Source of the DNA: a virus | Reading direction: 5' to 3' (one strand) | IMG/VR virus record: IMGVR_UViG_3300033153_002115 | Span: 1-64,000 of that record | Length of the DNA stretch: 64,000 bases | Shown here: positions 1 through 64,000 of the stretch, in pieces | Numbering within the stretch: position 1 is the stretch's first letter | Layout of the letters: every line of letters begins with the position of its first letter | The notes under the pieces: model-generated | The model's input: the letters and a program-made list of their open reading frames with translations, nothing else | Databases searched by the model: none | Told to the model about the DNA's origin: nothing | Position numbers and translations under genes: made by a program

Positions 1-636
1 TTAGCCTATAATAGCACAATAGGAGAAACAAAGGATTTAAATGATAACGACTTAGCAACAATAGTAAGTCAACCTATTGATAATGATATTACAGGGATAG
101 AGGAGATTACAGTAATTGACAATGTAGGTTTGGCAGTGGCTGCCGGAACAAATATTCAAAAGACCGCAACAACCGCAGGATGGTTATACGGGTGTGCATC
201 AGATCAGCAAATCAATAGTGGTATAGGATGGATTGAATTTAACCTTAAAGTTATAGATGCAGCCAATTATCAGGGCATTTTAGGATTATCACATGTTAAT
301 TTAGATGCTGATTATGATACCGTTGAATTTGGTATGTTTTTATATACTAACGGAGTTATACAAAGAATTGAATCAGGGTCAACTAATACAATTTCAGGGT
401 TTACATATGTGGACGGGGATAAATTAAGGGTTTATGTTGATGACACGGCCACCCCTGGAAGTGGAGAGGTTACATTTTGGAAATGGAACGGGGCTGTTTG
501 GGAGCTAGAGTATACATTTACAAACAAAATAACAATGCCGTGTATGTTCGACTGCTCTTTAAATATAGACGGTTCAAGTAATTCAAATCAAATAACAATA
601 GAAAATATAAAAATCGCAGGAAGTGATCTTATCTAA
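1..636 (+). CDS. Partial virion/fibre protein with lectin-like C-terminal domain (5' end outside window)
   Basis: The frame is open from the first base, so the N-terminus lies outside the window; an internal TTG at 130 is not a convincing start. The visible 211 residues are rich in Gly, Asn, Thr and aromatic residues, with alternating hydrophobic strands and no helices. This resembles concanavalin/SPRY-like jelly-roll domains found at the ends of phage tail fibres. The stop TAA overlaps the GTG start of the next gene by 14 nt. Location next to an esterase-like gene suggests a receptor-binding or glycan-binding role, which is inference; no catalytic motif is visible. Confidence 0.6.
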   Translation, partial: LAYNSTIGETKDLNDNDLATIVSQPIDNDITGIEEITVIDNVGLAVAAGTNIQKTATTAGWLYGCASDQQINSGIGWIEFNLKVIDAANYQGILGLSHVNLDADYDTVEFGMFLYTNGVIQRIESGSTNTISGFTYVDGDKLRVYVDDTATPGSGEVTFWKWNGAVWELEYTFTNKITMPCMFDCSLNIDGSSNSNQITIENIKIAGSDLI

Positions 637-1735
637 TTTATTAAATATCGGGACACAAGGTATTAAAGGCAGCTTAGTAGGTACTTATACCGAGGGTATT
701 GTTACTTATAAAAGTAGTATTGATAGTATTACTAATTTAGAATATAAATACGCTTATGATAACGGTTTATCAAATATGCCTTTGTTAATTCTAATGCATG
801 GATGGACATACGATTACGATGTTGAATTTCCGCAGGCAGTTATGGAGAAGTTTGCAAGTTATAAGTATTTTGCAGTAGCAGTTGATATGAGAGGTAGGCA
901 ATCAGCGCAAGGCAATAAAGATGCAAGTGGAAGAGAATTAATGGATATTTCAGATGCCGTATATAATGTAATAAGTAGATTTCCGAATTTAATAGATAAC
1001 AAAATAAAAGTAATTGCTGGGTGGTCTGGTGGTGGTGGAAATGTACTAGGTGTCTGTGCTAAGTTTCCCGATTTATTTAATGCCTCGATTGATAATTTTG
1101 GAATGTCTGATTATGGTTATGATGGTACTGATGGTTGGTATTATACAAATCCAGCTTATTCTGCGAGTATTTCAGCCATATTAGGAGATCCAGCGATCAA
1201 TAAAAATGAATATTTAAGTAGAAACACCCTTAATTCAATAACTAATTATTTAGGGTATTTATATATATTTCAGGATGTTGATGATTCAGGAGTAAATATT
1301 GTACATAGTAGAAATGTAGATGCTGAATTATCAGGACAATTAAATTATGAATATTCAGAAACCAATTCAGGTGATACAGATAGATGGACACATTCGGCCC
1401 CATCAATTGGTTCTGATATAGAAAAGGCTGAACCTATATGGAATACAGCATGTCTTACAAGAACAAGAGTTACTGTACCAAAGTCTGGGGTTATGTTTAT
1501 TTCAGGTTATCTAATAACAAAACGTTTTTCTATCTGGTTGGGGGATGGGGTAGACACTTTAAAAGATGGCACAAATAGAAGTGCTACGGTTGTTTATGAT
1601 GTTGAGAGTGGTAATTATACAGTTACGCCTATATTAGAAAGTGGAGTAAGCGATGTAGAAGTAAAAATAACTCAGTTTGATGGAAAAACAGCAACACAAA
1701 CAATAAATTCAGAAACGATTATTACTGTCTCGTAA
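623..1735 (+). CDS. Alpha/beta hydrolase (esterase-like), probable tail-associated enzyme
   Basis: This 370-residue protein has an alpha/beta-hydrolase core: a hydrophobic strand leading to an MHGW oxyanion motif near residue 60, then the nucleophile elbow G-W-S-G-G with Ser135. His257 in the context RWTHS is a candidate catalytic His. Such folds include acetyl-xylan esterases and dienelactone hydrolases, which remove acyl groups from sugars. The last 100 residues look like a separate beta-rich domain. The start is a GTG overlapping the previous stop, so translational coupling is likely; a frameshifted fusion with the upstream gene cannot be excluded. A role in deacetylating host capsule is inferred from the fibre-like neighbour. 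Confidence 0.7.
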   Translation: MILSNLLNIGTQGIKGSLVGTYTEGIVTYKSSIDSITNLEYKYAYDNGLSNMPLLILMHGWTYDYDVEFPQAVMEKFASYKYFAVAVDMRGRQSAQGNKDASGRELMDISDAVYNVISRFPNLIDNKIKVIAGWSGGGGNVLGVCAKFPDLFNASIDNFGMSDYGYDGTDGWYYTNPAYSASISAILGDPAINKNEYLSRNTLNSITNYLGYLYIFQDVDDSGVNIVHSRNVDAELSGQLNYEYSETNSGDTDRWTHSAPSIGSDIEKAEPIWNTACLTRTRVTVPKSGVMFISGYLITKRFSIWLGDGVDTLKDGTNRSATVVYDVESGNYTVTPILESGVSDVEVKITQFDGKTATQTINSETIITVS

Positions 1736-1759
1736 TTTATACACGTATTTTTTAGTAAG

Positions 1760-1790
1760 AAGAAATATCGAAAGGTGTTTCTTTTTTTTA
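1760..1790 (+). terminator. Intrinsic terminator after hydrolase gene
   Basis: An 8-bp stem (AAGAAATA pairing with TGTTTCTT, one G-U) with an 8-nt loop runs directly into a T tract at 1782-1789. It lies 25 nt after the hydrolase stop and before a promoter, so it likely ends the fibre transcript. Confidence 0.65.
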
Positions 1791-1812
1791 TATCTGCTAA
1801 CCACACTTATAA

Positions 1813-1845
1813 GTTTGATATAACAAATATTATATATATCTTTAC
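1813..1845 (+). promoter_or_regulatory. Bacteroidota-type promoter for the small-gene block
   Basis: TTTG followed by 19 nt and TATCTTTA matches the Bacteroidota sigma consensus TTTG-N19-21-TAnnTTTG except for the last base. The -7 element ends only a few bases before the ATG at 1849, so the mRNA would have almost no leader. Confidence 0.55.
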
Positions 1846-1848
1846 ACC

Positions 1849-2289
1849 ATGATTAAACAGATCAGTTCAAGTATACGTTATGATGATTGTACTTCTTATC
1901 GAATGGTTATATTGGATTTAGGGGAAGGTAATCAAAATGGAAGGTATATTGGTGGTGTTGATCCTATAGATAATATTAGTACAATTTTAAATAGAAATAA
2001 AATGGAAATGACAACAGGAACTGCGAATATGGCAGTAGAATCAAGGTTTCAGGATATCTTGGGACGGTTCAGAGAAGAGTTGAATGTTATGGATGACAGT
2101 TCTGCTGTAATCCAGGATAAGTTAAATATTTTATGGTCTTTTAAAAAGGAGCCTAGTTTGGTGGAAGCAGATAAACAGCCTTTAGAGCCTGGTGTGGTGA
2201 ATGAGTTAAATATGTATCTTGGTTTGTTTAATGTGTATAATCAAAGGCTTAAAGAGGTAAAAAATACTTTAATTGAATTGGTGGGATGA
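1849..2289 (+). CDS. Hypothetical protein, first gene of small-gene block
   Basis: The 146-residue product is not recognised. The N-terminal third looks beta-stranded and the rest is predicted helical (residues about 60-146), with no Cys clusters, membrane segments or catalytic motif. It begins just after a terminator and a promoter and overlaps the next gene by ATGA, so it leads a co-transcribed block. Its stop is TGA. Confidence 0.7.
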   Translation: MIKQISSSIRYDDCTSYRMVILDLGEGNQNGRYIGGVDPIDNISTILNRNKMEMTTGTANMAVESRFQDILGRFREELNVMDDSSAVIQDKLNILWSFKKEPSLVEADKQPLEPGVVNELNMYLGLFNVYNQRLKEVKNTLIELVG

Positions 2290-2498
2290 AACTTCATACT
2301 ATGGATAGGTATAGAATACCGACTATTGATGAGTTTGTCCCTGCTTTTAAGTATGAACTTAATTGTGATATGGTTTTAACTACACAAGAAAGGATAGATG
2401 AAGTATCTCCATGGGCTATATGTTCTGTAGGTATCAATACCGATTTACATATAATAGAAATTTCGTTGAAACAGGATTTAATAAGAGTAAAGATATGA
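2286..2498 (+). CDS. Hypothetical small protein
   Basis: This 70-residue product is of unknown function. Both ends are ATGA overlaps (start within the previous stop, stop TGA within the next start), the strongest reason to regard it as real. It contains a short mixed alpha/beta pattern and no recognisable motif. Confidence 0.6.
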   Translation: MKLHTMDRYRIPTIDEFVPAFKYELNCDMVLTTQERIDEVSPWAICSVGINTDLHIIEISLKQDLIRVKI

Positions 2499-2737
2499 TA
2501 GTAGGTAAAGCATATTATGTAGGAATACATCGGTATTCGTTTAAAACAGGTAAACCTGCTGAGATAATAGGTGTCGGAATAGTGACTCCTGATAAAGGGA
2601 GATCTAGATTGTGTTATCATATAATATGGGCCGACGATCAGTCAGAGGATTGGGTGCCTATTGATGATACCGCTAATTATAAGATAATAAGTTTCGATGA
2701 TATTTTACTAGGTAAGATACCGGATGTTACTGAATAG
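2495..2737 (+). CDS. Hypothetical small beta-rich protein
   Basis: The start is placed at 2495 (MIVGKAYYVG) because it forms an ATGA overlap with the preceding stop; upstream in-frame codons would overlap the previous gene heavily. The 80-residue product has alternating hydrophobic strands and a WVPIDD segment, like small SH3-like barrels, but no family is assigned. It ends in TAG. Confidence 0.6.
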   Translation: MIVGKAYYVGIHRYSFKTGKPAEIIGVGIVTPDKGRSRLCYHIIWADDQSEDWVPIDDTANYKIISFDDILLGKIPDVTE

Positions 2738-2745
2738 TTAAAGAT

Positions 2746-3060
2746 ATGATCACGTTTGATACATGGTTTAGAAAGAATAGGGTTAAGCATTTATATGCAT
2801 CTAATGAAAGATTAGTGGAGCTTTATGAACAAGAGACTTCATGGATATTCGGTCTTAAGTCTGCGGTGGATATTAAGGTGTTTGCGTATTTACTTAAACT
2901 TGCGGATAAAGAAGGGAAGGTAAAGTTTACACCTACCCTACGTAAAGGTTTGGCGAGGTTACTTGGTATTAGTATGCAACAGATTACTAATAGTCTTAAA
3001 GCTCTTAGAGATAAAAAGCTTATTGAGGGAAGTAGAACAAAATATGATATATTATTATAA
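2746..3060 (+). CDS. Winged helix-turn-helix protein
   Basis: The 104-residue product has a C-terminal winged-helix pattern (residues about 40-104): a helix starting VDIKVFAYL, a recognition-type segment LLGISMQQITNSLKALRDKKLIEG, then a final strand. Comparable wHTH domains occur in plasmid replication initiators and phage regulators. It probably binds DNA; whether it controls transcription or replication is not visible. Confidence 0.6.
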   Translation: MITFDTWFRKNRVKHLYASNERLVELYEQETSWIFGLKSAVDIKVFAYLLKLADKEGKVKFTPTLRKGLARLLGISMQQITNSLKALRDKKLIEGSRTKYDILL

Positions 3061-3063
3061 GAT

Positions 3064-3255
3064 ATGAAAGAGCAATTAAAGTTGGTTAACGATTTAATAT
3101 ATAAGTTGAAAGAAGTAGGTCTGGATATTGAATGGTTTAATACAAATGTTAAAGATCCTGATGTTGAGATTATTGTAGGAAAGACGTTTGATTATCATAC
3201 AATGAAACCTATTTATAGGGTGGGATTAACTGAAAGAGTGAGACAAAAGTCGTAA
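3064..3255 (+). CDS. Hypothetical small protein
   Basis: The 63-residue product starts with an amphipathic helix and continues with a strand-rich segment containing DPDVEIIVG. Its start is 3 nt after the previous stop, consistent with the operon. No family is recognised. Confidence 0.5.
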   Translation: MKEQLKLVNDLIYKLKEVGLDIEWFNTNVKDPDVEIIVGKTFDYHTMKPIYRVGLTERVRQKS

Positions 3256-3279
3256 CTTGGCAGGCATAAATTATATGCC

Positions 3280-3453
3280 ATGGAGAAAACTAAAGATCAA
3301 TTATTAATGGAGAAGCTACTTGATGAAAGAAAAGTAGTTAGACAGGAATTATGTGTGTTAGCAGGTCGTTTAAAAGAACTTAATTTTGTTATAGCAATTG
3401 TTGTACAAAGAAGATATGAAAATGAATTCAATGAAAGGAAAGAACCCGATTAG
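3280..3453 (+). CDS. Hypothetical coiled-coil small protein (57 aa)
   Basis: The ATG at 3280 opens a 57-codon frame ending in TAG at 3451-3453. The product begins MEKTKDQLLMEKLLDERK and is strongly charged and helical, like a short coiled coil. It fills the gap between the neighbouring genes and overlaps the next small gene. The coding call rests on gene packing and composition only. Confidence 0.5.
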   Translation: MEKTKDQLLMEKLLDERKVVRQELCVLAGRLKELNFVIAIVVQRRYENEFNERKEPD

Positions 3454-3550
3454 TTACTGGATATTGTTTACCAGTTTTCTTGTTGCTTTAAGTGCTGGCT
3501 TACTTTTGGTTAGTATAGTGTTTTATATATTAATGATATTCAAAGGATGA
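3422..3550 (+). CDS. Small single-span membrane protein (42 aa)
   Basis: This short frame encodes a basic N-terminus followed by one strong membrane helix (ISYWILFTSFLVALSAGL and on to FYILMIF). Its TGA stop forms an ATGA overlap with the next start at 3547. The topology and its place two genes before an endolysin make a holin or accessory lysis role possible, but this is inference. Confidence 0.5.
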   Translation: MNSMKGKNPISYWILFTSFLVALSAGLLLVSIVFYILMIFKG

Positions 3551-3771
3551 AAGCAAGACAAAGAAATAAGTTACGTAAAAATACCATTATCCGTATGGAT
3601 ATACAAACTTTACCCAATGGTATGGATATACATAAATGGTATCATACCATACTCACTACTGGTATAATATTCTGGGATAGTTTTAAAGGTGGGCTTGCTC
3701 CTACAGTATTTCCTAAAAAACATAAAACAGTATTTAAAATTAAAGATAAACAAAATGGAAAGGATATCTGA
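3547..3771 (+). CDS. Hypothetical basic small protein
   Basis: The 74-residue product is rich in Lys and Arg at both ends, with a short aromatic middle. It starts at an ATGA junction and its last 17 nt overlap the M15 peptidase start at 3755. No family is recognised. It ends in TGA. Confidence 0.55.
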   Translation: MKARQRNKLRKNTIIRMDIQTLPNGMDIHKWYHTILTTGIIFWDSFKGGLAPTVFPKKHKTVFKIKDKQNGKDI

Positions 3772-4240
3772 TCATATTTCGTATAAAGAGGCTACCAATA
3801 GCCATGGTGCTATTAGAGCCGGTGTAGATAATACACCAACTATAGGAGAATTGGAAGCAATGAAGGCAGTAGCTGAAAATTGTTTTGAGCCTTTAAGGGA
3901 ATTTTTTGGTGTGCCTATAAAGATTGAAAGTTTTTTAAGGAAACATACACCTAATTCTCAACATTTCAGAGGTGAAGCTATCGATATAGATGATGACTAT
4001 AGTGATGTTACTAATGGGGAGATGTTTGATTTCTTGGTAAAGAATACACCGTTTGATCAGTTAATCTGGGAATTTGGTAATGCATATCAACCGGGATGGA
4101 TACATGTATCACATACGGCAAGAAGAGAAAACAGGGGAAGGATTACTGTAGCTTATAAAACGGCTAGTGGAAAGACTGCTTATAGGCATTTTAGTACTTT
4201 AGGTTTAATGCATATATTTTTAAACAACCGCTATGCATAG
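3755..4240 (+). CDS. Peptidase M15-family endolysin (D-Ala-type carboxypeptidase fold)
   Basis: The 161-residue product has the M15_3 zinc signature: His70 and Asp77 in SQHFRGEAID, and His117 in GWIHVS. This family cleaves peptide cross-links of peptidoglycan and often serves as phage endolysin. The start at 3755 is preferred over one 22 codons upstream because the extra residues are low complexity and lie inside the previous gene. There is no signal peptide, so release would need a holin; membrane proteins nearby (3422, 5331, 6971) are candidates. It ends in TAG and overlaps the next gene by 8 nt. Confidence 0.85.
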   Translation: MERISDHISYKEATNSHGAIRAGVDNTPTIGELEAMKAVAENCFEPLREFFGVPIKIESFLRKHTPNSQHFRGEAIDIDDDYSDVTNGEMFDFLVKNTPFDQLIWEFGNAYQPGWIHVSHTARRENRGRITVAYKTASGKTAYRHFSTLGLMHIFLNNRYA

Positions 4241-4694
4241 ATACAACCCTGATACACGGACATATATTATCCCTATAAAAGAGATCTGTGAGATTGTTGA
4301 TAAGATTCCTGTAGAAAAAAGACAAGGTAATCTCGATCATGTGTTTACTATATATTCCATGGATCCGGAAAAGGTGATGAATGTTACTGATGAGTTGTAT
4401 AATACTTGGTTAGGACAAATGAGTGTAGCTAATCAATCTGCAATGTTAAGAAAGTACTCTTTGCGAAACGTAGGTGCTTATGTTAAAATGCCTAATAGGC
4501 CAATGGAATATATTCCTCAAACAACTATAGATGAAGAAGTTGAGAACGATGAAGAGTTGGAGAATTTAGTAGGTGGTATGGTAAAAGATTCGGACTTTAT
4601 AATAGAAGTTGATCATATATCTAAAGAAGAATTCAGAGAAGCAGAACATCAAGATATAATGGATGAGTGGTCCAGATTACAAAAATCAGATTAG
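4233..4694 (+). CDS. Hypothetical acidic protein
   Basis: The 153-residue product has an ordered N-terminal two-thirds and an acidic segment rich in Glu near residues 98-112. No motif is recognised. It overlaps the endolysin by 8 nt and is translationally coupled to it. It could be a small virion or lysis accessory protein; there is no direct evidence. Confidence 0.6.
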   Translation: MHRYNPDTRTYIIPIKEICEIVDKIPVEKRQGNLDHVFTIYSMDPEKVMNVTDELYNTWLGQMSVANQSAMLRKYSLRNVGAYVKMPNRPMEYIPQTTIDEEVENDEELENLVGGMVKDSDFIIEVDHISKEEFREAEHQDIMDEWSRLQKSD

Positions 4695-4696
4695 TT

Positions 4697-4852
4697 ATGC
4701 ATAGAACAAAATTGACTTTTAAAGAAGAATGGGTATTGTCTTGGTGGATATTTTTACGTAACCCAAAGGCCGCCTTGTATAAAGAAGGGATTAACTTAGG
4801 TATGGCTAAAAGATTTGCATTTAAAAGAGCTGTGAAGTATGGTAATAACTGA
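4697..4852 (+). CDS. Hypothetical small basic protein
   Basis: The start at 4697 follows the previous TAG by 2 nt and is preferred over a GTG inside the upstream gene. The 51-residue product has a Trp-rich centre (WVLSWWIFL) that could touch a membrane, and a basic C-terminus. Function is unknown. It ends in TGA. Confidence 0.5.
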   Translation: MHRTKLTFKEEWVLSWWIFLRNPKAALYKEGINLGMAKRFAFKRAVKYGNN

Positions 4853-5096
4853 TACAGGTACTCAAAACGAGCAGGATCCTACAAGTATTACTTCTAATGA
4901 TATGGATCATTTATTATATGATTATGAAGATAAGGTTGAGTGTGAAGCTTATTTGTACGAAGAAGAAAGAGAAAGATTAGAGTCTAAACAAGGTTGGTTC
5001 GTACCTAGAAATATTAGAGGGAAAAACTTAAAGTATTATAATAAAGTTAAAAGGACTATTAGAAATTGTTTACCTAGAAAAATAAGAACAGACTAA
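4839..5096 (+). CDS. Hypothetical charged protein
   Basis: The 85-residue product has an acidic first half with clustered Asp/Glu and a basic second half containing a KYYNKVKRTIR helix. It overlaps the previous gene by 14 nt. The charge split resembles some DNA-mimic or nucleic-acid-binding small phage proteins, but no family can be named. Confidence 0.55.
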   Translation: MVITDTGTQNEQDPTSITSNDMDHLLYDYEDKVECEAYLYEEERERLESKQGWFVPRNIRGKNLKYYNKVKRTIRNCLPRKIRTD

Positions 5097-5097
5097 T

Positions 5098-5334
5098 ATG
5101 ATTATACAATTAGAGTTTTGCGGTTTAACTAAACTGATGGAAGTTCCTGAACAGATATCCGGTCTTATAGATATCGATTGGATACCCGGTACTTTATTAC
5201 CTTTATTTGAAATGAGCGGTGGTAAGAAATCAGAAATAGTAGAGAGAGTAAGACTGATCTTTAAGTATAGCGGCAGTCAGACTGAACAAGGATATATGAT
5301 ATATAATTTAACTAATATAGATAAAATAAAATGA
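5098..5334 (+). CDS. Hypothetical small protein
   Basis: The 78-residue product is mixed alpha/beta with no recognised motif. It starts 1 nt after the previous stop and ends in TGA within the ATG of the next gene, so it belongs to the same coupled block. Confidence 0.55.
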   Translation: MIIQLEFCGLTKLMEVPEQISGLIDIDWIPGTLLPLFEMSGGKKSEIVERVRLIFKYSGSQTEQGYMIYNLTNIDKIK

Positions 5335-5537
5335 TAGAAAGTATTAGAGAATTCATATTGTACTTACAAACGGTACCGGATTGGTCCATATATTTTATAT
5401 TAATTATGGGGGCTGTGTATGTACTATTACTTATCATACAGATCTATTTAAAGTATCGAAAAAGAGTAGAGTATGGGAAACTTGAAAAAGAATATAAAAA
5501 GTATATAAAAAATGGACAAACTAGAGACTCAATGTAA
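5331..5537 (+). CDS. Single-span membrane protein with basic coiled tail (holin candidate)
   Basis: The 68-residue product has one strong membrane helix (residues about 19-41, FILIMGAVYVLLLIIQIYL) followed by a Lys/Tyr-rich helical tail. Size and topology fit small class III holins or accessory membrane proteins. It lies five genes after the endolysin and shortly before the spanin-like gene, which supports a lysis role but does not prove it. Confidence 0.55.
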   Translation: MIESIREFILYLQTVPDWSIYFILIMGAVYVLLLIIQIYLKYRKRVEYGKLEKEYKKYIKNGQTRDSM

Positions 5538-5694
5538 AGACTGTGTTTATGCTTTTGCTTTTAGAGAAGTAACAGAAGAAGGGGAACCTTTGTTTAATAC
5601 TATACACTGTGTATATCCTGAACCAAGTATAATAATACTAAATATTATAAGGGACTGTTCTCAATACATTAAAAAAGTAGATAATGATAGCTAA
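5512..5694 (+). CDS. Small Cys-containing protein, possible zinc binder
   Basis: The 60-residue product contains CKDC near residues 8-11 and further Cys residues in HCVYP and RDCSQY, a spacing that could hold one zinc ion. Similar short Cys-rich proteins are common in Bacteroidota phages. It overlaps its neighbours on both sides. No function is assigned. Confidence 0.5.
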   Translation: MDKLETQCKDCVYAFAFREVTEEGEPLFNTIHCVYPEPSIIILNIIRDCSQYIKKVDNDS

Positions 5695-6259
5695 GTTTAT
5701 AAAAAACAATTGGACATACTTTGCTCTTCTTGGATTTGCAATAGTGATTTATTTCATGCTGGTTACCATGAAAGCTTTTCATGCAGAAAATAGAAGGCTT
5801 ACTGACAACATAGCACAACTTCTCCTGGAAAGAGATTCTAAAGTCCTTGAGATTACGAAAAAAGAATTCAACAAGTACTATGTACAGCAAGATTCGCTTC
5901 TAAGAGAGTTAAGGGATAGTTTGAAGTTGAATTATCGTCATATAGAACGGACTGTCAATCATAAATATGAACATTCTTATGACACAACTATTACACTTAT
6001 TAAAACCGTAGATTCTACGTATAAAGAATTTAATCATAGATTTGATGATTGTGTCGAAGTAATAGGTAAAGTAAATTGGGCTGAGGATAAAATAATATTC
6101 GAGGATTTAAAAGTTACTTATAATGCCACTACTGTTTATTACTGGCAAAGGAAACATAAGTTCTGGTTTATAAAATGGGGAAAGAAAGAGTACTACGCCG
6201 TGACTAAAAATAATTGTACTGGGGGAACTAAAGTAATTGATATAGAATTTAAGAAATGA
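5684..6259 (+). CDS. Spanin-like inner-membrane protein (Rz-type topology)
   Basis: The 191-residue product has an N-terminal membrane helix (residues about 12-29), then a long charged helical region (about 35-90) predicted as periplasmic coiled coil, and a beta-rich C-terminal domain with YWQRKHKFWFI. This architecture matches Rz-like i-spanins and related Bacteroidota phage proteins that link inner and outer membranes during lysis. No lipoprotein o-spanin was recognised nearby. Its TGA stop overlaps the next ATG. Confidence 0.6.
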   Translation: MIAKFIKNNWTYFALLGFAIVIYFMLVTMKAFHAENRRLTDNIAQLLLERDSKVLEITKKEFNKYYVQQDSLLRELRDSLKLNYRHIERTVNHKYEHSYDTTITLIKTVDSTYKEFNHRFDDCVEVIGKVNWAEDKIIFEDLKVTYNATTVYYWQRKHKFWFIKWGKKEYYAVTKNNCTGGTKVIDIEFKK

Positions 6260-6483
6260 GTGAGGCGTTATCAAATATAAAACATCTTGAAGAAGTAAAT
6301 AGATCTGCAGGTTTTGAATCAAAAAGTTTACTGCATATATTACCACAGCTTCATGACTTATTACTTCTGCGTAAAAAGACGGCAATACATTTAAATACCG
6401 TTGTTCTTGAAGAAGGAAGAAAAATGGCTAATGAACAATATAGTTACATCAATACCGAGATTAAAAAACTACTTAACCTATAA
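6256..6483 (+). CDS. Hypothetical helical protein
   Basis: The 75-residue product is almost entirely helical with regularly spaced Leu residues. It begins at an ATGA junction with the spanin-like gene and may be a small coiled-coil partner. No family is recognised. Confidence 0.55.
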   Translation: MSEALSNIKHLEEVNRSAGFESKSLLHILPQLHDLLLLRKKTAIHLNTVVLEEGRKMANEQYSYINTEIKKLLNL

Positions 6484-6486
6484 ATA

Positions 6487-6747
6487 ATGAGTAATAAACC
6501 TAGAGAGAGTGACTGGTATAAAATAGACGTTTGTGAAAACTGTCGCAAAAGGTTAGGACGTAATGCAAGGTATTATAGTAGAGGGGTATGCCCTAAGTGT
6601 GGATATGATAGTTGCTCTACTATCTGTGATACATCTACGGTAGTAGTAAAAGAGATATTACACCATCCTTGGTGGAGATTCTGGGATAAAGAATATGAGT
6701 ACATAGGACGAGATAAATTTAGTCAAGAGTGGTTAAATGATAATTAA
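6487..6747 (+). CDS. Zinc-ribbon protein
   Basis: The 86-residue product has two zinc knuckles, CENC near residue 12 and CPKC near residue 35, the classical four-Cys zinc ribbon. A Trp-rich segment (HHPWWRFWDKEYEYIG) follows. Zinc ribbons of this size bind nucleic acids or mediate protein contacts; the partner is unknown. Confidence 0.65.
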   Translation: MSNKPRESDWYKIDVCENCRKRLGRNARYYSRGVCPKCGYDSCSTICDTSTVVVKEILHHPWWRFWDKEYEYIGRDKFSQEWLNDN

Positions 6748-6753
6748 ATAGAC

Positions 6754-6969
6754 ATGACAGAATTTTCAGATAAATTTAAAGCAGGTAAACTTACCTTAGA
6801 AGATTTGGACTATTTTAGTTTTGATCGAGACGTAAAAAAGTCTAATCTATTTTCTAAAACATTCAGAGACGGTACCGTTATAAAAATACTTAGAGAAGGT
6901 GCCGGATGGTTTAATGATGGTAAAGAAATAAAAACAGTAGGAGATTTAATAAATTTAATGTACTTTTAA
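6754..6969 (+). CDS. Hypothetical small protein
   Basis: The 71-residue product is a compact mixed alpha/beta protein without recognisable motif. It is closely spaced between the zinc-ribbon gene and a multi-span membrane gene. Confidence 0.5.
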   Translation: MTEFSDKFKAGKLTLEDLDYFSFDRDVKKSNLFSKTFRDGTVIKILREGAGWFNDGKEIKTVGDLINLMYF

Positions 6970-6970
6970 T

Positions 6971-7441
6971 ATGAAAGGAGAAATAGCATTACTGATTATA
7001 TCAGCAGCGATCTTTATAGGTTATGTACAATATATAGCTTTAAAGTATGGTATTCAGAAAAGTATATCTGAAAGTTACTATGATCTACCAAGGAGATGGC
7101 AATTTATATTTACTTTAACCTTATGGGGATTTGCTATTCCTATAATGTTAGTAGGGAATTCTACTTGGTTCTTTTTAGCTGGGGGCCTTATATGTTTTGT
7201 AGGGGCAGCGGCAGCATTTAAAGACTGGGCTATAACTTACAAAGTACATATGGTAGGCGCTTATGGTGGAGTGCTGCTTGGGTTTATAGGGATTTTGGGG
7301 GATCTACATAATTGGTATATTGCATCTATTGCTATCATGAGTATAATTATAATATGGTTTACATCCCAGTTTAAAATCTGGTGGATAGAGATAGTAGCTT
7401 TTGCAGCAGTTTGGTTAAGTATTTTAATTGCAGCTCTATGA
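6971..7441 (+). CDS. Multi-span membrane protein
   Basis: The 156-residue product has five to six hydrophobic segments, including residues near 5-25, 45-60, 62-80, 92-110 and 117-155. It carries few charges and no enzymatic motif. It could be a multi-span holin, a superinfection-exclusion protein or a membrane remodeler; the sequence does not decide. The TGA stop overlaps the next ATG. Confidence 0.6.
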   Translation: MKGEIALLIISAAIFIGYVQYIALKYGIQKSISESYYDLPRRWQFIFTLTLWGFAIPIMLVGNSTWFFLAGGLICFVGAAAAFKDWAITYKVHMVGAYGGVLLGFIGILGDLHNWYIASIAIMSIIIIWFTSQFKIWWIEIVAFAAVWLSILIAAL

Positions 7442-7710
7442 ATACAGAAGATAGAGTTTTATATTTTATAGCGAGTATTAGAAAGAGAACCGGTATAACT
7501 TATTATCTTAACGGGCATTGTTATGATTTTTATTTTAAGTTATTAGGAAAATTCGCTAACGCTATTTGTTACTATGATAATGACCATGTAATAACTAAGA
7601 TAGGTGACAAGTACTATGATATTACAGGAGAAGTAGAGAGAACTAATCATTTACCTGTAGATGGTAAACATTATTCTCATACACAATTAAAAGGCAAGTT
7701 TAATACATAA
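7438..7710 (+). CDS. Small papain-fold-like protein (Cys-His-Asp pattern)
   Basis: The start at 7438 forms an ATGA overlap with the membrane-protein stop and is preferred over one 19 codons upstream. The 90-residue product shows NGHCYDF near residue 28, then DNDHVITKIGDKYYDITG, an order of Cys, His and Asp seen in small NlpC/papain-like phage proteins. Catalysis is possible but not proven; many such proteins are of unknown function. Confidence 0.5.
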   Translation: MNTEDRVLYFIASIRKRTGITYYLNGHCYDFYFKLLGKFANAICYYDNDHVITKIGDKYYDITGEVERTNHLPVDGKHYSHTQLKGKFNT

Positions 7711-7724
7711 TTAAAGGTGGCAGG

Positions 7725-8102
7725 ATGGAGTTAAATTTAAAAGCAGGCGATATCAGGAAAGCTATTGCTATGTATCTTGGTATACTGTACAAGTTCCATA
7801 AACTTACAGATAAAGAGATAGAGGTATTGACAGAAATCATCTATACTTATAAACAACTTAAAGATAAGTACGATTCCGCTGTAGCGGAGAAACTGTACCT
7901 GGATAAAAGTGCGCGTAAAGACATTACTGATAAATTTAAGATGAGTCGTCAGGTATTTAGGAACTACTTAGTTACTTTTAGAAAGAAAGGTATTATCTCT
8001 GGTGATACTTTAAAAGCAGCTTTTATTCCTGATTTCGGTAATATAAACCTTACGTTTAATATAAGATATGAAGGACAAGATACTCGAGAAGATAATAAAT
8101 GA
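7725..8102 (+). CDS. Helix-turn-helix protein
   Basis: The 125-residue product is helical and contains a probable HTH at residues about 60-95 (DITDKFKMSRQVFRNYLVTFRKKGIIS). It sits directly upstream of an IHF-like gene and the packaging genes, so it may be a regulator or a DNA-organising factor. It is the last gene in the window that ends in TGA. Confidence 0.6.
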   Translation: MELNLKAGDIRKAIAMYLGILYKFHKLTDKEIEVLTEIIYTYKQLKDKYDSAVAEKLYLDKSARKDITDKFKMSRQVFRNYLVTFRKKGIISGDTLKAAFIPDFGNINLTFNIRYEGQDTREDNK

Positions 8103-8319
8103 AGTAGCGAAAGAGATGGGTATAAGACCTAAAATTGTCTTTGCAGTGTATAGACACTTTCTTAATTATATCTACAAGATGATGACGAAAGTAAAGTTAA
8201 AGCATATGTCTAAAGAATACATAAGGAAACATGCAGTAAATATTAACATTCCCGGATTCGGGAGAATACTAAATAAATATGGCAAAACTATTAAAAGCAG
8301 AAAAGACAAAAGCAACTAA
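8068..8319 (+). CDS. IHF/HU-like DNA-binding protein
   Basis: The 83-residue product follows the HU/IHF-like pattern of crAss-like phages: N-terminal helices, a middle helix (FAVYRHFLNYIYKMM) and a beta-turn segment NINIPGFGRIL, followed by a basic tail. These proteins bend DNA and some are virion components of crAss-like phages. It overlaps the HTH gene by 35 nt and the co-chaperonin by 41 nt, so the block is tightly coupled. Confidence 0.65.
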   Translation: MKDKILEKIINEVAKEMGIRPKIVFAVYRHFLNYIYKMMTKVKLKHMSKEYIRKHAVNINIPGFGRILNKYGKTIKSRKDKSN

Positions 8320-8671
8320 AGAAAATCCACTTAAGTTGAGGTTATTCTATGATCACATTATAACTACTTGCAGGACTAAAGATGTAAGTCCTAGTGGTAT
8401 CATTCTTAATGCAGGTAAGGGTGAAGTATTAAATCGACAGAAAGTTCTGGCTTGTGGTCCTGGTTCTGGAGTTGAGGTAGGAGAAGAAGTAGAACTTAAT
8501 CCGGATACTTTTCCTAAGATAAAGGTGACACCTAAGACACACGGTGGTTACGAACATGGAATCGGACCGGACGGTACAGTAACAGTACCACCTGTTGAGT
8601 ACATCGACGACATACCTTATCTACGGGTAAATACACATAAATTAAAATGGGTATATGAGAAATCTGTTTAG
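8279..8671 (+). CDS. GroES-like co-chaperonin (Cpn10 fold)
   Basis: The 130-residue product matches the GroES pattern: LKLRLFYDHIITT at residues 19-31, then SGIIL near 41, a GKGEV turn, VLACGPGSGVEVGEEVEL near residues 57-74, and a closing strand KLKWVYEKS. A longer insertion (residues about 85-115) replaces the usual C-terminal part. Phage co-chaperonins such as T4 gp31 replace host GroES to fold the major capsid protein. Its position just before the packaging and capsid genes supports that role. Confidence 0.7.
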   Translation: MAKLLKAEKTKATKENPLKLRLFYDHIITTCRTKDVSPSGIILNAGKGEVLNRQKVLACGPGSGVEVGEEVELNPDTFPKIKVTPKTHGGYEHGIGPDGTVTVPPVEYIDDIPYLRVNTHKLKWVYEKSV

Positions 8672-9179
8672 TTTAAATTCGGACGGTCTTGTTGTCATAG
8701 AACCACAAGCCTGGTTAATAGATGCCTTTAAAGCTATTCGGGATAAGTATAAGGATCCCGGGATAGCTACTGTAGAGATGGGACTGATATGGTTTGCTGC
8801 AGATTATCGTTCTGACTTCAATACTATTTTAGAAGTAGAAGCTCGTGTAGCTAAGATTAGAAATGTAATTTACACTAATCGTAATCTACAGATAGATGAG
8901 AAGACGTATAAGGCTATCGAGTTTTATAAAGAAGAACAGGATACTACAAAGATTTTATTGATACGAGCTGTTAATAGTGGTTTATTACGTGCGATTGCTA
9001 CTATTGATAAAACAAATATGGATGATCTTGACGAAATAAAAGTCTTTTCAGATATCGTTACTAAACTACCAAATATGGTGGATAATATTGATAAACTAGA
9101 GGCTTTTGTTAAGAAAGAACAGCAACTAGATGATGGTGTTGTAGGTGCCGGTCAAAAAAGTATTTATGAAGATGGCTAA
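8655..9179 (+). CDS. Candidate terminase small subunit / conserved pre-TerL protein
   Basis: The 174-residue product has a mostly helical central region and an acidic C-terminus. No HTH is certain. It lies directly upstream of TerL, the usual place of a small terminase subunit, and overlaps the co-chaperonin gene by 17 nt. The call rests on position and size; it could instead be another crAss-like conserved head protein. Confidence 0.4.
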   Translation: MRNLFSLNSDGLVVIEPQAWLIDAFKAIRDKYKDPGIATVEMGLIWFAADYRSDFNTILEVEARVAKIRNVIYTNRNLQIDEKTYKAIEFYKEEQDTTKILLIRAVNSGLLRAIATIDKTNMDDLDEIKVFSDIVTKLPNMVDNIDKLEAFVKKEQQLDDGVVGAGQKSIYEDG

Positions 9180-9195
9180 AAATTTCATACATTTG
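9159..9195 (+). promoter_or_regulatory. Promoter upstream of terL
   Basis: TTTA, a 21-nt spacer and TACATTTG at 9188-9195 fit the Bacteroidota promoter TTTG-N19-21-TAnnTTTG with one mismatch at -33. The -7 box ends 18 nt before the terL ATG, the same layout as other late promoters in the window. Confidence 0.6.
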
Positions 9196-9213
9196 TAATT
9201 AAATGTGTGAAGT

Positions 9214-11388
9214 ATGGTAACTAGATTTAAAGAATCTACTGAGGAATATAGGGAATTAGTGAAAACTATAGATAGTATTACATTAGTACAACGTATGCTT
9301 GATCCTAATAGGAAAAAAGCTTCAGATTTACCTAGAGATAAATATGATAAGATTAAAATAAATGTAGCTGATCCGCATATATTAGAAAATACAAATTACT
9401 TTAGAAAGTCAGCTATAACTTTTGAGAAGTACGGACATTATACAGAAGCTTATCCATCAAAGGATCCCAATAGCCCTTATAGGAAGTTCTGGGATGAAGA
9501 GAAAAGAAGATGTATTGAAGGCTATATAAGAAAATTAGACGGCGAGTGGGTCACTGGCTACTACTACTTCTATCTGAACTATTGTCCTATAATGAAAGCA
9601 GAAATTATAGGGGAAGAACGTGCAGAGGATGGTAGTATTAAGTCAGAGAGAATAGAGGGATTTCCGGACTTTTGGGACGGGGATTACCTCTTTTTTCATT
9701 ATATAGATCAAGGAGATCTTAAAGGTAAACATGGTTCTGTGTTAAAGACCAGGGGTCGTGGTTATTCTTATAAAGCTGCTGCAATGTCTGCTAGAAATTA
9801 CGAGTTATTCGAGGCTAGTGCTTCTTATGCTTTTGCTAGTGATACTGAATATCTGGATACGGACGGGATACTAAATAAGACTTGGGATTTTTTAAACTTC
9901 GGTAATAAGTACATAGGGTTTGCTAAGAAGTTAAGACTTAAGGATACTATGATGGAGAAGAAAGCTGGTTATAAAAAACCAGGGGATCCAAGTGAGTTTG
10001 GGTTTATGTCTAGCATTACTGGCGTAACGATGAAGAATAATCCAGGTAAAGCAAGGGGAAAGAGAGGTAAACTTATACTCTGGGAAGAAGCCGGTATATT
10101 CCCTAACATTCTTAAGTCATGGCGTATTGCACAGAAGTCAATGGAACAAGGTCATCGTATATTCGGTTATATGGTAGCGTTCGGGACCGGAGGTGAAAAA
10201 GGGGCCAACTTTGAAGGACTTGAAGCTTTGTTCTATAAACCTAAAGCTTACAGAGTACACTTCGTAGAAAATGTATATGATGAGAATATTAAAGGACAGA
10301 CATGTGGATTCTTTCATCCGGAGTACTTGAATCGTTCGGATTGCTATGATAAAGAAGGTAACTCGGATGTAATAAAAGCTATGGAAGAAGTAATTAAGGT
10401 GCGCTTGGATATAAAGTATAGTGCAACTAATGCAGAAGATATAGCTCAGGCCAAAGCAGAAGAACCGTTTACACCGCAGGAAGCTATCATGCGTATAGAA
10501 GGAACCGTTTTTCCTGTAGATGAATTGAAAGAAAGGTTAGCTGAAATAGGGCCAAAAATTCCATCTTTCACAGCACCTCACTACATAGGGGATTTGGTTT
10601 GGGCTGGATCTGACAGTGTAACCTTTAAACCTAACTTTAATAAAACACCTATACGAGAGTGGCCAATCAAACGTGCCGACACTGAAGGAGCTGTAGAGAT
10701 ATTTGAGATGCCTAAGAGAGTAGATGGTGCTGTATCTAACATGCGATATATAGGAGGAGCAGATACTGTAGATGATGAATACGGTACTTCCTTGTTTTCT
10801 ATTTTTATAATGGATACCTTTACAGATAATATTGTAGCAGAGTGGACTGGTCGTTTTAGAAGAGCCTCTGATAATTTTGATCTGGCACTTAAACTTGCTA
10901 TTTACTATAACGCTATTATAAATTACGAGAACAAGCTGAAAGGTATGTTCGGGTATTTTGATAACAAGAATAAATTACACTACCTGGCAGATACACCAAG
11001 TGTACTAAAGGATATGGATTATGTAGCTAAGAGAGAAAGTTACGGTAATAAAGCTAAGGGCACTCCGCCTACAATGCAGATAAACGGGTATGGACGAAGA
11101 CTTCAGGCTGACTGGATGATAACCCATAACCTTTTCTATAAAGACTTGGCGTACAAACACATAAGAAGTATAGGGTATATAAGAGAAGCAATTAGTTGGA
11201 ATATTAATGGAAACTTTGATAGGATATCGGCAGGTATTATGTTATTTATATTAAGAGAAGACAGACTTAAAGGGTTACGTTCACAAAAAGAAGAAGACAG
11301 ACAAGAGGACTATGATAATGATCCATTCTTTAATGGAGACAAAGAGTTTACAGAACTACATTCAGAATTTGCAGATATAACATTATAA
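9214..11388 (+). CDS. terL: Terminase large subunit
   Basis: The 724-residue product is the DNA-packaging motor ATPase/nuclease. A deviant Walker A, TRGRGYSYK, is at residues 179-187 and a Walker B, LILWEEAG, at 287-294 with catalytic Glu after the aspartate-equivalent position. The C-terminal half carries the RNase H-like nuclease pattern with acidic residues in GGADTVDDEYG and later ENKLKGMF. Length and motif form match crAss-like terminases. It begins after its own promoter and is followed 9 nt later by the portal gene. Confidence 0.93.
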   Translation: MVTRFKESTEEYRELVKTIDSITLVQRMLDPNRKKASDLPRDKYDKIKINVADPHILENTNYFRKSAITFEKYGHYTEAYPSKDPNSPYRKFWDEEKRRCIEGYIRKLDGEWVTGYYYFYLNYCPIMKAEIIGEERAEDGSIKSERIEGFPDFWDGDYLFFHYIDQGDLKGKHGSVLKTRGRGYSYKAAAMSARNYELFEASASYAFASDTEYLDTDGILNKTWDFLNFGNKYIGFAKKLRLKDTMMEKKAGYKKPGDPSEFGFMSSITGVTMKNNPGKARGKRGKLILWEEAGIFPNILKSWRIAQKSMEQGHRIFGYMVAFGTGGEKGANFEGLEALFYKPKAYRVHFVENVYDENIKGQTCGFFHPEYLNRSDCYDKEGNSDVIKAMEEVIKVRLDIKYSATNAEDIAQAKAEEPFTPQEAIMRIEGTVFPVDELKERLAEIGPKIPSFTAPHYIGDLVWAGSDSVTFKPNFNKTPIREWPIKRADTEGAVEIFEMPKRVDGAVSNMRYIGGADTVDDEYGTSLFSIFIMDTFTDNIVAEWTGRFRRASDNFDLALKLAIYYNAIINYENKLKGMFGYFDNKNKLHYLADTPSVLKDMDYVAKRESYGNKAKGTPPTMQINGYGRRLQADWMITHNLFYKDLAYKHIRSIGYIREAISWNINGNFDRISAGIMLFILREDRLKGLRSQKEEDRQEDYDNDPFFNGDKEFTELHSEFADITL

Positions 11389-11397
11389 ATAAATATT

Positions 11398-13695
11398 ATG
11401 GCCAATATAATCAGATTACCTCAACAAAAGAAATCTTTCAGAACTAAGACTAAAGTTTGGAAAGAAGAAACTATTAACGCAATAGATAGTGGTATATCTT
11501 ATTTAAGTAACCAAGAAGTAAGGCGTTCAGTAATAGAAAAGACTATTAATGCAGAACTATTTGATGGTAAGCTTAATATGCAAGATGTACTGATGGTTGT
11601 AGATACTTCAAGTACTCTAAATGCCTATGTACCAAAGAAGATACAACATAGACCTATTTTACGTCCCAAGATAGAATTATTAGTGGGGGAAGCTACAAAA
11701 GAACCTTTCGACTGGGCTGTTATGGTTACGGATCCTAATAGTATCGCTAATAAAGAAGAGAACAAGAAAGCGGCTATTGACGAAAAGATTACTATGCTTC
11801 TTGAATCTGAGTATTCTGAAGAAGAACTACAAGTAAAGATGAAAGAATTGGACTTATACTTTAAGTATACCTGGAAAGACTTGAAAGAAGTACGTGCCAC
11901 TAAAATCCTAAAGCACTACTATAAAGCTTTAAAGATAGAAGAGAAGTTTAATGAGTGTATGATGGACAGGTTAGTCTACGGAGAAGAGTTACTGATGTTT
12001 GACATTATAGCCGGTGTTCCGGAAGCTATTAAACTGGATCCTAAAAAAGTACATACCTTATACTCTAGTCACTCTAATCGTATATCGGATTCGGACATTA
12101 TTGTTATAGAGGATTACTTCTCACCTGGGAAGTTAATTGATATGTACTATGATGAGTTAAAACCAGATGAAGTTGAGATGATCAATAAAGGTCTTGTATA
12201 TGACGATAATGGAGATGTACATAAACAAAACATGGTTAGTTCAGAAGGTATCATTATAGATGGTATGGTACAGGCCGCCTCTTTTGATCGTCCTTACTCT
12301 ATCAATGGTTCTACAGTAGATGGTAACGGTAATATTCGGCATTTAAAAGTTTTATGGCGTTCACTTAAACAGGTATATATTGTAAAAGGTATAGATCCGG
12401 AATCAGGAGAAAGATACGAAAAGGTAATGTCTGAAGAATACATACCTAATCAAGAATTAGGGGAAGAGGTAGATAAAGTATGGATAGAGGAGTGGTGGCA
12501 AGGTTCTAAGATAGGTAATAAGTTATATAAAAAAGTAGGGCCTCGTCCTGTGCAATTTAACTCTGAAGGTAATATATCTAAAGGTCATCCAGGTATAGTG
12601 GGCTATTTTAATTCTACATCTGGAGGAAAAGTTGTTTCTTTCCTATCAAAAATGAAACCTTATCAATACCTATATGATATCGTATGGGATAGGGTAATGG
12701 ATGCCTTGAAAAAGAACATGGGTAAAATAATGGAAGTTGATCTAGCTAAGATACCACGAGGGTGGACAGTAGAGAAATGGATGCATTATGCTTATAAAGG
12801 TGGTATAGCTTTTATTGATAGTTTTAAAGAAGTAACCAAAGGAGTAGCCACAGGTAAACTGGCAGGTACTTTTAATACATCCGGGAAAGTTCTGGATATG
12901 GAAACTGGTAATTACATACAACAACATATTAATTTACTACAGTTTATAAAAGCAGAGATGTCAGAGATTGTAGGTATTACGCCGCAAAGAGAAGGAGCTG
13001 TACAAGCTTCAGCTACTGTAGGAAGTACAGAAAGATCTGTAATGCAAAGTAACAATAATACAGCCTATGAGTTTTATCAACATCAACAATTTAAACTTGA
13101 GTCATTACAGATATTACTTGAAACAGCTAAAGTAGCTTTACGTGGTAATAAAAAGATGGCACAGAATATATTGGATGACTTCTCTCTCGAAGTATTTAGT
13201 ATTGATGGTGATGAATTCGTAGACAGTGACTACTCTATATTCATAACTGTATCTAAGAAATCTGCTGAAATGAAACAGAGTTTAGAGATGTATTCACAAG
13301 CATTTATGCAGAATGGAGGTAATTACGGTGTAGTATTAGATATCTTGTTCTCGGATAGTCTTGCAGAGAAGAGACGTAAAATAGAGTTGGCTGAGTTTGA
13401 TATGAAACAAGAGGCTAGAGCTCAACAAGAACAAGGAGCTAAAATGCAACAAGAACAACTTGCAGCTCAACAAGCAGAAAAAGAACAAGAACGTCAAACA
13501 AAGTTATACGAGGTGGATTCGAATAACGCCACTAAGATTATACTTAAAGAGATGGAACAGGAAGGAGTTGATAAGCAGATCAACCAGGATGCTACAGAAA
13601 ACAAAGAAGATATATTAATGCGTATTAAGGAGTTAGCAGGTAAAATGACTATTGAACGTGAAAAGATACAAAAACAGAAGACAACAGCAGCGTAA
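11398..13695 (+). CDS. Portal protein
   Basis: The 765-residue product is the dodecameric head vertex through which DNA passes. It follows TerL directly and has portal-like composition: an alpha/beta stem region with aromatic strands, a clip/crown segment with VGITPQREGAVQASATVG, and a long Gln/Glu-rich C-terminal coiled coil (residues about 660-765) typical of crAss-like portals. About 100 nt without a gene follow. Confidence 0.85.
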   Translation: MANIIRLPQQKKSFRTKTKVWKEETINAIDSGISYLSNQEVRRSVIEKTINAELFDGKLNMQDVLMVVDTSSTLNAYVPKKIQHRPILRPKIELLVGEATKEPFDWAVMVTDPNSIANKEENKKAAIDEKITMLLESEYSEEELQVKMKELDLYFKYTWKDLKEVRATKILKHYYKALKIEEKFNECMMDRLVYGEELLMFDIIAGVPEAIKLDPKKVHTLYSSHSNRISDSDIIVIEDYFSPGKLIDMYYDELKPDEVEMINKGLVYDDNGDVHKQNMVSSEGIIIDGMVQAASFDRPYSINGSTVDGNGNIRHLKVLWRSLKQVYIVKGIDPESGERYEKVMSEEYIPNQELGEEVDKVWIEEWWQGSKIGNKLYKKVGPRPVQFNSEGNISKGHPGIVGYFNSTSGGKVVSFLSKMKPYQYLYDIVWDRVMDALKKNMGKIMEVDLAKIPRGWTVEKWMHYAYKGGIAFIDSFKEVTKGVATGKLAGTFNTSGKVLDMETGNYIQQHINLLQFIKAEMSEIVGITPQREGAVQASATVGSTERSVMQSNNNTAYEFYQHQQFKLESLQILLETAKVALRGNKKMAQNILDDFSLEVFSIDGDEFVDSDYSIFITVSKKSAEMKQSLEMYSQAFMQNGGNYGVVLDILFSDSLAEKRRKIELAEFDMKQEARAQQEQGAKMQQEQLAAQQAEKEQERQTKLYEVDSNNATKIILKEMEQEGVDKQINQDATENKEDILMRIKELAGKMTIEREKIQKQKTTAA

Positions 13696-13742
13696 TAAAC
13701 ACTGTGCAGTTTAGTAATAAAGACCCTAGATTTATACTCATT

Positions 13743-13769
13743 TTTGTAATAAACTATTTATTATATTTG
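13743..13769 (+). promoter_or_regulatory. Promoter upstream of scaffold-like gene
   Basis: A perfect -7 box, TATATTTG, lies at 13762-13769, 22 nt before the ATG at 13792. The nearest TTTG is only 15 nt upstream, shorter than the usual 19-21, so the -33 element is weak. Confidence 0.45.
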
Positions 13770-13791
13770 TAAACATAAACATTAGTACACT

Positions 13792-14931
13792 ATGGCAGGA
13801 TTAGAAGAAGAATTAGATATTAGCATGTTGGATAATGCTCTTATCGACAGTCTCGGCGTCATTGACGAGGGGATGGAAGAAGAAACTAAACCGGAGATAA
13901 AAATACCGGAGGTAGTAGAAACTGAGAACATAACCAAAGAAAAGGTTATAGAAAAGAAAGAAGTAACTAAAGAGGACGTCGATAAGGTGGTAGATGTCCT
14001 TGAAAATATAGAAAGTAAAACGTCAGAAGAGAAGGATGACTCTGGTACTGAAGATCCACCTGCCACCTCAGTATATCCAGCTTTGGCTGAATTTCTAAAA
14101 GAAAGAGGAGTTATTTCTTCTCTTGATGACGTTTCTGGTATTAAAACAGAGGATGACTTTGTAAAGGTGGTACAAGAAGAAATAGAGGCTAGTAAATATG
14201 CTAACTTGACAGATAAACAGGTTATGTATATGAAAGCCATGGAAGCAGGAATGGATGAGCAATTAACAAGGAATACTATTAATACTATAGAAAACCTTGG
14301 GGAAATCAGTGAGAAGGATATCCAAGATAACAAGGAATTAAGAGTCGAGTTGATTCGCGAGGACTTGAAAACTCAAGGATGGGAGGATGCCAGGATATCT
14401 AAACAGATTGATAGGCTTGTTCAAAGTGGGGATGATATAGAAGAAGCTTTCCATTCTAAAGCAAATATCGTAACACGGAATAAAGAACAATTTGAAGCAG
14501 ATCAAAAACAGAAAGTAGATGCTCAGGAAGCTGCAAAACAAATTGAACTAGACCAATTAAAAAGGTTAAAAGATGAAGTGTATGGTATGAACACAGCTTT
14601 TGGTTCTGTAAAAGTAGATGGAGTGTTAAAAGATAAAATCTATAATGCGATAACTACCGCCACAGAAACAACAAAAGAAGGAGTTCCGGTTAATGCGCTT
14701 ACTGCAGACAGATTAAAAGATCCGGTAGACTTCGAAAAAAGGTTGTATACTGCTTATGTATTAACCAATGGTTTTGCAGATATGGGCAATTTACAACGTA
14801 AGGCTGAGAATAAAGCAGCCAGAAGATTAAGAGAGGCAGTACAAAGCACAGGCGTAGAAATGAGCGCCACTGGTGCAGGTTTATTTAAACCTGATCTCAG
14901 TAACATGCCAGATATTGTCGGTATAGATTAG
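13792..14931 (+). CDS. Probable scaffolding / head assembly protein
   Basis: The 379-residue product is highly acidic and low-complexity in its first 90 residues, then helical with a long Lys/Glu/Gln-rich coiled region near residues 220-265. It sits between portal and major capsid genes, the standard place for scaffolding proteins, and has the expected composition. No protease domain is seen. It ends in TAG. Confidence 0.55.
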   Translation: MAGLEEELDISMLDNALIDSLGVIDEGMEEETKPEIKIPEVVETENITKEKVIEKKEVTKEDVDKVVDVLENIESKTSEEKDDSGTEDPPATSVYPALAEFLKERGVISSLDDVSGIKTEDDFVKVVQEEIEASKYANLTDKQVMYMKAMEAGMDEQLTRNTINTIENLGEISEKDIQDNKELRVELIREDLKTQGWEDARISKQIDRLVQSGDDIEEAFHSKANIVTRNKEQFEADQKQKVDAQEAAKQIELDQLKRLKDEVYGMNTAFGSVKVDGVLKDKIYNAITTATETTKEGVPVNALTADRLKDPVDFEKRLYTAYVLTNGFADMGNLQRKAENKAARRLREAVQSTGVEMSATGAGLFKPDLSNMPDIVGID

Positions 14932-14957
14932 TAAACAACCCTTTAAAATAGATAAAA

Positions 14958-16448
14958 ATGAGTTTAAATTTAGGTAAATTTCAGATGACTGAAGTAAAAG
15001 ACTTTGCTGGTTTGGTTACAGCAAATCAATTAGGTCTGTTATTTCAAAATAAGCCTCAAGTACTTCAAAGTTCTATTGTAAGGTTTTTAGCTGGATCAGG
15101 AGTTCGCACCATTTCTGGGGAACTTGAAAAGATTCCGAAAGAAACCTTAGATGTAGAAGAAGATTTTACTTGGAGACTTACAGGACATGATGAGAAAAAC
15201 GTTCCATTACTTTATGCTACTGTTGCAGGTACTATTGTTGCTGCCCAAACGGAAAATGGTAAAGATGGTGAAGAGATTGTATTAGTGTTCCCGGAAAAAT
15301 ACTTCTCTGACGTTAATGTACTTGTTGGTGAAAAGAATGAAATCTATCAATTCCGTGTAGTAGCCCCTGCAGTATCTGTAGAAGATGGCTGGGCTTATAC
15401 TACTAAGTTGATGGGTGCCGCTGCTAAGACTGGTGTTCCACCAGCAGAAATTATTGGAGGAAAAAGATTCTCTAAAGACTTCTCACCTGTGGAAGATACT
15501 ATGTCTATCAAAGGTGGTGATATCACTTTCACTTCTCCTATCGATATGAGAAATGGCTTTACTACTTTACGTATGGAACATAAGGTTCCTGGTAATATGA
15601 TGGACAGAAAGGTTGCTGGTACATTCGTAGGTCATACTCAAGAAGGAGACGTTAAAGAATTCACTGTTTGGATGCTTTACGCAGAATGGGAATTTGAAAA
15701 GCAATGGGAACGTGAAAAAGCTCGTGCTTATATGTTTGCTCGCTCTAACAGAAATGAAGACGGATCTTACACTGATTTAGGAGCCTCTGGTTTCTATATT
15801 AAGCAAGGTGCTGGATTACGTGAGCAAATGGAAGTATCTAATGTAACTTTTACTGATGATATTACTATCGAACTACTTGAAAGTATTCTTACTGATATGG
15901 TAGAAGGTAGAGAAGATGTGGAAAATGTTGCTGAATTTGTAATACGTACAGGACGAAGAGGTGCTTCTCAAATCTCGAAAGCGGCTGCTACAGAAGCTTC
16001 AGGTTGGAATAACCTTACTACTTATAATCCTGAGTTGATTCAAACAACTTCTTCTAACTTACACTCACGTTCACTTAAAGGTGGATTCCAATTTACCGAG
16101 TGGTTACTTCCTAATAACATTGTACTTAAAGTTGAAGTTGATAACAGCTATGATAGTAAAGTTCGTAACAAGATTAATCACCCTAGTGGTGGTGTAGCTG
16201 AAAGTTACAGAATGGACATTATCTTTATGGGATCGATGGACACTAATAACATTGTAAGATTAGGAACTAAAGCCGGTGATATGAGAGGTTATTTAGCTGG
16301 TTTCCGTAATCCTTGGACTGGTGAACTTAATAACATGCATATGGGAACACAGGAGGATAGCGCTACTTATACTCGTTACGGGTCACTAGGGGCTGCAATT
16401 AAAGATCCTTCTAGGACTGCGGTTATACTTCCAACTTTACTCGAATAA
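14958..16448 (+). CDS. Major capsid protein (crAss-like)
   Basis: The 496-residue product is the main head protein. Order after portal and scaffold, length near 490 residues, and regions such as GAGLREQMEVSNVTF and RGYLAGFRNPWTG agree with crAss-like HK97-fold capsid proteins. Its DNA favours GGT, CGT and ACT codons more than neighbouring genes, as expected for a highly expressed gene. A stable hairpin follows 10 nt after its stop. Confidence 0.88.
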   Translation: MSLNLGKFQMTEVKDFAGLVTANQLGLLFQNKPQVLQSSIVRFLAGSGVRTISGELEKIPKETLDVEEDFTWRLTGHDEKNVPLLYATVAGTIVAAQTENGKDGEEIVLVFPEKYFSDVNVLVGEKNEIYQFRVVAPAVSVEDGWAYTTKLMGAAAKTGVPPAEIIGGKRFSKDFSPVEDTMSIKGGDITFTSPIDMRNGFTTLRMEHKVPGNMMDRKVAGTFVGHTQEGDVKEFTVWMLYAEWEFEKQWEREKARAYMFARSNRNEDGSYTDLGASGFYIKQGAGLREQMEVSNVTFTDDITIELLESILTDMVEGREDVENVAEFVIRTGRRGASQISKAAATEASGWNNLTTYNPELIQTTSSNLHSRSLKGGFQFTEWLLPNNIVLKVEVDNSYDSKVRNKINHPSGGVAESYRMDIIFMGSMDTNNIVRLGTKAGDMRGYLAGFRNPWTGELNNMHMGTQEDSATYTRYGSLGAAIKDPSRTAVILPTLLE

Positions 16449-16457
16449 ATAATGCCT

Positions 16458-16481
16458 GGGGAAGTGCACTAGTACTTCCTC
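16458..16481 (+). terminator. Hairpin after capsid gene (partial terminator or mRNA stabiliser)
   Basis: GGGGAAGT pairs with ACTTCCTC over 8 bp around an 8-nt loop, beginning 10 nt after the capsid stop. No T tract follows directly, so it is more likely a stabiliser or attenuator than a full terminator. Confidence 0.45.
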
Positions 16482-16523
16482 ACCATTATATGAGAATTAA
16501 TTTTAATTTTAAATACGGCAGGT

Positions 16524-17411
16524 ATGGAAGAAGTAACAGAAGAGATTACTAAAGTAACGAAAAGGGTGGACTTTGAGTTACCGAATGAGATCGTTCAGGT
16601 TAACTTTGTTAAAAGACAAAGAGGATCGATAACGAATAAAAAACATATCCTTTATGGGGGTATGATGGAAGGAAGTAAAAGAACTTTCGTTCCAAAAAGA
16701 TCACGTAGTACTTTTAAATATGAAAAGATACTGACTAAAGAAGAGCAAGTTTACTTAGAACCTGCAATGGGTTTAGTAAAAAACGGGTTAAATCCTTACT
16801 TATCAGATGATAATTTTTGGGATACAATAAAAGTTGAGTTATTAAAAGAAGGTATTAAGTTAAATTTAAGTGACCCTATAGATTATATTAGATGGAAGAT
16901 CTTATTAACTTATGCTAATACAGTAGCCCCTACTTTAGCAGAATTAAAACGTCAAAATAAGCAGACTTATATGTTTGTTATTGTACGTGATGGTGAGCAA
17001 GAAAATAGTAAAGTTGAGTCTTTCAATGTAAAAAAAGAAGCTTACAAAATTGTTGATAAAGTAGAAACAAGTACAGAAAGACTTAAAGAGTTCTTATATT
17101 TAATGGGAGTTAGGGTTTCACCTGATACAAGCATTACTTGGATTAAGTCAAAACTTGCTGATTTGGTGGAGTTAGATCCTGGTAAAATAGTAGAAGTATA
17201 TAATACAGATAACTATGCTGTACGAGGTCTTATTGCAAGGGCTGTATTATCAGGTGTGATTAAGGAAGTTAACGGTTTGTATCATTTAGAAGACGGTATT
17301 GCACTTTGTGGAGAAGGGGAATCTCCTTCACTTTCAAATGCAGTCAAGTTCTTAGCACACAATAACAATGCGGATATCCGTAATAGAGTTGACGCTAAAT
17401 TAGGTAAATAA
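16524..17411 (+). CDS. Conserved head protein following capsid gene
   Basis: The 295-residue product has a basic, beta-rich N-terminal part (residues 20-70) and a helical C-terminal half. It is found directly after the capsid gene, as in other crAss-like genomes where this position codes an auxiliary head protein. Function is inferred from position; no motif is visible. Its stop overlaps the next start as TAATG. Confidence 0.55.
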   Translation: MEEVTEEITKVTKRVDFELPNEIVQVNFVKRQRGSITNKKHILYGGMMEGSKRTFVPKRSRSTFKYEKILTKEEQVYLEPAMGLVKNGLNPYLSDDNFWDTIKVELLKEGIKLNLSDPIDYIRWKILLTYANTVAPTLAELKRQNKQTYMFVIVRDGEQENSKVESFNVKKEAYKIVDKVETSTERLKEFLYLMGVRVSPDTSITWIKSKLADLVELDPGKIVEVYNTDNYAVRGLIARAVLSGVIKEVNGLYHLEDGIALCGEGESPSLSNAVKFLAHNNNADIRNRVDAKLGK

Positions 17412-18067
17412 TGGAATTAGCAGAATTTGCAGCAGAATTTGATATTATATATGAAAACATAAATAAGGGTGGGGCTCCTGGCCTCATCCATTATGAAAAG
17501 TCTGTAATATTAACTCAAGCTGCGGAGGACTTAGCAAGGCAACTTGTTAATATTGATTTAAGTCTTATTGCTGAACTTATAACAGTAGATACGCCGGTTA
17601 TCGATGCAACACCTGTAGATAGGTTAGATGATCGTTCTGTAGTATTTGAGATGTCTCAGGGGTTTATACGTATAATAAATGAGACTGTGAAAGATAGTGG
17701 AGATGTAGAATACGTAGTTACACCTATTAGTGCGGTAGAATACTCATTGATAATGTCCAAGCCTTATAAGTATCCTAGAAGACGGACGGCTTGGAGACTG
17801 GAAAATTCGGATACGGTAGACGGATATGTCGAACTGATCGGAAGACCGGGAGTAACTTTAACTGAATATAAAGCAAGGATTGTAAGTTTACCGAATCCAA
17901 TTGTATTAGAGACTTTGACAGGAGGTTTATCAATTAGAGGGATAACAGCAGCAAGTAACACTAACCTTAATCCGAGTTTACATCCGGAGATATTAAAGTT
18001 AGCTACAGGATTAGCAGAAAAGTATTATTACGATAAATACGGAAATGATGAATCTGGAAACAATTAG
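17411..18067 (+). CDS. Neck/connector structural protein (paralogue A)
   Basis: The 218-residue product carries features of the crAss-like connector family: YEKSVILTQAAEDL near residue 25, a YPRRRTAWRLEN segment near residue 118, and an LPNPIVLETL segment near residue 155. The same three landmarks appear in the next gene, showing that the two are paralogues. They probably form ring-like parts between portal and tail. It ends in TAG. Confidence 0.6.
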   Translation: MELAEFAAEFDIIYENINKGGAPGLIHYEKSVILTQAAEDLARQLVNIDLSLIAELITVDTPVIDATPVDRLDDRSVVFEMSQGFIRIINETVKDSGDVEYVVTPISAVEYSLIMSKPYKYPRRRTAWRLENSDTVDGYVELIGRPGVTLTEYKARIVSLPNPIVLETLTGGLSIRGITAASNTNLNPSLHPEILKLATGLAEKYYYDKYGNDESGNN

Positions 18068-18737
18068 TGATTTATTTGATAATCAGTTTAACGCTTTTAG
18101 TGGAGGTGTACATAAGGATGAATATGAAAAGTCCTTATATTTAACTGCAGCTCAGGATGTGTATTACAATGCGTTACTAGATGAGTTTGAAGTTACCCAT
18201 CAGATTTCGATGAAGCTTGCCAGACTAATCACGGAAGAATCAATAACACCTGCAGGAACTACAGCTTTTGGAGGGGATATAGTGACATTCACGAATCCGA
18301 TTAAAGCGATATTGAGAGAAAGAGTACGTGTTACTTCAAGTGAAGAATTATATAATAACAGGGATCTTGAGGTATTTACTGAAAGACTTGCAGAAATAGA
18401 AGACTCTATAAGGAATCCATTTAGAAAACCTAATGGGTATAAAGTATTAAGAGCTTTGACGGAATCGGGAGCAGCTTATATTAATCGTATAGAGTTGTAT
18501 TTATCGATCCCAGGGCTTGCAACTAAGTTATATAAAGCTACTGTAGCTTTAAGAGCGAACCCTATAATACTGGAAACTATTACTTCTATGGGATTGGAAA
18601 TAGATGGAGAATCTGTAGCAACTACAGAATTATCTTTTGAAGATGACGATATTAAAAACATTATAAAAATAGCTGTTGCATCTGCACTACAGGATATGCA
18701 AGTACTTGCACAGACTGCGCCGCAACCTCAACAGTAA
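18045..18737 (+). CDS. Neck/connector structural protein (paralogue B)
   Basis: The 230-residue product shares YEKSLYLTAAQD, a Tyr/Arg-rich centre and the segment NPIILETI with the preceding gene at matching positions. Either of two adjacent ATG codons (18045 or 18048) could start it. The overlap of 23 nt with the first copy fits coupled production of two related ring subunits. Confidence 0.6.
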   Translation: MMNLETISDLFDNQFNAFSGGVHKDEYEKSLYLTAAQDVYYNALLDEFEVTHQISMKLARLITEESITPAGTTAFGGDIVTFTNPIKAILRERVRVTSSEELYNNRDLEVFTERLAEIEDSIRNPFRKPNGYKVLRALTESGAAYINRIELYLSIPGLATKLYKATVALRANPIILETITSMGLEIDGESVATTELSFEDDDIKNIIKIAVASALQDMQVLAQTAPQPQQ

Positions 18738-18767
18738 ATTACTTTTATTAATTAAATACTTATTATT

Positions 18768-19619
18768 ATGAACTCACAAAAAAATGTTTTACAAGTACTT
18801 TCTTGTGTAGGTTTTACTGGACCGGCCACTGTTGGTGGTATTGCGGATATATCTGAATTGCCTGTAGGCGAAATGGCTTTCTTTGATAAAGATAATGCTA
18901 TAGCAACTACTGGTTGGGGACGTTTTGTTCTTAGAGAAAGTGCTACTGAGATTATTCAAAGTAACTTTATTACGTTCCTTGGATGGGATCTTGTATCATA
19001 TGCTGCTCCTGCTTTACATGCAGAAACAGTGACTATTACTGGGCCAACTATAGGTGGATATTACCAACTTCAGGTAACTATGGATATTAAAGGCATGACA
19101 GGTAAATACATTAAGCATGGTGTATATGTTGCAAAAACTGGTAATACTGTGACTAACGTTGCTGATGCTCTTGTAGCTTCATTAAACGCAGCTTTAGCTC
19201 GTGAAGGAAATACTGCTCTTCTTGTAGAAAACACTGCTGGTGTTATTACAGTTTCAGGTATACTTCAAACATACATACCAGGTAAAAAGTCAGGTAATCA
19301 AGTGCCTTTCTCTGCAGCTCTTATTTCTCCTGAAGGAGATGTTTTAGGTACCGTAACTGTTCCCGGAACTAATGGTACTGGTACTGGAAATTATGTACAT
19401 GAGAAGGAATATTTCGCTTGGGGTAACCAAGATTCGTTCCGTTACAACAGTTGGAGAAATAACTTTGAGCCAAAAGTTCTTACTAATGTGGCTCTTACTT
19501 ATGATACACAAGCTATCAATGAAGATACTTATGAAAAAACTGCTCACGGAGACGTGAGAGTGTCCAAACAAATTTTATTAGCGTTTAACGATTCTGGTAG
19601 TGCTCCTACTACATCGTAA
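18768..19619 (+). CDS. Abundant-type virion structural protein
   Basis: The 283-residue product is rich in Gly, Thr, Val and Ala and is predicted to be beta-stranded throughout, like tube or decoration proteins. No catalytic motif is visible. It is the last gene before a very strong terminator, closing the head transcription unit. Codon choice again resembles the capsid gene, suggesting high expression. Confidence 0.55.
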   Translation: MNSQKNVLQVLSCVGFTGPATVGGIADISELPVGEMAFFDKDNAIATTGWGRFVLRESATEIIQSNFITFLGWDLVSYAAPALHAETVTITGPTIGGYYQLQVTMDIKGMTGKYIKHGVYVAKTGNTVTNVADALVASLNAALAREGNTALLVENTAGVITVSGILQTYIPGKKSGNQVPFSAALISPEGDVLGTVTVPGTNGTGTGNYVHEKEYFAWGNQDSFRYNSWRNNFEPKVLTNVALTYDTQAINEDTYEKTAHGDVRVSKQILLAFNDSGSAPTTS

Positions 19620-19642
19620 GATTTAGGTTTGATGTTTATTTT

Positions 19643-19680
19643 AATAGCCCGTCCTTCAATAGGGTGGGCTATTTTTCTTT
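19643..19680 (+). terminator. Strong intrinsic terminator between head and fibre modules
   Basis: AATAGCCCGTCC pairs with GGGTGGGCTATT over 12 bp (two G-U pairs) around a 7-nt loop and is followed by TTTTTCTTT. It is the most stable terminator in the window. Confidence 0.85.
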
Positions 19681-19695
19681 ATGCTGATTTTTTTG

Positions 19696-19703
19696 TACTT
19701 TTG
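19696..19703 (+). promoter_or_regulatory. Promoter -7 element for fibre/tail module
   Basis: TACTTTTG matches the TAnnTTTG consensus and ends 15 nt before the ATG at 19719. A TTTT run about 20 nt upstream may serve as the -33 element. It lies directly after the terminator. Confidence 0.55.
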
Positions 19704-19718
19704 ATAAAAATAACTCTC

Positions 19719-20282
19719 ATGATAACTATAACACAATTTGATTTCACCTCAGACCTTTATTCTATAAACTTAGTATTTAATTCTACCTCACCAATTACGG
19801 ATTTAGTAATGTATCTAGGTGATGGTTATACTGGAGATCCTATAGATTTAAGCGCTAAATTGACGGGGGCTACTTCATACGACTTTTCTGGTATTAACGC
19901 TTTATCTGCTACAGATCTAGGGCTACCTGAAGGAACACCTTTGGCCGGGATATTTATAGTTAATATAACTAATAGTGACATTACACCAGAGATTGAGGAG
20001 GCTGGTATTCTAAGTGACTATTTCCTTGTACTTTGCCTGGCTAATAAAGTCATTACTCAAAACCAGGAATCGGATCTTAACGAAACCACTTTCTTGTTTC
20101 TACTATTAGAAGCAATTAAATCCTATATGGCCGAAGAGCAACTCGAACAAGCTATTGGAGCTTACGATAGAGCAGAAGCGATTTGTGAAGCTGACCCGGA
20201 TAGCTATACTACTGACATACTTCCTCGTGGGGAAGGTACTGGATGCTGGATTATTGATGGAGTTTATATAGTTAAAAAGTAA
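19719..20282 (+). CDS. Hypothetical virion protein
   Basis: The start at 19719 is chosen because an upstream in-frame ATG would place the terminator and promoter inside the gene. The 187-residue product has an Ig-like beta-sandwich pattern in its first 90 residues and helices afterwards (residues about 115-150). It may be a fibre-attachment or baseplate-like part; no family is recognised. Confidence 0.6.
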   Translation: MITITQFDFTSDLYSINLVFNSTSPITDLVMYLGDGYTGDPIDLSAKLTGATSYDFSGINALSATDLGLPEGTPLAGIFIVNITNSDITPEIEEAGILSDYFLVLCLANKVITQNQESDLNETTFLFLLLEAIKSYMAEEQLEQAIGAYDRAEAICEADPDSYTTDILPRGEGTGCWIIDGVYIVKK

Positions 20283-20878
20283 TGGATATAATAGACGAAA
20301 AAATAGACTTTATACTAGCTAAAGAAGATTACATAAACACTAGTTTGATGACATCTTCTATGACAAAACAAAGTCTTTACGGTAAGGTTAATACTAAAAT
20401 AAGTATAGAAATTACTAAACTTATATTTCTTTTACAAAGTAAGAGTTGGTACGGTGATAACCTAAAATTAGAGTTATATAAAAAACTTGTAGATATGACA
20501 AGAAAAAGAGGTCTTATATTTAAGATTCCTGAAACAGAACTAACTTACCAAGAAACTGTATATTATGGTATAGCTCTTCCAGGTTTAGCTGAAGGGGATA
20601 TTACTACAGAATTGGGATCCGCTTCTTCTGATAAACAAGACAATACTTACGCATACACTACACACCCTACTACCCCAACTAAAGTATATTACTATGCTTA
20701 TCCAATAGAGTGGGGGCATCTTTCTAAAATATATGATGATAACGGGTTCAATACTTTAAACGGGTATCTTGAAAGAGAAGTTCTAGTTAATATAGGTGGT
20801 ATTAATAAGTCTTACTATTTAAGGGAGTTTACCGAGATAAGCTCAGTAACAGATTTCGATGTAACTTATGTATTCTAA
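20282..20878 (+). CDS. Hypothetical virion protein
   Basis: The 198-residue product is helical in its first half and strand-rich in its second half. It is coupled to its neighbours (TAATG overlap at the start, 2 nt gap at the end) and lies just before three fibre genes, so it may attach a fibre. No motif is recognised. Confidence 0.55.
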   Translation: MDIIDEKIDFILAKEDYINTSLMTSSMTKQSLYGKVNTKISIEITKLIFLLQSKSWYGDNLKLELYKKLVDMTRKRGLIFKIPETELTYQETVYYGIALPGLAEGDITTELGSASSDKQDNTYAYTTHPTTPTKVYYYAYPIEWGHLSKIYDDNGFNTLNGYLEREVLVNIGGINKSYYLREFTEISSVTDFDVTYVF

Positions 20879-20880
20879 TT

Positions 20881-23250
20881 ATGGCAACTCAAGGACATAT
20901 TCCTATAAGTTCGAATTTCGATAGAAGATCACCAATTCCTATGGATCCATCTTTGTACAGAGATGATGTAGCCGACAGGAATGCTATTCCAGTTTATCAA
21001 CGTTATCCTAATATGGTAATATTTATACTAAACAGTATAGTTAAATATCAGCTTGTATTAGGTACTGTAGATATGGATCTCATGAATGATAATAACTGGG
21101 TTGAGATTTTCGATAACATAAACCCTTCTGATTACTATACTAAACTAGAATTAGATGGGGGGCAACTGGATAATAGATATTATACAGAAACAGAAGTAGA
21201 CAGTTTATTAGATAATATAGATAGTTTTAAAATTCTATCTAATTCAGGTAATTCTTACGCTTCATTTGAACCTGATGGTACGAATGAATATATGGATGTT
21301 GTCGCTAACAATCTAACTGTAGCACAGTTTGGCGGATCAGGACATAGTAAATTAATATTAGACCCTAGCGGAATTTTTGGAAATACTACGGGTTTATGGT
21401 TTAGTAATAATGATATAGGGTTTTACAGAAGTGCAGCAAATTTTATATACGTTGTTGTCGGAGGATTAGAGCGTTGGGAATTTCGTACAGATAGATTTGA
21501 ATCTACTCAGTCTACTGGCCCTAGATTAAGTCTTTCAGGAGGAACCGCAACAGTACCTACTATAATACCAAAGAGTAACGATACAAATACTGGTATAGGT
21601 TCTGGGAATTCTGATACGCTTTCTCTTATTGCAGGAGGTATAGAAGGAATTAGAGTTAATAATCTTACTGCTCACTCTGTAGCAGGGATGACTAACTACG
21701 AAACATTAGTTATAGATGATGACGATATTCCAAATAAGAAATGGGTAGATGATAGATTTACTGCTTTTCTTCCTTATCAGCTATACCAACCTGATGGAAC
21801 CAACCCGTTTGTTTATACAGATAATGGTGGAAATCTACATGTAGACGGCCCTATTATTCAGTCAGGTCTTAATTACGAAATACATACAGAACAAGTATTT
21901 AGTGCATTAGATCTTATCATAACCAGAGATGGTGCTGTAGCTGGATTAGGTGCTGGGGAGTATACTGGTATTCAAGCCAGTTTATATGATGGCGCTAACG
22001 ACGGTCAATTGGTATTTGATAATGCCGGTGTAGCCCGCGTAGGTGATGTTGGAAGTTTACAACCTATTGCTACCAGAGAAGAGGCGCCTACTAATGGATA
22101 CTTTGCTAAATGGGTATCTGTTAATACCCGGTTTGAAACGGTTCAATTAGCTGTTAGTGATATATCAGATTTTGCTAATACTTTAGCAGGAACTAATAAT
22201 ACTGTAAGTTTTACTCCTACTGCAGATTACCATGTTTCACCTAAAAAATACGTAGATGATGCAATCAGTTCCTCAAGTTATTATACAACAGTTGGGTCTG
22301 GTGGTGATTATGCTACCGTACAATTAGCTCTTGCAGCAGGTAAATATGATTTAAAACTTATATCCGCTGTAACAGAAACTGTTAATTGGGGTGCTCATAC
22401 TAAAGATATTAATCTTTATGCAGAAGAACTAACAATTCTTAATGTTAGTGTTGCTAACACTTCAGATCTTATTATTAGGGCTACTAATATTAGTTTCAAT
22501 GTAAGCGGTACAAATTTAATATTTACTGGAACCTCTGAAATGTATTTTAAGTCTTGTGAAGTATTAGGAGATACTGCTTTTAATGATTTTAGAGGACATA
22601 TAAGTGGAGAAGATTTATACTTACAAATAGGATCTAATGGATTTAGAATTGATTTATATAATATTATAGGTTTAAATATTAATGGATTAGAATCTTCTGG
22701 GGGTGAAGCAATAGCTATAAGAATATTTGGTTCAGTTACTGCTGTAACTATGACAGGGCCTTTTGAATTGGGTATAGATTTGTTAGATGGTGTAATGCGT
22801 GATGTTGTAGGGGATAATCAATCTGGTATTAGGATAAGAGGAACAGTAGGAAGTTCTATTTATAATGCCAAAGGTATTCGTATATATATTAGAAATGATA
22901 CTTTATCTACTTTGGTAGATTGTGAGTTATGGCAATTACATACATATTCATTATCTTATGAAGCATTCAAGTTAGTAGATAACTGTATTATAGACGAAAT
23001 TCTAGCACCTTATGGTGGAGGTAATATTAATACTCTTTACGGTTTTAAAAATATAATAAATAGTACGTTTACTTTTGGTGATATTCATGTACTAGATGAT
23101 GAATTAACTTTGCAGAATTGTAAAGTAACAAATGGAACTATAGTAGTAGATGCAACAGCAGACAAAACCACTATTATAGGAGGTAGAACTGTATCATCTA
23201 TAACAGATAACGGTACAAACACAATACTTCTTGCTAATCAATTATTATAG
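20881..23250 (+). CDS. Tail fibre/spike with beta-helix region
   Basis: The 789-residue product has an N-terminal attachment domain (residues 1-75), then the fibre spacer YYTKLEL...NRYYTETEVD typical of phage tail fibres, a middle beta region, and from residue about 470 a parallel beta-helix-like repeat that begins TTVGSGGDYATVQLAL, common in pectate-lyase-type spikes. It probably binds or digests surface glycans. No catalytic residues are assigned. It ends in TAG. Confidence 0.75.
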   Translation: MATQGHIPISSNFDRRSPIPMDPSLYRDDVADRNAIPVYQRYPNMVIFILNSIVKYQLVLGTVDMDLMNDNNWVEIFDNINPSDYYTKLELDGGQLDNRYYTETEVDSLLDNIDSFKILSNSGNSYASFEPDGTNEYMDVVANNLTVAQFGGSGHSKLILDPSGIFGNTTGLWFSNNDIGFYRSAANFIYVVVGGLERWEFRTDRFESTQSTGPRLSLSGGTATVPTIIPKSNDTNTGIGSGNSDTLSLIAGGIEGIRVNNLTAHSVAGMTNYETLVIDDDDIPNKKWVDDRFTAFLPYQLYQPDGTNPFVYTDNGGNLHVDGPIIQSGLNYEIHTEQVFSALDLIITRDGAVAGLGAGEYTGIQASLYDGANDGQLVFDNAGVARVGDVGSLQPIATREEAPTNGYFAKWVSVNTRFETVQLAVSDISDFANTLAGTNNTVSFTPTADYHVSPKKYVDDAISSSSYYTTVGSGGDYATVQLALAAGKYDLKLISAVTETVNWGAHTKDINLYAEELTILNVSVANTSDLIIRATNISFNVSGTNLIFTGTSEMYFKSCEVLGDTAFNDFRGHISGEDLYLQIGSNGFRIDLYNIIGLNINGLESSGGEAIAIRIFGSVTAVTMTGPFELGIDLLDGVMRDVVGDNQSGIRIRGTVGSSIYNAKGIRIYIRNDTLSTLVDCELWQLHTYSLSYEAFKLVDNCIIDEILAPYGGGNINTLYGFKNIINSTFTFGDIHVLDDELTLQNCKVTNGTIVVDATADKTTIIGGRTVSSITDNGTNTILLANQLL

Positions 23251-23253
23251 AAC

Positions 23254-25128
23254 ATGGCTGAAATTAATAAAATACAAGGTCCTTTATACTTTCTGGATCC
23301 TGCTGTGTATATCGAGCAAGATGTCGGAGGTAATCTGGCTTTTACAGACGGAATTTCCGGTACTAAAACATTAGCAGATTTATTAAGTATATCTGGATTA
23401 TGGAGTCCTAATGGTGATGATATATATTACAGTGGAGGTAACGTTGGTATCGGTACAGATAGTCCTATTGACCTTACATCAGCATATATAACTTTAACTG
23501 TTGAAGGTCCTACCGGAGGTATTCTTCAAGCCATAAATCCAAGTGCAGTAAAGATAGGTGAATTATCTATAGATTATGTAGGTTCTAGAACTAACAACAA
23601 TTTCAATATTGTAGCTTACATGAGTACGATAGCTACATTCCAACCTAATGGAAATGTAGGAATTGGGACTGTTATTCCACAATCTAGATTAACGTTAAAA
23701 GGGGTTAGTATAGATTCAAACGCTTTTAGGTATAATGGAAGTACTTCAGATAATAGAGGGTTTGAAATAGGTTTTCTTGGAACAGACGATCTTCATATAA
23801 ACTTTAGTCGTAGATATTCTGATGTACCTTACTCTTTTATGTCTATAGACAGAAGTAACGGGTTCGTAGGACTAGGTAAAACAGCTCCAACAGAATTACT
23901 TCATTTATATAGCGCAACCGGCTCAACAGATATAGGACTTGAGGGAGGCGCAACTTCTGGACAAGGTTGGAGAATTAGAAATGACCAAGCTGCTAATAGA
24001 TTCGCAATTTCATCCGTAATTAGTAGTTTTGGTACTTTTACTGAAAGATTTTCAATATTGGCAGATGGTAATATAGGTATTGGAATTGCTAGTCCTGTAA
24101 AATTACTTCACGTTAGAGAGAACAGTTTAAGTTATAACGACACAGGAGCATACGCAAGATTTGAGAATACACTTGCACAACGTGGTATAGAATTGGGACA
24201 AACTAATGGTTTTCCTTATATTCAAGGGTATTATGATAATAAAACACAAACAAGAGATTTATTATTGCAACCAGAAGGGGGAAACGTTGGAATTGGAACT
24301 ACTAATCCTCAAGCACAAATGCACATTAGTTCTTCAGCTCCTACGTTAAGGTTATCAAATACAACTTTAAATCAAACTAACTCCGGGACTATTGAGTTTA
24401 GTGAAGTACCTAGTGACGTTAATGAACCTAGAGCAAAGATTTATTATGACGGTAACTCTAATATATTTCATATAGCTACAGGTAGCGGATCGCCTACTAA
24501 TAGAATAAGTATACCAAGAGATACAGGGAATGTAGGAATAGGAGGGGCTGCTCACGCTAGTTATCGTTTAGATGTAGAAGGTATTGCAGGAGGGCTTAAA
24601 GTCTATAATAGTTCGTCTACTACAAATAGTGCTAGTATAGAAGGGGTTCAAACTAGTGACTCGTATAATGTCTTGCAAGTATATTCAACTGGAAATAAGA
24701 GGTTTAGTGTAGGAGGTGCTGGTTTAATAACAGCTCCTGGTATCTATTCAAGAGTGGAAACTTCACGATCAGTGTATGTAGATTCAACAGGACAATTAGG
24801 TACTACTTCATCTTCCCGTAGATATAAAGAGAATATAAAAACATCTGCATTAAGTGATAATTATTGGAAATTAAGACCTGTTACATTTGATTTTAAAGAA
24901 GGTAAAGGAGATAACCAACATGGGTTTATTGCAGAAGATGTTGAAAAGTTATATCCTGAATACTGTGATTATTTAGGTGGAAAAGTAGATGCGGTATTAT
25001 ATCAACACTTTACTACTATCAACACTCTCGCTATACACGGGTTAAAGAAAACTATAGATATACAACAAAAAGAAATTAACAGTCTAAGATCAGAATTAGA
25101 GTTAATCAAAAAGCACTTAAATATATAA
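23254..25128 (+). CDS. Tail fibre with C-terminal S74 intramolecular chaperone (copy 1)
   Basis: The 624-residue product starts with an anchor nearly identical to that of the next gene (IQGPLYFLDPAVYIEQD). The shaft has repeats of the NVGIGT-x-x-P type. The C-terminus holds a peptidase S74 chaperone domain: SSRRYKENI near residue 527, then DFKEG, HGFIAEDVEKLYPE and a final coiled coil. S74 domains drive trimer folding and then cut themselves off at the conserved Ser. Confidence 0.85.
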   Translation: MAEINKIQGPLYFLDPAVYIEQDVGGNLAFTDGISGTKTLADLLSISGLWSPNGDDIYYSGGNVGIGTDSPIDLTSAYITLTVEGPTGGILQAINPSAVKIGELSIDYVGSRTNNNFNIVAYMSTIATFQPNGNVGIGTVIPQSRLTLKGVSIDSNAFRYNGSTSDNRGFEIGFLGTDDLHINFSRRYSDVPYSFMSIDRSNGFVGLGKTAPTELLHLYSATGSTDIGLEGGATSGQGWRIRNDQAANRFAISSVISSFGTFTERFSILADGNIGIGIASPVKLLHVRENSLSYNDTGAYARFENTLAQRGIELGQTNGFPYIQGYYDNKTQTRDLLLQPEGGNVGIGTTNPQAQMHISSSAPTLRLSNTTLNQTNSGTIEFSEVPSDVNEPRAKIYYDGNSNIFHIATGSGSPTNRISIPRDTGNVGIGGAAHASYRLDVEGIAGGLKVYNSSSTTNSASIEGVQTSDSYNVLQVYSTGNKRFSVGGAGLITAPGIYSRVETSRSVYVDSTGQLGTTSSSRRYKENIKTSALSDNYWKLRPVTFDFKEGKGDNQHGFIAEDVEKLYPEYCDYLGGKVDAVLYQHFTTINTLAIHGLKKTIDIQQKEINSLRSELELIKKHLNI

Positions 25129-25129
25129 G

Positions 25130-27157
25130 ATGTCTGAAAGAACTAAAATACAAGGCCCGATACAATTTTTGGATAGTGCTGTTTATATAGAGCAGGATGG
25201 TTCTGGTAATTTAGCTTTTACAGACGGTATAAGTGGAACTAAGACTTTAGCCGAGTTAATTGCTGCTGGAGCTAGTTATTGGACACAAGTAGGCTCAGAC
25301 ATATTTTACATTGCAGGGGATGTAATTCTAAGGGAAGATGATGATGGCAATGACGCTGTTAAACTATGGGCTACAGATACAAATGGTGGGATATCTATTA
25401 AAGATGGTGGTGTCACTGTAATAAATCTTAATGGTAACGGTATTACTTATTTTAATGGTGGAGATGTTGGAATAGGGATTTCTGCTCCCACTGCAAAATT
25501 ACATCTTAGTGATTCAACTGGTTTACAACTTAGGTTGGATGCTGGTAGTGCTACTAATCATTGGAGTTTAGGAAGAGATCAAGCTACAGGAAATTTTCAT
25601 ATTGATGATGATTCATTAGGTACTGTATTTACAATTGATCAAGTTACAGGAAAAATGGGTATAGGTGAAACTTCCCCCTCACAAAGATTAGAAATAGTAC
25701 AGTTAGATAATACTGTTCAAGGAGGTCTTGCTGTTAGAGATGCAGTTACTACTGCTAGAATATTTATATGGGTAGATAGTAATGGAATAAGAAGAATTGA
25801 TGCTGCTTCGACTGGAGGTTCAGATTTAGCTATAAATGGAGAAGGTACTGGGTTTGTAGGGATAGGTACTATTACTCCAGGTGTAGCATTAGATGTTATA
25901 GGAACAGTTTCAGGAACAACACTTAAATCAACGGGACAAACTAATTCAATATTTGGTGCACCTGCAACTAATAATAAAGCAAAATTAGAATTAAATGTAT
26001 CAAACGCAGGTAGTGCACAAATCGGATTTAGTGATTATGGTGATATGTCTTGGGCAATTGGTGGAGATGATGCTGATAATTCATTTAAAATACATGGTAC
26101 TGCATCAAGTACAATACCAACAATTAATGGTCTAGCTACCCCCTGGTTTGAGATTACAACAGCAGGTGCAGTAATTATACAAAAAACACTTACATCTGCA
26201 CTAGCGACAGGTACTGCACCTTTTGTAGTAGCAAGTACAACTAAAGTAACGAATTTAAATGCTGATACAGTAGATGGTGTTAGTTCAGGAAGTTTTGTAA
26301 GAAGTGATACTACTGATTCTATTAGCGGTGCATTAACACATACATCTAATTACTATCGTTTCAATGATAACATAGAGTTGTATTTCGGTACATCTACATC
26401 ACAATCAACTATATATTCTGATGGAACCAATACCAGATGGAAATTATTATCTGGTGATTTTTTTATGATGGATAATGGAACTAATAGACTTCGTTATTAT
26501 AGAGCATCGGGTGATTTTTACATATACCTTGGTAAAATTAGAAGAGCTGTTACTGAAACAGGTTATTTAGTAGGTAGCTATAATGTATCATCTACACAGG
26601 CAGCTACAGGTCCTATTTATGTAATGGGTACTAGTTATTATCCTGCATCTACTACTCTTGGAAATATGTACGGGATTGGGTATGGGCATGGAAATGCAAC
26701 ATTTCTTAATTCTACCGATTTAGGCTCAACTCCAGGTAGTTGGGGTATGTATGTTGCTGCAGACGGTAATGCCCGTATATTTTTAGAAGGAACAAGTGGC
26801 AGTGGAAGATTTAAAGGTATAGTGTACGCAGCAGATCACGCTTTAAACTCAGATCTACGGTTAAAAGAAAATGTTGTACCTTTAGGGGGAAGTATTGACG
26901 AACTAATCCCGGTTAGTTATAATTTAATATCTCAACCAGGGAATACACAGTATGGCTTCATTGCTCAAGATATGTTAGAGACACATTCTGAATTAGTAAT
27001 GGGAACCGGAAAAGAGGATGAAAATGGTAGTATTGATTATTATTCTATTAAACAGAATAGTATCATCGCTTTATTAGTTAAAGAAGTACAGAAGTTAAAG
27101 AAAGAAAACGTAAATTTGGAATCTAGATTAACACGAATTGAAAAATTATTATTATAA
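25130..27157 (+). CDS. Tail fibre with C-terminal S74 intramolecular chaperone (copy 2)
   Basis: The 675-residue product shares the N-terminal anchor of the preceding fibre (IQGPIQFLDSAVYIEQD and NLAFTDGISGTKTLAEL) but diverges in the shaft, which has repeats such as KMGIGETSP and FVGIGT. The C-terminus has the S74 signature SDLRLKENV, QYGFIAQDM and a Lys-rich coiled coil. Two fibres on one anchor suggest two receptor specificities. It overlaps the next gene as TAATG. Confidence 0.85.
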   Translation: MSERTKIQGPIQFLDSAVYIEQDGSGNLAFTDGISGTKTLAELIAAGASYWTQVGSDIFYIAGDVILREDDDGNDAVKLWATDTNGGISIKDGGVTVINLNGNGITYFNGGDVGIGISAPTAKLHLSDSTGLQLRLDAGSATNHWSLGRDQATGNFHIDDDSLGTVFTIDQVTGKMGIGETSPSQRLEIVQLDNTVQGGLAVRDAVTTARIFIWVDSNGIRRIDAASTGGSDLAINGEGTGFVGIGTITPGVALDVIGTVSGTTLKSTGQTNSIFGAPATNNKAKLELNVSNAGSAQIGFSDYGDMSWAIGGDDADNSFKIHGTASSTIPTINGLATPWFEITTAGAVIIQKTLTSALATGTAPFVVASTTKVTNLNADTVDGVSSGSFVRSDTTDSISGALTHTSNYYRFNDNIELYFGTSTSQSTIYSDGTNTRWKLLSGDFFMMDNGTNRLRYYRASGDFYIYLGKIRRAVTETGYLVGSYNVSSTQAATGPIYVMGTSYYPASTTLGNMYGIGYGHGNATFLNSTDLGSTPGSWGMYVAADGNARIFLEGTSGSGRFKGIVYAADHALNSDLRLKENVVPLGGSIDELIPVSYNLISQPGNTQYGFIAQDMLETHSELVMGTGKEDENGSIDYYSIKQNSIIALLVKEVQKLKKENVNLESRLTRIEKLLL

Positions 27158-27573
27158 TGGCATTAGGAAGTCTACCGTCATTGACAGAAATTAATACTGA
27201 ACTTAGTATAACAGGGCAAAGTTTAGAAGATTGTATTATTTGGATATTTAAATCAGGGATATGGGATAGACAAAGTGATTTTGCAGGGTATTCAGCACAA
27301 AGTATAGTTGCTAGTCCTAATTTACATGATTTAAATTCTCTTTCTTATATTAAAAGGACTAGTACAATTACATCTTCAAGTGCTTGGGAAACCAGCCCAA
27401 TTATACCAAGTTGGATTACTGTAACAAACGGTTCTGGTGTATCAGGTGCTTCTATACTGTTTAATGTTGATGCAAATTCAGGGCCACCTAGAAGTGGAAA
27501 TATAATAGTACGACTAGTGTCAGATAATAGCGTTACTGATACAATCGGAGTTCAACAAGATGGTGCATTTTAA
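27157..27573 (+). CDS. BACON-like domain protein
   Basis: The 138-residue product carries one BACON-like domain at residues about 65-138: a PSWITVTNGSG turn, a central strand ILFNVDANSG, then PRSGNIIVRL and a closing VQQDG strand. BACON domains are carbohydrate-binding modules of Bacteroidota and are known in crAss-like phages. It follows the fibres and may mediate mucin or glycan binding. Confidence 0.65.
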   Translation: MALGSLPSLTEINTELSITGQSLEDCIIWIFKSGIWDRQSDFAGYSAQSIVASPNLHDLNSLSYIKRTSTITSSSAWETSPIIPSWITVTNGSGVSGASILFNVDANSGPPRSGNIIVRLVSDNSVTDTIGVQQDGAF

Positions 27574-27591
27574 TTTTAAAACTATATTACT

Positions 27592-27948
27592 ATGTTAGTA
27601 TTTATTTTATTACAACAATTACCTATAGAACCGGTACAAAGCCAATTAGAGAAGATCACTAATCCTGTATTAGCTTTATTAATTATGGTGCTATTTGCTG
27701 GGTTGATTTTTATGTATAGGTTTATGAATAAACAGATCGCTACAGAAAGAGATGCAAATACAGCTAAAGACGAATATATTAAAGAACAGAATACCTTGTT
27801 CCTTGATTATGCTTTAAAGAATGGGGAAGTTATGAAGAGTTTACAAATTGCTATCGAAGCTGACTCGTCTAATCACAGAACAATAGAAGACTTACTTAGA
27901 CAAAATAATACTTTTTTACAGACTATAATGAGAGAAACTAAAATTTAA
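27592..27948 (+). CDS. Membrane-anchored coiled-coil protein (holin or spanin candidate)
   Basis: The 118-residue product has one membrane helix (residues about 25-45, ALLIMVLFAGLIFMYRF) and a charged coiled coil afterwards. Topology suits BhlA-like holins or i-spanins, but it lies in the tail module and could equally be a tail component. The gene is a second lysis candidate besides the left-block ones. Confidence 0.5.
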   Translation: MLVFILLQQLPIEPVQSQLEKITNPVLALLIMVLFAGLIFMYRFMNKQIATERDANTAKDEYIKEQNTLFLDYALKNGEVMKSLQIAIEADSSNHRTIEDLLRQNNTFLQTIMRETKI

Positions 27949-27952
27949 AGTT

Positions 27953-28456
27953 ATGTTTAATATTTCAAGGAGTAAGGTAGACGTTTCTAAAAATGAACGT
28001 AGAAAGGCTTTGGATAGTTTGAAACTTAGTTTTAATAATGCAGATACTATACAAGAGGAATTAATCCTTAAGTTACAAACTAGAAAGCGCTATGCTTCGG
28101 ATACTGAAGGATGTAAATCTGTAGATTTTAGAAAGACAAGTAAAATCGAGTATGCGGATAAAGTCTTTATGCAGGATCTAAGTACTGATGAACAAGTACG
28201 TCTGGGTTTAAGTATATTTCATGTTAAAATTGATAAGACTACTTCTAGTCCTTTACATTTCCATGAAGAGCGTTCTCAATTACTTTTTATTGTAAAAGGA
28301 AGTATTTATGATGATGTAACTAAAATGCAGTTCGGCCCGGGTGAAAGTTACTTTATATCGAAAAGAAATAGACATTCTATTAAATACATAGAAGGTTCTG
28401 AATTATTATTTATTTACATGCCTAGTTTAAAAGTTATAGACGATGAACAAAAGTAA
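27953..28456 (+). CDS. Cupin-domain protein
   Basis: The 167-residue product has a cupin at residues about 85-160. The first motif is PLHFHEERSQ (His102, His104, Glu105/106) and the second is FGPGESYFISKRNRHS (His141), giving a typical three-His metal site. Cupins include sugar isomerases, oxygenases and binding proteins. A single cupin inside a phage tail operon is unusual. It could modify or bind a sugar; no substrate is visible. Confidence 0.7.
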   Translation: MFNISRSKVDVSKNERRKALDSLKLSFNNADTIQEELILKLQTRKRYASDTEGCKSVDFRKTSKIEYADKVFMQDLSTDEQVRLGLSIFHVKIDKTTSSPLHFHEERSQLLFIVKGSIYDDVTKMQFGPGESYFISKRNRHSIKYIEGSELLFIYMPSLKVIDDEQK

Positions 28457-29099
28457 ACTTATTTACGAAGTACGAGAAGCTATAAGAGCGTACAGCAATG
28501 ATGCTAAAACTACGAATGAGTACATCTTACACGTTATTGATGTTACCAGGGCTAAATATATCAGACAACATCAAACACGTAATATAGGTGAAGATAAAGT
28601 AGGGTTTACACAAACTCTATTCTTAGATCTGGAACGTGTTGATAAATCGTATACTCCTATAGCTCCATACTTAATTAATGAAAACATACTTCGGACTGTA
28701 AAAGCTTTACCTCGTATTATTGGGAAAAGTATTTTAAAGAATATTGAAGTAAGGCCAATAGACCGTATTTCGACTGAGATTGAATTTATGGATAAAGCCC
28801 GAGCAATGTTTATTTCTGGAGCAGAACCTGGTTTTATATACTCTTTCTTGGATGATGATATGCACCTGTATTTTGTAGGAAAAGATAATCTACATGAGTT
28901 CTTACAAAGAGCCGCTGTTACAGCTATCTTAGAAGTACCTACAGATATTGTAGCTACAAACGAATTAACCGAAGAGTTGGAAGATTACCCTTTACCGGAA
29001 CATTTATGGTCTTTAATGAAACCTGAAGTACTAGAAGCAATGGGAAGAACATTGCAGATACCAATAGATGACAAAGACGATAATCAAACTGTACAATAA
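28443..29099 (+). CDS. Conserved crAss-like neck/tail structural protein
   Basis: The 218-residue product starts with helices (NKSKLIYEVREAIRAYSND) and has a central LINENILRTVKALPRII segment and an FLDDDMHLYFVG hairpin, a pattern recalled from structural proteins of Bacteroidota phages next to the tail adaptor. It overlaps the cupin gene by 14 nt and the following gene by TAATG. A ring or connector role is inferred. Confidence 0.55.
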   Translation: MNKSKLIYEVREAIRAYSNDAKTTNEYILHVIDVTRAKYIRQHQTRNIGEDKVGFTQTLFLDLERVDKSYTPIAPYLINENILRTVKALPRIIGKSILKNIEVRPIDRISTEIEFMDKARAMFISGAEPGFIYSFLDDDMHLYFVGKDNLHEFLQRAAVTAILEVPTDIVATNELTEELEDYPLPEHLWSLMKPEVLEAMGRTLQIPIDDKDDNQTVQ

Positions 29100-29605
29100 T
29101 GACAAAGCGTAATAGATATAAAACACATAATACCATGCAAGTTGTTTACCGGGATTTCATTAAAGGAAGCCCTACAAATAAACTTACTGTGTCTAATCAA
29201 ACTTTGTATTCTCAAATATTGTATAATGTATTTCGTAAGATTGTAGAGTACATGCTGTTTAAATCTTATGAGTACAAAATGGATAAATTAGGAAAGTTTA
29301 GTATTATTAAGTACCTTCCTGAAATCAAAGAGACAGAAGATGGACGTATAATTACAAACAAAGTACTGGATATCCATTCAACTAAAGAAGCGATTAAAGA
29401 AACAGGTAATAATAAAATACGTGTATATTATGATAACGAGGCTACCGGTGGTTATATTTACCGTATGAACTGGGATAATAATCATTTTGCTTTTCCTAAT
29501 ATGACATTCTATAAGTTCTCTTTTAGTAGACCTTTAAGATCTTATATGAAAGACCGTATACTTGAAAACAAAGTAGTAGCTAAAATAGTAGACTTTAAAT
29601 TATAA
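29099..29605 (+). CDS. IHF-like structural protein
   Basis: The 168-residue product has a basic N-terminus, helices around YNVFRKIVEYMLF, then MDKLGKFSIIKYLP, the IHF/HU-like turn seen in crAss-like genomes next to tail genes. A beta-rich C-terminal half follows. In relatives such proteins are virion parts near the portal. The call rests on pattern and position. Confidence 0.5.
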   Translation: MTKRNRYKTHNTMQVVYRDFIKGSPTNKLTVSNQTLYSQILYNVFRKIVEYMLFKSYEYKMDKLGKFSIIKYLPEIKETEDGRIITNKVLDIHSTKEAIKETGNNKIRVYYDNEATGGYIYRMNWDNNHFAFPNMTFYKFSFSRPLRSYMKDRILENKVVAKIVDFKL

Positions 29606-29608
29606 CTT

Positions 29609-30301
29609 ATGAAAACTATAAACGATATTATCTTCAGAGTATATAGAAACCCTATATTACAAAATGTTAGTAAAAGTGATATAGTTACTCATGTTAAAGA
29701 AGTTATGGGTCTACTTGATGTACCTGCAGCCATGGAAGAAAAACGGATTGTACTTAATGTATTAAATTATAGAGTTGTTGTACCTTCAGATTTACATATA
29801 ATCAAAGCTGTATCAGCACTCGACTTTAATAGTAGGGAAGTGCGTCTTCATCATTCAAGTGATGATAGAATTCTACATCAACATGAACGTAGGGATCCTC
29901 AACCTTCTACTGTAACTTATAAACATGTCCCGGGGTTTATTTATACAGATTTCGAATCAGGAGATATCGAAGTAATTTATACAGCTTTCTCTACAGACCC
30001 GGACGGTTTTCCTTTAATACCTGACGAGCCTTCATTAATGATTGCTATAGAAAATTATATTAAAGTACAACACTTCACGATACTTGCAGATATGGGTATG
30101 GTAACTGAACAAACACTACATAGAGCTGAAACACAATACGCGTGGTCTATAGGACAAGCATCTAATAAATTTACGATACCTACACCAGAAGAAGCAGAAA
30201 CTTTATTTAATGCTATCGCCAGGTTATTACCGGATAGGCAAGCTATCGATACTAATTTTAAATATAATGCTGTTCCTCAAAATTTAAGAAACCATGATTA
30301 A
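29609..30301 (+). CDS. Tail adaptor / tail tubular protein A-like (P22 gp4/T7 gp11 type)
   Basis: The 230-residue product has a C-terminal helical pair (residues about 140-185) with HFTILADMGMVTEQTLHRAETQYAWSIG split by a turn, a hallmark of phage tail adaptors. It is followed directly by the muzzle gene, the usual order in crAss-like phages. It would connect the portal to the tail. Confidence 0.6.
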   Translation: MKTINDIIFRVYRNPILQNVSKSDIVTHVKEVMGLLDVPAAMEEKRIVLNVLNYRVVVPSDLHIIKAVSALDFNSREVRLHHSSDDRILHQHERRDPQPSTVTYKHVPGFIYTDFESGDIEVIYTAFSTDPDGFPLIPDEPSLMIAIENYIKVQHFTILADMGMVTEQTLHRAETQYAWSIGQASNKFTIPTPEEAETLFNAIARLLPDRQAIDTNFKYNAVPQNLRNHD

Positions 30302-33300
30302 GAAAGAAAGGTATGTTGCAACACACTTAGATACTGATAGTGCTCCAGATAAACGGGACACTACTTCTTACTATGCTGCTTACAATTTAGAGGTTGTAAA
30401 CAACGGGAGACTATTATCTATTAATCCTACTAAAACTAAAGGGGTATTCGACTCAGGTACTGATTTCGGTGTTCTAGTAGGTGATGTTGTTATAGATAAG
30501 GTTCTTTATTTATTTGAATTTAAAAGTGGAGAACCATACCCGGATTCTATATACAGTGTAACTACAGAGGCAGTTATCGCTAAAGTTGTATCTTCTAATT
30601 ACGGATGGGATGCAGATACCCAACTAGATGTCGTAGGTAACAGAGAGAATGAAAATATTATAAAAGTGTATTGGGCTGATAGCGTAAATCAGCTTAGGGC
30701 TCTTAATGTAGTAGATGCACCATATGCTGATGGAACAATTGCAGATATAGTATTACCTGTAAGTCTTTCTAAACCAACAACAGAGACTATACAAGGTGGG
30801 AATCTAATAGCAGGTAAAGTACAATATGCTTATTCTTTATTTAATTTACATGGAGTAGAAAGCGTAATAAGTAATCTATCTCAACCTTTATCTATATCCT
30901 ATGATATGGTAGGGGGAGAAAGTGGTGAAGTTATGCCCCTATCCGCAGAAGTTACTATTGATGCAATTGACACTACTTTTGAATATATTCGTGTTTATTC
31001 TATACATTATCAAGAAGCTAATCAAATACCAAAGATTACTCTTATATATGAAACTAAAATAGCTGGAACTTCTTTAACTATTACAGATGATGGTAATTTA
31101 TTTATAAGTGAATTAAGTTACGAACAATTTGTATTTTTAGGTGGTGTGTTAATTATACCTAAAACTATAGCATCTAAAGATAACAGGTTATTTGCTGCTA
31201 ACTATAAAACTACTAATTTCGATATAGATAATACTATACCATTAGATTGTAGGGTATTTGGTTTTGGTATAGCAGTAATAGAGCATGATCAAGAACTTTG
31301 GTCGAATGAAATAGCACAGCCTTTATTACCTGTAGAAGTTATTAACACTCCCCTTATAAATAGTCCAGAAGATTATGCTTTTGCACAAAATGTACATTCT
31401 TTGGCTAATGTTTATACAAATAGAGAATATGCTATAATTTCAGGAGGAACTGCAGAGACTACTTGGGCTTTAGCCGGGGCTACTTTACCCGGTACTAGTC
31501 CTGTAACAGATCCAATAACAGGTTCAGGCGGTACAGGATTATATGTTGTTAATATAGATTTTGATGTTTATAAAAACGGAGGGACGTCTGTTACTGCATC
31601 TCTTATTGTTGAGACTTCTTTAGTGGGGGTAGTACAAGAAGTGATTACTAACAGTATAGGCGGGGTGTATTCAGTAACAACTCATGAAGATCACGATTTC
31701 GAAATCATTTTAACATTACCTTTTGACAGTATTAAAACAACTGTAACTAATAGTGATACAGCTAATTTTAATGTAACCGGTAATTCTTGGGGATACAAAC
31801 AAGTAGAATGGGAAGCTTTAAAAAGTGTCCCTATAGCTGATCCTGGTGATGTAGGTGTATGGGAAGATTACGATATAAGCGACGTAGAACATGGAGGTGT
31901 TAACACTTGAGATATCTGAGGTAATTACTACACTCCAGATACTGTACAATTCAATAGTAGCACCAAACTGGCTACATTTGTATTTTATACTAATCCCGGG
32001 GTACTTGTCCCAGGGAGTACTTACAGTGGAACTGCAGAAGTAAATACAGAAGGTATTATAGCGGATGGAGGAAGTAGAACCCATATAAATGATTCTACAG
32101 ACGTTAGAGCTAATATAGATTTAACCTCGTTACCAGGAGCTTATAAAGAATATACTGTATTAGCAGCAGCAGCTTCTGGGACAGCAGATTTTGTAATGAC
32201 AGCTTATTCTCACGCAATAAGTAGTTCTTCATTTGCTGTAGGTACAGAAGTATTAAGTATCTTTTGTGATGCAATACCTTTAACTGGATCTATACCTGCC
32301 GGCACTTACCCTAATGGGGTTAATGTAACTGCATTGACATCCAATGGTACTAAAACTCCAGTAGATAGTGCGGGTTCAGAATTAAGAGTAAAAACTATTG
32401 CAGATGTAGAAACAGTTTACGCTACTCCTGCTGACGTACCTTTAACGCATGATGCAATAAACCCTGACTACGATGTTTATAATTTACAGAGTGATGTTAG
32501 TACAGTTGGATATGAAGGGACTAACTTTGCTTTAAGTTTTTCTACTAATACTTCTGTAGATAAAAACACTAGATCATTAAAACAAGGAGAAGTGTACAGA
32601 ATCGGACTAGTATACTATGATGAGTATATGCAACGTACTCCTGCTAAATGGATGTGCGATATTAAAATACCTCGTTTTACTCCTAGTACAGCAGTATTTT
32701 TAGATTGTGAATTTACAGGTAATGCTGCTATATTCCAAGCAGAAGGTGTCGTATCTTTCCAATTAGTGATAGTTAAGAGAGAACCTAAAGATCGTTCTGT
32801 ATCAGCGCCTGGATTTATAGTACCAGGAGTTGAATATGAATGGAGCGATACTGCGGAGCCTGCCACAGGATATGTACATCCCTATTACACTTTAAAAAGA
32901 ATGATTAATTTTACTGACGGTGGAGATATTTATGAGGATTATACTATAGATTATGATTTTCCTGATCCTGCGGATGTAGTAGCTAATGCTCCTCCAACTA
33001 AACGTGATGATGTACAGTTTTTTTATTCTTCTGATACAGCTTTTATAGCAGAAGAGCTATATACAGTTACTGCTATACGAATATTAGGTACTGCTATAGG
33101 TGGAGTTCCTTTTGTTAATGGTGAAACTAAAACTACATACTTTGAAGATGGAGGAGTAGACGAACAACGTATATTTGCAGATATAGAATACCAAGGATAT
33201 GATGTAGACACTTCTAAAATGCCAGAACATTATATGGGTATTAATCCTAATGTTGATAGTGCGGGTTATATCCCGGCATTCGAAGCAGTAATGGTACATA

Positions 33301-34979
33301 AGTTTTTTAGTTTCGAAGTATGGAATGACACTACTTTAGGGGAAGAGCCTGTAAGAAGCTGTATCAGTACAATATTAAGGGCTTTAGAAAGTAATTCTAA
33401 GGATACTAAAGTATCAAATAATATACATGTTTCGGGTTTAGTTAACAAGCACGATACAGCGATGGCTAATAAGTTCAAAACTAGTTATAATGCGGGATTT
33501 ACTGATAGTGTAGCTATAACATTTACAGATCCTAATTGGCATGTTAACCCTAATAGTAGTGGGGATTATTCTATGTTTAAAGATAAAAGTGTTCTAGGAT
33601 TAACTGTACGTTTACCTATTATTGAATTACTAAGAAATCTAGTTAATCAATATGGGGGTGCAACTTATGAGGATAAGCAAAGAAACTCTTATTTATTAAA
33701 CGGTAATATTATACCCATTACAAACGGAAGTGTTAACACTCATACACTTGGTGATGTATATATAGGACCTTTAATTATAAATAGATCTGATGGACAAAAT
33801 ACACAACAAAGAGGTTTTTGGAATTTATATGAATATGTTTATATTGAAGGATTAGAGCATAACGTTGATGTGTATTCAAGGTATGATGAAATGTACAATT
33901 GGGGTCAGGGGTTGGACACTTCTACTTTATATGGTTTATATAGACTAGAAGATAACCATAAACTTCTAGGTGCTTATAATCAACAAAACGATTTAATTTT
34001 AGGTATAGCTAAACCTGCTACTTTTAGTGTAGTAGAAACTTTTAATGTTAGTATTGTAGCAAGTAAACAAAAATTCCCTAATGAGATTATAGATTCATGG
34101 ACAGACTTCCTTATTAATGATGTTATGGATTTAGATGGAATTTACGGTAGTATTACAAAGATATATAATTTCACTAATGAAATATTTGCATTTCAATCTC
34201 GTGGAGTTTCAGGTATTACTATAAACCCTAGAATACAAATACAGGCAGATGATGGAGTAGGTGTCGAACTTGGGACGGGGACTGTTTTATATAGTTACAA
34301 ATATCTTACAACAAAATCAGGTACAGAACAATTATGGTCAGTAACTGATGATGGAACTGCGGTATTTTATTATGACGATGTGGCACAAAGTATTAATGTC
34401 CATACTGGGGAAGAACTAAGCACAGTTAAAAAGATACGTAACTTAATGAAAGGTATAACACCTGGTAATACTGTTCGTAGTGTTTATGATATAGATAAAC
34501 AAGATGTGTTGTTTGTATTCGAAAGTACCTCTATTGTTTATAATAAATATATTGGAGAGTTTACAAGAATAGAAGATACTCATAATTATATCCATATATT
34601 TGATAATAAAGTATTCTCTCTTGTTAATGATAATCTAAATGAACATTATACTGGAACTGATTATAATCCAATGTATATCACTTATATGTTCGCTCCGATG
34701 CCTACCATGGATAAGGTGTTTCATAATATAGAATACCGTAAAATAGGGGATAATAACTTTAATTATATTAAAGCAGAAGATACTATTAATAGGACTGGAA
34801 TTATTAACGATCCGGTTATAAGTAATAAATTTAATATAAACAGAATTCATATACCAAGGATAGATAATGAGATAGAACGTTTTAGAGATGTAAATATTTT
34901 ATTAACTTTACAGTGTCCTCAAAGTGCAGATCTTATGTCTGTAGATGATATGGTATTAATGTATAATATAAAAGGGTAA
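30294..34979 (+). CDS. Tail muzzle/stabilisation protein, interrupted by two in-frame TGA codons
   Basis: One reading frame of 1562 codons runs from the ATG at 30294 to TAA at 34979 except for TGA at codons 539 (31908-31910) and 542 (31917-31919). The 285 nt between the first TGA and the next in-frame ATG at 32196 remain open after the second TGA and encode protein-like sequence (GNYYTPDTVQF onward). Read as Trp the region gives T-W-D-I-W-G-N-Y-Y, which is natural. Position after the tail adaptor and size match the crAss-like stabilisation or muzzle protein. Alternatives are sequencing error, a recently mutated gene or two separate polypeptides. Confidence 0.7.
31908..31919 (+). other. Tandem in-frame TGA codons (candidate UGA readthrough or recoding site)
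   Basis: The bases read tga-gat-atc-tga-ggt in the muzzle frame. Both codons differ from TGG (Trp) by a single G-to-A change. No ATG restarts translation for 277 nt downstream of the second codon. Other late genes contain no such in-frame TGA. Confidence 0.7.
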
Positions 34980-34983
34980 TACT

Positions 34984-36480
34984 ATGGCTAGATTAAAAAG
35001 AAAAAGTAAAGTTAATCCCTATTCTCTGGGAGGTATAGCAATGAGTGCCGGTGCTGGAGTCGCTGGAGGAGCTGCCGGAGGTCCAGTAGGAATGATTGCA
35101 GGTGGAGCTATAGGTTTAGCTAAAGGGATATTCGGACATGTAGCTGAAGAAAAAGCTGCAGAAGTAGCAGCAATACAAGAAAACTTAGCACAAGTAGCAG
35201 CAACACAAACTAAATTATCTAGTATGACAAGTAAAGGAGGTAAATTGCTTAATGCAGCAGGACAAGAGATAAACCCGTTTAATAAGAATGCCTATGGAGG
35301 TTTCAATAAAACCAGAGACCTTGAAGAGTATAATGTTGGAGGTTCCCATGAACAGAACCCTAACGGTGGTATCCAAGTTGGTATAGGTGAGAATGGGAAG
35401 CCTAATACTGTAGAAGAAGGTGAAGCTGCTTTTGATGATTTTGTATATTCTAATAGGATACCTTACCAAAAAACAGACACTTTACCGGGATTTGTTAAAG
35501 GGGATACTGTTGCAGATGCAGCTAAATCTATCAAGAAAGCTTTTGCCAATAGAAATGATAAGTATTCTAAAGATACAGAAAAAGAACTGTATGGGCGTCT
35601 TGCTAAATGGCAAGAACAACGTAAACAAGAAATGGATATAGGACAAAAAGAGGATACTTTACAAGGACAAAACCAATTTACTGGAGGGGGTTTTCCAGAA
35701 AGTGTATTTAACTTTGATAAAGATGCAATAGGAAATACAGCTTTTCCAGAAAATAAGTTCATCACACCTGAAGGCGTGCCAGGTATAAGAGAAAGTATGG
35801 CTGCGAATACAGCAGTAACTGAAGGAGTAACTGAAGAAGGTTCTACAAAAGATCAAACTTGGCTTGAAAGAAATAAGGATACATTACAAACCGGAGCTTT
35901 AATAGTAGGAGTAGGGTCTCAATTAGCAGGAGTGGCGTCTAATATAAGGGCGAAGAATAGACTTGAAAAATCACCGCCAGTTGTAGCAGAGACTTTAGAC
36001 CCGAATCAAATAAGTCCTCATTTAGTCAATAAAGGAGAAATTCTGACTCAAATAGGTAGAGGACAACAATCCGCTATTAATGCTTTAGGAGCCAGAGCTA
36101 GTGGAAACTTTGGGGCTTTTGCTGCAAATGTGGCTGGTATACAAGGTAAAACAGCCGAAGCTACTTCTACAGCAATGCTACAAGCAGAACAGATGGATGC
36201 CGCAGAGTTAGCTAGAGTTGAAGAATCACGAGCAGGTATTAATCAGTTCAATGCGAAAATGCGAATGGCGGCAACAGAAGCTACTGCACAAGATACTGCT
36301 GCTTATGAAGGACAAAGAGGAAGATACGAAAGAGATACAGTAAGGAATATAGGCTCTCTTGGACAGAGTTTAATTAATTACGTAACAGGTACAAAATTTG
36401 CTGAGTACGAAGGAAAAGCCGCAGAAGCAGAAGCTTTAAGTGAAGACCCTTACAGATATTCAAAAAGAAGAAATAGTTAA
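34984..36480 (+). CDS. Virion/cargo-associated protein with Gly-rich N-terminus
   Basis: The 498-residue product begins with a Gly/Ala-rich hydrophobic segment (residues about 15-50), then a motif GGSHEQNPNGGIQVG near residue 118 and a following VEEGEAAFDDFVYSNR segment, recalled from crAss-like cargo-neighbour proteins. The C-terminal half is helical and Ala/Gln-rich. The hydrophobic N-terminus might insert in a membrane during ejection; this is inference. Confidence 0.55.
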   Translation: MARLKRKSKVNPYSLGGIAMSAGAGVAGGAAGGPVGMIAGGAIGLAKGIFGHVAEEKAAEVAAIQENLAQVAATQTKLSSMTSKGGKLLNAAGQEINPFNKNAYGGFNKTRDLEEYNVGGSHEQNPNGGIQVGIGENGKPNTVEEGEAAFDDFVYSNRIPYQKTDTLPGFVKGDTVADAAKSIKKAFANRNDKYSKDTEKELYGRLAKWQEQRKQEMDIGQKEDTLQGQNQFTGGGFPESVFNFDKDAIGNTAFPENKFITPEGVPGIRESMAANTAVTEGVTEEGSTKDQTWLERNKDTLQTGALIVGVGSQLAGVASNIRAKNRLEKSPPVVAETLDPNQISPHLVNKGEILTQIGRGQQSAINALGARASGNFGAFAANVAGIQGKTAEATSTAMLQAEQMDAAELARVEESRAGINQFNAKMRMAATEATAQDTAAYEGQRGRYERDTVRNIGSLGQSLINYVTGTKFAEYEGKAAEAEALSEDPYRYSKRRNS

Positions 36481-36492
36481 TATTTAAAAGAT

Positions 36493-38589
36493 ATGGGAGT
36501 AGTAAATAGATTTACACAAGCGCAAGATCCATTAGTATTCAACCCTATAAGTGTTGAGCAGTTTGCTATGGTTCCATTAGCTAAAGCTAAAGCTAAAGCT
36601 TCTGGTATACGTGCAGTTTCTAGTTTAGATATAGACTATGATGTTGATCAAAAAGACCAAGCCAGGATAAAGAACAGTGTAGATGCTGTAGATGCGGGTA
36701 AGGATAAAGTCATAAACCGTATTATGTCTGAAGGGGTTACGGATAACATGATAACAGAATTTATGGGTTTAAAACAAACCTATAAAGCTGTTAAAAATGA
36801 TGTTAAACTAGCAGAGACTAATAAAACCCGTATTGATAAGTGGAAAGCTCAAGTGATGCAGTTACATCAGAATGACCCTAAGTACATACAATATATTTAT
36901 GATAAAGAATACGAAAATAAATGGACAGGGACTTTCAGGGAAGATGGTACTTCTAATCAATTTGAAGCGGAACTTGGGCCAAGATCATTTAGCATAGTGG
37001 ATGATGCCGCACAGGCATTAAAAGGTATACCGATGACTATGAAAGATGATATTAAAGGTGGCGGTAAATTTGTTATGGAACCTGACCCTAATAATCCGGA
37101 CGGTCCAGGTTATATGACTTGGGTTACTACTGAAGGTAAAAAAGTATATGAGAACAACTCGAATGTCCTTTTAAGGATGAACGCCTATCTCAGAGAATAT
37201 AGAAATACAGAAACTCAACGAGGAGCTTACGCCGGTTATAGAGGGATAAAAGATGAGTACATAGAGAATGTATTTAATGATATGGCTCAGTCTATGTTTA
37301 GAAGCGAAGTTAGAGGAGGTGGAAGTAAAACACAAGTATTAAATAAAATAGAACCACCTGCAGAGTCTATTGTTGAACCAGGATTGACTATAAAAACTAA
37401 CATAGACCATAGTACAGAAGCTGTAGGGAAAGGACAAGAGTTGGATTATAATCCTGCAGTTCGGGCTGGAATTATGGGAATTAAGCCGGTAATTTCAACT
37501 ATAGGTTCTGCTATAGAAGCTATACTGCACCCCGGGGAGTTTATGTTTAGTTTATTTACTACTGCGCCATTAGAGAAACGTACAGAGCTTATAAGTGAAG
37601 GGTTAGAGAAAGCAGGTGAAGCGTTTAGTACAGATACAAAAGAAGTACAAAGAATTCAAAGTGTTGCAGGGCAGGTATATATAGACAAAGCTTTAAAGCA
37701 GTTAACATATGATAGGGAAAGAACTGGAAATACTTATGACTATAGAGAAGGTTTAAGTACAAAAGAGAATACGCTTATGACTAAAATCGAGGCGTTTCAA
37801 ATTAAAATAAACAATAAAAAATTTGACAATCCTCAAGAAGCTTATGCTGATTTTTATCTGGAAACTATAATGCCTTATATTGATCAAGAAGTTAAACATA
37901 AAACCCAAGAATTTACTTACTCTACTCGTAAGAGTCTGGAGAATAAAGAGATGGGTTTCAAAAATGACAATAAAGGAGAAGCTGCAGATAATGTAAAAGC
38001 CTTAACACAAAAATCTACTCATAAGATATTCTTTATGGGTAATAAAACTGTTATAGGAAACGGTAGTACTGCTGGAGAAAACCTAATAAAAGGCTTGCGT
38101 AATTTCCAACCTACTAAAGTCGGGGCTTTAAAATCAGGGGAGTATTTTACTGAGGAGATAAGTGTAGGGGGAGCTCACCCGGGTATGTATCTAAATAGAA
38201 ATGGGAAGTTTGTAGATGATATAGCTTATGGCACTATGTATGCTTTATATGAAAAGACAAGTGATGGTACTAAAACAATAGGGAATTATATGGTAAGTCC
38301 TCCTGAACATGTACGTAAGAACCCAAAATATGTAAGGAATCAGAATACAATGAGAGCGATGGGTAATATCGGAATAGAAGGAGTACCTGTACCTATGACA
38401 TGGTATAGAGGAGGACAAGCGTATAGAGTTGATATGATAAAGTCTGGAATGCCTACAAACGCAGCTAATACAGCTAACAATGAATATGGCGTAACAGGTG
38501 CTGGGGCTTTAACTTTTATATTACCTGAAACAGGGGATACATTCAAATTCGATCAATCAGATTTAGATAATCTAGAAGTAATACGATAA
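36493..38589 (+). CDS. Conserved cargo-module protein
   Basis: The 698-residue product is largely helical, with a charged segment at 45-125 and a beta-rich C-terminal 150 residues. It lies between two other virion proteins in the run that leads to the RNA polymerase. No enzymatic motif is visible. An ejected-core role is inferred from position. Confidence 0.5.
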   Translation: MGVVNRFTQAQDPLVFNPISVEQFAMVPLAKAKAKASGIRAVSSLDIDYDVDQKDQARIKNSVDAVDAGKDKVINRIMSEGVTDNMITEFMGLKQTYKAVKNDVKLAETNKTRIDKWKAQVMQLHQNDPKYIQYIYDKEYENKWTGTFREDGTSNQFEAELGPRSFSIVDDAAQALKGIPMTMKDDIKGGGKFVMEPDPNNPDGPGYMTWVTTEGKKVYENNSNVLLRMNAYLREYRNTETQRGAYAGYRGIKDEYIENVFNDMAQSMFRSEVRGGGSKTQVLNKIEPPAESIVEPGLTIKTNIDHSTEAVGKGQELDYNPAVRAGIMGIKPVISTIGSAIEAILHPGEFMFSLFTTAPLEKRTELISEGLEKAGEAFSTDTKEVQRIQSVAGQVYIDKALKQLTYDRERTGNTYDYREGLSTKENTLMTKIEAFQIKINNKKFDNPQEAYADFYLETIMPYIDQEVKHKTQEFTYSTRKSLENKEMGFKNDNKGEAADNVKALTQKSTHKIFFMGNKTVIGNGSTAGENLIKGLRNFQPTKVGALKSGEYFTEEISVGGAHPGMYLNRNGKFVDDIAYGTMYALYEKTSDGTKTIGNYMVSPPEHVRKNPKYVRNQNTMRAMGNIGIEGVPVPMTWYRGGQAYRVDMIKSGMPTNAANTANNEYGVTGAGALTFILPETGDTFKFDQSDLDNLEVIR

Positions 38590-38593
38590 TAAT

Positions 38594-41500
38594 ATGCCAC
38601 TATACGAAGATGGGGAAAAGATCAACTATAATAAAGATGATTATAACCCAGTAACTCAAAGAAATGAGCCTTTAAAGGCAGATCTACTTGCTGCTAAAGA
38701 AAAGGCCGCTACCAAAGTACCAGATTGGGTAGATAAAGGTACTATTGTTACAAGTGACTTAGACCCTAAGAAGAATGCTATTACATTAAGTGGTTATGGT
38801 AATCGAGGTATCGGTCCTGGTGATTTAGACGAGGACTATGATATGTATGGTGCCTTTGGTTCTTGGGATGAGATAAAAGCTAATAGAATAGCATTACAAT
38901 CAGATTGGGCGAAAGGAAGTCGTGCTGTTTTCGGCGGTTTAATGAAAGGTATAGGTACTGCGTTTAAAGACGTAGGGTTTATGTTAGATTGGAGAAGCTA
39001 TGCCAAGGTTGGTGGTCTTATGAACATGGAAGAGACTGGAGCCATTAATGATATACTTAATAATGTCGGGGATTGGATACATGAATCTGTAGATGAATAT
39101 GCTCCTATATACGAAAAGAACGATACTAAGTCTATTGTAGGACAACTTATGAAATGGGGTACTGTTAGTAGTATACTAGATAGTGCTGTTGGTTTTGCTT
39201 TACCTGGAGGTGTCGCATCTAAAGCCGGTACTTATGCTATGAAAGGTGTAGCTCTTAGTGGTAAACTTTTAAAATGGACTAATCGTCTAACAAATTTATC
39301 CAGAAGTGACGCTGTTGCTTTACGTTTGATGAGAGCAGAGAAAGCTTTTATAAATTTACAGAAAGCAGCCCCAAAAGCATCAAATATAATAAACACTGTA
39401 GGTCCTATGACTATGCAAGGTATAGGAGAAGGTATGTGGGAAGCTACTGATTCTTATAAAGAACATCTTGAATCAGTATCTGATTTAGTTTTAACAGGAG
39501 AGTTAAGTTTACAAGACGCAACTAATCAAGCTAATGATATAGCTGAAAACGTATTGCAACTAAACATGGCTAAAAGTTTCTTAAATCTACATATATTTAA
39601 TAGTGTAGCTAGGAAATTTGGTAAAGGTCTTATAAGAAGTAAACCTACATTTGGAAAGAAGTTACAAAGTATGGTAAAGGAGATGCCTTTAGAAGCAATA
39701 GAAGAAGGCGGCCAAGAGATTTTCAAGAAAGAATCAGAATTTAGAGCTATGCGTGAGTACGAAAAAACTCATAAAAATAGTCCTGTATTAGAAGAGTTAC
39801 GAAAGAAAGGTAAGTATTCTGGTAATTTACCAAATGACTTCTTTGAAAGAATGGCTAATCTAACTAGCACAAATCAAGTTTTATTAGCAGGTATTATAGG
39901 TGCTGTATCTGGGCCTATTCAACACGCACTTATGAGAGGTGTCGGCAGTAAAAAAAGATTTAAAGACCAAGTAGATGCGTATGAAAAGCAACAAGCTTTT
40001 ATTAAAAAGCGTCAAGGGGTTTTGGACGACAGTGATGAGTTTAAAAAGTTTATTGAGCAGGTAAATAAAGATAATAAAAAAACAGGAGGAGCCACATTTA
40101 AAAAGGTAAAAGCAGAACAAGATCTAGCTAAGACTGTAGATAAAACAGCTCTAACAAATAAACTGATAGAGTTGGCTGATAATATGGATAACGACGATTT
40201 ACGTGAGTTAGTGAAAAAGCAAGCTTATACAGCTCTTATACAAGAACACGTAGCTGCTGGTACTTATGAATATCTGGAAAAAGAAGCGGCTAAGTACTCT
40301 GGAACTAATCACCATATGAGTGAACTTGCAGGATATATGAAGCGCCTTAAACCTGTAATCAATAAGTCTAGGGGGTATTTAAATGAAGGTAATATATTTA
40401 ATACAGCCATGGGTATAGAGTTAAGTAAAGACTTAAAGAAAGCATATACCGGGATGTTAGAGGAAATACAGACAGATAAACTAGATAAGACTACAGAAAC
40501 TCTTGAAGAGCATGACCATCAAATACAACTTATAAATACTATTAAAAAGATAGATGAAAATATACAGACGGAACAGGAATACTTAAAGTCTATTACTTCT
40601 ATGAAGCATCAACATCTATTATCAAGAGAGTTGATATATGATAATGAAAAGAAAAAAGCACTAGAGAGTCTTGTTAATGTAAAGACAAAGTCACAACTAA
40701 ATAGAATAATAAGAGCATATCCAGAACTACGTGGGACTAAAGAATATACAAATCAAGTTAGAAATATAGAATCAGGTAAAGTTACAAAAGCACCTAAAAA
40801 GAAAATAACTGCAGCTACTAAGTCAGTAGAGCAACATGAGAAAGAAACTACACAAACTGTAGAAGAAAACATACCTGGAACAAAAGAGGGTTTAACTCAA
40901 CACGATGAAAACCAAGGACGAGTTATTAACGAAGAAGGTAAAAAGGTCAATAAAGCAGGAGTTCCTATATTAGCTATAGAAAATATAGAAGCTCATGTGA
41001 CAGGAGCTGTTACAGATGTGTCAGATAAGATATCACCAGAAGAGGTAAATGATATTACAAAGATAGTGCATAGAAAATATGAAAGAGAAGCAGACACTTT
41101 TACAAGTCCAGAAGAACAGGTGACTTTTGTAGAAAACCTTGTGAATGATATAGTGCAAGGTTACGTAGAAGGAGAACGTACTGATATACAAGAAGAACAA
41201 GAAGAAGTAAATCAAGAGGTACAAAGACTTGAAAGACGTACTGAGTTATTTGGATCTACAGATACAACACAAAAACTTCCGGAAGAGTTGTTTGAAGAAC
41301 ATATAGCACATTTACAAGAAGTAAAAGTATTTAATGATGAAGTAGATAAGTTAAAGAAAAAAACTACGCTTACTGAAGAAGAAGATGCCTTTTTAATGCA
41401 GGTACCAGAAAATGCAGACGCTACTAGTAAAGAGTTAATCGCTGAAGTGAGAGCAATAGCTGAAGCAATAGGTCATGAAAAACCTGATGGGTTTGTGAAC

Positions 41501-43939
41501 TTTAAAGATTACGTGGAGTACCTTAAAGCTATTCTTGGGGAAGATTTTGTAAATGATAATTTCATAGAAGCTAAATTAGTGTACCGTACATTAACTGATC
41601 ATAAGGGAGAACTTCCAGGTGTATACAATGATGTATCTGATAATGTAACAGATTATGGCCTTCCTGAAGATATGCCTACACCAGAAAAGAATGCTGTAGT
41701 ATTTGGCTCGAAAAGTCCTGCAGGAACTACTTTTGAGGATGTAGTTGTTGAGATGTATAAAGCAGAAAAAACAGCAAAGAAATCCTACAATCGGGATCCT
41801 TCTGAATCTATAGCACATAAGTCTGAGAGTTCTCATATAGAAATAGATGCAGAAACTAAAGAAGCCTTCTTAGAAGAAGATACTAAAGCTGTAAAAGACT
41901 TAGCTGTATTTCTTAATCCTTATAAATATAACAGTAGGGAAGAAATAGCTTTTGAAATAGATCGTGATTATAATTTAGGAGCTCAAGCTTCTTATATATT
42001 TAATGAAGATGGTAGTATAAAAGAAGATGGACCGGAATTTCAAGAATACGTTAGAGAAAATGGTTTTCCTGGGGATACTATTCCTGAAGATTTTGTTCCT
42101 ATAAAGATAATAGGACCCGCAGGAGAAGATTTTAAGTGGGTGCATAAACCTGAATGGGCTGAAACATTAGCTGGGCAAGATACACAAGCTCAACGCGAAA
42201 AGATAAGAGCTAAACGTTTATCTATATTAAGTCAGATAAAGAAAAGTGAAAAGGGTCAGGCTGTAGGAAACTTAGAAGGTAAAATAATGTATTGGGATGA
42301 TAAGAACAGTACTTATAGGGGATTCGTAATGAATGAGGTAAAGAGTCCAATACCTACTTCAGAAGCTATCCGTGATAATATAAATATAGGTATTAAAAAG
42401 TCTGGTGGTTTAATAAACAGTAAAGTGAAAGAAAGTCAGATTATGAACTTAAACTATATTAAAAACTTACCAACAGGTGTATCCTATGTATTATTACCTA
42501 TAACTAAAGTTGATGGGGTTATGCAATACCATGCGGAACCTTTACGTACTACAAAGTTAAATGAAAAGTTAGGACGTACAGCACATGCTTTAATACAAGC
42601 TTATTTAACGCAAGATAAAAAAGGTGAATTAGCAAAAGAGTATAAAAATAAACGTAACTTAGATATAACAACACCAACAGGTCTAGAGAAAGCTCTGGAA
42701 ACCTTTATGTATGTGTATAAACCTAAAACAGATATAGAAGCTCACTCTCGTTATGCCAGAAATAAGCATGGTGGTATAGGTTTATTATCTATAAATAAAG
42801 AAACAGGAGTTATATCCTTTGGTATTCAAGGACGTGAGTTAGTGGCTCCGGTAAGTGAAGAGGTTAGTGATGTTAGCGATAAAAATATAACCGGTTCACT
42901 TAAACTATTAGACGGATATTTTAAAACAGGTAAATTTATGTTTAACATAGATAAAACCAGAATGAACGGTAATAAAGCTTTTTATCATATAACTGTAGGT
43001 GAAGAAGGTAAAGTATCTACAACTACTGTTCTTTATAATGATTTAGTTAAAGATAATACAGAAACAACTGTAGTGGGGCAACGTTTAGCAGATGGATCCT
43101 ATACTTATACTCTTCAAAACATTGTTACGTTTTCTGTAAAAGATTCTAAAGAAGAGAGTTCGCGAATTTTAGAAGACGAAAATCCTATAGCAGCAGAGTG
43201 GGATGCTATTGAAAAGAAAGAAATAACTATAAAATACACTAATGGAAAGCCAGTACTAGATGGAACAGCTTTCAATGTATTCCAAAGAAAGATACATGAG
43301 AATATAGATAAAGACAGTGACTCTATATTGCAAATACTAAAAAGTGAAGGTATGATGGTATCTAAAAATGAGGTACCTGTACTTAAATCTTATATTGCTA
43401 TGCTTCGTAAGAATAAAATAGAACCTATGCGATTTGATGAGTTTGCTACTAATCGTGAAACTATAGAAAAAACTAGAAGTAAGAAACACAGTGAAGCATA
43501 TAAAGAAAATTTAAAAAAAGCACAAGCAAAGTCGAAAGAAGATATAGAAAAAAGAAGTGTACAAAAAGTATTGACTGGTTTAGGAATAACAGATATAACT
43601 ACAGAAATGACTGAGGATGAGATTGCAGAGACTACTGGTAGTGCAAAAGAAGCTAAAGTTATTAAAGAATTGATAGATGCAAAAGATACTGTAGGTTTAA
43701 ATAACAACATACCGCATATGCGTTTTTATAAAGAACGTAATCCTATAGCAGAAACAGCGTGGTATAAAGAATTATCTGAAGACGACAAGGAAGACGCATC
43801 TGAATTATATAAGTTAAATGAGAATACTAGCAATAAAATAGCTACTTTAGCAAAAGAAGGTTTAATAGAAGAGCAAGCAACAAACGCTTACTCTGAAGGT
43901 TTTACCACTATACAGGAACTACAGAAAAAATGTGAATAA
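38594..43939 (+). CDS. Giant virion cargo protein (1781 aa)
   Basis: This very long product has amphipathic or hydrophobic helices in the first 400 residues (for example near 185-215 and 410-425), long charged helices around 480-920 and a mixed C-terminal half. Giant proteins of this sort directly before the virion RNA polymerase are the injected cargo of crAss-like phages. No catalytic signature was found. It ends in TAA, 2 nt before the polymerase start. Confidence 0.6.
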   Translation: MPLYEDGEKINYNKDDYNPVTQRNEPLKADLLAAKEKAATKVPDWVDKGTIVTSDLDPKKNAITLSGYGNRGIGPGDLDEDYDMYGAFGSWDEIKANRIALQSDWAKGSRAVFGGLMKGIGTAFKDVGFMLDWRSYAKVGGLMNMEETGAINDILNNVGDWIHESVDEYAPIYEKNDTKSIVGQLMKWGTVSSILDSAVGFALPGGVASKAGTYAMKGVALSGKLLKWTNRLTNLSRSDAVALRLMRAEKAFINLQKAAPKASNIINTVGPMTMQGIGEGMWEATDSYKEHLESVSDLVLTGELSLQDATNQANDIAENVLQLNMAKSFLNLHIFNSVARKFGKGLIRSKPTFGKKLQSMVKEMPLEAIEEGGQEIFKKESEFRAMREYEKTHKNSPVLEELRKKGKYSGNLPNDFFERMANLTSTNQVLLAGIIGAVSGPIQHALMRGVGSKKRFKDQVDAYEKQQAFIKKRQGVLDDSDEFKKFIEQVNKDNKKTGGATFKKVKAEQDLAKTVDKTALTNKLIELADNMDNDDLRELVKKQAYTALIQEHVAAGTYEYLEKEAAKYSGTNHHMSELAGYMKRLKPVINKSRGYLNEGNIFNTAMGIELSKDLKKAYTGMLEEIQTDKLDKTTETLEEHDHQIQLINTIKKIDENIQTEQEYLKSITSMKHQHLLSRELIYDNEKKKALESLVNVKTKSQLNRIIRAYPELRGTKEYTNQVRNIESGKVTKAPKKKITAATKSVEQHEKETTQTVEENIPGTKEGLTQHDENQGRVINEEGKKVNKAGVPILAIENIEAHVTGAVTDVSDKISPEEVNDITKIVHRKYEREADTFTSPEEQVTFVENLVNDIVQGYVEGERTDIQEEQEEVNQEVQRLERRTELFGSTDTTQKLPEELFEEHIAHLQEVKVFNDEVDKLKKKTTLTEEEDAFLMQVPENADATSKELIAEVRAIAEAIGHEKPDGFVNFKDYVEYLKAILGEDFVNDNFIEAKLVYRTLTDHKGELPGVYNDVSDNVTDYGLPEDMPTPEKNAVVFGSKSPAGTTFEDVVVEMYKAEKTAKKSYNRDPSESIAHKSESSHIEIDAETKEAFLEEDTKAVKDLAVFLNPYKYNSREEIAFEIDRDYNLGAQASYIFNEDGSIKEDGPEFQEYVRENGFPGDTIPEDFVPIKIIGPAGEDFKWVHKPEWAETLAGQDTQAQREKIRAKRLSILSQIKKSEKGQAVGNLEGKIMYWDDKNSTYRGFVMNEVKSPIPTSEAIRDNINIGIKKSGGLINSKVKESQIMNLNYIKNLPTGVSYVLLPITKVDGVMQYHAEPLRTTKLNEKLGRTAHALIQAYLTQDKKGELAKEYKNKRNLDITTPTGLEKALETFMYVYKPKTDIEAHSRYARNKHGGIGLLSINKETGVISFGIQGRELVAPVSEEVSDVSDKNITGSLKLLDGYFKTGKFMFNIDKTRMNGNKAFYHITVGEEGKVSTTTVLYNDLVKDNTETTVVGQRLADGSYTYTLQNIVTFSVKDSKEESSRILEDENPIAAEWDAIEKKEITIKYTNGKPVLDGTAFNVFQRKIHENIDKDSDSILQILKSEGMMVSKNEVPVLKSYIAMLRKNKIEPMRFDEFATNRETIEKTRSKKHSEAYKENLKKAQAKSKEDIEKRSVQKVLTGLGITDITTEMTEDEIAETTGSAKEAKVIKELIDAKDTVGLNNNIPHMRFYKERNPIAETAWYKELSEDDKEDASELYKLNENTSNKIATLAKEGLIEEQATNAYSEGFTTIQELQKKCE

Positions 43940-43941
43940 TT

Positions 43942-46900
43942 ATGGCTGCTTGTAATACAGAAGAACAATTGTTCTTAACTCAAGAATTATACAATAAGAT
44001 TGTAGAGACTCACAGTGACCTACAAATAGAGGGTTTGACATTTGCAGAGCAAAGGGAAATCGTATCCTTTATATCCAATAAAATGTATAAGGAAGCTCAG
44101 GTTCCGGATCAAAAATATACATTAGCAGATGTAAAAGTATACATCCTCAAGACTATATCTGATATTGTAGATAAAAATAGCAGTAGTATTGCTGGGTTAA
44201 CTGCTACCACAGAATCTGCGGAAGAGTTTAAAGATACAGTCAATGCCTATAAAAAAGTTAATAACACACTAGGTAAAGTGACAGACACTAAAAACCTGGA
44301 GAAACTTATAGGGATAAGCAGAGTCTACTTATCTAATATACAAGGTATAACTGTTGTAGATGAAGGAGTACCTTTCATAGAAACTGCAGAAATAGATATA
44401 TCTAAAGTATATTCTAACTACGGAGAAGTAGACGCAGAACGTACTACATTTAATGATAACTTCTCACTTCAGTTAGATTCTAAAGAGAAAATAGGCGGAA
44501 AACTTAGGTCATTTCTTACTTTCGTAAAGAGGAAAAGGTTTAGAAGAAGTGGTAAAGCTATAGATGTGACAACATTCTTTGGTACTGAAGAGTATGTACC
44601 TTATCAAGAAGTATACAACGAGTTACATAGACTTTTAGAAGGCGTATATCCTACAGAGACGAAGTTAATCGCAAGGCTTAAGGAGCAATATGAAGAAGCC
44701 AAAGCAACCAAAAACAATAGTCTTGCCTGGCTAGGCGATATGATTACCGGACTTGAAGCTGCAGATCAAACAACTAAACGTATGTTTGTTCGTGATATGG
44801 CTAAACACAAAGCTACAATGGAGTATGTGTATTTCGAAGGTTACACAAACTATGAAGGTGATTATAAAACAAGACTTACTATAGCTAACGATAATTCAAG
44901 TACCGCCGGTAATAGGTTATTACGCTCATGGCAAACAGCACATATGAAATCTAGTGTAGTAGATGGTGGTGGGTTTTATGATATACAAAAAATCGTACCT
45001 CATATTAACAAGTTAGACGCACTTAAAAATAAAAGTACGTTTAGACCTACTGAAGCAAAGATTGCGATATCAAATGCACTGGAAGATGTAGGTATACTAA
45101 TTCCAGAAACATTTTTAGACGCTATAATAGAAGGTAAGATTACACTATACGGAGGTAATAGAGAAATATACGACACAGGATATGATATCACTGGAGCCAT
45201 TGTGCGTGACTTAAAAACTATATCAGGAGAACAAGTACAAGTTGGAGATGATATAAAAACTAAAGCTGACAATAAATGGATAAGTAGTTCATTCCTTAAA
45301 TCTCTAGCTACTAATGCGGCTAAATTCAACAAAAATGAGTTTGGTAATGTATTTAGGGTAGCAGATAAATTAGTGTATACATACACAGCTAATCACCATT
45401 TATATAATAAAGTAAGGGACTTAAAAGAAAATAAAAATTTACTGGATAGTTTAGGTAACACTTCTTTCTCTGAATACTCTTTATATAGAGATTTGTTAAT
45501 AAAAGAAGAAAGTCCGTTTAAAGACTGGTTTGATATGACATATGTGTCATTAGCTACTATATTAAAGAAAACACAAAACGGCTATAGACGTTCTGATGGT
45601 TATACAACATTACCAGACGTAGATCTAGAAATTACTAAAATTGCACATGCATTCAGAAACTCTCATAAGTTTACAGAAACTTTTGGACAAGATGGAACCG
45701 GTAATAGTATAGACATAAAAGTAAGTAAAGGTACTAATATTCTACCTACTATATCAGATAAAACAAGAGTAGTTACTCTTAATGGTTATACATTTCATAT
45801 AACCAATTATGATAGTTCTATACAAGAGAAAAACGATGCTCCAGATACAGCAATAGAAGATAAAGAAAACCCGTTTTTTATATCTGCAGCCGGTATTAAT
45901 TTGTATTATAATACAGTGGTTATGGCTGAGATTAGTAGGATAGCTGAATCTTCTAATCAAGAGTTTTTAGATAAACTAGATCTTAAAACAGAAGGTAAAG
46001 GGACTAGTTACAAAGGAGACTTATTTTATCTTACACCGTATCTTAATACCATGGCATTTAACGCTGCAGGTGCTGTAGTAAGCCCAGATACAGAAGGAGC
46101 AAAACTACTTATCGATATGATAGTTGATGGAGATAATATAGCCCTTTATCAAGAACATATCAAAGCAGCCGTACGTAAAGATCTTGAAACTAAAGCGCAA
46201 GATAGATATGATGAATGGGCCTCTTATGGTTTAATAAAGGGGGATCATTTGAAGCATATGAACGACGTAAGCTCTTATGAATCCGGTTTAGATGGAGGAG
46301 ATGGTTCTCCTATATTTGCTATGGAAGCTGCTATGTCTATCACTTTTAGTGAAGAGATGAATAATGCTAATGCGTTCCAGTTAATACTGGGAGATCCAGC
46401 ACAATACTTCAAAAAAGATGTAAAAGGTACATACGGTAATATAACCAAACGTTTAGCTTCAGTGGTGGCTCCTGGAGACGAAGCAGATTATTCAGACGAA
46501 CCTACTTATTTACAAGTATTCATGAATGATATGGTTACTCCTTCTAAAGCTATTGATAGTATAATGCAAACACTAGATGGTGTAAAGTATAATACTTATT
46601 TATCCTGGGTAGATAAAGTAAATACATGGGAAAAAGAAAACCCCGCAGTAGAAGAGTACCCAGAAGATATAGAAAATCTTTTAGATAAAATAAACAACCT
46701 TAAATCTCTTGCTTATACTGAAATTGAGAGTACAGATGCACAGGAATACTTAACCTGGAAGACGCATTTAAAAGAGATGCTACGTTATGGAGAATTAACA
46801 GACGAAGAGCATAAAGAGATATATGATATAATAGATTCAGGAGAAGAACTTAAAGGGGATAAGTTAGACAAAGTATTAGGGCCACGAAAACCTGTATATG

Positions 46901-49900
46901 CAAATACTGAGCTACAAGAAGTAGCTGGTGGTAGATATTTTTATAGAAATACTTATATCAAATCTTCTACATTTCCTTTATTACCTCAGTTAGTTAAAAA
47001 ACTACAAATAGAGAAGTTGGCTGATGCTATGGAAAAGCTAGAGGCTGATGAGAGTAAAATAGCTAAACGTCCTATGAGTGTACGTGCCGCATATAAGACT
47101 GCGGCTAAAGTAGGTTTTCCTGAAAATGGTGCTGAGGTATTTAATTCCGATGGTACAGTTAAAGATGATTTAGACTTACGTTCAAGTGCTAGAGAACTGC
47201 AATCAAGTGGCTTACGTATACAACAAGCAGTACCATATAAAAAGACAAAAAGAAATATAAAGAAAGGCTCACAGGAAGCAAAACTTTTATTTGCTAATAT
47301 GTTAGCTAAACAATTCAAGTTTGAAGGTAAATCTATATCAGGTTTAGAATTACAAGAACTGTATACTGCTACTTATCATGAACTATACAAGTTAGGTTTT
47401 GAGCAGTTAAAAAAGGTATTACTTACAGACCCTACAGTTGAAGGGCCAAAAGCCGCGTTAGATTATAGTAAATTATCGGAACTGCTGCTTAGCGAATTAG
47501 ATGCCAGAAAAGAAGAATCCAAACCGTTACGGGATGGTCTTCAGGTAAATGAAAAAATAGGTAAGTTTGATATGCCTCTATGGCAAAGTGAGTACGCTGA
47601 TAAATATATGGCACTACTTAATTCTGTTATACAGAATAACGTATTACAACAGAAAGTGAGAGGAGATAGTTATGTGTTAGGTTCTGAAGAAGGGTTTATT
47701 GCCTGGGAAGAGGGAGGAAAAGAGAAAACTAAGAAAATAAAAGGTATTATCTATGCAGAAGGGTATGATGAAACAGTAGGTTTATTACCGCAAAGAACGG
47801 ATCCTAATACCGGAGAAGTACTTCCAGCTCAGATACTACTTCCTATGAAGTATGAAGATGACAAGGGTAATCTTATAGAGCCTTCTAAATTAGTAGATCC
47901 TGAAACAAACAGACTGGATCTAAGTAAACTACCTGCAGAACTTAGGGAGACATTTACATTTCGTATTCCTACACAACTACAGCAATCTATGGCTTATGCC
48001 GAAGTTGTAGGCTTTTTACCAACAGCAGTAGGTAATTTAGTTATAGCTCCTAAAGACTTTGTAGTTCAAATGGGTTCTGACTTTGATGTAGATAAACTAT
48101 ATGGGTACATGTTTAGCACTAAGTATGTAGATGGTAAATTAGAAAAAGTACCTTATGCTTCTTATGAAAAATATATTAAAGAGTTAATTAAATATGAGGC
48201 TTTAATAACTGAAACGAAAGATCGAAAAGAATTAAAAGAACATAAAAAACAGCTTAAAGGTTTAACTAAAGACTTTAAATCAGGATTACAAAACAGGATA
48301 CTAGATATCCATAAAACAGTAATGCTTGATCCACAAACACAAAAGCAAATACTTAAACCATTAGAAGCAGATTCACGCGGTTTTAGTAAAACAGCAGAGT
48401 TTGTCGATAACGTAAATTCTAGTAGACAGGAAGGGATAGACTCTGTTATATCTCATCGTTATAATAAAAAGAAACTAAAGGAAGGTAATGCCGGTAATGA
48501 TGCTATTGCTATATTCTCTTCTGATAGTATATTTAATGCTTTAGCTCAAGGGAAAGAACTAGTAGTAGGTGAGAAAGTACCAGGAGAACCTTGGAAAAAC
48601 ATTACTGTGGAATTCGGAAATAAGTACAGTATATCCAAAGGAGAAATAGGGTTAGATTATAGTTTAAAAAAGGGTAGTGAGAAAACTCCTGCAGATATGA
48701 TATCTGCTACACAAACACTTGCTGTGGATAACGCTGTATTAGAAAGTATGGCTAAGATTAACATGACTACAGAAACATCCGGAGTATATAGTTTACTTCA
48801 TATGTTAGGGTTTGAAGATGATATTACAGCTAATTTTATGTCTCAACCTATACTATTTGACTATGTGCAGATGCTTAGAAATAGTAGAGGTATGTTTGCT
48901 AAGTTTGATCCAAACTCTGAAGATAAAATATTATCAGCTTTAATTAATAAGTACGATACTAAAAGACAATATAAAAGTAAGGAACATGCAAAGTTAGCTG
49001 ATTTTAAAAGTCAGGATGCTGAAGTACATTTACAGGATATGATCCAAAGAAGAGAAGCTTATGGGGATAATTATGGGCTTGTACAACTTGCTATACTAGA
49101 GAAATATAGGGCATTAGAAGAAGACGCTTTAAAGTTAACTTCTCTTAAACGCTTATCTAACATAGACTCTAAAGGACTGAATAAAAATATTTATGTAACT
49201 AAAGAACAATTAACAACAGCTAATAAACTGGAAAAACACCCTGTAAAAAACGCTGACAAATTACTAGGTAAATACACAGGTACACACGGACGTCAACTAG
49301 CTGCACCTACAACATTAGCTGGATTTGATGTTATCTATGGGGTTAAATTTTCAGTGGATACTTTTGGAGAAGAGTTTATTGAAACATCAAATGACTTCGA
49401 ATTCGGTAGTATAGTAAAAACAGTAGAACGGACTTTAGGCCGTGATTTATCCGATGCAGACTTATATGAATTACGTAATAACATAGTACATTATACTCAT
49501 TCTATGTTAAAAGGTAAGGATACTGCACGATTACGTGACTTATTAATGCATAATATAGATGAAGGAAGTCTTTATGCTAACTTACTTAAACTGCAAAATA
49601 CTAAGTTCGGTAGACTTAATCCTTTAATGAAAAGTATATCTATAGATAAGCAAGAAGGAGAACCTTTAATAGTCAATTATGAACGTGTATCTGGTGATAA
49701 ATCTAATGATACAGAAGTATACATGGGATTGGTTGATATGCTTAAACATAATGTAGCTTTAGAAAATGGAGTAATACCTTCTCAAGTAGCACAACAACTG
49801 ATATATTATTCTTTATTAAAAGGAGGAAGAAAAGGAACTTCTTTTAAAAAGTTTATACCTGTGGATGTATTAAAAGAGATACTAGATCCAAACGCAGCAA

Positions 49901-52113
49901 GTGACTTTGATAAAAGTACCTTTTTAATGCAGTATTACCAACATAATATTAATATGGTAAATGAGTACCCTTATGGTTCTCTGGAAGCTGTAAATGGCGG
50001 CTTCGCATTGATGGAAGAAGAGGCACCCGCTGCGATAGTCACGCAAATTCCAGGAGAAGAAAAAGGAATGTATGAGACTGTATTATTAGTAAGGAACGAA
50101 AAACTAAGTATTTACGAACCAGTAGAAATATATACAGGAGAAACATCTAGGTATAACGCGAATATACAAGTAGAAGTACCTAACCCTAATCCGGTTTATG
50201 AAGATGTAGAACAAAACTCAGGAACTTTACTTACAAGACTTGTAGATAATAAACCTAGTACTTTAGAGCATCTATATAATTTAATAGACACTGAAAACCT
50301 ACCTACGTCTACAGCTATTTTGTTGGATAACCTTAAAAAAATACCTTCTAGTGGAGTTACTGTGAAGTATGTAGACACTCCGCCAGATGCCGGAGGTTTA
50401 CTAGAAGCAGATTATAATACAGCAACACGTACTCTTACTATTAATTTGTATGCGTTAAAACTAGAGAATGCGAAAGATAGCGAAGCTGTAGTAGCTATAT
50501 TACATGAACACATGCATGACCTTACATCTGGTGCTATACAAAATCATTTTGCTGCAGGTTCTGCCAGTAAAACTGTAGGGCAAGCTATAGATAATGTAGA
50601 TACTTTCTTGCAAGAACAATTGACGGGAGTATTTGACAGTGATCAGGCTTTAGACTTCGAGAATTTTCTTTTAGCTCAGTATACAGCATTAGATGTTGAC
50701 ACTTTAAAAAGAATAAGAGAGGCCACAACTAATGAGCACATATATAATAATATAATTCCAGCAGCTATAGCACATGTAGACGGTACAGAGGTATTAGATA
50801 AAGGGCAATTGGCAGCTATGAGTGATGCATTAGGTAATGTAACTAGAAACGGTAATTTTGATTATTATTATGCTATGTCTAGTATATATGAATTTATGGC
50901 TGTAACTCCATCTAATTTAGAAGCTATACAAGATAAATTGGACGGTAAACGGTATAAGTCTTTAATAGTACAGTTCTTCGCCGATTTATTTAAAAGTTTA
51001 GGGGTAACAGAAGACATTAAAGGGTTATTAAATGACATCTATACTGTAGCTAATATTACGCCTACCTCACTAGAACAAGAGACTGGTAATGAACGTTCTA
51101 TATTACATGGAACAAATACATATGATTACAGTATAGATGAAGATGCTTTTAAATGTTGTGAAGGAAAGCTGACTACTTTGGAGAAAGAGCCATTATTATA
51201 TAAAGAACTGACTCGTAATATGTACGAAAAGTACAGAAGTAAACCAGAAACAAGAGAGTGGTTTGACATTAGCTTGGAAGATATAATGGCGAATATAGAA
51301 ACTAGAGATAGTTTACCTGTACCTATGAGAGTTTATCCTGAACAAGGTGTATATGGTCTTGCTTTAATAGAAAACGAGCTAGCTACTAATGGTAAATTAC
51401 AACAACGTCATATAGATAGGTATATCGATGCGATAAACTTTTTAAAAGAGAGTATAGGTATAGACCAAAGCACTTCACAAAAAAAGGTGTCTAAAGAAGG
51501 TATAGGGGAAAAGGGAGATGAAAAAGTACAACCTAAAGTATCTTATTCGGATAATAGTAAGTTAAACACGTATATGGCAAATATGTCTCAATACGCTACT
51601 AGCTCTAGAGGAACTAATAACTTATCAGTTAAATTAAAAGAAACTAAGGATTTAGGTAAACTTACAGACCAGGCTACATTCAATAAACTAAAAGAAGCAG
51701 GTAAGACTTTAATTGAAAAATGTGGTGGAGTAATTCGTTCAGGAAAGAAATGGCAAATCGTAAATGGTAAGTCCACGTACAACGCTAAGAACGGATTATC
51801 TATAGCTAAAACACCTACTAGTACTAAACCCGGTAAATGGGCTGCTGTACAAGCTAAAAATGGTTATTCTCATGAATATGGTTCTGTAACCAGAGCGACC
51901 AGAAAATTAAGTAATAATAAGTGGTCTAAAGTGGTTAAATTAAAGGGGCCAAGTCATGCTCAAGGTGGGATAGATCTTACCATCAATAATGGTAAAGTAT
52001 CATATTCTAAAGGAGGTACAATATTAAAGGCTGCACATGGTATGTTTATAGCTGCGGATGGACTTACTATTCCACCTGATGAAAAACCTGCTAGATACTA
52101 CAGGTTATCGTAA
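43942..52113 (+). CDS. Virion RNA polymerase (crAss-like) with embedded HExxH protease motif
   Basis: The 2723-residue product carries the metal-binding DxDxD of double-psi beta-barrel RNA polymerases, D1380-F-D-V-D1384, in the context MGSDFDVDKLYGYMF, preceded by FRIPTQLQQS. The crAss-like phage phi14:2 packages a polymerase of this type that transcribes early genes after injection. Separately, residues 2184-2196 read AILHEHMHDLTSG (His2188, Glu2189, His2192), a zincin motif, and a later YEFMA segment could give the third ligand. The last 80 residues contain GPSHAQGGIDL, also seen in the 34984 product. The protease could process virion proteins. It is longer than phi14:2's enzyme, so extra domains are fused. 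Confidence 0.88.
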   Translation: MAACNTEEQLFLTQELYNKIVETHSDLQIEGLTFAEQREIVSFISNKMYKEAQVPDQKYTLADVKVYILKTISDIVDKNSSSIAGLTATTESAEEFKDTVNAYKKVNNTLGKVTDTKNLEKLIGISRVYLSNIQGITVVDEGVPFIETAEIDISKVYSNYGEVDAERTTFNDNFSLQLDSKEKIGGKLRSFLTFVKRKRFRRSGKAIDVTTFFGTEEYVPYQEVYNELHRLLEGVYPTETKLIARLKEQYEEAKATKNNSLAWLGDMITGLEAADQTTKRMFVRDMAKHKATMEYVYFEGYTNYEGDYKTRLTIANDNSSTAGNRLLRSWQTAHMKSSVVDGGGFYDIQKIVPHINKLDALKNKSTFRPTEAKIAISNALEDVGILIPETFLDAIIEGKITLYGGNREIYDTGYDITGAIVRDLKTISGEQVQVGDDIKTKADNKWISSSFLKSLATNAAKFNKNEFGNVFRVADKLVYTYTANHHLYNKVRDLKENKNLLDSLGNTSFSEYSLYRDLLIKEESPFKDWFDMTYVSLATILKKTQNGYRRSDGYTTLPDVDLEITKIAHAFRNSHKFTETFGQDGTGNSIDIKVSKGTNILPTISDKTRVVTLNGYTFHITNYDSSIQEKNDAPDTAIEDKENPFFISAAGINLYYNTVVMAEISRIAESSNQEFLDKLDLKTEGKGTSYKGDLFYLTPYLNTMAFNAAGAVVSPDTEGAKLLIDMIVDGDNIALYQEHIKAAVRKDLETKAQDRYDEWASYGLIKGDHLKHMNDVSSYESGLDGGDGSPIFAMEAAMSITFSEEMNNANAFQLILGDPAQYFKKDVKGTYGNITKRLASVVAPGDEADYSDEPTYLQVFMNDMVTPSKAIDSIMQTLDGVKYNTYLSWVDKVNTWEKENPAVEEYPEDIENLLDKINNLKSLAYTEIESTDAQEYLTWKTHLKEMLRYGELTDEEHKEIYDIIDSGEELKGDKLDKVLGPRKPVYANTELQEVAGGRYFYRNTYIKSSTFPLLPQLVKKLQIEKLADAMEKLEADESKIAKRPMSVRAAYKTAAKVGFPENGAEVFNSDGTVKDDLDLRSSARELQSSGLRIQQAVPYKKTKRNIKKGSQEAKLLFANMLAKQFKFEGKSISGLELQELYTATYHELYKLGFEQLKKVLLTDPTVEGPKAALDYSKLSELLLSELDARKEESKPLRDGLQVNEKIGKFDMPLWQSEYADKYMALLNSVIQNNVLQQKVRGDSYVLGSEEGFIAWEEGGKEKTKKIKGIIYAEGYDETVGLLPQRTDPNTGEVLPAQILLPMKYEDDKGNLIEPSKLVDPETNRLDLSKLPAELRETFTFRIPTQLQQSMAYAEVVGFLPTAVGNLVIAPKDFVVQMGSDFDVDKLYGYMFSTKYVDGKLEKVPYASYEKYIKELIKYEALITETKDRKELKEHKKQLKGLTKDFKSGLQNRILDIHKTVMLDPQTQKQILKPLEADSRGFSKTAEFVDNVNSSRQEGIDSVISHRYNKKKLKEGNAGNDAIAIFSSDSIFNALAQGKELVVGEKVPGEPWKNITVEFGNKYSISKGEIGLDYSLKKGSEKTPADMISATQTLAVDNAVLESMAKINMTTETSGVYSLLHMLGFEDDITANFMSQPILFDYVQMLRNSRGMFAKFDPNSEDKILSALINKYDTKRQYKSKEHAKLADFKSQDAEVHLQDMIQRREAYGDNYGLVQLAILEKYRALEEDALKLTSLKRLSNIDSKGLNKNIYVTKEQLTTANKLEKHPVKNADKLLGKYTGTHGRQLAAPTTLAGFDVIYGVKFSVDTFGEEFIETSNDFEFGSIVKTVERTLGRDLSDADLYELRNNIVHYTHSMLKGKDTARLRDLLMHNIDEGSLYANLLKLQNTKFGRLNPLMKSISIDKQEGEPLIVNYERVSGDKSNDTEVYMGLVDMLKHNVALENGVIPSQVAQQLIYYSLLKGGRKGTSFKKFIPVDVLKEILDPNAASDFDKSTFLMQYYQHNINMVNEYPYGSLEAVNGGFALMEEEAPAAIVTQIPGEEKGMYETVLLVRNEKLSIYEPVEIYTGETSRYNANIQVEVPNPNPVYEDVEQNSGTLLTRLVDNKPSTLEHLYNLIDTENLPTSTAILLDNLKKIPSSGVTVKYVDTPPDAGGLLEADYNTATRTLTINLYALKLENAKDSEAVVAILHEHMHDLTSGAIQNHFAAGSASKTVGQAIDNVDTFLQEQLTGVFDSDQALDFENFLLAQYTALDVDTLKRIREATTNEHIYNNIIPAAIAHVDGTEVLDKGQLAAMSDALGNVTRNGNFDYYYAMSSIYEFMAVTPSNLEAIQDKLDGKRYKSLIVQFFADLFKSLGVTEDIKGLLNDIYTVANITPTSLEQETGNERSILHGTNTYDYSIDEDAFKCCEGKLTTLEKEPLLYKELTRNMYEKYRSKPETREWFDISLEDIMANIETRDSLPVPMRVYPEQGVYGLALIENELATNGKLQQRHIDRYIDAINFLKESIGIDQSTSQKKVSKEGIGEKGDEKVQPKVSYSDNSKLNTYMANMSQYATSSRGTNNLSVKLKETKDLGKLTDQATFNKLKEAGKTLIEKCGGVIRSGKKWQIVNGKSTYNAKNGLSIAKTPTSTKPGKWAAVQAKNGYSHEYGSVTRATRKLSNNKWSKVVKLKGPSHAQGGIDLTINNGKVSYSKGGTILKAAHGMFIAADGLTIPPDEKPARYYRLS

Positions 52114-52498
52114 TAGATCTGCGGAATTATTAGCTAAAAATAAAGACTTGAATTTTATACGTAGAATAAACGAAGGTAATGATTTAACCCTTGATTTTGT
52201 TGATAATGAAGGTAAACCGGCTAGTGGTACTCATTATATGGCTAACGATAAGTATGACGGGAAACAGTACGTATACCCAACGATAGTGCAAAAACCGGGT
52301 AAAAAGGAATTAGAGCACCTAAAAGAAAAAGCTTTTGATTATGCTATCGAGACAGGAGAATATATAGATGCTGGAGAAGACCCAGACTTTGCGCTATATT
52401 TTGCTAGTGCTGGGTATAAACAAAATTTTCCTGAAGATGTGTATAACGAAGCAGTACAAAACTATATAGATAACACAAACATCAAAAAGAAAGAATAA
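52058..52498 (+). CDS. Small phage structural domain protein, possibly frameshift extension of the polymerase
   Basis: The frame overlaps the polymerase end by 56 nt in the +1 frame. From residue about 16 it shows a pattern common in phage virion proteins: NRSAELLAKNKDLNFIRRI, then SGTHYMAN, VYPTIVQKPG and FDYAIETGEYID, ending in ALYFASAGY. The N-terminal 15 residues look like noise, so the start could be ATG 52079 or another codon, or the domain may be reached by a +1 frameshift from the polymerase. Confidence 0.6.
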   Translation: MDLLFHLMKNLLDTTGYRNRSAELLAKNKDLNFIRRINEGNDLTLDFVDNEGKPASGTHYMANDKYDGKQYVYPTIVQKPGKKELEHLKEKAFDYAIETGEYIDAGEDPDFALYFASAGYKQNFPEDVYNEAVQNYIDNTNIKKKE

Positions 52499-52503
52499 TT
52501 TTG

Positions 52504-52511
52504 TAACTTTG
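52504..52511 (+). promoter_or_regulatory. Promoter -7 element before 697-aa virion protein
   Basis: TAACTTTG matches TAnnTTTG and ends 16 nt before the ATG at 52528. No clear TTTG was found 20 nt upstream, so strength is uncertain. Confidence 0.4.
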
Positions 52512-52527
52512 TATAAAATATAATACT

Positions 52528-54621
52528 ATGAAAGTAAAAGCGGAAGGAAAAGAGTTTATACTACGTAATGAAGTAGGTGATATGGCTATTATACCTAAAG
52601 CATTAGGTGGACGTATCCAACAATTACTTGATGTAGGAAATAACGAAGAGATAGATAATATCGTAAATAGTTTACCTTCCTCTGAAGACTATGCTGAAGA
52701 TGGTAGTTTATATATTGGTGGTAAGCCTACTGAAGAGAAACCTAAAGGATTCTTTGGTACTGTAGACGAAACTATAGCTAAATACGCTAAGAAACCAAAA
52801 AGGTTTACTGAAGAAGAGTATGCGGATAAAATAAAACAGTTAAATAAAGATGTTGAATATTATACTGGTGTAAGTGATGATTATAAAACTAGGTATGAAA
52901 AATCTGACAAGTATGATGATAAGTCTACTGAAAATTACTATAGAGGTAAAGTGTCCGATAGAAACATACAGCTTCAGAAACTTAATAAAGACTACCCTGA
53001 ATATAATAATGAGTACGCTTATGGTGGTACAATAGATCCTCCTACCAATGACCCAGTAACAGAAAAAGAAGTTATAGAACAAGGAAGGCAATTGGATCCT
53101 TATCAAACACAAGCTGCTCAAAAGTCGTTTGGTACGTCTTATGATTATGTTTCAGGTGCACTAGGGGATGCGTCTTCTACATTAGAAGATAGAGATAGAG
53201 GGTATGGTTTTAATGCACAACGTGATAATACTTTTGCTAAAAGTTTTAATGCTTCCATTGCAAATAAGACACCATATGTAGGTACAGGCGAAGAGACAAT
53301 GTTTACTTTGAATCCTGGAAGAGATATGGTTGTAGATAAATCTAATCCTAATATAAACCCAAGTTTAAAACCTGGAGGTAGAGAATATAACGTAAGTGTA
53401 AATGCTTATAGAGAAAATCCTGGAGCATATAGTGATATAATAAATAGTACTGCTGGTTTAGATCAGTTCAATGAATACCTTGGTGTTAACCAAAAAGCTT
53501 ATGGTGGGCCTATCAAAGCTGAGGCAGGTCTTAGCGTAAAGGGTGGGGGTAAAAAAAAAGTTCAGCAACAAAATTTTGAAGCTTCTCAAAAACAACAGAC
53601 GGGTTTATTTGAAAAAATGAAAAGTATGTTTAAAAGCGAACCTACTGAATTAAATGTACCTGAAGTTAGTAATGAACCTATGTCTGAAGAAGACATGATT
53701 CCATCTATAACAGAGTTTGGTAAAGAAGAAGTATCTATACCTAAATCTATTTATACTTCAAGAAAAAAGTTAGAGATTGAAGATAAAAAAGATATGGAAG
53801 TGTTTCTTGATTGGGATGAGAGAGCAGAAAGAGATGAAGAAGGAGACTATAAAAAAGATGATAAAGGGAACTATATAACTCCTTATGAGATGTCAGGAAA
53901 ATATGGGATTCACCCTAAAATACAAGGGTGTATGGGTTCTGGTTGTCGTGTAAGAGATAGAGTACTTAATGATTTACCGGGATATTATGAAGTAAGAAGT
54001 GGCTCTAAGTACGGTAATATAGAAAGTATTAGTACAGGACAAAAAGGTAAAACCAATAAAGATTTTTATGGGCCAGATACTTGGGAAAGTCCGCAAGCTT
54101 TAAAGCATTTAGGTTTGGCTGATTATGTATTTGCAACAGGAAATAAAGTTACAGATTATGAAGACTCTAAAGCAGGTAGGTTAAAATTTAATAAAGAAGC
54201 TGGTAAATACAGAGAGGAATTTCTAAAAGATGAAGGTTGGAACAAAGTTTCTCCAGGTGATATACTTACTCATGGTACAGCAGAAGGTGTAAAAGAAGGT
54301 TCTTATACTAATAGAGGGGATAAAACTACTATTAAATACAAAGATGGATCTACAGAAGAAATCGATGTAGATAATAGAGAAAGACATACTTCTAATGTAT
54401 TAAGTTATGAAGAAAATGGAAATATGAATGTGTATAATTACGGAAATTATTATACTGTAGGTTATGCTAAAGGAGCTACACATACACCAGAAGAGTATTT
54501 TAAAGAAAAAGATGTTAATAGAGTTACAAGGATTAAAGCTACCGGAGATTGGTCTAAAAATAGGTTAGATAGGATTGCAAAGCACAATAGAGCAATGCAA
54601 CCTACCAAACCAAAAAATTAA
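52528..54621 (+). CDS. Virion protein with possible Cys/His peptidase domain
   Basis: The 697-residue product has a low-complexity N-terminal 380 residues with Gly-rich patches (AYGGTID, AYGGPIK), then a distinct domain. In the latter, Cys468 in QGCMGSGC, a GDILTHG turn near residue 585 and His620 in RHTSNVLSYEENG follow the Cys...GD...H order of NlpC/CHAP-type peptidoglycan hydrolases. This would give the virion an enzyme for cell-wall entry. The call is from motif order only. Its stop overlaps that of the opposite-strand M23 gene. Confidence 0.5.
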   Translation: MKVKAEGKEFILRNEVGDMAIIPKALGGRIQQLLDVGNNEEIDNIVNSLPSSEDYAEDGSLYIGGKPTEEKPKGFFGTVDETIAKYAKKPKRFTEEEYADKIKQLNKDVEYYTGVSDDYKTRYEKSDKYDDKSTENYYRGKVSDRNIQLQKLNKDYPEYNNEYAYGGTIDPPTNDPVTEKEVIEQGRQLDPYQTQAAQKSFGTSYDYVSGALGDASSTLEDRDRGYGFNAQRDNTFAKSFNASIANKTPYVGTGEETMFTLNPGRDMVVDKSNPNINPSLKPGGREYNVSVNAYRENPGAYSDIINSTAGLDQFNEYLGVNQKAYGGPIKAEAGLSVKGGGKKKVQQQNFEASQKQQTGLFEKMKSMFKSEPTELNVPEVSNEPMSEEDMIPSITEFGKEEVSIPKSIYTSRKKLEIEDKKDMEVFLDWDERAERDEEGDYKKDDKGNYITPYEMSGKYGIHPKIQGCMGSGCRVRDRVLNDLPGYYEVRSGSKYGNIESISTGQKGKTNKDFYGPDTWESPQALKHLGLADYVFATGNKVTDYEDSKAGRLKFNKEAGKYREEFLKDEGWNKVSPGDILTHGTAEGVKEGSYTNRGDKTTIKYKDGSTEEIDVDNRERHTSNVLSYEENGNMNVYNYGNYYTVGYAKGATHTPEEYFKEKDVNRVTRIKATGDWSKNRLDRIAKHNRAMQPTKPKN

Positions 54622-55193
54622 TCGTATAGAGTCTCTGGAAGTTTACCGGCATAAGGGATAATAGTTAAAGGATCTATTTCACCTCTACATTCACCATAAC
54701 CACCTAGTCCGTTTTTAAAACACAGGTTAAAAGTTATTTCAAAATGTAAGTGGGCTAAATGAGTCCCTTCTTTGCCTATTGTGGCGATTGGTTCCCCCTT
54801 TTCGACAAAATCCCCTTCTCTACTAAAAACTGTATCACAATGAAAATATATAGCCTTTATAATACCAGCATGATATTTATGTAATACTGAAAGATGACAA
54901 GTAGATTCTGCATAGTCTACTATTCCATGCCCTATGGAGTAGATAGTATCCCCTAAATCAGAGTCACCTCCAGGAAAACCACTTATATCCAAACCTAAGT
55001 GTTCATCTGTGTTTTGAAAACCTTGTGCTATATAATAGCCATGTCCTACAGAATCTCCACAAGGGAATCTAAAGGTTTCATTGTATGGCAAACGGGAGCC
55101 TTTTTTCATATGAGGGAGTCTTGTTAATTGTAACTGACTAGCCGCATTTATAGTAAATAAGCTCAGCATCGAGATAATTAATAATTGTTTCAT
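54618..55193 (-). CDS. Secreted M23 (LytM-type) metallopeptidase
   Basis: The 191-residue product starts with a Sec signal peptide (MKQLLIISMLSLFTINAASQ). The M23 zinc site is complete: His65 and Asp69 in EHLGLD, and His148/His150 in AHLHFE; His118 is a further candidate. M23 enzymes cut peptidoglycan cross-bridges. It is the only reverse-strand gene within the late region, and its stop codon overlaps that of the convergent neighbour. With a signal peptide it could reach the periplasm without a holin. Confidence 0.85.
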   Translation of the reverse strand: MKQLLIISMLSLFTINAASQLQLTRLPHMKKGSRLPYNETFRFPCGDSVGHGYYIAQGFQNTDEHLGLDISGFPGGDSDLGDTIYSIGHGIVDYAESTCHLSVLHKYHAGIIKAIYFHCDTVFSREGDFVEKGEPIATIGKEGTHLAHLHFEITFNLCFKNGLGGYGECRGEIDPLTIIPYAGKLPETLYD

Positions 55194-55204
55194 TTACGTG
55201 AATT

Positions 55205-55234
55205 TTAAAAATTAGACATAATTCAGTACATTTG
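55205..55234 (+). promoter_or_regulatory. Promoter upstream of the 1582-aa cargo gene
   Basis: TACATTTG at 55227-55234 is a perfect TAnnTTTG box, 23 nt before the ATG at 55258. A TTTT about 20 nt upstream may act as a weak -33. It restores transcription after the reverse-strand gene. Confidence 0.55.
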
Positions 55235-55257
55235 TACTAAACATTAATATAAATAAT

Positions 55258-58200
55258 ATGCAGTGTTTAAATATTAATCTACCGAGCATAAGAAAAAACC
55301 TAGATGACCTGACTAAATTGACAGGTGATAAAGAAGTAGCTTATGCAACCTTAGCTAGTAATAATGGTTATACAATGAAACAGACCATGACTGGTAAAGT
55401 TTCTTCTCTGTATAACGAATTGGAAGCTATTTCTAATATACCAGAAGAAGCAGAGATTCTAAAAATGAATGTGCATTCTTCGGAATTCATAGAAAAATTT
55501 GGTGATTGGCGAAATTTAAAACAAGGTAGGTTGAACACAGACAACGAACCAAAGTTGTTTACCGAAACCGGTAAATATTATTACATAGGTGAAAAGAATA
55601 AACGTATTTCGATTAAAGTAAATAAACCTGCATCTTTTAAAAAAGTAGCCCCACTTACAAGTGAAGAGACAAATAATGCGTTAAAAAAGCAATACACTAA
55701 AGATACAGAAGGGCCAATAAAGAAAGGATCCTTTGTATCATTCAAAAGTAAAGACGGAGGTATTACTGATGCCATGGTGTATAAAGTAAATCCTAATGGG
55801 TCATTCAATTTATTTAACACTACAACAGTTACCAAAGATCATATCGGTATTTTACAAAACAAAACCCCTAGACAACTTACTAAAAAGGGGGACTATCATA
55901 CCATAGGTGGAGCTAAAGGTAAACCAGAAGTGTTAGTATTATACGCAAATAAAGACCGTAAAGAACCTCTAATACTTAATATAAAAGATAAGATTAGTGT
56001 TAATAAACAATCTTCTAACATACAACAAAACTATATAGACGCTGCTGTACAGTATGGTCTATCTAAGGAACCTACTATAAAACCTACTGAAACAGTAGAA
56101 ACTAAACCGTTACATACAGATAAAGATAAAGTCTTCGTACATGCCGAAAATGTACAGGAAGTTGATGAAGTTAAAGCAGGCATAGATGAAGATATATCCA
56201 ATGGTGTGAAAGTATTTATGGTGCTGCCTCCTCAATTCGCGAATCAACACGATATGGCTATATCAGCCTATCTAACTGATATGGATTGGGTATATAATGT
56301 AAATGAAGGTGTGGCTTATTTCGCTAAACCTAAAGCTAAAATACCTACAACAGAATCTCAAAAAGTTCCAGGCCCAACACAATCCTTTTCCAAAAGAACT
56401 CCAGGTACAATTACGGATTCAAAAGGAAACTTACATAAACTTGGTACGTTAGCTGCTAATATGATACAGTTTCTACAAGAGAAGAGACAAGATGCACTAC
56501 CTTATTTGAGACAAGGAAAACAACTAGTAAGTAAAATTGAAAGAGCGTTATTAAAAGCTGTACCGGATGCAACATTATTTATATATAATAAGATTCCAGA
56601 AGTGGTATTGGCTAATAGACAATTGAAAGAACGTATAGCTACAGATTCAAAAGATCCAAGGATACGTCAGGTTACAGGGTCAGATAACATAGACCTATAC
56701 AATAGTTTAATGTATGATTTATATACAGAAACTGTACATAGAGCTATGCAATTAGATCGCAAAGTTCCAGGTAAAGGAGGCTCATTCAATCTACGTAGTG
56801 ATCATATACAAGCTAAACTTAGAAACGATATTAGGAGTTTAGAGGAAAGGAAGCTTAACTTACAAAATACAGGAGCAGCGAATAAGGATATAGATGCTGT
56901 AACAACAGAAATTAACGACATCAATGCTATATTAGAACAAGATGTAGAAGAATACAACCTAAAGACTCTTAAAGATATAGCAAAAACTGACTTAGCAAAA
57001 GCCAGAAGAATACTTGCTAAAGAAAATATAAGTCCTGATGAGTTTGTACGTGCTAAAAACATACTGCAGAATTGGATAGACGTAGGGAATTTTGAGGATA
57101 CAGATAAAAATATATTTCTGGACGAGTCTCAAGCAGTAAATCCGGAAATACAAAAAGACTTTAAAGAGATAGCTAATGAAGCTGAATCAATCAAGGATAC
57201 ATCATTGAACAATAAAGGCAGGAACTTGATAACTAGTAAAATAAGTTCTACTTTAAACAAAGTATTCAACTTTAATGACATAACTAAATTAAAGAATAAA
57301 GTAAACGGTTGGTTTAAAACAGTATTTTCTATAGCTAAAGTGGATAACCCGACTGTAGCTTACATAATGAAAACTATAAACACTGCCGCTAAGAAAGCAG
57401 AAGTAAAAGCTATTACAGAAAGTAATCATTTAGCTGAGTTATATGAGACTTTGCGACAAAAAGGTTTTGATTTTGAGTTGTTTTGGCAAAAAGATAAAGA
57501 TGGTACGGTTACCGGTAATCTGGTTAGTGAATACACTTCTGAATACCTAAAAAGACTACGTAACTTTAAAAGAGGTTACGGTAGACTTTCAGACTATAAA
57601 AATGATAATGTATTTATCGATGTAAGTAGATTAGCAGGAGCTTCAACTCTAGCTATAGAAAAATACGTAGAAGAGTTAACTCCGATTATAGGCAGAGATA
57701 AAGCTATATCTGCTGTAGCAGAAGCCGACATGCTCTTTAAACGGTATATGGAAATAAAAGACCATTATTTAATGGCAGAGTTTGGTGTAGAGAATGAAGA
57801 GGAATTGGAAGCAGGTAGTGAAGAGGCGAGTAGGATGTTACAATGGAAAATACAAAATTCCCCTGCTATACGTGCTGCTGCTATAGATAAAGCGAATACA
57901 GGTACTTTTAACGAGATTCAAGGGGCTGCTGCTGACAGATTCCTGGTAACTGTACCAAAAAAGTTCGATGAAAATGGAAAACCTACTGAACTATACGACG
58001 ATACATTTACGTCTATTACTGAAGACACAGACGCCGCTGCTTTCTATAAGAGAGCTTATGAAATAACTAAAAAAGCAAAAGAACATTTCAATACTAGCGG
58101 TATGACTGAGTATGCTTTAGGTGCTATACAGAATACCATACTAGAAGAATACCAAGAACACGGTATAAAAGAATTTACAAAGAAAACTTTATGGGATAAT

Positions 58201-60006
58201 GCAGTAAACTATGCTGCAGGTAAAGATAATAAAAAAGAAATAACAGATCCAGTTACAGGTAAAACTGTAAAAGTACTGGATAAAGGAGTACAAACCTTAG
58301 AGTCTTTAATATCTAAGGAAATGAAAAACATACACGAAGTTAGGGAGTTAAATCCACAACAAATTAGAGAGTTATCTGCCGAAGATAGAGCTGAGATATA
58401 CCGAGAAGCATCGGATATTGTAATGAAGAGTCATAGTGGTGATATATTTAAAGCCCTTAACTCATTAAATCTTGCGGCTCTTTCTTATGGATATAAATCT
58501 GCTATTAAACCTGAAATAGATATGGCTCTCCACTACTTAGAGCAAATGGAAGCAGGTATATCGGATGAAGAGTTCAGTTTTGGTGATATAGATAGTAAAG
58601 ATGTAGGCAATGTTAAAGACATGGTAGACTACTTTATCGACAGAGAATACTTCGATATAGGAAACCAGGATAAGTCGATGAAACTGCCGATTTCTGTCTA
58701 TACATCGGATGAAAAGAGAAGAAGAAAGCAATTGTTAGAACAATTAGAAAGACTAGCTACAGATCAAACTCTAAAAGGTAAAACTACAAAGAAACGTCTT
58801 GAAACAGAATTAAAAGAAATCGGGCGTAATGTAACAGTGAATTCTATCCTTAAGAGTTTAATGGATTTTATGAGAATATCTACAATGGGGTGGAATATAC
58901 AGTCAGCTATTGCTAACTTTATGCAAGGTCAGATAGTAAATATAATACATGCCGCTGAAGGGAAATTGTTTACTTGGGAAACTTTAAAAGCAGCTTATTC
59001 TACAGTATTTACAGAAAAGTTCGATAATATTATAAAGAACTACGCTGTTCTTGGTGATATTATGTATGATTTTGAACGTAAGAACCCATTCGAAAAGAAA
59101 AAAGGGGTTTTCGGTAAAATAAAAAGCGCTGTAATGCCTTACGCTGGTACAAAAATAGCCGAAAAATTGAATCAAGGTAACATAACTGTTGCTATGTTAA
59201 TGCATATGCAAGTACAAGATAAAAATGGTAATGATATAAGCATTTGGGATGCTATAGATGATAAGGGGACTTTATCAAAAGAATACACATTTAATGGACA
59301 GAAAGGAGACGCAGCTATAGCAGAAGTTATTATACCTATAAGAGATCAAATAAACTTAATTCATGGTGACTATAATAACGCTAAATTACTTGGTAAAACT
59401 ATTGTAGGTAAAGCAGCATCGATGTTTCATTTATGGTTTTTTGAACCATATCATGCGCATTTTGGAGCAAGAAAATATAATGCTATTTTAGGTAGAGAAA
59501 CAAGAGGACGTGTATTATCGGCTATGGAATTAATCCCAAAATACGGATTAAGTTATAAAAAAATGCGACAAGCTAGAGCAACCGAGAAAATAACTGAAGT
59601 TGATCTTAATAATATAAAAGTACTTTTTATGGAACTTAGTGCTATAGCTGTTACAGGGTTACTATCTCTATTAGCTAAAGCTACTTTATGTAATGATGAA
59701 GAAACCAAATGTGGTGGTGTAGGGACTACTTATCTAGTTAATACTCTTAATCGTATAGCAAGAGAAGTAAAAACATTTACAGATCCTACTGCATATTATG
59801 ATCTTGTAACGAATCCTGTCGCTGTAGCTAGATACCTTAAAAGTATAGCTAGGATATTCCAGTATATGAGTGATGCGGCAGCAGGAGAGGATATGGATAA
59901 TAAAGATGGGGATAATAAAATACTTATAACTTTAAGTAAAGAATTCCCTATATTAAGAAGATTAATTATTGAACGTGATTTAATGGAAAATATTAGAAAT
60001 TATTAA
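55258..60006 (+). CDS. Giant virion cargo protein (1582 aa)
   Basis: The product is mainly helical. Residues about 70-90 contain SSEFIEKFGDW, a motif seen at the head of many phage polyvalent-protein domains. The C-terminal third contains amphipathic helices and a hydrophobic stretch near residue 1460 (MELSAIAVTGLLSLLAKATL). It is the last gene of the late run and ends just before the opposing tRNA array. Ejection during infection is inferred from neighbours. Confidence 0.6.
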   Translation: MQCLNINLPSIRKNLDDLTKLTGDKEVAYATLASNNGYTMKQTMTGKVSSLYNELEAISNIPEEAEILKMNVHSSEFIEKFGDWRNLKQGRLNTDNEPKLFTETGKYYYIGEKNKRISIKVNKPASFKKVAPLTSEETNNALKKQYTKDTEGPIKKGSFVSFKSKDGGITDAMVYKVNPNGSFNLFNTTTVTKDHIGILQNKTPRQLTKKGDYHTIGGAKGKPEVLVLYANKDRKEPLILNIKDKISVNKQSSNIQQNYIDAAVQYGLSKEPTIKPTETVETKPLHTDKDKVFVHAENVQEVDEVKAGIDEDISNGVKVFMVLPPQFANQHDMAISAYLTDMDWVYNVNEGVAYFAKPKAKIPTTESQKVPGPTQSFSKRTPGTITDSKGNLHKLGTLAANMIQFLQEKRQDALPYLRQGKQLVSKIERALLKAVPDATLFIYNKIPEVVLANRQLKERIATDSKDPRIRQVTGSDNIDLYNSLMYDLYTETVHRAMQLDRKVPGKGGSFNLRSDHIQAKLRNDIRSLEERKLNLQNTGAANKDIDAVTTEINDINAILEQDVEEYNLKTLKDIAKTDLAKARRILAKENISPDEFVRAKNILQNWIDVGNFEDTDKNIFLDESQAVNPEIQKDFKEIANEAESIKDTSLNNKGRNLITSKISSTLNKVFNFNDITKLKNKVNGWFKTVFSIAKVDNPTVAYIMKTINTAAKKAEVKAITESNHLAELYETLRQKGFDFELFWQKDKDGTVTGNLVSEYTSEYLKRLRNFKRGYGRLSDYKNDNVFIDVSRLAGASTLAIEKYVEELTPIIGRDKAISAVAEADMLFKRYMEIKDHYLMAEFGVENEEELEAGSEEASRMLQWKIQNSPAIRAAAIDKANTGTFNEIQGAAADRFLVTVPKKFDENGKPTELYDDTFTSITEDTDAAAFYKRAYEITKKAKEHFNTSGMTEYALGAIQNTILEEYQEHGIKEFTKKTLWDNAVNYAAGKDNKKEITDPVTGKTVKVLDKGVQTLESLISKEMKNIHEVRELNPQQIRELSAEDRAEIYREASDIVMKSHSGDIFKALNSLNLAALSYGYKSAIKPEIDMALHYLEQMEAGISDEEFSFGDIDSKDVGNVKDMVDYFIDREYFDIGNQDKSMKLPISVYTSDEKRRRKQLLEQLERLATDQTLKGKTTKKRLETELKEIGRNVTVNSILKSLMDFMRISTMGWNIQSAIANFMQGQIVNIIHAAEGKLFTWETLKAAYSTVFTEKFDNIIKNYAVLGDIMYDFERKNPFEKKKGVFGKIKSAVMPYAGTKIAEKLNQGNITVAMLMHMQVQDKNGNDISIWDAIDDKGTLSKEYTFNGQKGDAAIAEVIIPIRDQINLIHGDYNNAKLLGKTIVGKAASMFHLWFFEPYHAHFGARKYNAILGRETRGRVLSAMELIPKYGLSYKKMRQARATEKITEVDLNNIKVLFMELSAIAVTGLLSLLAKATLCNDEETKCGGVGTTYLVNTLNRIAREVKTFTDPTAYYDLVTNPVAVARYLKSIARIFQYMSDAAAGEDMDNKDGDNKILITLSKEFPILRRLIIERDLMENIRNY

Positions 60007-60008
60007 GA

Positions 60009-60093
60009 AGAGAGGATGGGATTCGAACCCACGGAGCTTTTACACCCTCTGATTTAGCAAACCAGTGCAATAGACCAACTCTGCCACCTCTCT
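60009..60093 (-). tRNA. tRNA-Ser(GCU)
   Basis: The acceptor stem AGAGAGG/CCTCTCT closes perfectly. The anticodon stem-loop CTGGT-TTGCTAA-ATCAG gives GCU, and a long variable arm is present as expected for serine. CCA is not encoded. Confidence 0.9.
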
Positions 60094-60099
60094 TTATGA

Positions 60100-60169
60100 G
60101 ATGCCGGTCAGGATCGAACTGACGAACGGAGCTTTGCAGGCAACTACCTTACCACTCGGTTACAGCATC
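60100..60169 (-). tRNA. tRNA-Cys(GCA)
   Basis: Acceptor GATGCTG pairs with CGGCATC. The loop CTGCAAA carries anticodon GCA. Only three of five anticodon-stem pairs form, so the gene may be partly degraded. Confidence 0.75.
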
Positions 60170-60173
60170 ATGC

Positions 60174-60244
60174 ACAGGGAGTAGGATTCGAACCTACAAA
60201 CTACGCTTTTGGAGAACGCTTGCCACACCTATAACTGCCCCTGT
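60174..60244 (-). tRNA. tRNA-Trp(CCA)
   Basis: Acceptor ACAGGGG pairs with TCCCTGT and the anticodon loop CTCCAAA gives CCA, reading UGG only. The D-arm is short. No UCA form for UGA was found, which matters for the TGA codons in the muzzle gene. Confidence 0.88.
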
Positions 60245-60248
60245 ATTG

Positions 60249-60329
60249 TGCCTCACGAAGAATCGAACTTCCTAGTCATTAGACACCAGATTTACAGTCT
60301 GGTCCTGATCCCACTCAGCAGACTCGGCA
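60249..60329 (-). tRNA. tRNA-Tyr(GUA)
   Basis: The anticodon arm CCAGA-CTGTAAA-TCTGG gives GUA. A long variable arm is present, as in bacterial tyrosine tRNA. The acceptor stem has four good pairs and mismatches inside. Confidence 0.82.
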
Positions 60330-60334
60330 TTAGA

Positions 60335-60418
60335 GGAAAGTGTGGGATTCCAACCCACAAGACTTTGACATCCTACTGGTTTTCAAGACCAGGCCCTCGT
60401 GCACCACGGACACTTTCC
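60335..60418 (-). tRNA. tRNA-Ser(UGA)
   Basis: The acceptor stem GGAAAGT/ACTTTCC is perfect. The loop CTTGAAA gives anticodon UGA for UCA codons, with a long variable arm. The T-loop reads TTGGAAT instead of TTCGAAT, replacing the conserved C56. Confidence 0.88.
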
Positions 60419-60424
60419 TTATGT

Positions 60425-60496
60425 GGAATCAGATAGACTCGAACTACCGTCTCAAGATCTTCAATCTCGTGCTATTGCCTCCTCAGCTATGATTCC
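60425..60496 (-). tRNA. tRNA-Phe(GAA)
   Basis: The acceptor stem GGAATCA/TGATTCC is perfect, and the anticodon arm CGAGA-TTGAAGA-TCTTG gives GAA. Confidence 0.9.
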
Positions 60497-60502
60497 ATTA
60501 GT

Positions 60503-60576
60503 GCGGAAAGAGAGACTCGAACTCTCAGAACTCTGGAGCCTAAATCCAGCGACTTTACCTATTTGCCCACTCCCGC
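60503..60576 (-). tRNA. tRNA-Leu(UAG) with short variable arm
   Basis: The anticodon arm CTGGA-TTTAGGC-TCCAG gives UAG, which reads CUA. The variable loop has only about six nucleotides, whereas leucine tRNA normally has a long arm. The acceptor GCGGGAG pairs with TTTCCGC with two G-U pairs. Confidence 0.8.
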
Positions 60577-60582
60577 ATTTTG

Positions 60583-60670
60583 TGCACCTGGTGAGAGTCG
60601 AACTCACAAGACCATCACTGATCACTGGGGCTTAAACCCAGCGCGTTTCTCCAGTTTCGCCACAGACGCA
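60583..60670 (-). tRNA. tRNA-Leu(UAA)
   Basis: The anticodon arm CTGGG-TTTAAGC-CCCAG gives UAA for UUA codons. The variable arm is long, as expected. Acceptor TGCGTCT pairs with AGGTGCA. Confidence 0.9.
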
Positions 60671-60681
60671 TATAAACCAGA

Positions 60682-60709
60682 AAGACCCTACTCGTTAAAG
60701 TAAGGTCTT
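60682..60709 (-). terminator. Hairpin (AAGAC-type) upstream of tRNA-Leu(UAA)
   Basis: On the reverse strand AAGACCTTAC pairs with GTAGGGTCTT over 10 bp around an 8-nt loop. Only a short T-rich stretch follows. Its outer sequence matches the hairpin at 62546-62579. It may be a terminator, attenuator or processing signal. Confidence 0.5.
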
Positions 60710-60747
60710 AGTACTATATTGTATTATTTATATAGCTATCCTAATCC

Positions 60748-60761
60748 CTTACCGAAGTAAG
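60748..60761 (-). other. UUCG tetraloop hairpin in tRNA leader region
   Basis: On the reverse strand CTTAC-TTCG-GTAAG forms a 5-bp stem with a classic UUCG tetraloop, a very stable RNA element. It lies downstream of the 60811-60837 terminator. Confidence 0.5.
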
Positions 60762-60782
60762 CAGCGACCAGAAACTAAATAA

Positions 60783-60810
60783 ATAACATGTTGTTTTCAT
60801 AAAATGTTAT
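60783..60810 (-). repeat. Inverted repeat in tRNA leader region
   Basis: ATAACAT and ATGTTAT form a perfect 7-bp inverted repeat with a 14-nt loop on either strand. It lies between the candidate terminator and the UUCG hairpin. A role is unknown. Confidence 0.45.
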
Positions 60811-60837
60811 ATTAAAACCGGTTAAATTAATAACCGG
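60811..60837 (-). terminator. Intrinsic terminator of candidate leader RNA
   Basis: On the reverse strand CCGGTTA pairs perfectly with TAACCGG around a 6-nt loop and is followed by TTTTAAT. It ends a possible transcript starting at the promoter at 60911-60942. Confidence 0.6.
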
Positions 60838-60904
60838 CCTTTACAATTTAAAGTGTCAATCAGGTTTTGCACCCCTGTTTTACATGACAAACTCGTTGTT
60901 TTTG
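60811..60904 (-). ncRNA. Candidate small structured RNA in tRNA array
   Basis: A reverse-strand consensus promoter (60911-60942) and a terminator (60811-60837) delimit about 94 nt. Inside, TGTCA and TGACA can form an outer stem around an inner CAGG/CCTG stem. There is no tRNA cloverleaf or reading frame. Expression is not shown. Confidence 0.45.
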
Positions 60905-60910
60905 CGGTAA

Positions 60911-60942
60911 CAAATATACACCTTATATATTATACAACCAAA
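60911..60942 (-). promoter_or_regulatory. Consensus Bacteroidota promoter within the tRNA array
   Basis: On the reverse strand TTTG, exactly 20 nt, then TATATTTG gives a full match to TTTG-N19-21-TAnnTTTG. It is the best promoter in the window and points at the left tRNA group (60670 to 60009). Confidence 0.75.
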
Positions 60943-60947
60943 TAAAA

Positions 60948-61022
60948 GTTACCCCGGCTGGATTCGAACCAGAATTACAAGGCTCAAAACCTTGTGTGCT
61001 TGCCGTTTACACTACAGGGCAA
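60948..61022 (-). tRNA. tRNA-Gln(UUG)
   Basis: The anticodon arm CAAGG-TTTTGAG-CCTTG gives UUG. The acceptor TTGCCCT pairs with GGGGTAA with two G-U pairs. The gene lies just upstream of the internal promoter. Confidence 0.88.
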
Positions 61023-61027
61023 TATGA

Positions 61028-61099
61028 GAAGGTGAAAGGAATCGAACCTTCAACCTCCGAATTCGTAGTCCGGGGCTCATCCATTTGAGCTACACCTCC
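61028..61099 (-). tRNA. tRNA-Arg(ACG)
   Basis: Acceptor GGAGGTG pairs with CACCTTC, and the anticodon arm CCGGA-CTACGAA-TTCGG gives ACG, likely edited to ICG by host enzyme. Confidence 0.9.
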
Positions 61100-61105
61100 A
61101 TTAGT

Positions 61106-61177
61106 GATGCCTCTGGGTTTCGAACCCAGGCTCTTCGCATTAAAAGTGCGAGGCTTTACCAACTAAGCTAAGACACC
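61106..61177 (-). tRNA. tRNA-Lys(UUU)
   Basis: The anticodon arm TCGCA-CTTTTAA-TGCGA gives UUU. The acceptor GGTGTCT pairs with AGGCATC. The 117 nt further right (61178-61294) hold no tRNA but contain the inverted repeat GATAAA/TTTATC. Confidence 0.9.
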
Positions 61178-61294
61178 TGATAAATAGAATATCTATACTC
61201 CTTTATCGGTGCGGCCAGTTCTCCGTACATCTCTACGACCTCCAAGCCTCTTGAATTAACACTATACATAACATTTAATTTTAATTAATACTAG
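61178..61294 (-). other. Non-tRNA spacer with inverted repeats
   Basis: No cloverleaf, promoter box or reading frame is apparent. GATAAA and TTTATC flank an inner TAGAATATCTA palindrome at 61179-61206, and CGTA/TACG forms a small hairpin further right. It may be a leader or processing element of tRNA-Lys. Confidence 0.35.
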
Positions 61295-61370
61295 TACTGC
61301 CAACGAGGCTCGAACTCGCATCTTCCAGGATGAAAACCTGACGTCCTACTCCATTTAGACTACAGCAGCA
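61295..61370 (-). tRNA. tRNA-Glu(UUC)
   Basis: The anticodon arm TCAGG-TTTTCAT-CCTGG gives UUC. Acceptor TGCTGCT pairs with GGCAGTA. Confidence 0.88.
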
Positions 61371-61381
61371 TATAATTTAGA

Positions 61382-61452
61382 ACCCCTACCGAGAGTCGAA
61401 CTCAGGACTTGGGTTTAGAAGACCCACGCTTTTCCAGTTAAGCTATAAGGGT
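61382..61452 (-). tRNA. tRNA-Arg(UCU)
   Basis: The anticodon arm TGGGT-CTTCTAA-ACCCA gives UCU for AGA codons, which are frequent in this AT-rich DNA. Acceptor ACCCTTA pairs with TAGGGGT. Confidence 0.9.
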
Positions 61453-61458
61453 ACCTGT

Positions 61459-61531
61459 AGGGATGGCAGGAATTGAACCGACGCTCTCCCGGATATCAGC
61501 CGGGCACTTTAACCAACTAAGCTACACCCCC
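61459..61531 (-). tRNA. tRNA-Ile(GAU)
   Basis: The anticodon arm CCCGG-CTGATAT-CCGGG is perfect and gives GAU. Acceptor GGGGGTG pairs with CATCCCT. Confidence 0.92.
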
Positions 61532-61537
61532 ATATGT

Positions 61538-61612
61538 TGACCTGGGCGGATTCGAACCGACGACTTCTTCCTTGTAAGGGAAGCACTCTGAACCAGACTG
61601 AGTTACAGATCA
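61538..61612 (-). tRNA. tRNA-Val(UAC)
   Basis: The anticodon arm CTTCC-CTTACAA-GGAAG gives UAC. Acceptor TGATCTG pairs with CAGGTCA. Confidence 0.92.
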
Positions 61613-61617
61613 ATTTG

Positions 61618-61692
61618 CGGACTGGTAAAGATTCGAACTTTACATACTTTCTGATATTCATCAGATTTTCTTTCCCGTTAATTTACAGCCCA
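61618..61692 (-). tRNA. tRNA-like gene with six-nucleotide anticodon loop, identity undetermined
   Basis: Acceptor TGGGCTG pairs with CAGTCCG and the T-arm is standard, so the body is a tRNA. The anticodon hairpin is TCTGA-TGAATA-TCAGA: five pairs but only six loop bases. Placing U33 at the first loop base would give GAA, but this is uncertain. It may be inactive, or decode in an unusual way. Confidence 0.6.
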
Positions 61693-61699
61693 ATATAGC

Positions 61700-61774
61700 G
61701 GTCCCGGAGGGTATCGAACCCTCGTTTTTCTAGCGTGACAGGCTAGATCCCCGGCCATTGGGGCTCACGAAACC
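61700..61774 (-). tRNA. tRNA-Asp(GUC)
   Basis: The anticodon arm CTAGC-CTGTCAC-GCTAG is perfect and gives GUC. Acceptor GGTTTCG pairs with CGGGACC. Confidence 0.92.
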
Positions 61775-61779
61775 ATTGT

Positions 61780-61852
61780 GGGCAATGCTGGATTTGAACC
61801 AACGACCTTCTCCTTATGAGGGAGCTGCTCTACCTGACTAAGCTAAAAGCCC
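61780..61852 (-). tRNA. tRNA-Met(CAU), copy 1
   Basis: The loop CTCATAA gives CAU. The acceptor GGGCTTT/ATTGCCC has two mismatches next to the T-stem. It could be an elongator Met or an Ile tRNA with lysidine at C34; sequence alone does not decide. Confidence 0.82.
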
Positions 61853-61858
61853 AAAAGT

Positions 61859-61932
61859 TGCGGGAGTGAGAATCGAACTCACGTTAATCTTGCTTATGAG
61901 ACAAGGCTGGAACCCCTCCAGACCACCCCGCA
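61859..61932 (-). tRNA. tRNA-Met(CAU), copy 2
   Basis: The anticodon arm CTTGT-CTCATAA-GCAAG gives CAU. Acceptor TGCGGGG pairs with TCCCGCA including the first pair, so the unpaired first position of initiator tRNA is absent. One of the two CAU genes may be the AUA-reading Ile tRNA. Confidence 0.85.
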
Positions 61933-61935
61933 ATA

Positions 61936-62035
61936 TAAGATCAGGTGTCGCACCTAAAGACTTACTTAAATCCAGCTCGGAACTGCAATCTATTTATCTT
62001 AGCGATACAAGGGAATCGAACCCTTCACCTAATGA
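61936..62035 (-). pseudogene. Degenerate tRNA remnants
   Basis: A complete T-arm (AAGGG-TTCGATT-CCCTT) at about 62006-62022 has no matching 5' half because tRNA-Thr begins right beside it. Next to it a 66-nt cloverleaf-like piece (TAAGATA/ATCTTA ends, TTAGG-TGCGACA-CCTGA T-arm) lacks a proper anticodon loop. These look like decayed tRNA genes. Confidence 0.5.
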
Positions 62036-62107
62036 GCCTCCGACAGGAATCGAACCTGTTATCCTCTGATTACAAATCAGTAGCTTCGCCAGCAAAGCTT
62101 AAGAGGC
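62036..62107 (-). tRNA. tRNA-Thr(UGU)
   Basis: The loop TTTGTAA gives UGU with a four-pair CTGA/TCAG stem. Acceptor GCCTCTT pairs with CGGAGGC except for the last pair. Confidence 0.85.
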
Positions 62108-62157
62108 ATAATTGGTCGGTGTTTTTATACAGGTACCAACCAAGAGCCTGTCTTCGA

Positions 62158-62230
62158 GCGAGTAGACGGGATCAAACCGACTCTAATCCTGGTTGGAAGC
62201 CAGGTGCACCATCATTTATGCGTTACTCGC
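62158..62230 (-). tRNA. tRNA-Gly(UCC)
   Basis: The acceptor stem GCGAGTA/TACTCGC is perfect. The anticodon arm CCTGG-CTTCCAA-CCAGG gives UCC. The T-stem has one mismatch and the T-loop reads TTTGATC. Confidence 0.88.
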
Positions 62231-62236
62231 TTATGC

Positions 62237-62307
62237 GGAATGAGATGGATTCGAACCAACGTACATCTGCTTAACAGGCAGGCGCTAAGCCGCTTAGCTA
62301 TCATTCC
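62237..62307 (-). tRNA. tRNA-Asn(GUU)
   Basis: The acceptor stem GGAATGA/TCATTCC is perfect. The loop CTGTTAA gives GUU with a CTGC/GCAG stem. Confidence 0.92.
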
Positions 62308-62311
62308 TTAG

Positions 62312-62384
62312 TGGAGCCGAAGTGAATCGAACACTCGTAACTCTGCTTGCAAGGCAAAGCTTCTAACCAACAAGACCAACCCCA
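62312..62384 (-). tRNA. tRNA-Ala(UGC)
   Basis: The anticodon arm TTTGC-CTTGCAA-GCAGA gives UGC. Acceptor TGGGGTT pairs with GGCTCCA; the G3-U70 identity pair is not clear because several G-U pairs are present. Confidence 0.87.
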
Positions 62385-62388
62385 TTGG

Positions 62389-62461
62389 GTGTATGATGAG
62401 ACTCGAACTCACTTCAACTGGAACCACAATCCAGCCCCTCGGCCACTTCGGGATCATACAC
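62389..62461 (-). tRNA. tRNA-His(GUG)
   Basis: The acceptor stem GTGTATG/CATACAC is perfect. The anticodon arm CTGGA-TTGTGGT-TCCAG gives GUG. Confidence 0.92.
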
Positions 62462-62463
62462 AG

Positions 62464-62538
62464 TAGGGTGAGTCAGATTCGAACTGACGGACCGGTGATT
62501 CCAAATCACCGTAGTATAGCCTCTGCAATACCACCCTA
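62464..62538 (-). tRNA. tRNA-Pro(UGG), first gene of array
   Basis: The acceptor stem TAGGGTG/CACCCTA is perfect. The anticodon arm GGTGA-TTTGGAA-TCACC gives UGG. It lies 8 nt after a strong terminator. Confidence 0.93.
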
Positions 62539-62545
62539 TATAAAA

Positions 62546-62579
62546 CAAAAAAGACCTTCCTGTTTAGTCGGAAAGTCTT
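62546..62579 (-). terminator. Intrinsic terminator upstream of the tRNA array
   Basis: On the reverse strand AAGACTTTCC pairs with GGAAGGTCTT over 10 bp (one G-U pair) around a 9-nt loop, followed by a run of T. It lies between a promoter and tRNA-Pro, so it ends a leader RNA or attenuates tRNA transcription. Confidence 0.75.
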
Positions 62580-62685
62580 ACTTGTGTTATTTTATATTAT
62601 ACGATAATATCACATAGCAAGAGCCCTCCCACGAATTGTATCCGCCTTCGGCTGCTCGACTGTATGTATATTATTCATTGTTCTC
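62546..62685 (-). ncRNA. Candidate leader small RNA before the tRNA array
   Basis: About 140 nt lie between a -7 box (62692-62699) and the terminator. The segment contains GCC-GAA-GGC and ATATTAT-CGT-ATAATAT hairpins and a GAGC...GGCTC pairing. No reading frame or tRNA fold is seen. Confidence 0.4.
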
Positions 62686-62691
62686 ATGTTG

Positions 62692-62699
62692 CAAATATA
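62692..62699 (-). promoter_or_regulatory. Promoter -7 element upstream of the tRNA leader
   Basis: On the reverse strand TATATTTG is a perfect -7 box. A TTTA is found only 17 nt upstream, so the -33 element is weak. It could drive the leader RNA and, by readthrough, the tRNA array. Confidence 0.45.
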
Positions 62700-62785
62700 T
62701 ATAAAAGATTCGATTTTAAAGTCCTTTAGAATGAATTATTTTAAAATTTCTTACCTATGATACTGTTAGATTGATTCTCAAAGGG

Positions 62786-64000
62786 TTAGATATGCCCACC
62801 TGTAGACCATTTAGTATATAATGCCTGACTTGATGCTAATGAGAAATTTCCTGGTAAAGTAGTCGGCTGAATACTTAACCATAACTCATCTCCAAAATCA
62901 CCATCTCTTCTTGCTATCATTTCTGACACATCTAATAACGCTTGGAAAGTAATCTTTTCATCTAACACGGCAGCTTTACTTATAACTATACTATTTGAAT
63001 TGGTTATAGGAGCACCAGGTTCTGAATAAGTAATAGGATCACCATCTTTTAACCATCCCCAACGTACAGTCCATTCATAAGTTCCTGTAGAATTTGCATG
63101 CCCACTCCACATTAATTTAATAGGACTTGAAGTATCAAGATCAAAAGGCAGAAATCCACTAACACCTAATATATCACCTGTAGCTGTAAATTTGTTATTT
63201 GTTAATCCTGCTCCTATATCTTCACTTATATATAAAGTCTGACTCTGCATACTACCTTCAAAAGGTTTACCAGAAGCTAAGTTCAAACCTAATTGTGCTT
63301 CAGGTCTAGCTGTACCAAAGAACTCTATCCAACCATCACCATTTACCTCAAGTCTGTTTGAATGCACTTTCCATTGTTCGAATACAGGAGCTGTAGTAAT
63401 AGTTGCTGTAATTCTATATCGTATCCAATAATAATCTACACCTAATACAGGTGTTATAGGATCATTCTTGGCCCACCCATCATTTTGTAGTACACTATCA
63501 TATCTAATTTGAGTAGAGCCTACAGCCTGGAAAATGTTTTTAGCTTTTGGGTAATACTTTCCACCAGAATCTGCTTCCATTACATTAAGTTCAACCCAAA
63601 CACTTCCATTCCAGTATTCTGTAACAATATTTCCTGTACCAAAAACTGCAGCTAAAGTAACTTTTGTTTTAATACCATAATGATGTAGAACATCTACAGT
63701 ATCAGCACGCATACTTGCTATATATATAGCAGAATCGGCGTCTAAATTAGGGAACGTAAAAGTAGATCCACTAGCAGATTTAGCCGCAGCAGAAACATCC
63801 ACAAAAGAAGCACCATCATAAGTATACACTACCATACCGGCAGTATAACTATCTCCTTCACCAAACACACTTTCTGCTGGTATCCCTGGACTTCCTACGT
63901 GTAACTCGCCAAGAATATTTAACCCTTCATCATCTTCACTTACATCCAGTATATAAACATAAAAACCAGCTCCAGGTATGACGTAGCTGTTATTGATCTC
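62786..64000 (-). CDS. Partial virion-like structural protein (5' end outside window)
   Basis: The reverse frame is open to the window edge, so the N-terminus is missing; at least 404 residues are visible and the internal GTG at 63868 is not a needed start. The sequence is beta-rich with many Gly, Thr, Asp and Trp residues and two similar-looking domains, like fibre or capsid-decoration proteins. It ends in TAA. It begins the reverse-strand gene block that continues outside. Confidence 0.6.
   Translation of the reverse strand, partial: EINNSYVIPGAGFYVYILDVSEDDEGLNILGELHVGSPGIPAESVFGEGDSYTAGMVVYTYDGASFVDVSAAAKSASGSTFTFPNLDADSAIYIASMRADTVDVLHHYGIKTKVTLAAVFGTGNIVTEYWNGSVWVELNVMEADSGGKYYPKAKNIFQAVGSTQIRYDSVLQNDGWAKNDPITPVLGVDYYWIRYRITATITTAPVFEQWKVHSNRLEVNGDGWIEFFGTARPEAQLGLNLASGKPFEGSMQSQTLYISEDIGAGLTNNKFTATGDILGVSGFLPFDLDTSSPIKLMWSGHANSTGTYEWTVRWGWLKDGDPITYSEPGAPITNSNSIVISKAAVLDEKITFQALLDVSEMIARRDGDFGDELWLSIQPTTLPGNFSLASSQALYTKWSTGGHI

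Follow-up and report, generated by a model that had tools for sequence, protein, structure and literature searches.

Among the lids that phages encode for GroEL, gp31 of bacteriophage T4 is, by general knowledge and in the two accounts cited here, the best studied (PMC6318259, PMC3012670). T4 gp23, a protein of about 56 kDa, depends on gp31 (PMC6318259, PMC3012670), and gp31 is described as having no roof loops, mobile loops of 22 rather than 16 residues, and a cage about 8% larger (PMC6318259). In the crAss-like phages, gp15 of crAss001 (H3300_gp094, YP_009910755.1) is annotated as a 'putative 10kDa chaperonin', and it falls into one HMM family with the protein analyzed here; the late virion-assembly proteins of crAss001 are reported to include a 'chaperone' (PMC8375218). 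The gene described below therefore belongs to a family that databases already annotate and to which one publication refers as an assembly chaperone. A search of the open-licence literature on crAss-like phage chaperonins, phage co-chaperonins and the Cellulophaga phage GroEL gave no title or abstract on this protein, the words 'chaperon', 'gp15' and 'GroES' do not occur in the main text of PMC6235969, and neither 'chaperon' nor 'GroE' was found in the review PMC10136315. What is new here is modest, namely a census of the loops of this family and the recognition of lineages that bear both a lid and a GroEL of their own.

The window, that is, the whole stretch of 64,000 nucleotides that was analyzed, comes from an IMG/VR virus record of 98,468 bases, which is classed as being without end repeats and may for that reason be incomplete. 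Because its capsid protein matches PF23898 (Crass_capsid) and its terminase large subunit (TerL) resembles those of the crAss001-type Steigviridae, with about 39% identity, the source is on sequence grounds assigned to the crAss-like phages. All the genes considered here lie on the + strand. The GroES-like (Cpn10-fold) co-chaperonin gene (8279..8671; ATG start, 130 codons, 130 aa) is preceded by an HU-like gene (8068..8319), with which it shares 41 bases. The latter is named from gene order, crAss001 having its 'protein HU' at the corresponding site, and its Pfam matches (HU model, E = 0.076; Bac_DnaA_C, E = 0.024) are both under the cut-off. The gene at 7725..8102, with no family match over the cut-off, may by its position correspond to the 'VpsT-like transcriptional regulator' of crAss001. 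On the other side, the GroES-like gene overlaps by 17 bases with a gene for a 174-aa protein (8655..9179), after which come TerL (9214..11388; PHROG 6681, E = 5.1e-99), the portal protein (11398..13695; PHROG 6547, E = 2.3e-105), one more ORF, and the major capsid protein (14958..16448; PF23898, E = 2.7e-131). The preliminary description of this DNA had placed the GroES-like gene next to TerL and upstream of the capsid gene; the second statement is borne out by the Crass_capsid match, and the first holds as to nearness but not as to direct adjacency, since the 174-aa ORF intervenes.

The position of that intervening gene suggests a small terminase. Its protein has relatives in 60 of 67 TerL loci and is thus far commoner than the GroES-like gene; the predicted model is helical (pLDDT 84.0), and a PDB fold search with it gave nothing at E ≤ 0.001. 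As to TerL itself, in two loci (L039:5941-9219 and, in DAC15, L070:5917-9249) its gene is a single open frame with about 1 kb of additional length, pointing to an insertion in frame, for instance of an intein; the long gene of DAC15 is annotated 'DarB-like antirestriction'.

Taken alone, the window protein is only faintly recognizable. It matches Pfam Cpn10 with E = 0.033 and 14.6 bits, the cut-off of 21.1 not being reached, the PHROG co-chaperonin GroES family with E = 0.0051, and NCBIfam GroES with E = 0.036, far under the cut-off; PHROG 931, to which T4 gp31 belongs (E = 3.7e-50), is not matched at E ≤ 1. No GroES was returned by a PDB search with the single sequence and no relative by tblastn in the phage collection, while an IMG/VR search with the lone protein yielded 13 pattern stretches, none of them a confirmed relative. 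The protein's own genome gave no Cpn10 match at E ≤ 0.001. Because the lone protein stays under the Pfam cut-off, we name it a divergent Cpn10-fold protein and not an ordinary GroES.

After these lone-protein searches had failed, the family was traced via gene order around TerL. A TerL scan of IMG/VR provided 67 loci, and when their ORFs, together with those of three named phages and of the window, were searched with an iterated HMM, 24 proteins emerged as one family, with members in 20 of the 67 loci, in each of the named phages and in the window. Where at least 1 kb of sequence precedes the TerL-adjacent gene (48 loci), the lid gene was present in 18 and not detected in 30, absence here meaning failure of detection and not proof. 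Weak candidates were recognized in three loci (L009, E = 0.004; L029, E = 0.02; L024, E = 0.07), and in one further genome (G009) Cpn10 is matched above the cut-off, at a site away from this locus. The window protein matches the family HMM of the last round with E = 7.7e-38, a value that is not independent, as the protein is in both the model and the seed; an independent sign of membership is its identity of 37-49% to the members in seven loci (L001-L007), with which it shares its gene order. Between two of these (L001 and L002, over 143 codons), dN was 0.119 and dS 1.388, and the gene family is therefore a real coding sequence under purifying selection.

The alignment of the family has 23 rows (L045, which is like L028, was omitted, and L026/L027, L017/L018 and L037/L068 are near-identical pairs). 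Cpn10 was matched at E ≤ 0.1 by 16 of these members, with a best E-value of 1.6e-6, the PHROG GroES family by 19, and PHROG 931 at E ≤ 0.1 by 14. In the PDB, the family profile found 15 distinct Cpn20/Hsp10/GroES sequences (E = 4.4e-8 to 2.6e-4) and gp31 at E = 0.057. Profile-to-profile comparison by hhalign with 11 Bacteroidota GroES, picked for spread from 80 fetched loci, gave a probability of 96.9 and E = 1.6e-10; two of these host proteins (L109 and L184) probably have N-termini that are too long, from an upstream ATG, with their loops unaffected. The Cpn10 pattern noted in the preliminary description is thus weak in the lone protein and firm at the family level, and the window protein is a divergent GroES (Cpn10)-fold member of the Steigviridae 'putative 10kDa chaperonin' family.

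The fold prediction points in the same direction. An AlphaFold2 model built with 20 aligned rows had a mean pLDDT of 75.3 and a pTM of 0.63; by blocks, the pLDDT is about 90 in the core strands, below 50 in residues 1-15, 70 and 64 in the mobile-loop blocks, and about 62-64 in residues 81-100 of the expanded stretch described below. When the model was compared with the PDB by Foldseek, the best 32 matches were GroES/Cpn10 or gp31, followed by oxidoreductases, the best E-value being 3.8e-5 and the TM-score by query a middling 0.36-0.52 among these 32. VIA-align, which was limited to Foldseek's own list, so that families outside that list may also fit, ranked human Hsp10 from the football complex highest (Z = 9.7, 87 residues at rmsd 3.0); the GroES chains reached Z = 7.8-9.7 (E. 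coli GroES, 9.2) and the oxidoreductases at most 5.6. The closest structures are those of GroES from GroEL-GroES complexes. Against the viral models of BFVD, a viral co-chaperonin came first, and the homologues from phi14:2 and cr108_1 rank second and fourth. A fold other than GroES, the outcome that the preliminary description had named as speaking against it, did not emerge from these comparisons, and the predicted model upholds a GroES beta-barrel for the window protein.

These comparisons also bear on whether the protein could be a small beta-barrel component of the head or tail, for instance a stopper, whose likeness to GroES is accidental and which plays no part as a chaperonin. The stopper protein 10lj (gp12) does match the family profile, with E = 0.0025 over 27 positions, as do dehydrogenase domains over short stretches. 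However, that profile is matched far better by GroES and Hsp10 than by the stopper protein, the fold ranking and the Z-scores given above separate GroES from the oxidoreductases, and the crAss001 virion paper, whose main text mentions neither 'gp15' nor 'chaperon', lends no support to a part in the virion. We regard such a structural role as very improbable.

The hydrophobic residues of the mobile loop are those by which a GroES-type lid binds GroEL. For the loop census, 27 family members, the 11 Bacteroidota GroES and T4 gp31 were placed in one alignment, from which we set the limits of the mobile-loop region of the window protein at residues 31-50 (8369..8428). The residues that the preliminary description had proposed to look for are present, as S-G-I-I-L at residues 39-43, compared with S-G-I-I-I in the hosts and S-G-L-I-I in gp31, and at least two of the three hydrophobic residues are kept in 26 of the 27 family members. 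The loop itself is not lengthened in the window, the mobile-loop-and-strand stretch being 30 residues long there, 31 in the hosts and 35 in gp31. Two other parts differ from the hosts. The roof, counted from A-V-G to V-G-D, has 6 residues in the window (residues 61-66; 8459..8476), 6-12 in the family (median 7) and 9 in gp31, whereas it has 11 in all 11 hosts. The stretch from V-G-E to the last strands (residues 70-113; 8486..8617), counted from V-G-D to the Y-L strand, is expanded to 44 residues, with 36-46 in the family and 30 in gp31, against 18 in all 11 hosts. The changed C-terminal part that had been remarked on at the outset can thus be specified as about 26 extra residues relative to Bacteroidota GroES, and it is common to the family.

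A GroEL search of the whole 98,468-base record gave no match, and because of this the likely partner of the window lid is the GroEL of the host. Eleven further whole records with a member of the lid family likewise had no GroEL match (four IMG/VR records, crAss001, cr85_1, DAC15, cr116_1, cr126_1, cr128_1 and Kolpuevirus 'frurule'), for 12 in all with the window's record. In four phages whose whole records were searched, namely cr108_1, cr111_1, Dulem virus 41 and phi14:2, the lid occurs together with a GroEL of the phage's own, a situation in keeping with the family acting as chaperonins. The phage GroEL sites are L077:129-1661 (cr111_1), L079 (cr108_1), L089:3976-5448 (phi14:2) and L081-L082 (Dulem virus 41). 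Four further IMG/VR crAss-like records (loci L083, L084, L085 and L086 of G006, G008, G010 and G011) have groES and groEL of the ordinary kind, near each other and away from TerL, and two of the four are near-identical there. We also considered whether phages with their own GroEL have lost the host-type glycine of the mobile loop. It is present in 10 of the 12 without a GroEL match and in one of the four with one, but a hand-computed one-sided hypergeometric probability of about 0.06, in which kinship is ignored, led us to make no such claim.

The coexistence of lid and GroEL is relevant to a further possibility, that the protein binds GroEL through its GroES fold without promoting folding, and so blocks or diverts the host chaperonin. 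The divergent sequence and the expanded stretch would suit such a blocker. On the other hand, pure inhibition is unlikely for a family in which the lid is retained by phages that encode a GroEL themselves, and the gene stands among the late virion genes and not among early takeover genes; this alternative seems to us improbable.

As to what a co-chaperonin would serve, the capsid protein is a plausible candidate and, by analogy, the likeliest client. Its mass of 55.1 kDa (portal, 87.5; TerL, 83.7) is close to that of T4 gp23, a 'chaperone' is among the late proteins of crAss001, and the crAss001 capsid protein is reported to carry an E-loop insertion at a site similar to that of T4, the insertion being of another fold (PMC10172136). 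Our overall explanation, to which we give a probability of roughly 0.65, is that the window encodes a phage Cpn10-fold co-chaperonin that docks on host GroEL and helps late proteins, most likely the capsid protein among them. Copies of the lid would assemble into a ring-shaped dome, for which we infer a heptamer from the fold; the dome would dock on host GroEL through the S-G-I-I-L mobile loop and close the folding chamber. The short roof and the 44-residue stretch would then alter the top and the inner wall of the dome, and late proteins of the phage would fold better there than with the GroES of the host, with the 55-kDa capsid protein as the likeliest client on the model of T4 gp31.

The distribution of the lid counts in part against the capsid protein as client. 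At E ≤ 1, the family profile matched none of the 12 Suoliviridae and none of the four Intestiviridae records sampled, nor Flavobacterium phage Fpv1, although the capsid proteins of Suoliviridae and Fpv1 are related to that of the window (among 60 of the 117 records listed). That the size of the capsid protein by itself forces a phage to have a lid was rejected as a sufficient explanation, as the capsid genes of three Suoliviridae records with no family match (cr52_1, cr55_1 and cr10_1) have 1434-1485 bases against 1491 in the window. CrAss-like phages can thus either manage without a lid or have one that has diverged beyond recognition. In two of the 12 Suoliviridae, the Buhlduvirus records cr273_1 and cr272_1, a 137-aa ORF (L191:276-689 and L192:158-571, respectively) lies beside a 72-aa HU-like ORF, and its C-terminal half matches Cpn10 under the cut-off; this ORF may be related to the lid at a very great distance, and a hidden, more divergent lid may accordingly exist in this group.

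The same distribution speaks for a general-purpose co-chaperonin, which would supplement or replace host GroES for many phage proteins during infection and for which the capsid protein would be nothing special: phages with related capsid proteins and capsid genes of similar length have no clear member of the lid family. Gp31 is itself reported to be able to replace GroES for host proteins (PMC6318259, PMC3012670), and the GroEL genes of the four lid-bearing relatives suit this reading as well. Nevertheless, the place of the gene in the late block before TerL and the alteration of both the roof and the inner stretch suggest specialization. We consider a general-purpose role unlikely, though less so than either the structural or the inhibitory one.

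If a co-chaperonin specialized for late proteins is what these phages have, the crAss-like phages, some of which, such as crAss001, can be grown, would provide a second lineage of phage lids, and a distant one. This would permit a test of short roofs and altered cages as a general answer to the folding of capsid proteins of about 55 kDa, and a natural test of partner switching would lie in comparing relatives that do and do not encode a GroEL. A wider proposal, which we hold tentatively and at somewhat less than even odds, is that the Steigviridae-type lid evolved separately from that of T4 toward a gp31-like form, with a short roof and a long inner stretch, beside the packaging genes, and that its partner switches, being host GroEL in most of these phages including that of the window and phage GroEL in cr108_1, cr111_1, phi14:2 and Dulem virus 41.

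The closest known systems include the crAss001-type phages. In crAss001, cr85_1 and cr111_1, the gp15 homologues, annotated 'putative 10kDa chaperonin', stand directly after the HU gene as in the window, whereas in cr126_1 one gene separates the two; 41 of 50 phage records matched by the cr85_1 protein bear this label, many of them being duplicates or near-identical isolates. The short roof and the long inner stretch are common to the window and these relatives. However, the window protein is only about 25% identical to crAss001 gp15, the mobile loop reads S-G-I-I-L in the former and G-G-I-I-D in the latter, and three genes lie between lid and TerL in crAss001 against one in the window. In the Cellulophaga phage phi14:2, gp107 is annotated 'hypothetical protein' but matches the family profile with E = 1.1e-7 and sits before the TerL-adjacent gene, as in the window; unlike the window's record, phi14:2 has its own GroEL (gp117), and the loop of gp107 is without the glycine. 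With Bacteroidota GroES, the window protein shares the predicted fold, the loop motif and the last strands, and differs in the roof (6 against 11 residues) and the inner stretch (44 against 18). T4 gp31 has the same GroES-type fold, to which the window model aligns with Z = 7.0 and 6.6, and in both roof and inner stretch it deviates from host GroES the same way as the window protein. The inner stretch of gp31 is, however, shorter (30 against 44 residues), and its mobile loop is lengthened whereas that of the window is not. Dependence of the capsid on the lid is established for gp31 in the T4 accounts (PMC6318259, PMC3012670), and for the window lid it is proposed by analogy with that system.

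Follow-up and report, generated by a model that had tools for sequence, protein, structure and literature searches.

The coat gene of the RNA phage Q-beta contains a single UGA that is read by tRNA-Trp, yielding a minor extended coat protein from the abundant short one. TGA recoding is known in the order of the crassviruses, including in the muzzle gene of the Lera phage (PMC12386605), and in bacteria tRNA-Trp(CCA) reads UGA once its 27-43 pair opens (PMC13092985). Length variation in the muzzle has itself been described, with insertions in the IG2 domain as a source (PMC10172136). Here we describe a crassvirus muzzle gene that carries a large lineage-specific insertion and, within it, two in-frame TGA codons. 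The window analysed is a stretch of 64,000 nucleotides, positions 1 to 64,000 of IMG/VR virus record IMGVR_UViG_3300033153_002115. The parent record has 98,468 bases and looks complete, since its first 114 bases are identical to its last 114.

The muzzle frame and its insertion

The gene had been called a muzzle from sequence alone, and profile searches agree, with matches to Pfam crAss_MUZ (E = 1.9e-128) and crAss_MUZ_C (E = 5.1e-08; families PF25731 and PF25729) and a match of the protein to crAss001 gp44 (PDB 7qok, E = 1.2e-48). It lies in the gene order usual for crassviruses, namely ring 2, ring 1, muzzle and cargo 1 (Table 1). The same reading had found the frame open except at codons 539 and 542; these two TGAs, nine bases apart, are indeed its only stops, a whole-record search returned the muzzle match as containing '2 TGA', and the parts before and after the stops each retain clear muzzle homology.

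Table 1 Features of the muzzle locus and the tRNA-Trp gene (window positions)
Feature	Position	Strand	Basis
Ring protein 1 gene, upstream of muzzle	29609..30301	+	Pfam CrAss_Ring_1, E = 1.3e-40
Muzzle gene frame, 1,561 codons, broken only by TGA	30294..34979	+	Pfam crAss_MUZ and crAss_MUZ_C; crAss001 gp44
Lineage-specific insertion holding both TGAs, residues about 323-718	31260..32447	+	Comparison with relatives
In-frame TGA no. 1, codon 539	31908..31910	+	
In-frame TGA no. 2, codon 542	31917..31919	+	
Coding-like stretch of 92 codons from second TGA to next ATG	31920..32195	+	0.835 bits per codon in frame, negative off-frame
First in-frame ATG past the stops, poor start context	32196..32198	+	Context score -10.7
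Cargo protein 1 gene, downstream of muzzle	34984..36480	+	Pfam crAss_CARG1, E = 2.3e-24
Only tRNA-Trp, anticodon CCA, G-U pairs 27-43 and 30-40 in the anticodon stem	60172..60244	-	

Coding signal runs through the stops. Codon scores trained on 15 late genes (late-gene mean 0.77 bits per codon, s.d. 0.15) were 0.87 in frame for residues 370-538, 0.835 for residues 543-634 and 0.96 for residues 635-735; across the TGA site the two other frames scored negative, and frame 0 showed neither decay nor a sustained change of frame. The protein-like sequence noted past the second TGA is therefore real coding signal by this measure, and 30294-34979 is one gene frame and not a chance opening. The first ATG, GTG or TTG after the second TGA lies 276 nt downstream (ATG 32196) and no further in-frame start candidate follows until residue 760. 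Its context score falls below those of all 70 real starts and within the lowest 14% of internal ATGs; an internal start there was rejected on this score, leaving no usable one, and the codon is probably an internal methionine.

Comparison with 80 related loci, fetched with a muzzle alignment, places both TGAs in a segment that the closest relatives do not have. The muzzles of these two (L007 and L008) are 69% identical to the one described here in the N-terminal part and 60-61% in the C-terminal part, comprise 1,204 uninterrupted residues, and lack the TGAs together with the entire segment that holds them. The spacing between the RVF and HDAIN motifs is 396 residues here versus 35 in both, making the insertion about 360 residues longer than the corresponding segment, and two anchor motifs stand 458 residues apart versus 53-156 in the 31 other loci where both were found. 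The matching site falls between gp44 residues 315 and 359, where the IG2 domain begins. Homologues of the insertion were not found in phage records, viral contigs, Pfam, PHROGs or the PDB, and the fetched loci matched it at its C-terminal edge only; a beta-galactosidase match (E = 0.18) was dismissed as chance level. The inserted segment is probably surface-exposed, and AlphaFold2 run on it alone in single-sequence mode gave no usable model (pLDDT 32).

The muzzle is a single standard-code frame in 67 of the fetched loci, a few of which are duplicate contigs. Three other crAss-like contigs (L074, L075 and L078) have muzzles with many TGA or TAG breaks that become a single frame under a recoded table, with 14 TGA and 8 TGG codons in L074, 17 TAG in L075 and 30 TAG in L078. 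When 39 proteins from relatives were mapped on the record, no gene apart from the muzzle proved to be broken, nor was a frameshift detected in any of the others, so general poor sequence quality is not the explanation.

Two further observations concern insertions and shared segments among these phages. A more distant relative (L090, 4005-8207) carries a different, glycine-rich muzzle insertion near residues 110-325, and in this lineage the muzzle seems open to foreign segments at several positions. A 1,108-residue protein of L008 (201-3527) matches pieces of three separate tail genes in the window (20881-27157), which suggests a mosaic of shared tail-fibre segments.

Genetic code and tRNA complement

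Outside the muzzle pair, the phage uses the standard code. The earlier statement that other late genes have no in-frame TGA was upheld by counts, with 84 TGG and 0 TGA among the 11,968 codons of the 15 main late genes; of all 112 late tryptophan-type codons, 110 are TGG and the remaining two are the muzzle TGAs. TGA is also in use as a terminator, ending 15 of 85 ORFs of at least 80 residues genome-wide (one is the muzzle fragment itself, leaving 14 others). ARAGORN confirmed that the sole tRNA-Trp has a CCA anticodon, no tRNA with a UCA anticodon was detected in the array by ARAGORN or Rfam or in the rest of the record by ARAGORN, and a release-factor gene was not found.

The reading in which TGA stands for tryptophan in late genes (code 4), through a hidden or host suppressor, has the precedents within the order in its favour, as well as the absence of TGA among the stops of 24 late genes (nominal P = 0.005). 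Scarcity of late TGA stops is, however, also frequent in standard-code relatives (phi14:2 uses TGA as a late stop in 1 of 27 cases), and was rejected as a sign of recoding for that reason. Against this reading stand the missing UCA tRNA and the codon counts: if TGA were as frequent as in the recoded L074 muzzle, 0 TGA in 84 late tryptophan codons would arise with a probability of about 1e-37, and at the share of the muzzle studied here (2 in 17) with one of 3e-5. General TGA recoding was thus rejected on codon counts, on the lack of a detected suppressor tRNA and on the contrast with L074, and the code 4 reading is nearly refuted and scarcely credible. A lineage in the course of losing recoding, which had been offered as an option, also fails, given that the nearest relatives have no in-frame TGA, a suppressor tRNA was not found, and the 110 other late tryptophan codons are all TGG.

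The tRNA array (60007-62537, minus strand) contains 22 tRNAs called by ARAGORN, which called none in the rest of the genome, and two matches made by Rfam only, a Gly tRNA (TCC, 62157-62230) and a weak Tyr tRNA (GTA, 60250-60328), whose identities were read by eye. The array appears to serve all 20 amino acids. A tRNA-like sequence missed by ARAGORN (61620-61692, minus strand) has good acceptor, T and anticodon stems and a 6-nt anticodon loop (TGAATA), and is either a pseudogene or an unusual tRNA. We note that in the Cellulophaga phage phi14:2 (L087, 4031-4500) ARAGORN called a candidate tmRNA with the tag GSSVQKLAMVA.

Readings of the TGA pair

From sequence alone, both TGAs had been judged to fit tryptophan, and this judgement is not borne out. 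No homologue of the insertion covers the site, so the alignment with the muzzles of relatives offers no aligned residue at 539 or 542 from which tryptophan could be read. Among the one-step ancestors of TGA, weighted by the codon frequencies of this genome, tryptophan accounts for a minority of 7-21%. Among the 112 late tryptophan-type codons, 1 of 6,216 pairs lies within three codons, and it is the TGA pair itself, a figure to be taken as a guide and not as a formal P value since the test was framed after the pair had been seen. The lone close pair and the minority tryptophan ancestry together weaken the idea of tryptophan codons that drifted under relaxed use of TGA; one local event accounts for the pair better than two independent drifts would.

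On balance, we consider it somewhat more likely than not that the gene is a full-length muzzle gene of a standard-code phage and that its assembled copy records a recent local paired nonsense change, a haplotype in the minority, or a fault of local assembly or sequencing. The option of two changes in the sequenced copy, already listed in the sequence-only reading, thus emerges as the best one, given the undamaged frame and the standard code elsewhere. On this view an ordinary crassvirus muzzle gene has acquired, where its IG2 region begins, a large insertion specific to the lineage, and one recent local event would have placed two nonsense codons inside that insertion in the assembled copy, whether by paired mutation in the sampled genome, by entry of a minority haplotype into the consensus, or because assembly or sequencing went wrong locally where the sequence varies. 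Copies without the stops would supply the functional muzzle. The frame is coding-like on both sides of the TGAs, the muzzle is intact in L007 and L008, and the 67 single-frame loci point the same way. An undamaged frame downstream speaks against the gene having been lost long ago, and we infer a recent change, with intact copies present in the population. Against a local event, it is unlikely that two random changes would produce a pair of stops and no other alteration, and neither an intact copy nor another strain of the same phage was found in the collections searched, which may omit such records.

The main rival is leaky read-through. UGA read-through that makes a short and a long protein had been among the options listed from sequence alone; a functional short form is unlikely because codons 1-538 do not include the C-terminal muzzle region (residues 1110-1531), and in crAss001 that region completes the same beta-propeller (PMC10172136). 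Leaky read-through would have the near-cognate tRNA-Trp(CCA) of the phage, with its weak anticodon stem, reading both UGAs part of the time and giving a little of the full-length protein, each virion having one hexamer of muzzle. The downstream frame, kept without a usable start, is consistent with this, as is a phage-borne tRNA-Trp with G-U at 27-43, where an open pair permits UGA reading (PMC13092985). A G-U wobble still differs from an open pair, however, and loose construction is seen in other tRNAs of the array as well. The loss at one UGA would be compounded at the second, RNA structure past the stops is not beyond chance, and none of the 15 main late genes has another internal UGA. We regard leaky read-through as possible but doubtful. 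A stronger version, to which we attach still less belief, is that the muzzle, an essential tail-tip protein, is made solely by reading through the two close UGAs with the help of the loosened-stem tRNA-Trp(CCA), its output being held down or coupled to how much Trp-tRNA is supplied late; the phage would then be an intermediate on the way from the standard code to complete TGA recoding. Searches for other mechanisms at the site gave no tRNA-Sec above the Rfam cut-off for selenocysteine, no unusual RNA structure after the stops that could act as a stimulating hairpin, no Rfam intron match in the window for a self-splicing intron, and neither a reverse transcriptase nor a template repeat for a diversity-generating retroelement.

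Two further readings fare worse. In a split muzzle, chains of residues 1-538 and 635-1561 would assemble together, and it suits this reading that both parts have clear muzzle homology and that the break falls in the inserted, probably surface-exposed segment. The second chain would nevertheless have to begin at ATG 32196, with its poor start context, the 92 codons ahead of that ATG look fully coding, and every other traversable muzzle is a single frame under the standard or a recoded table; a split muzzle is accordingly very unlikely. Slightly less credible again are paired indel errors around the TGAs that create a short out-of-frame stretch. Frame +1 is open at the site and approaches frame 0 in a single window of 12 codons (6.8 versus 8.4 for frame 0 at codons 534-545), yet frame 0 is best in all windows tested and frameshifts were not found in other genes, and paired indels were disfavoured on this basis.

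Implications and comparison with known systems

If the TGAs are fixed and read, the phage would mark the onset of stop-codon reassignment, tried out in one gene. Should they not be, the case shows that a lone metagenomic gene with an in-frame TGA is not evidence of recoding, and which checks of other late genes separate recoding from a TGA confined to one gene.

The TGA-recoded crAss-like phages, represented by the Lera phage and L074, likewise have in-frame TGA in the muzzle gene. In those phages, however, many late genes contain TGA; the Lera phage has it in 41 ORFs and also carries a UCA tRNA (PMC12386605), whereas the phage described here has its two TGAs in a single gene and a UCA tRNA was not found. 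With crAss001 gp44 (PDB 7qok, 7qol and 8ckb), the muzzle described here shares the N- and C-terminal sequence match and the gene order, and it differs in carrying an insertion for which no homologue was found and two in-frame TGAs. Q-beta, too, uses the standard code, and in its coat gene, likewise a structural one, a long open frame comes after the UGA; here, by contrast, there are two UGAs, and the short form of the muzzle would be without most of its fold.
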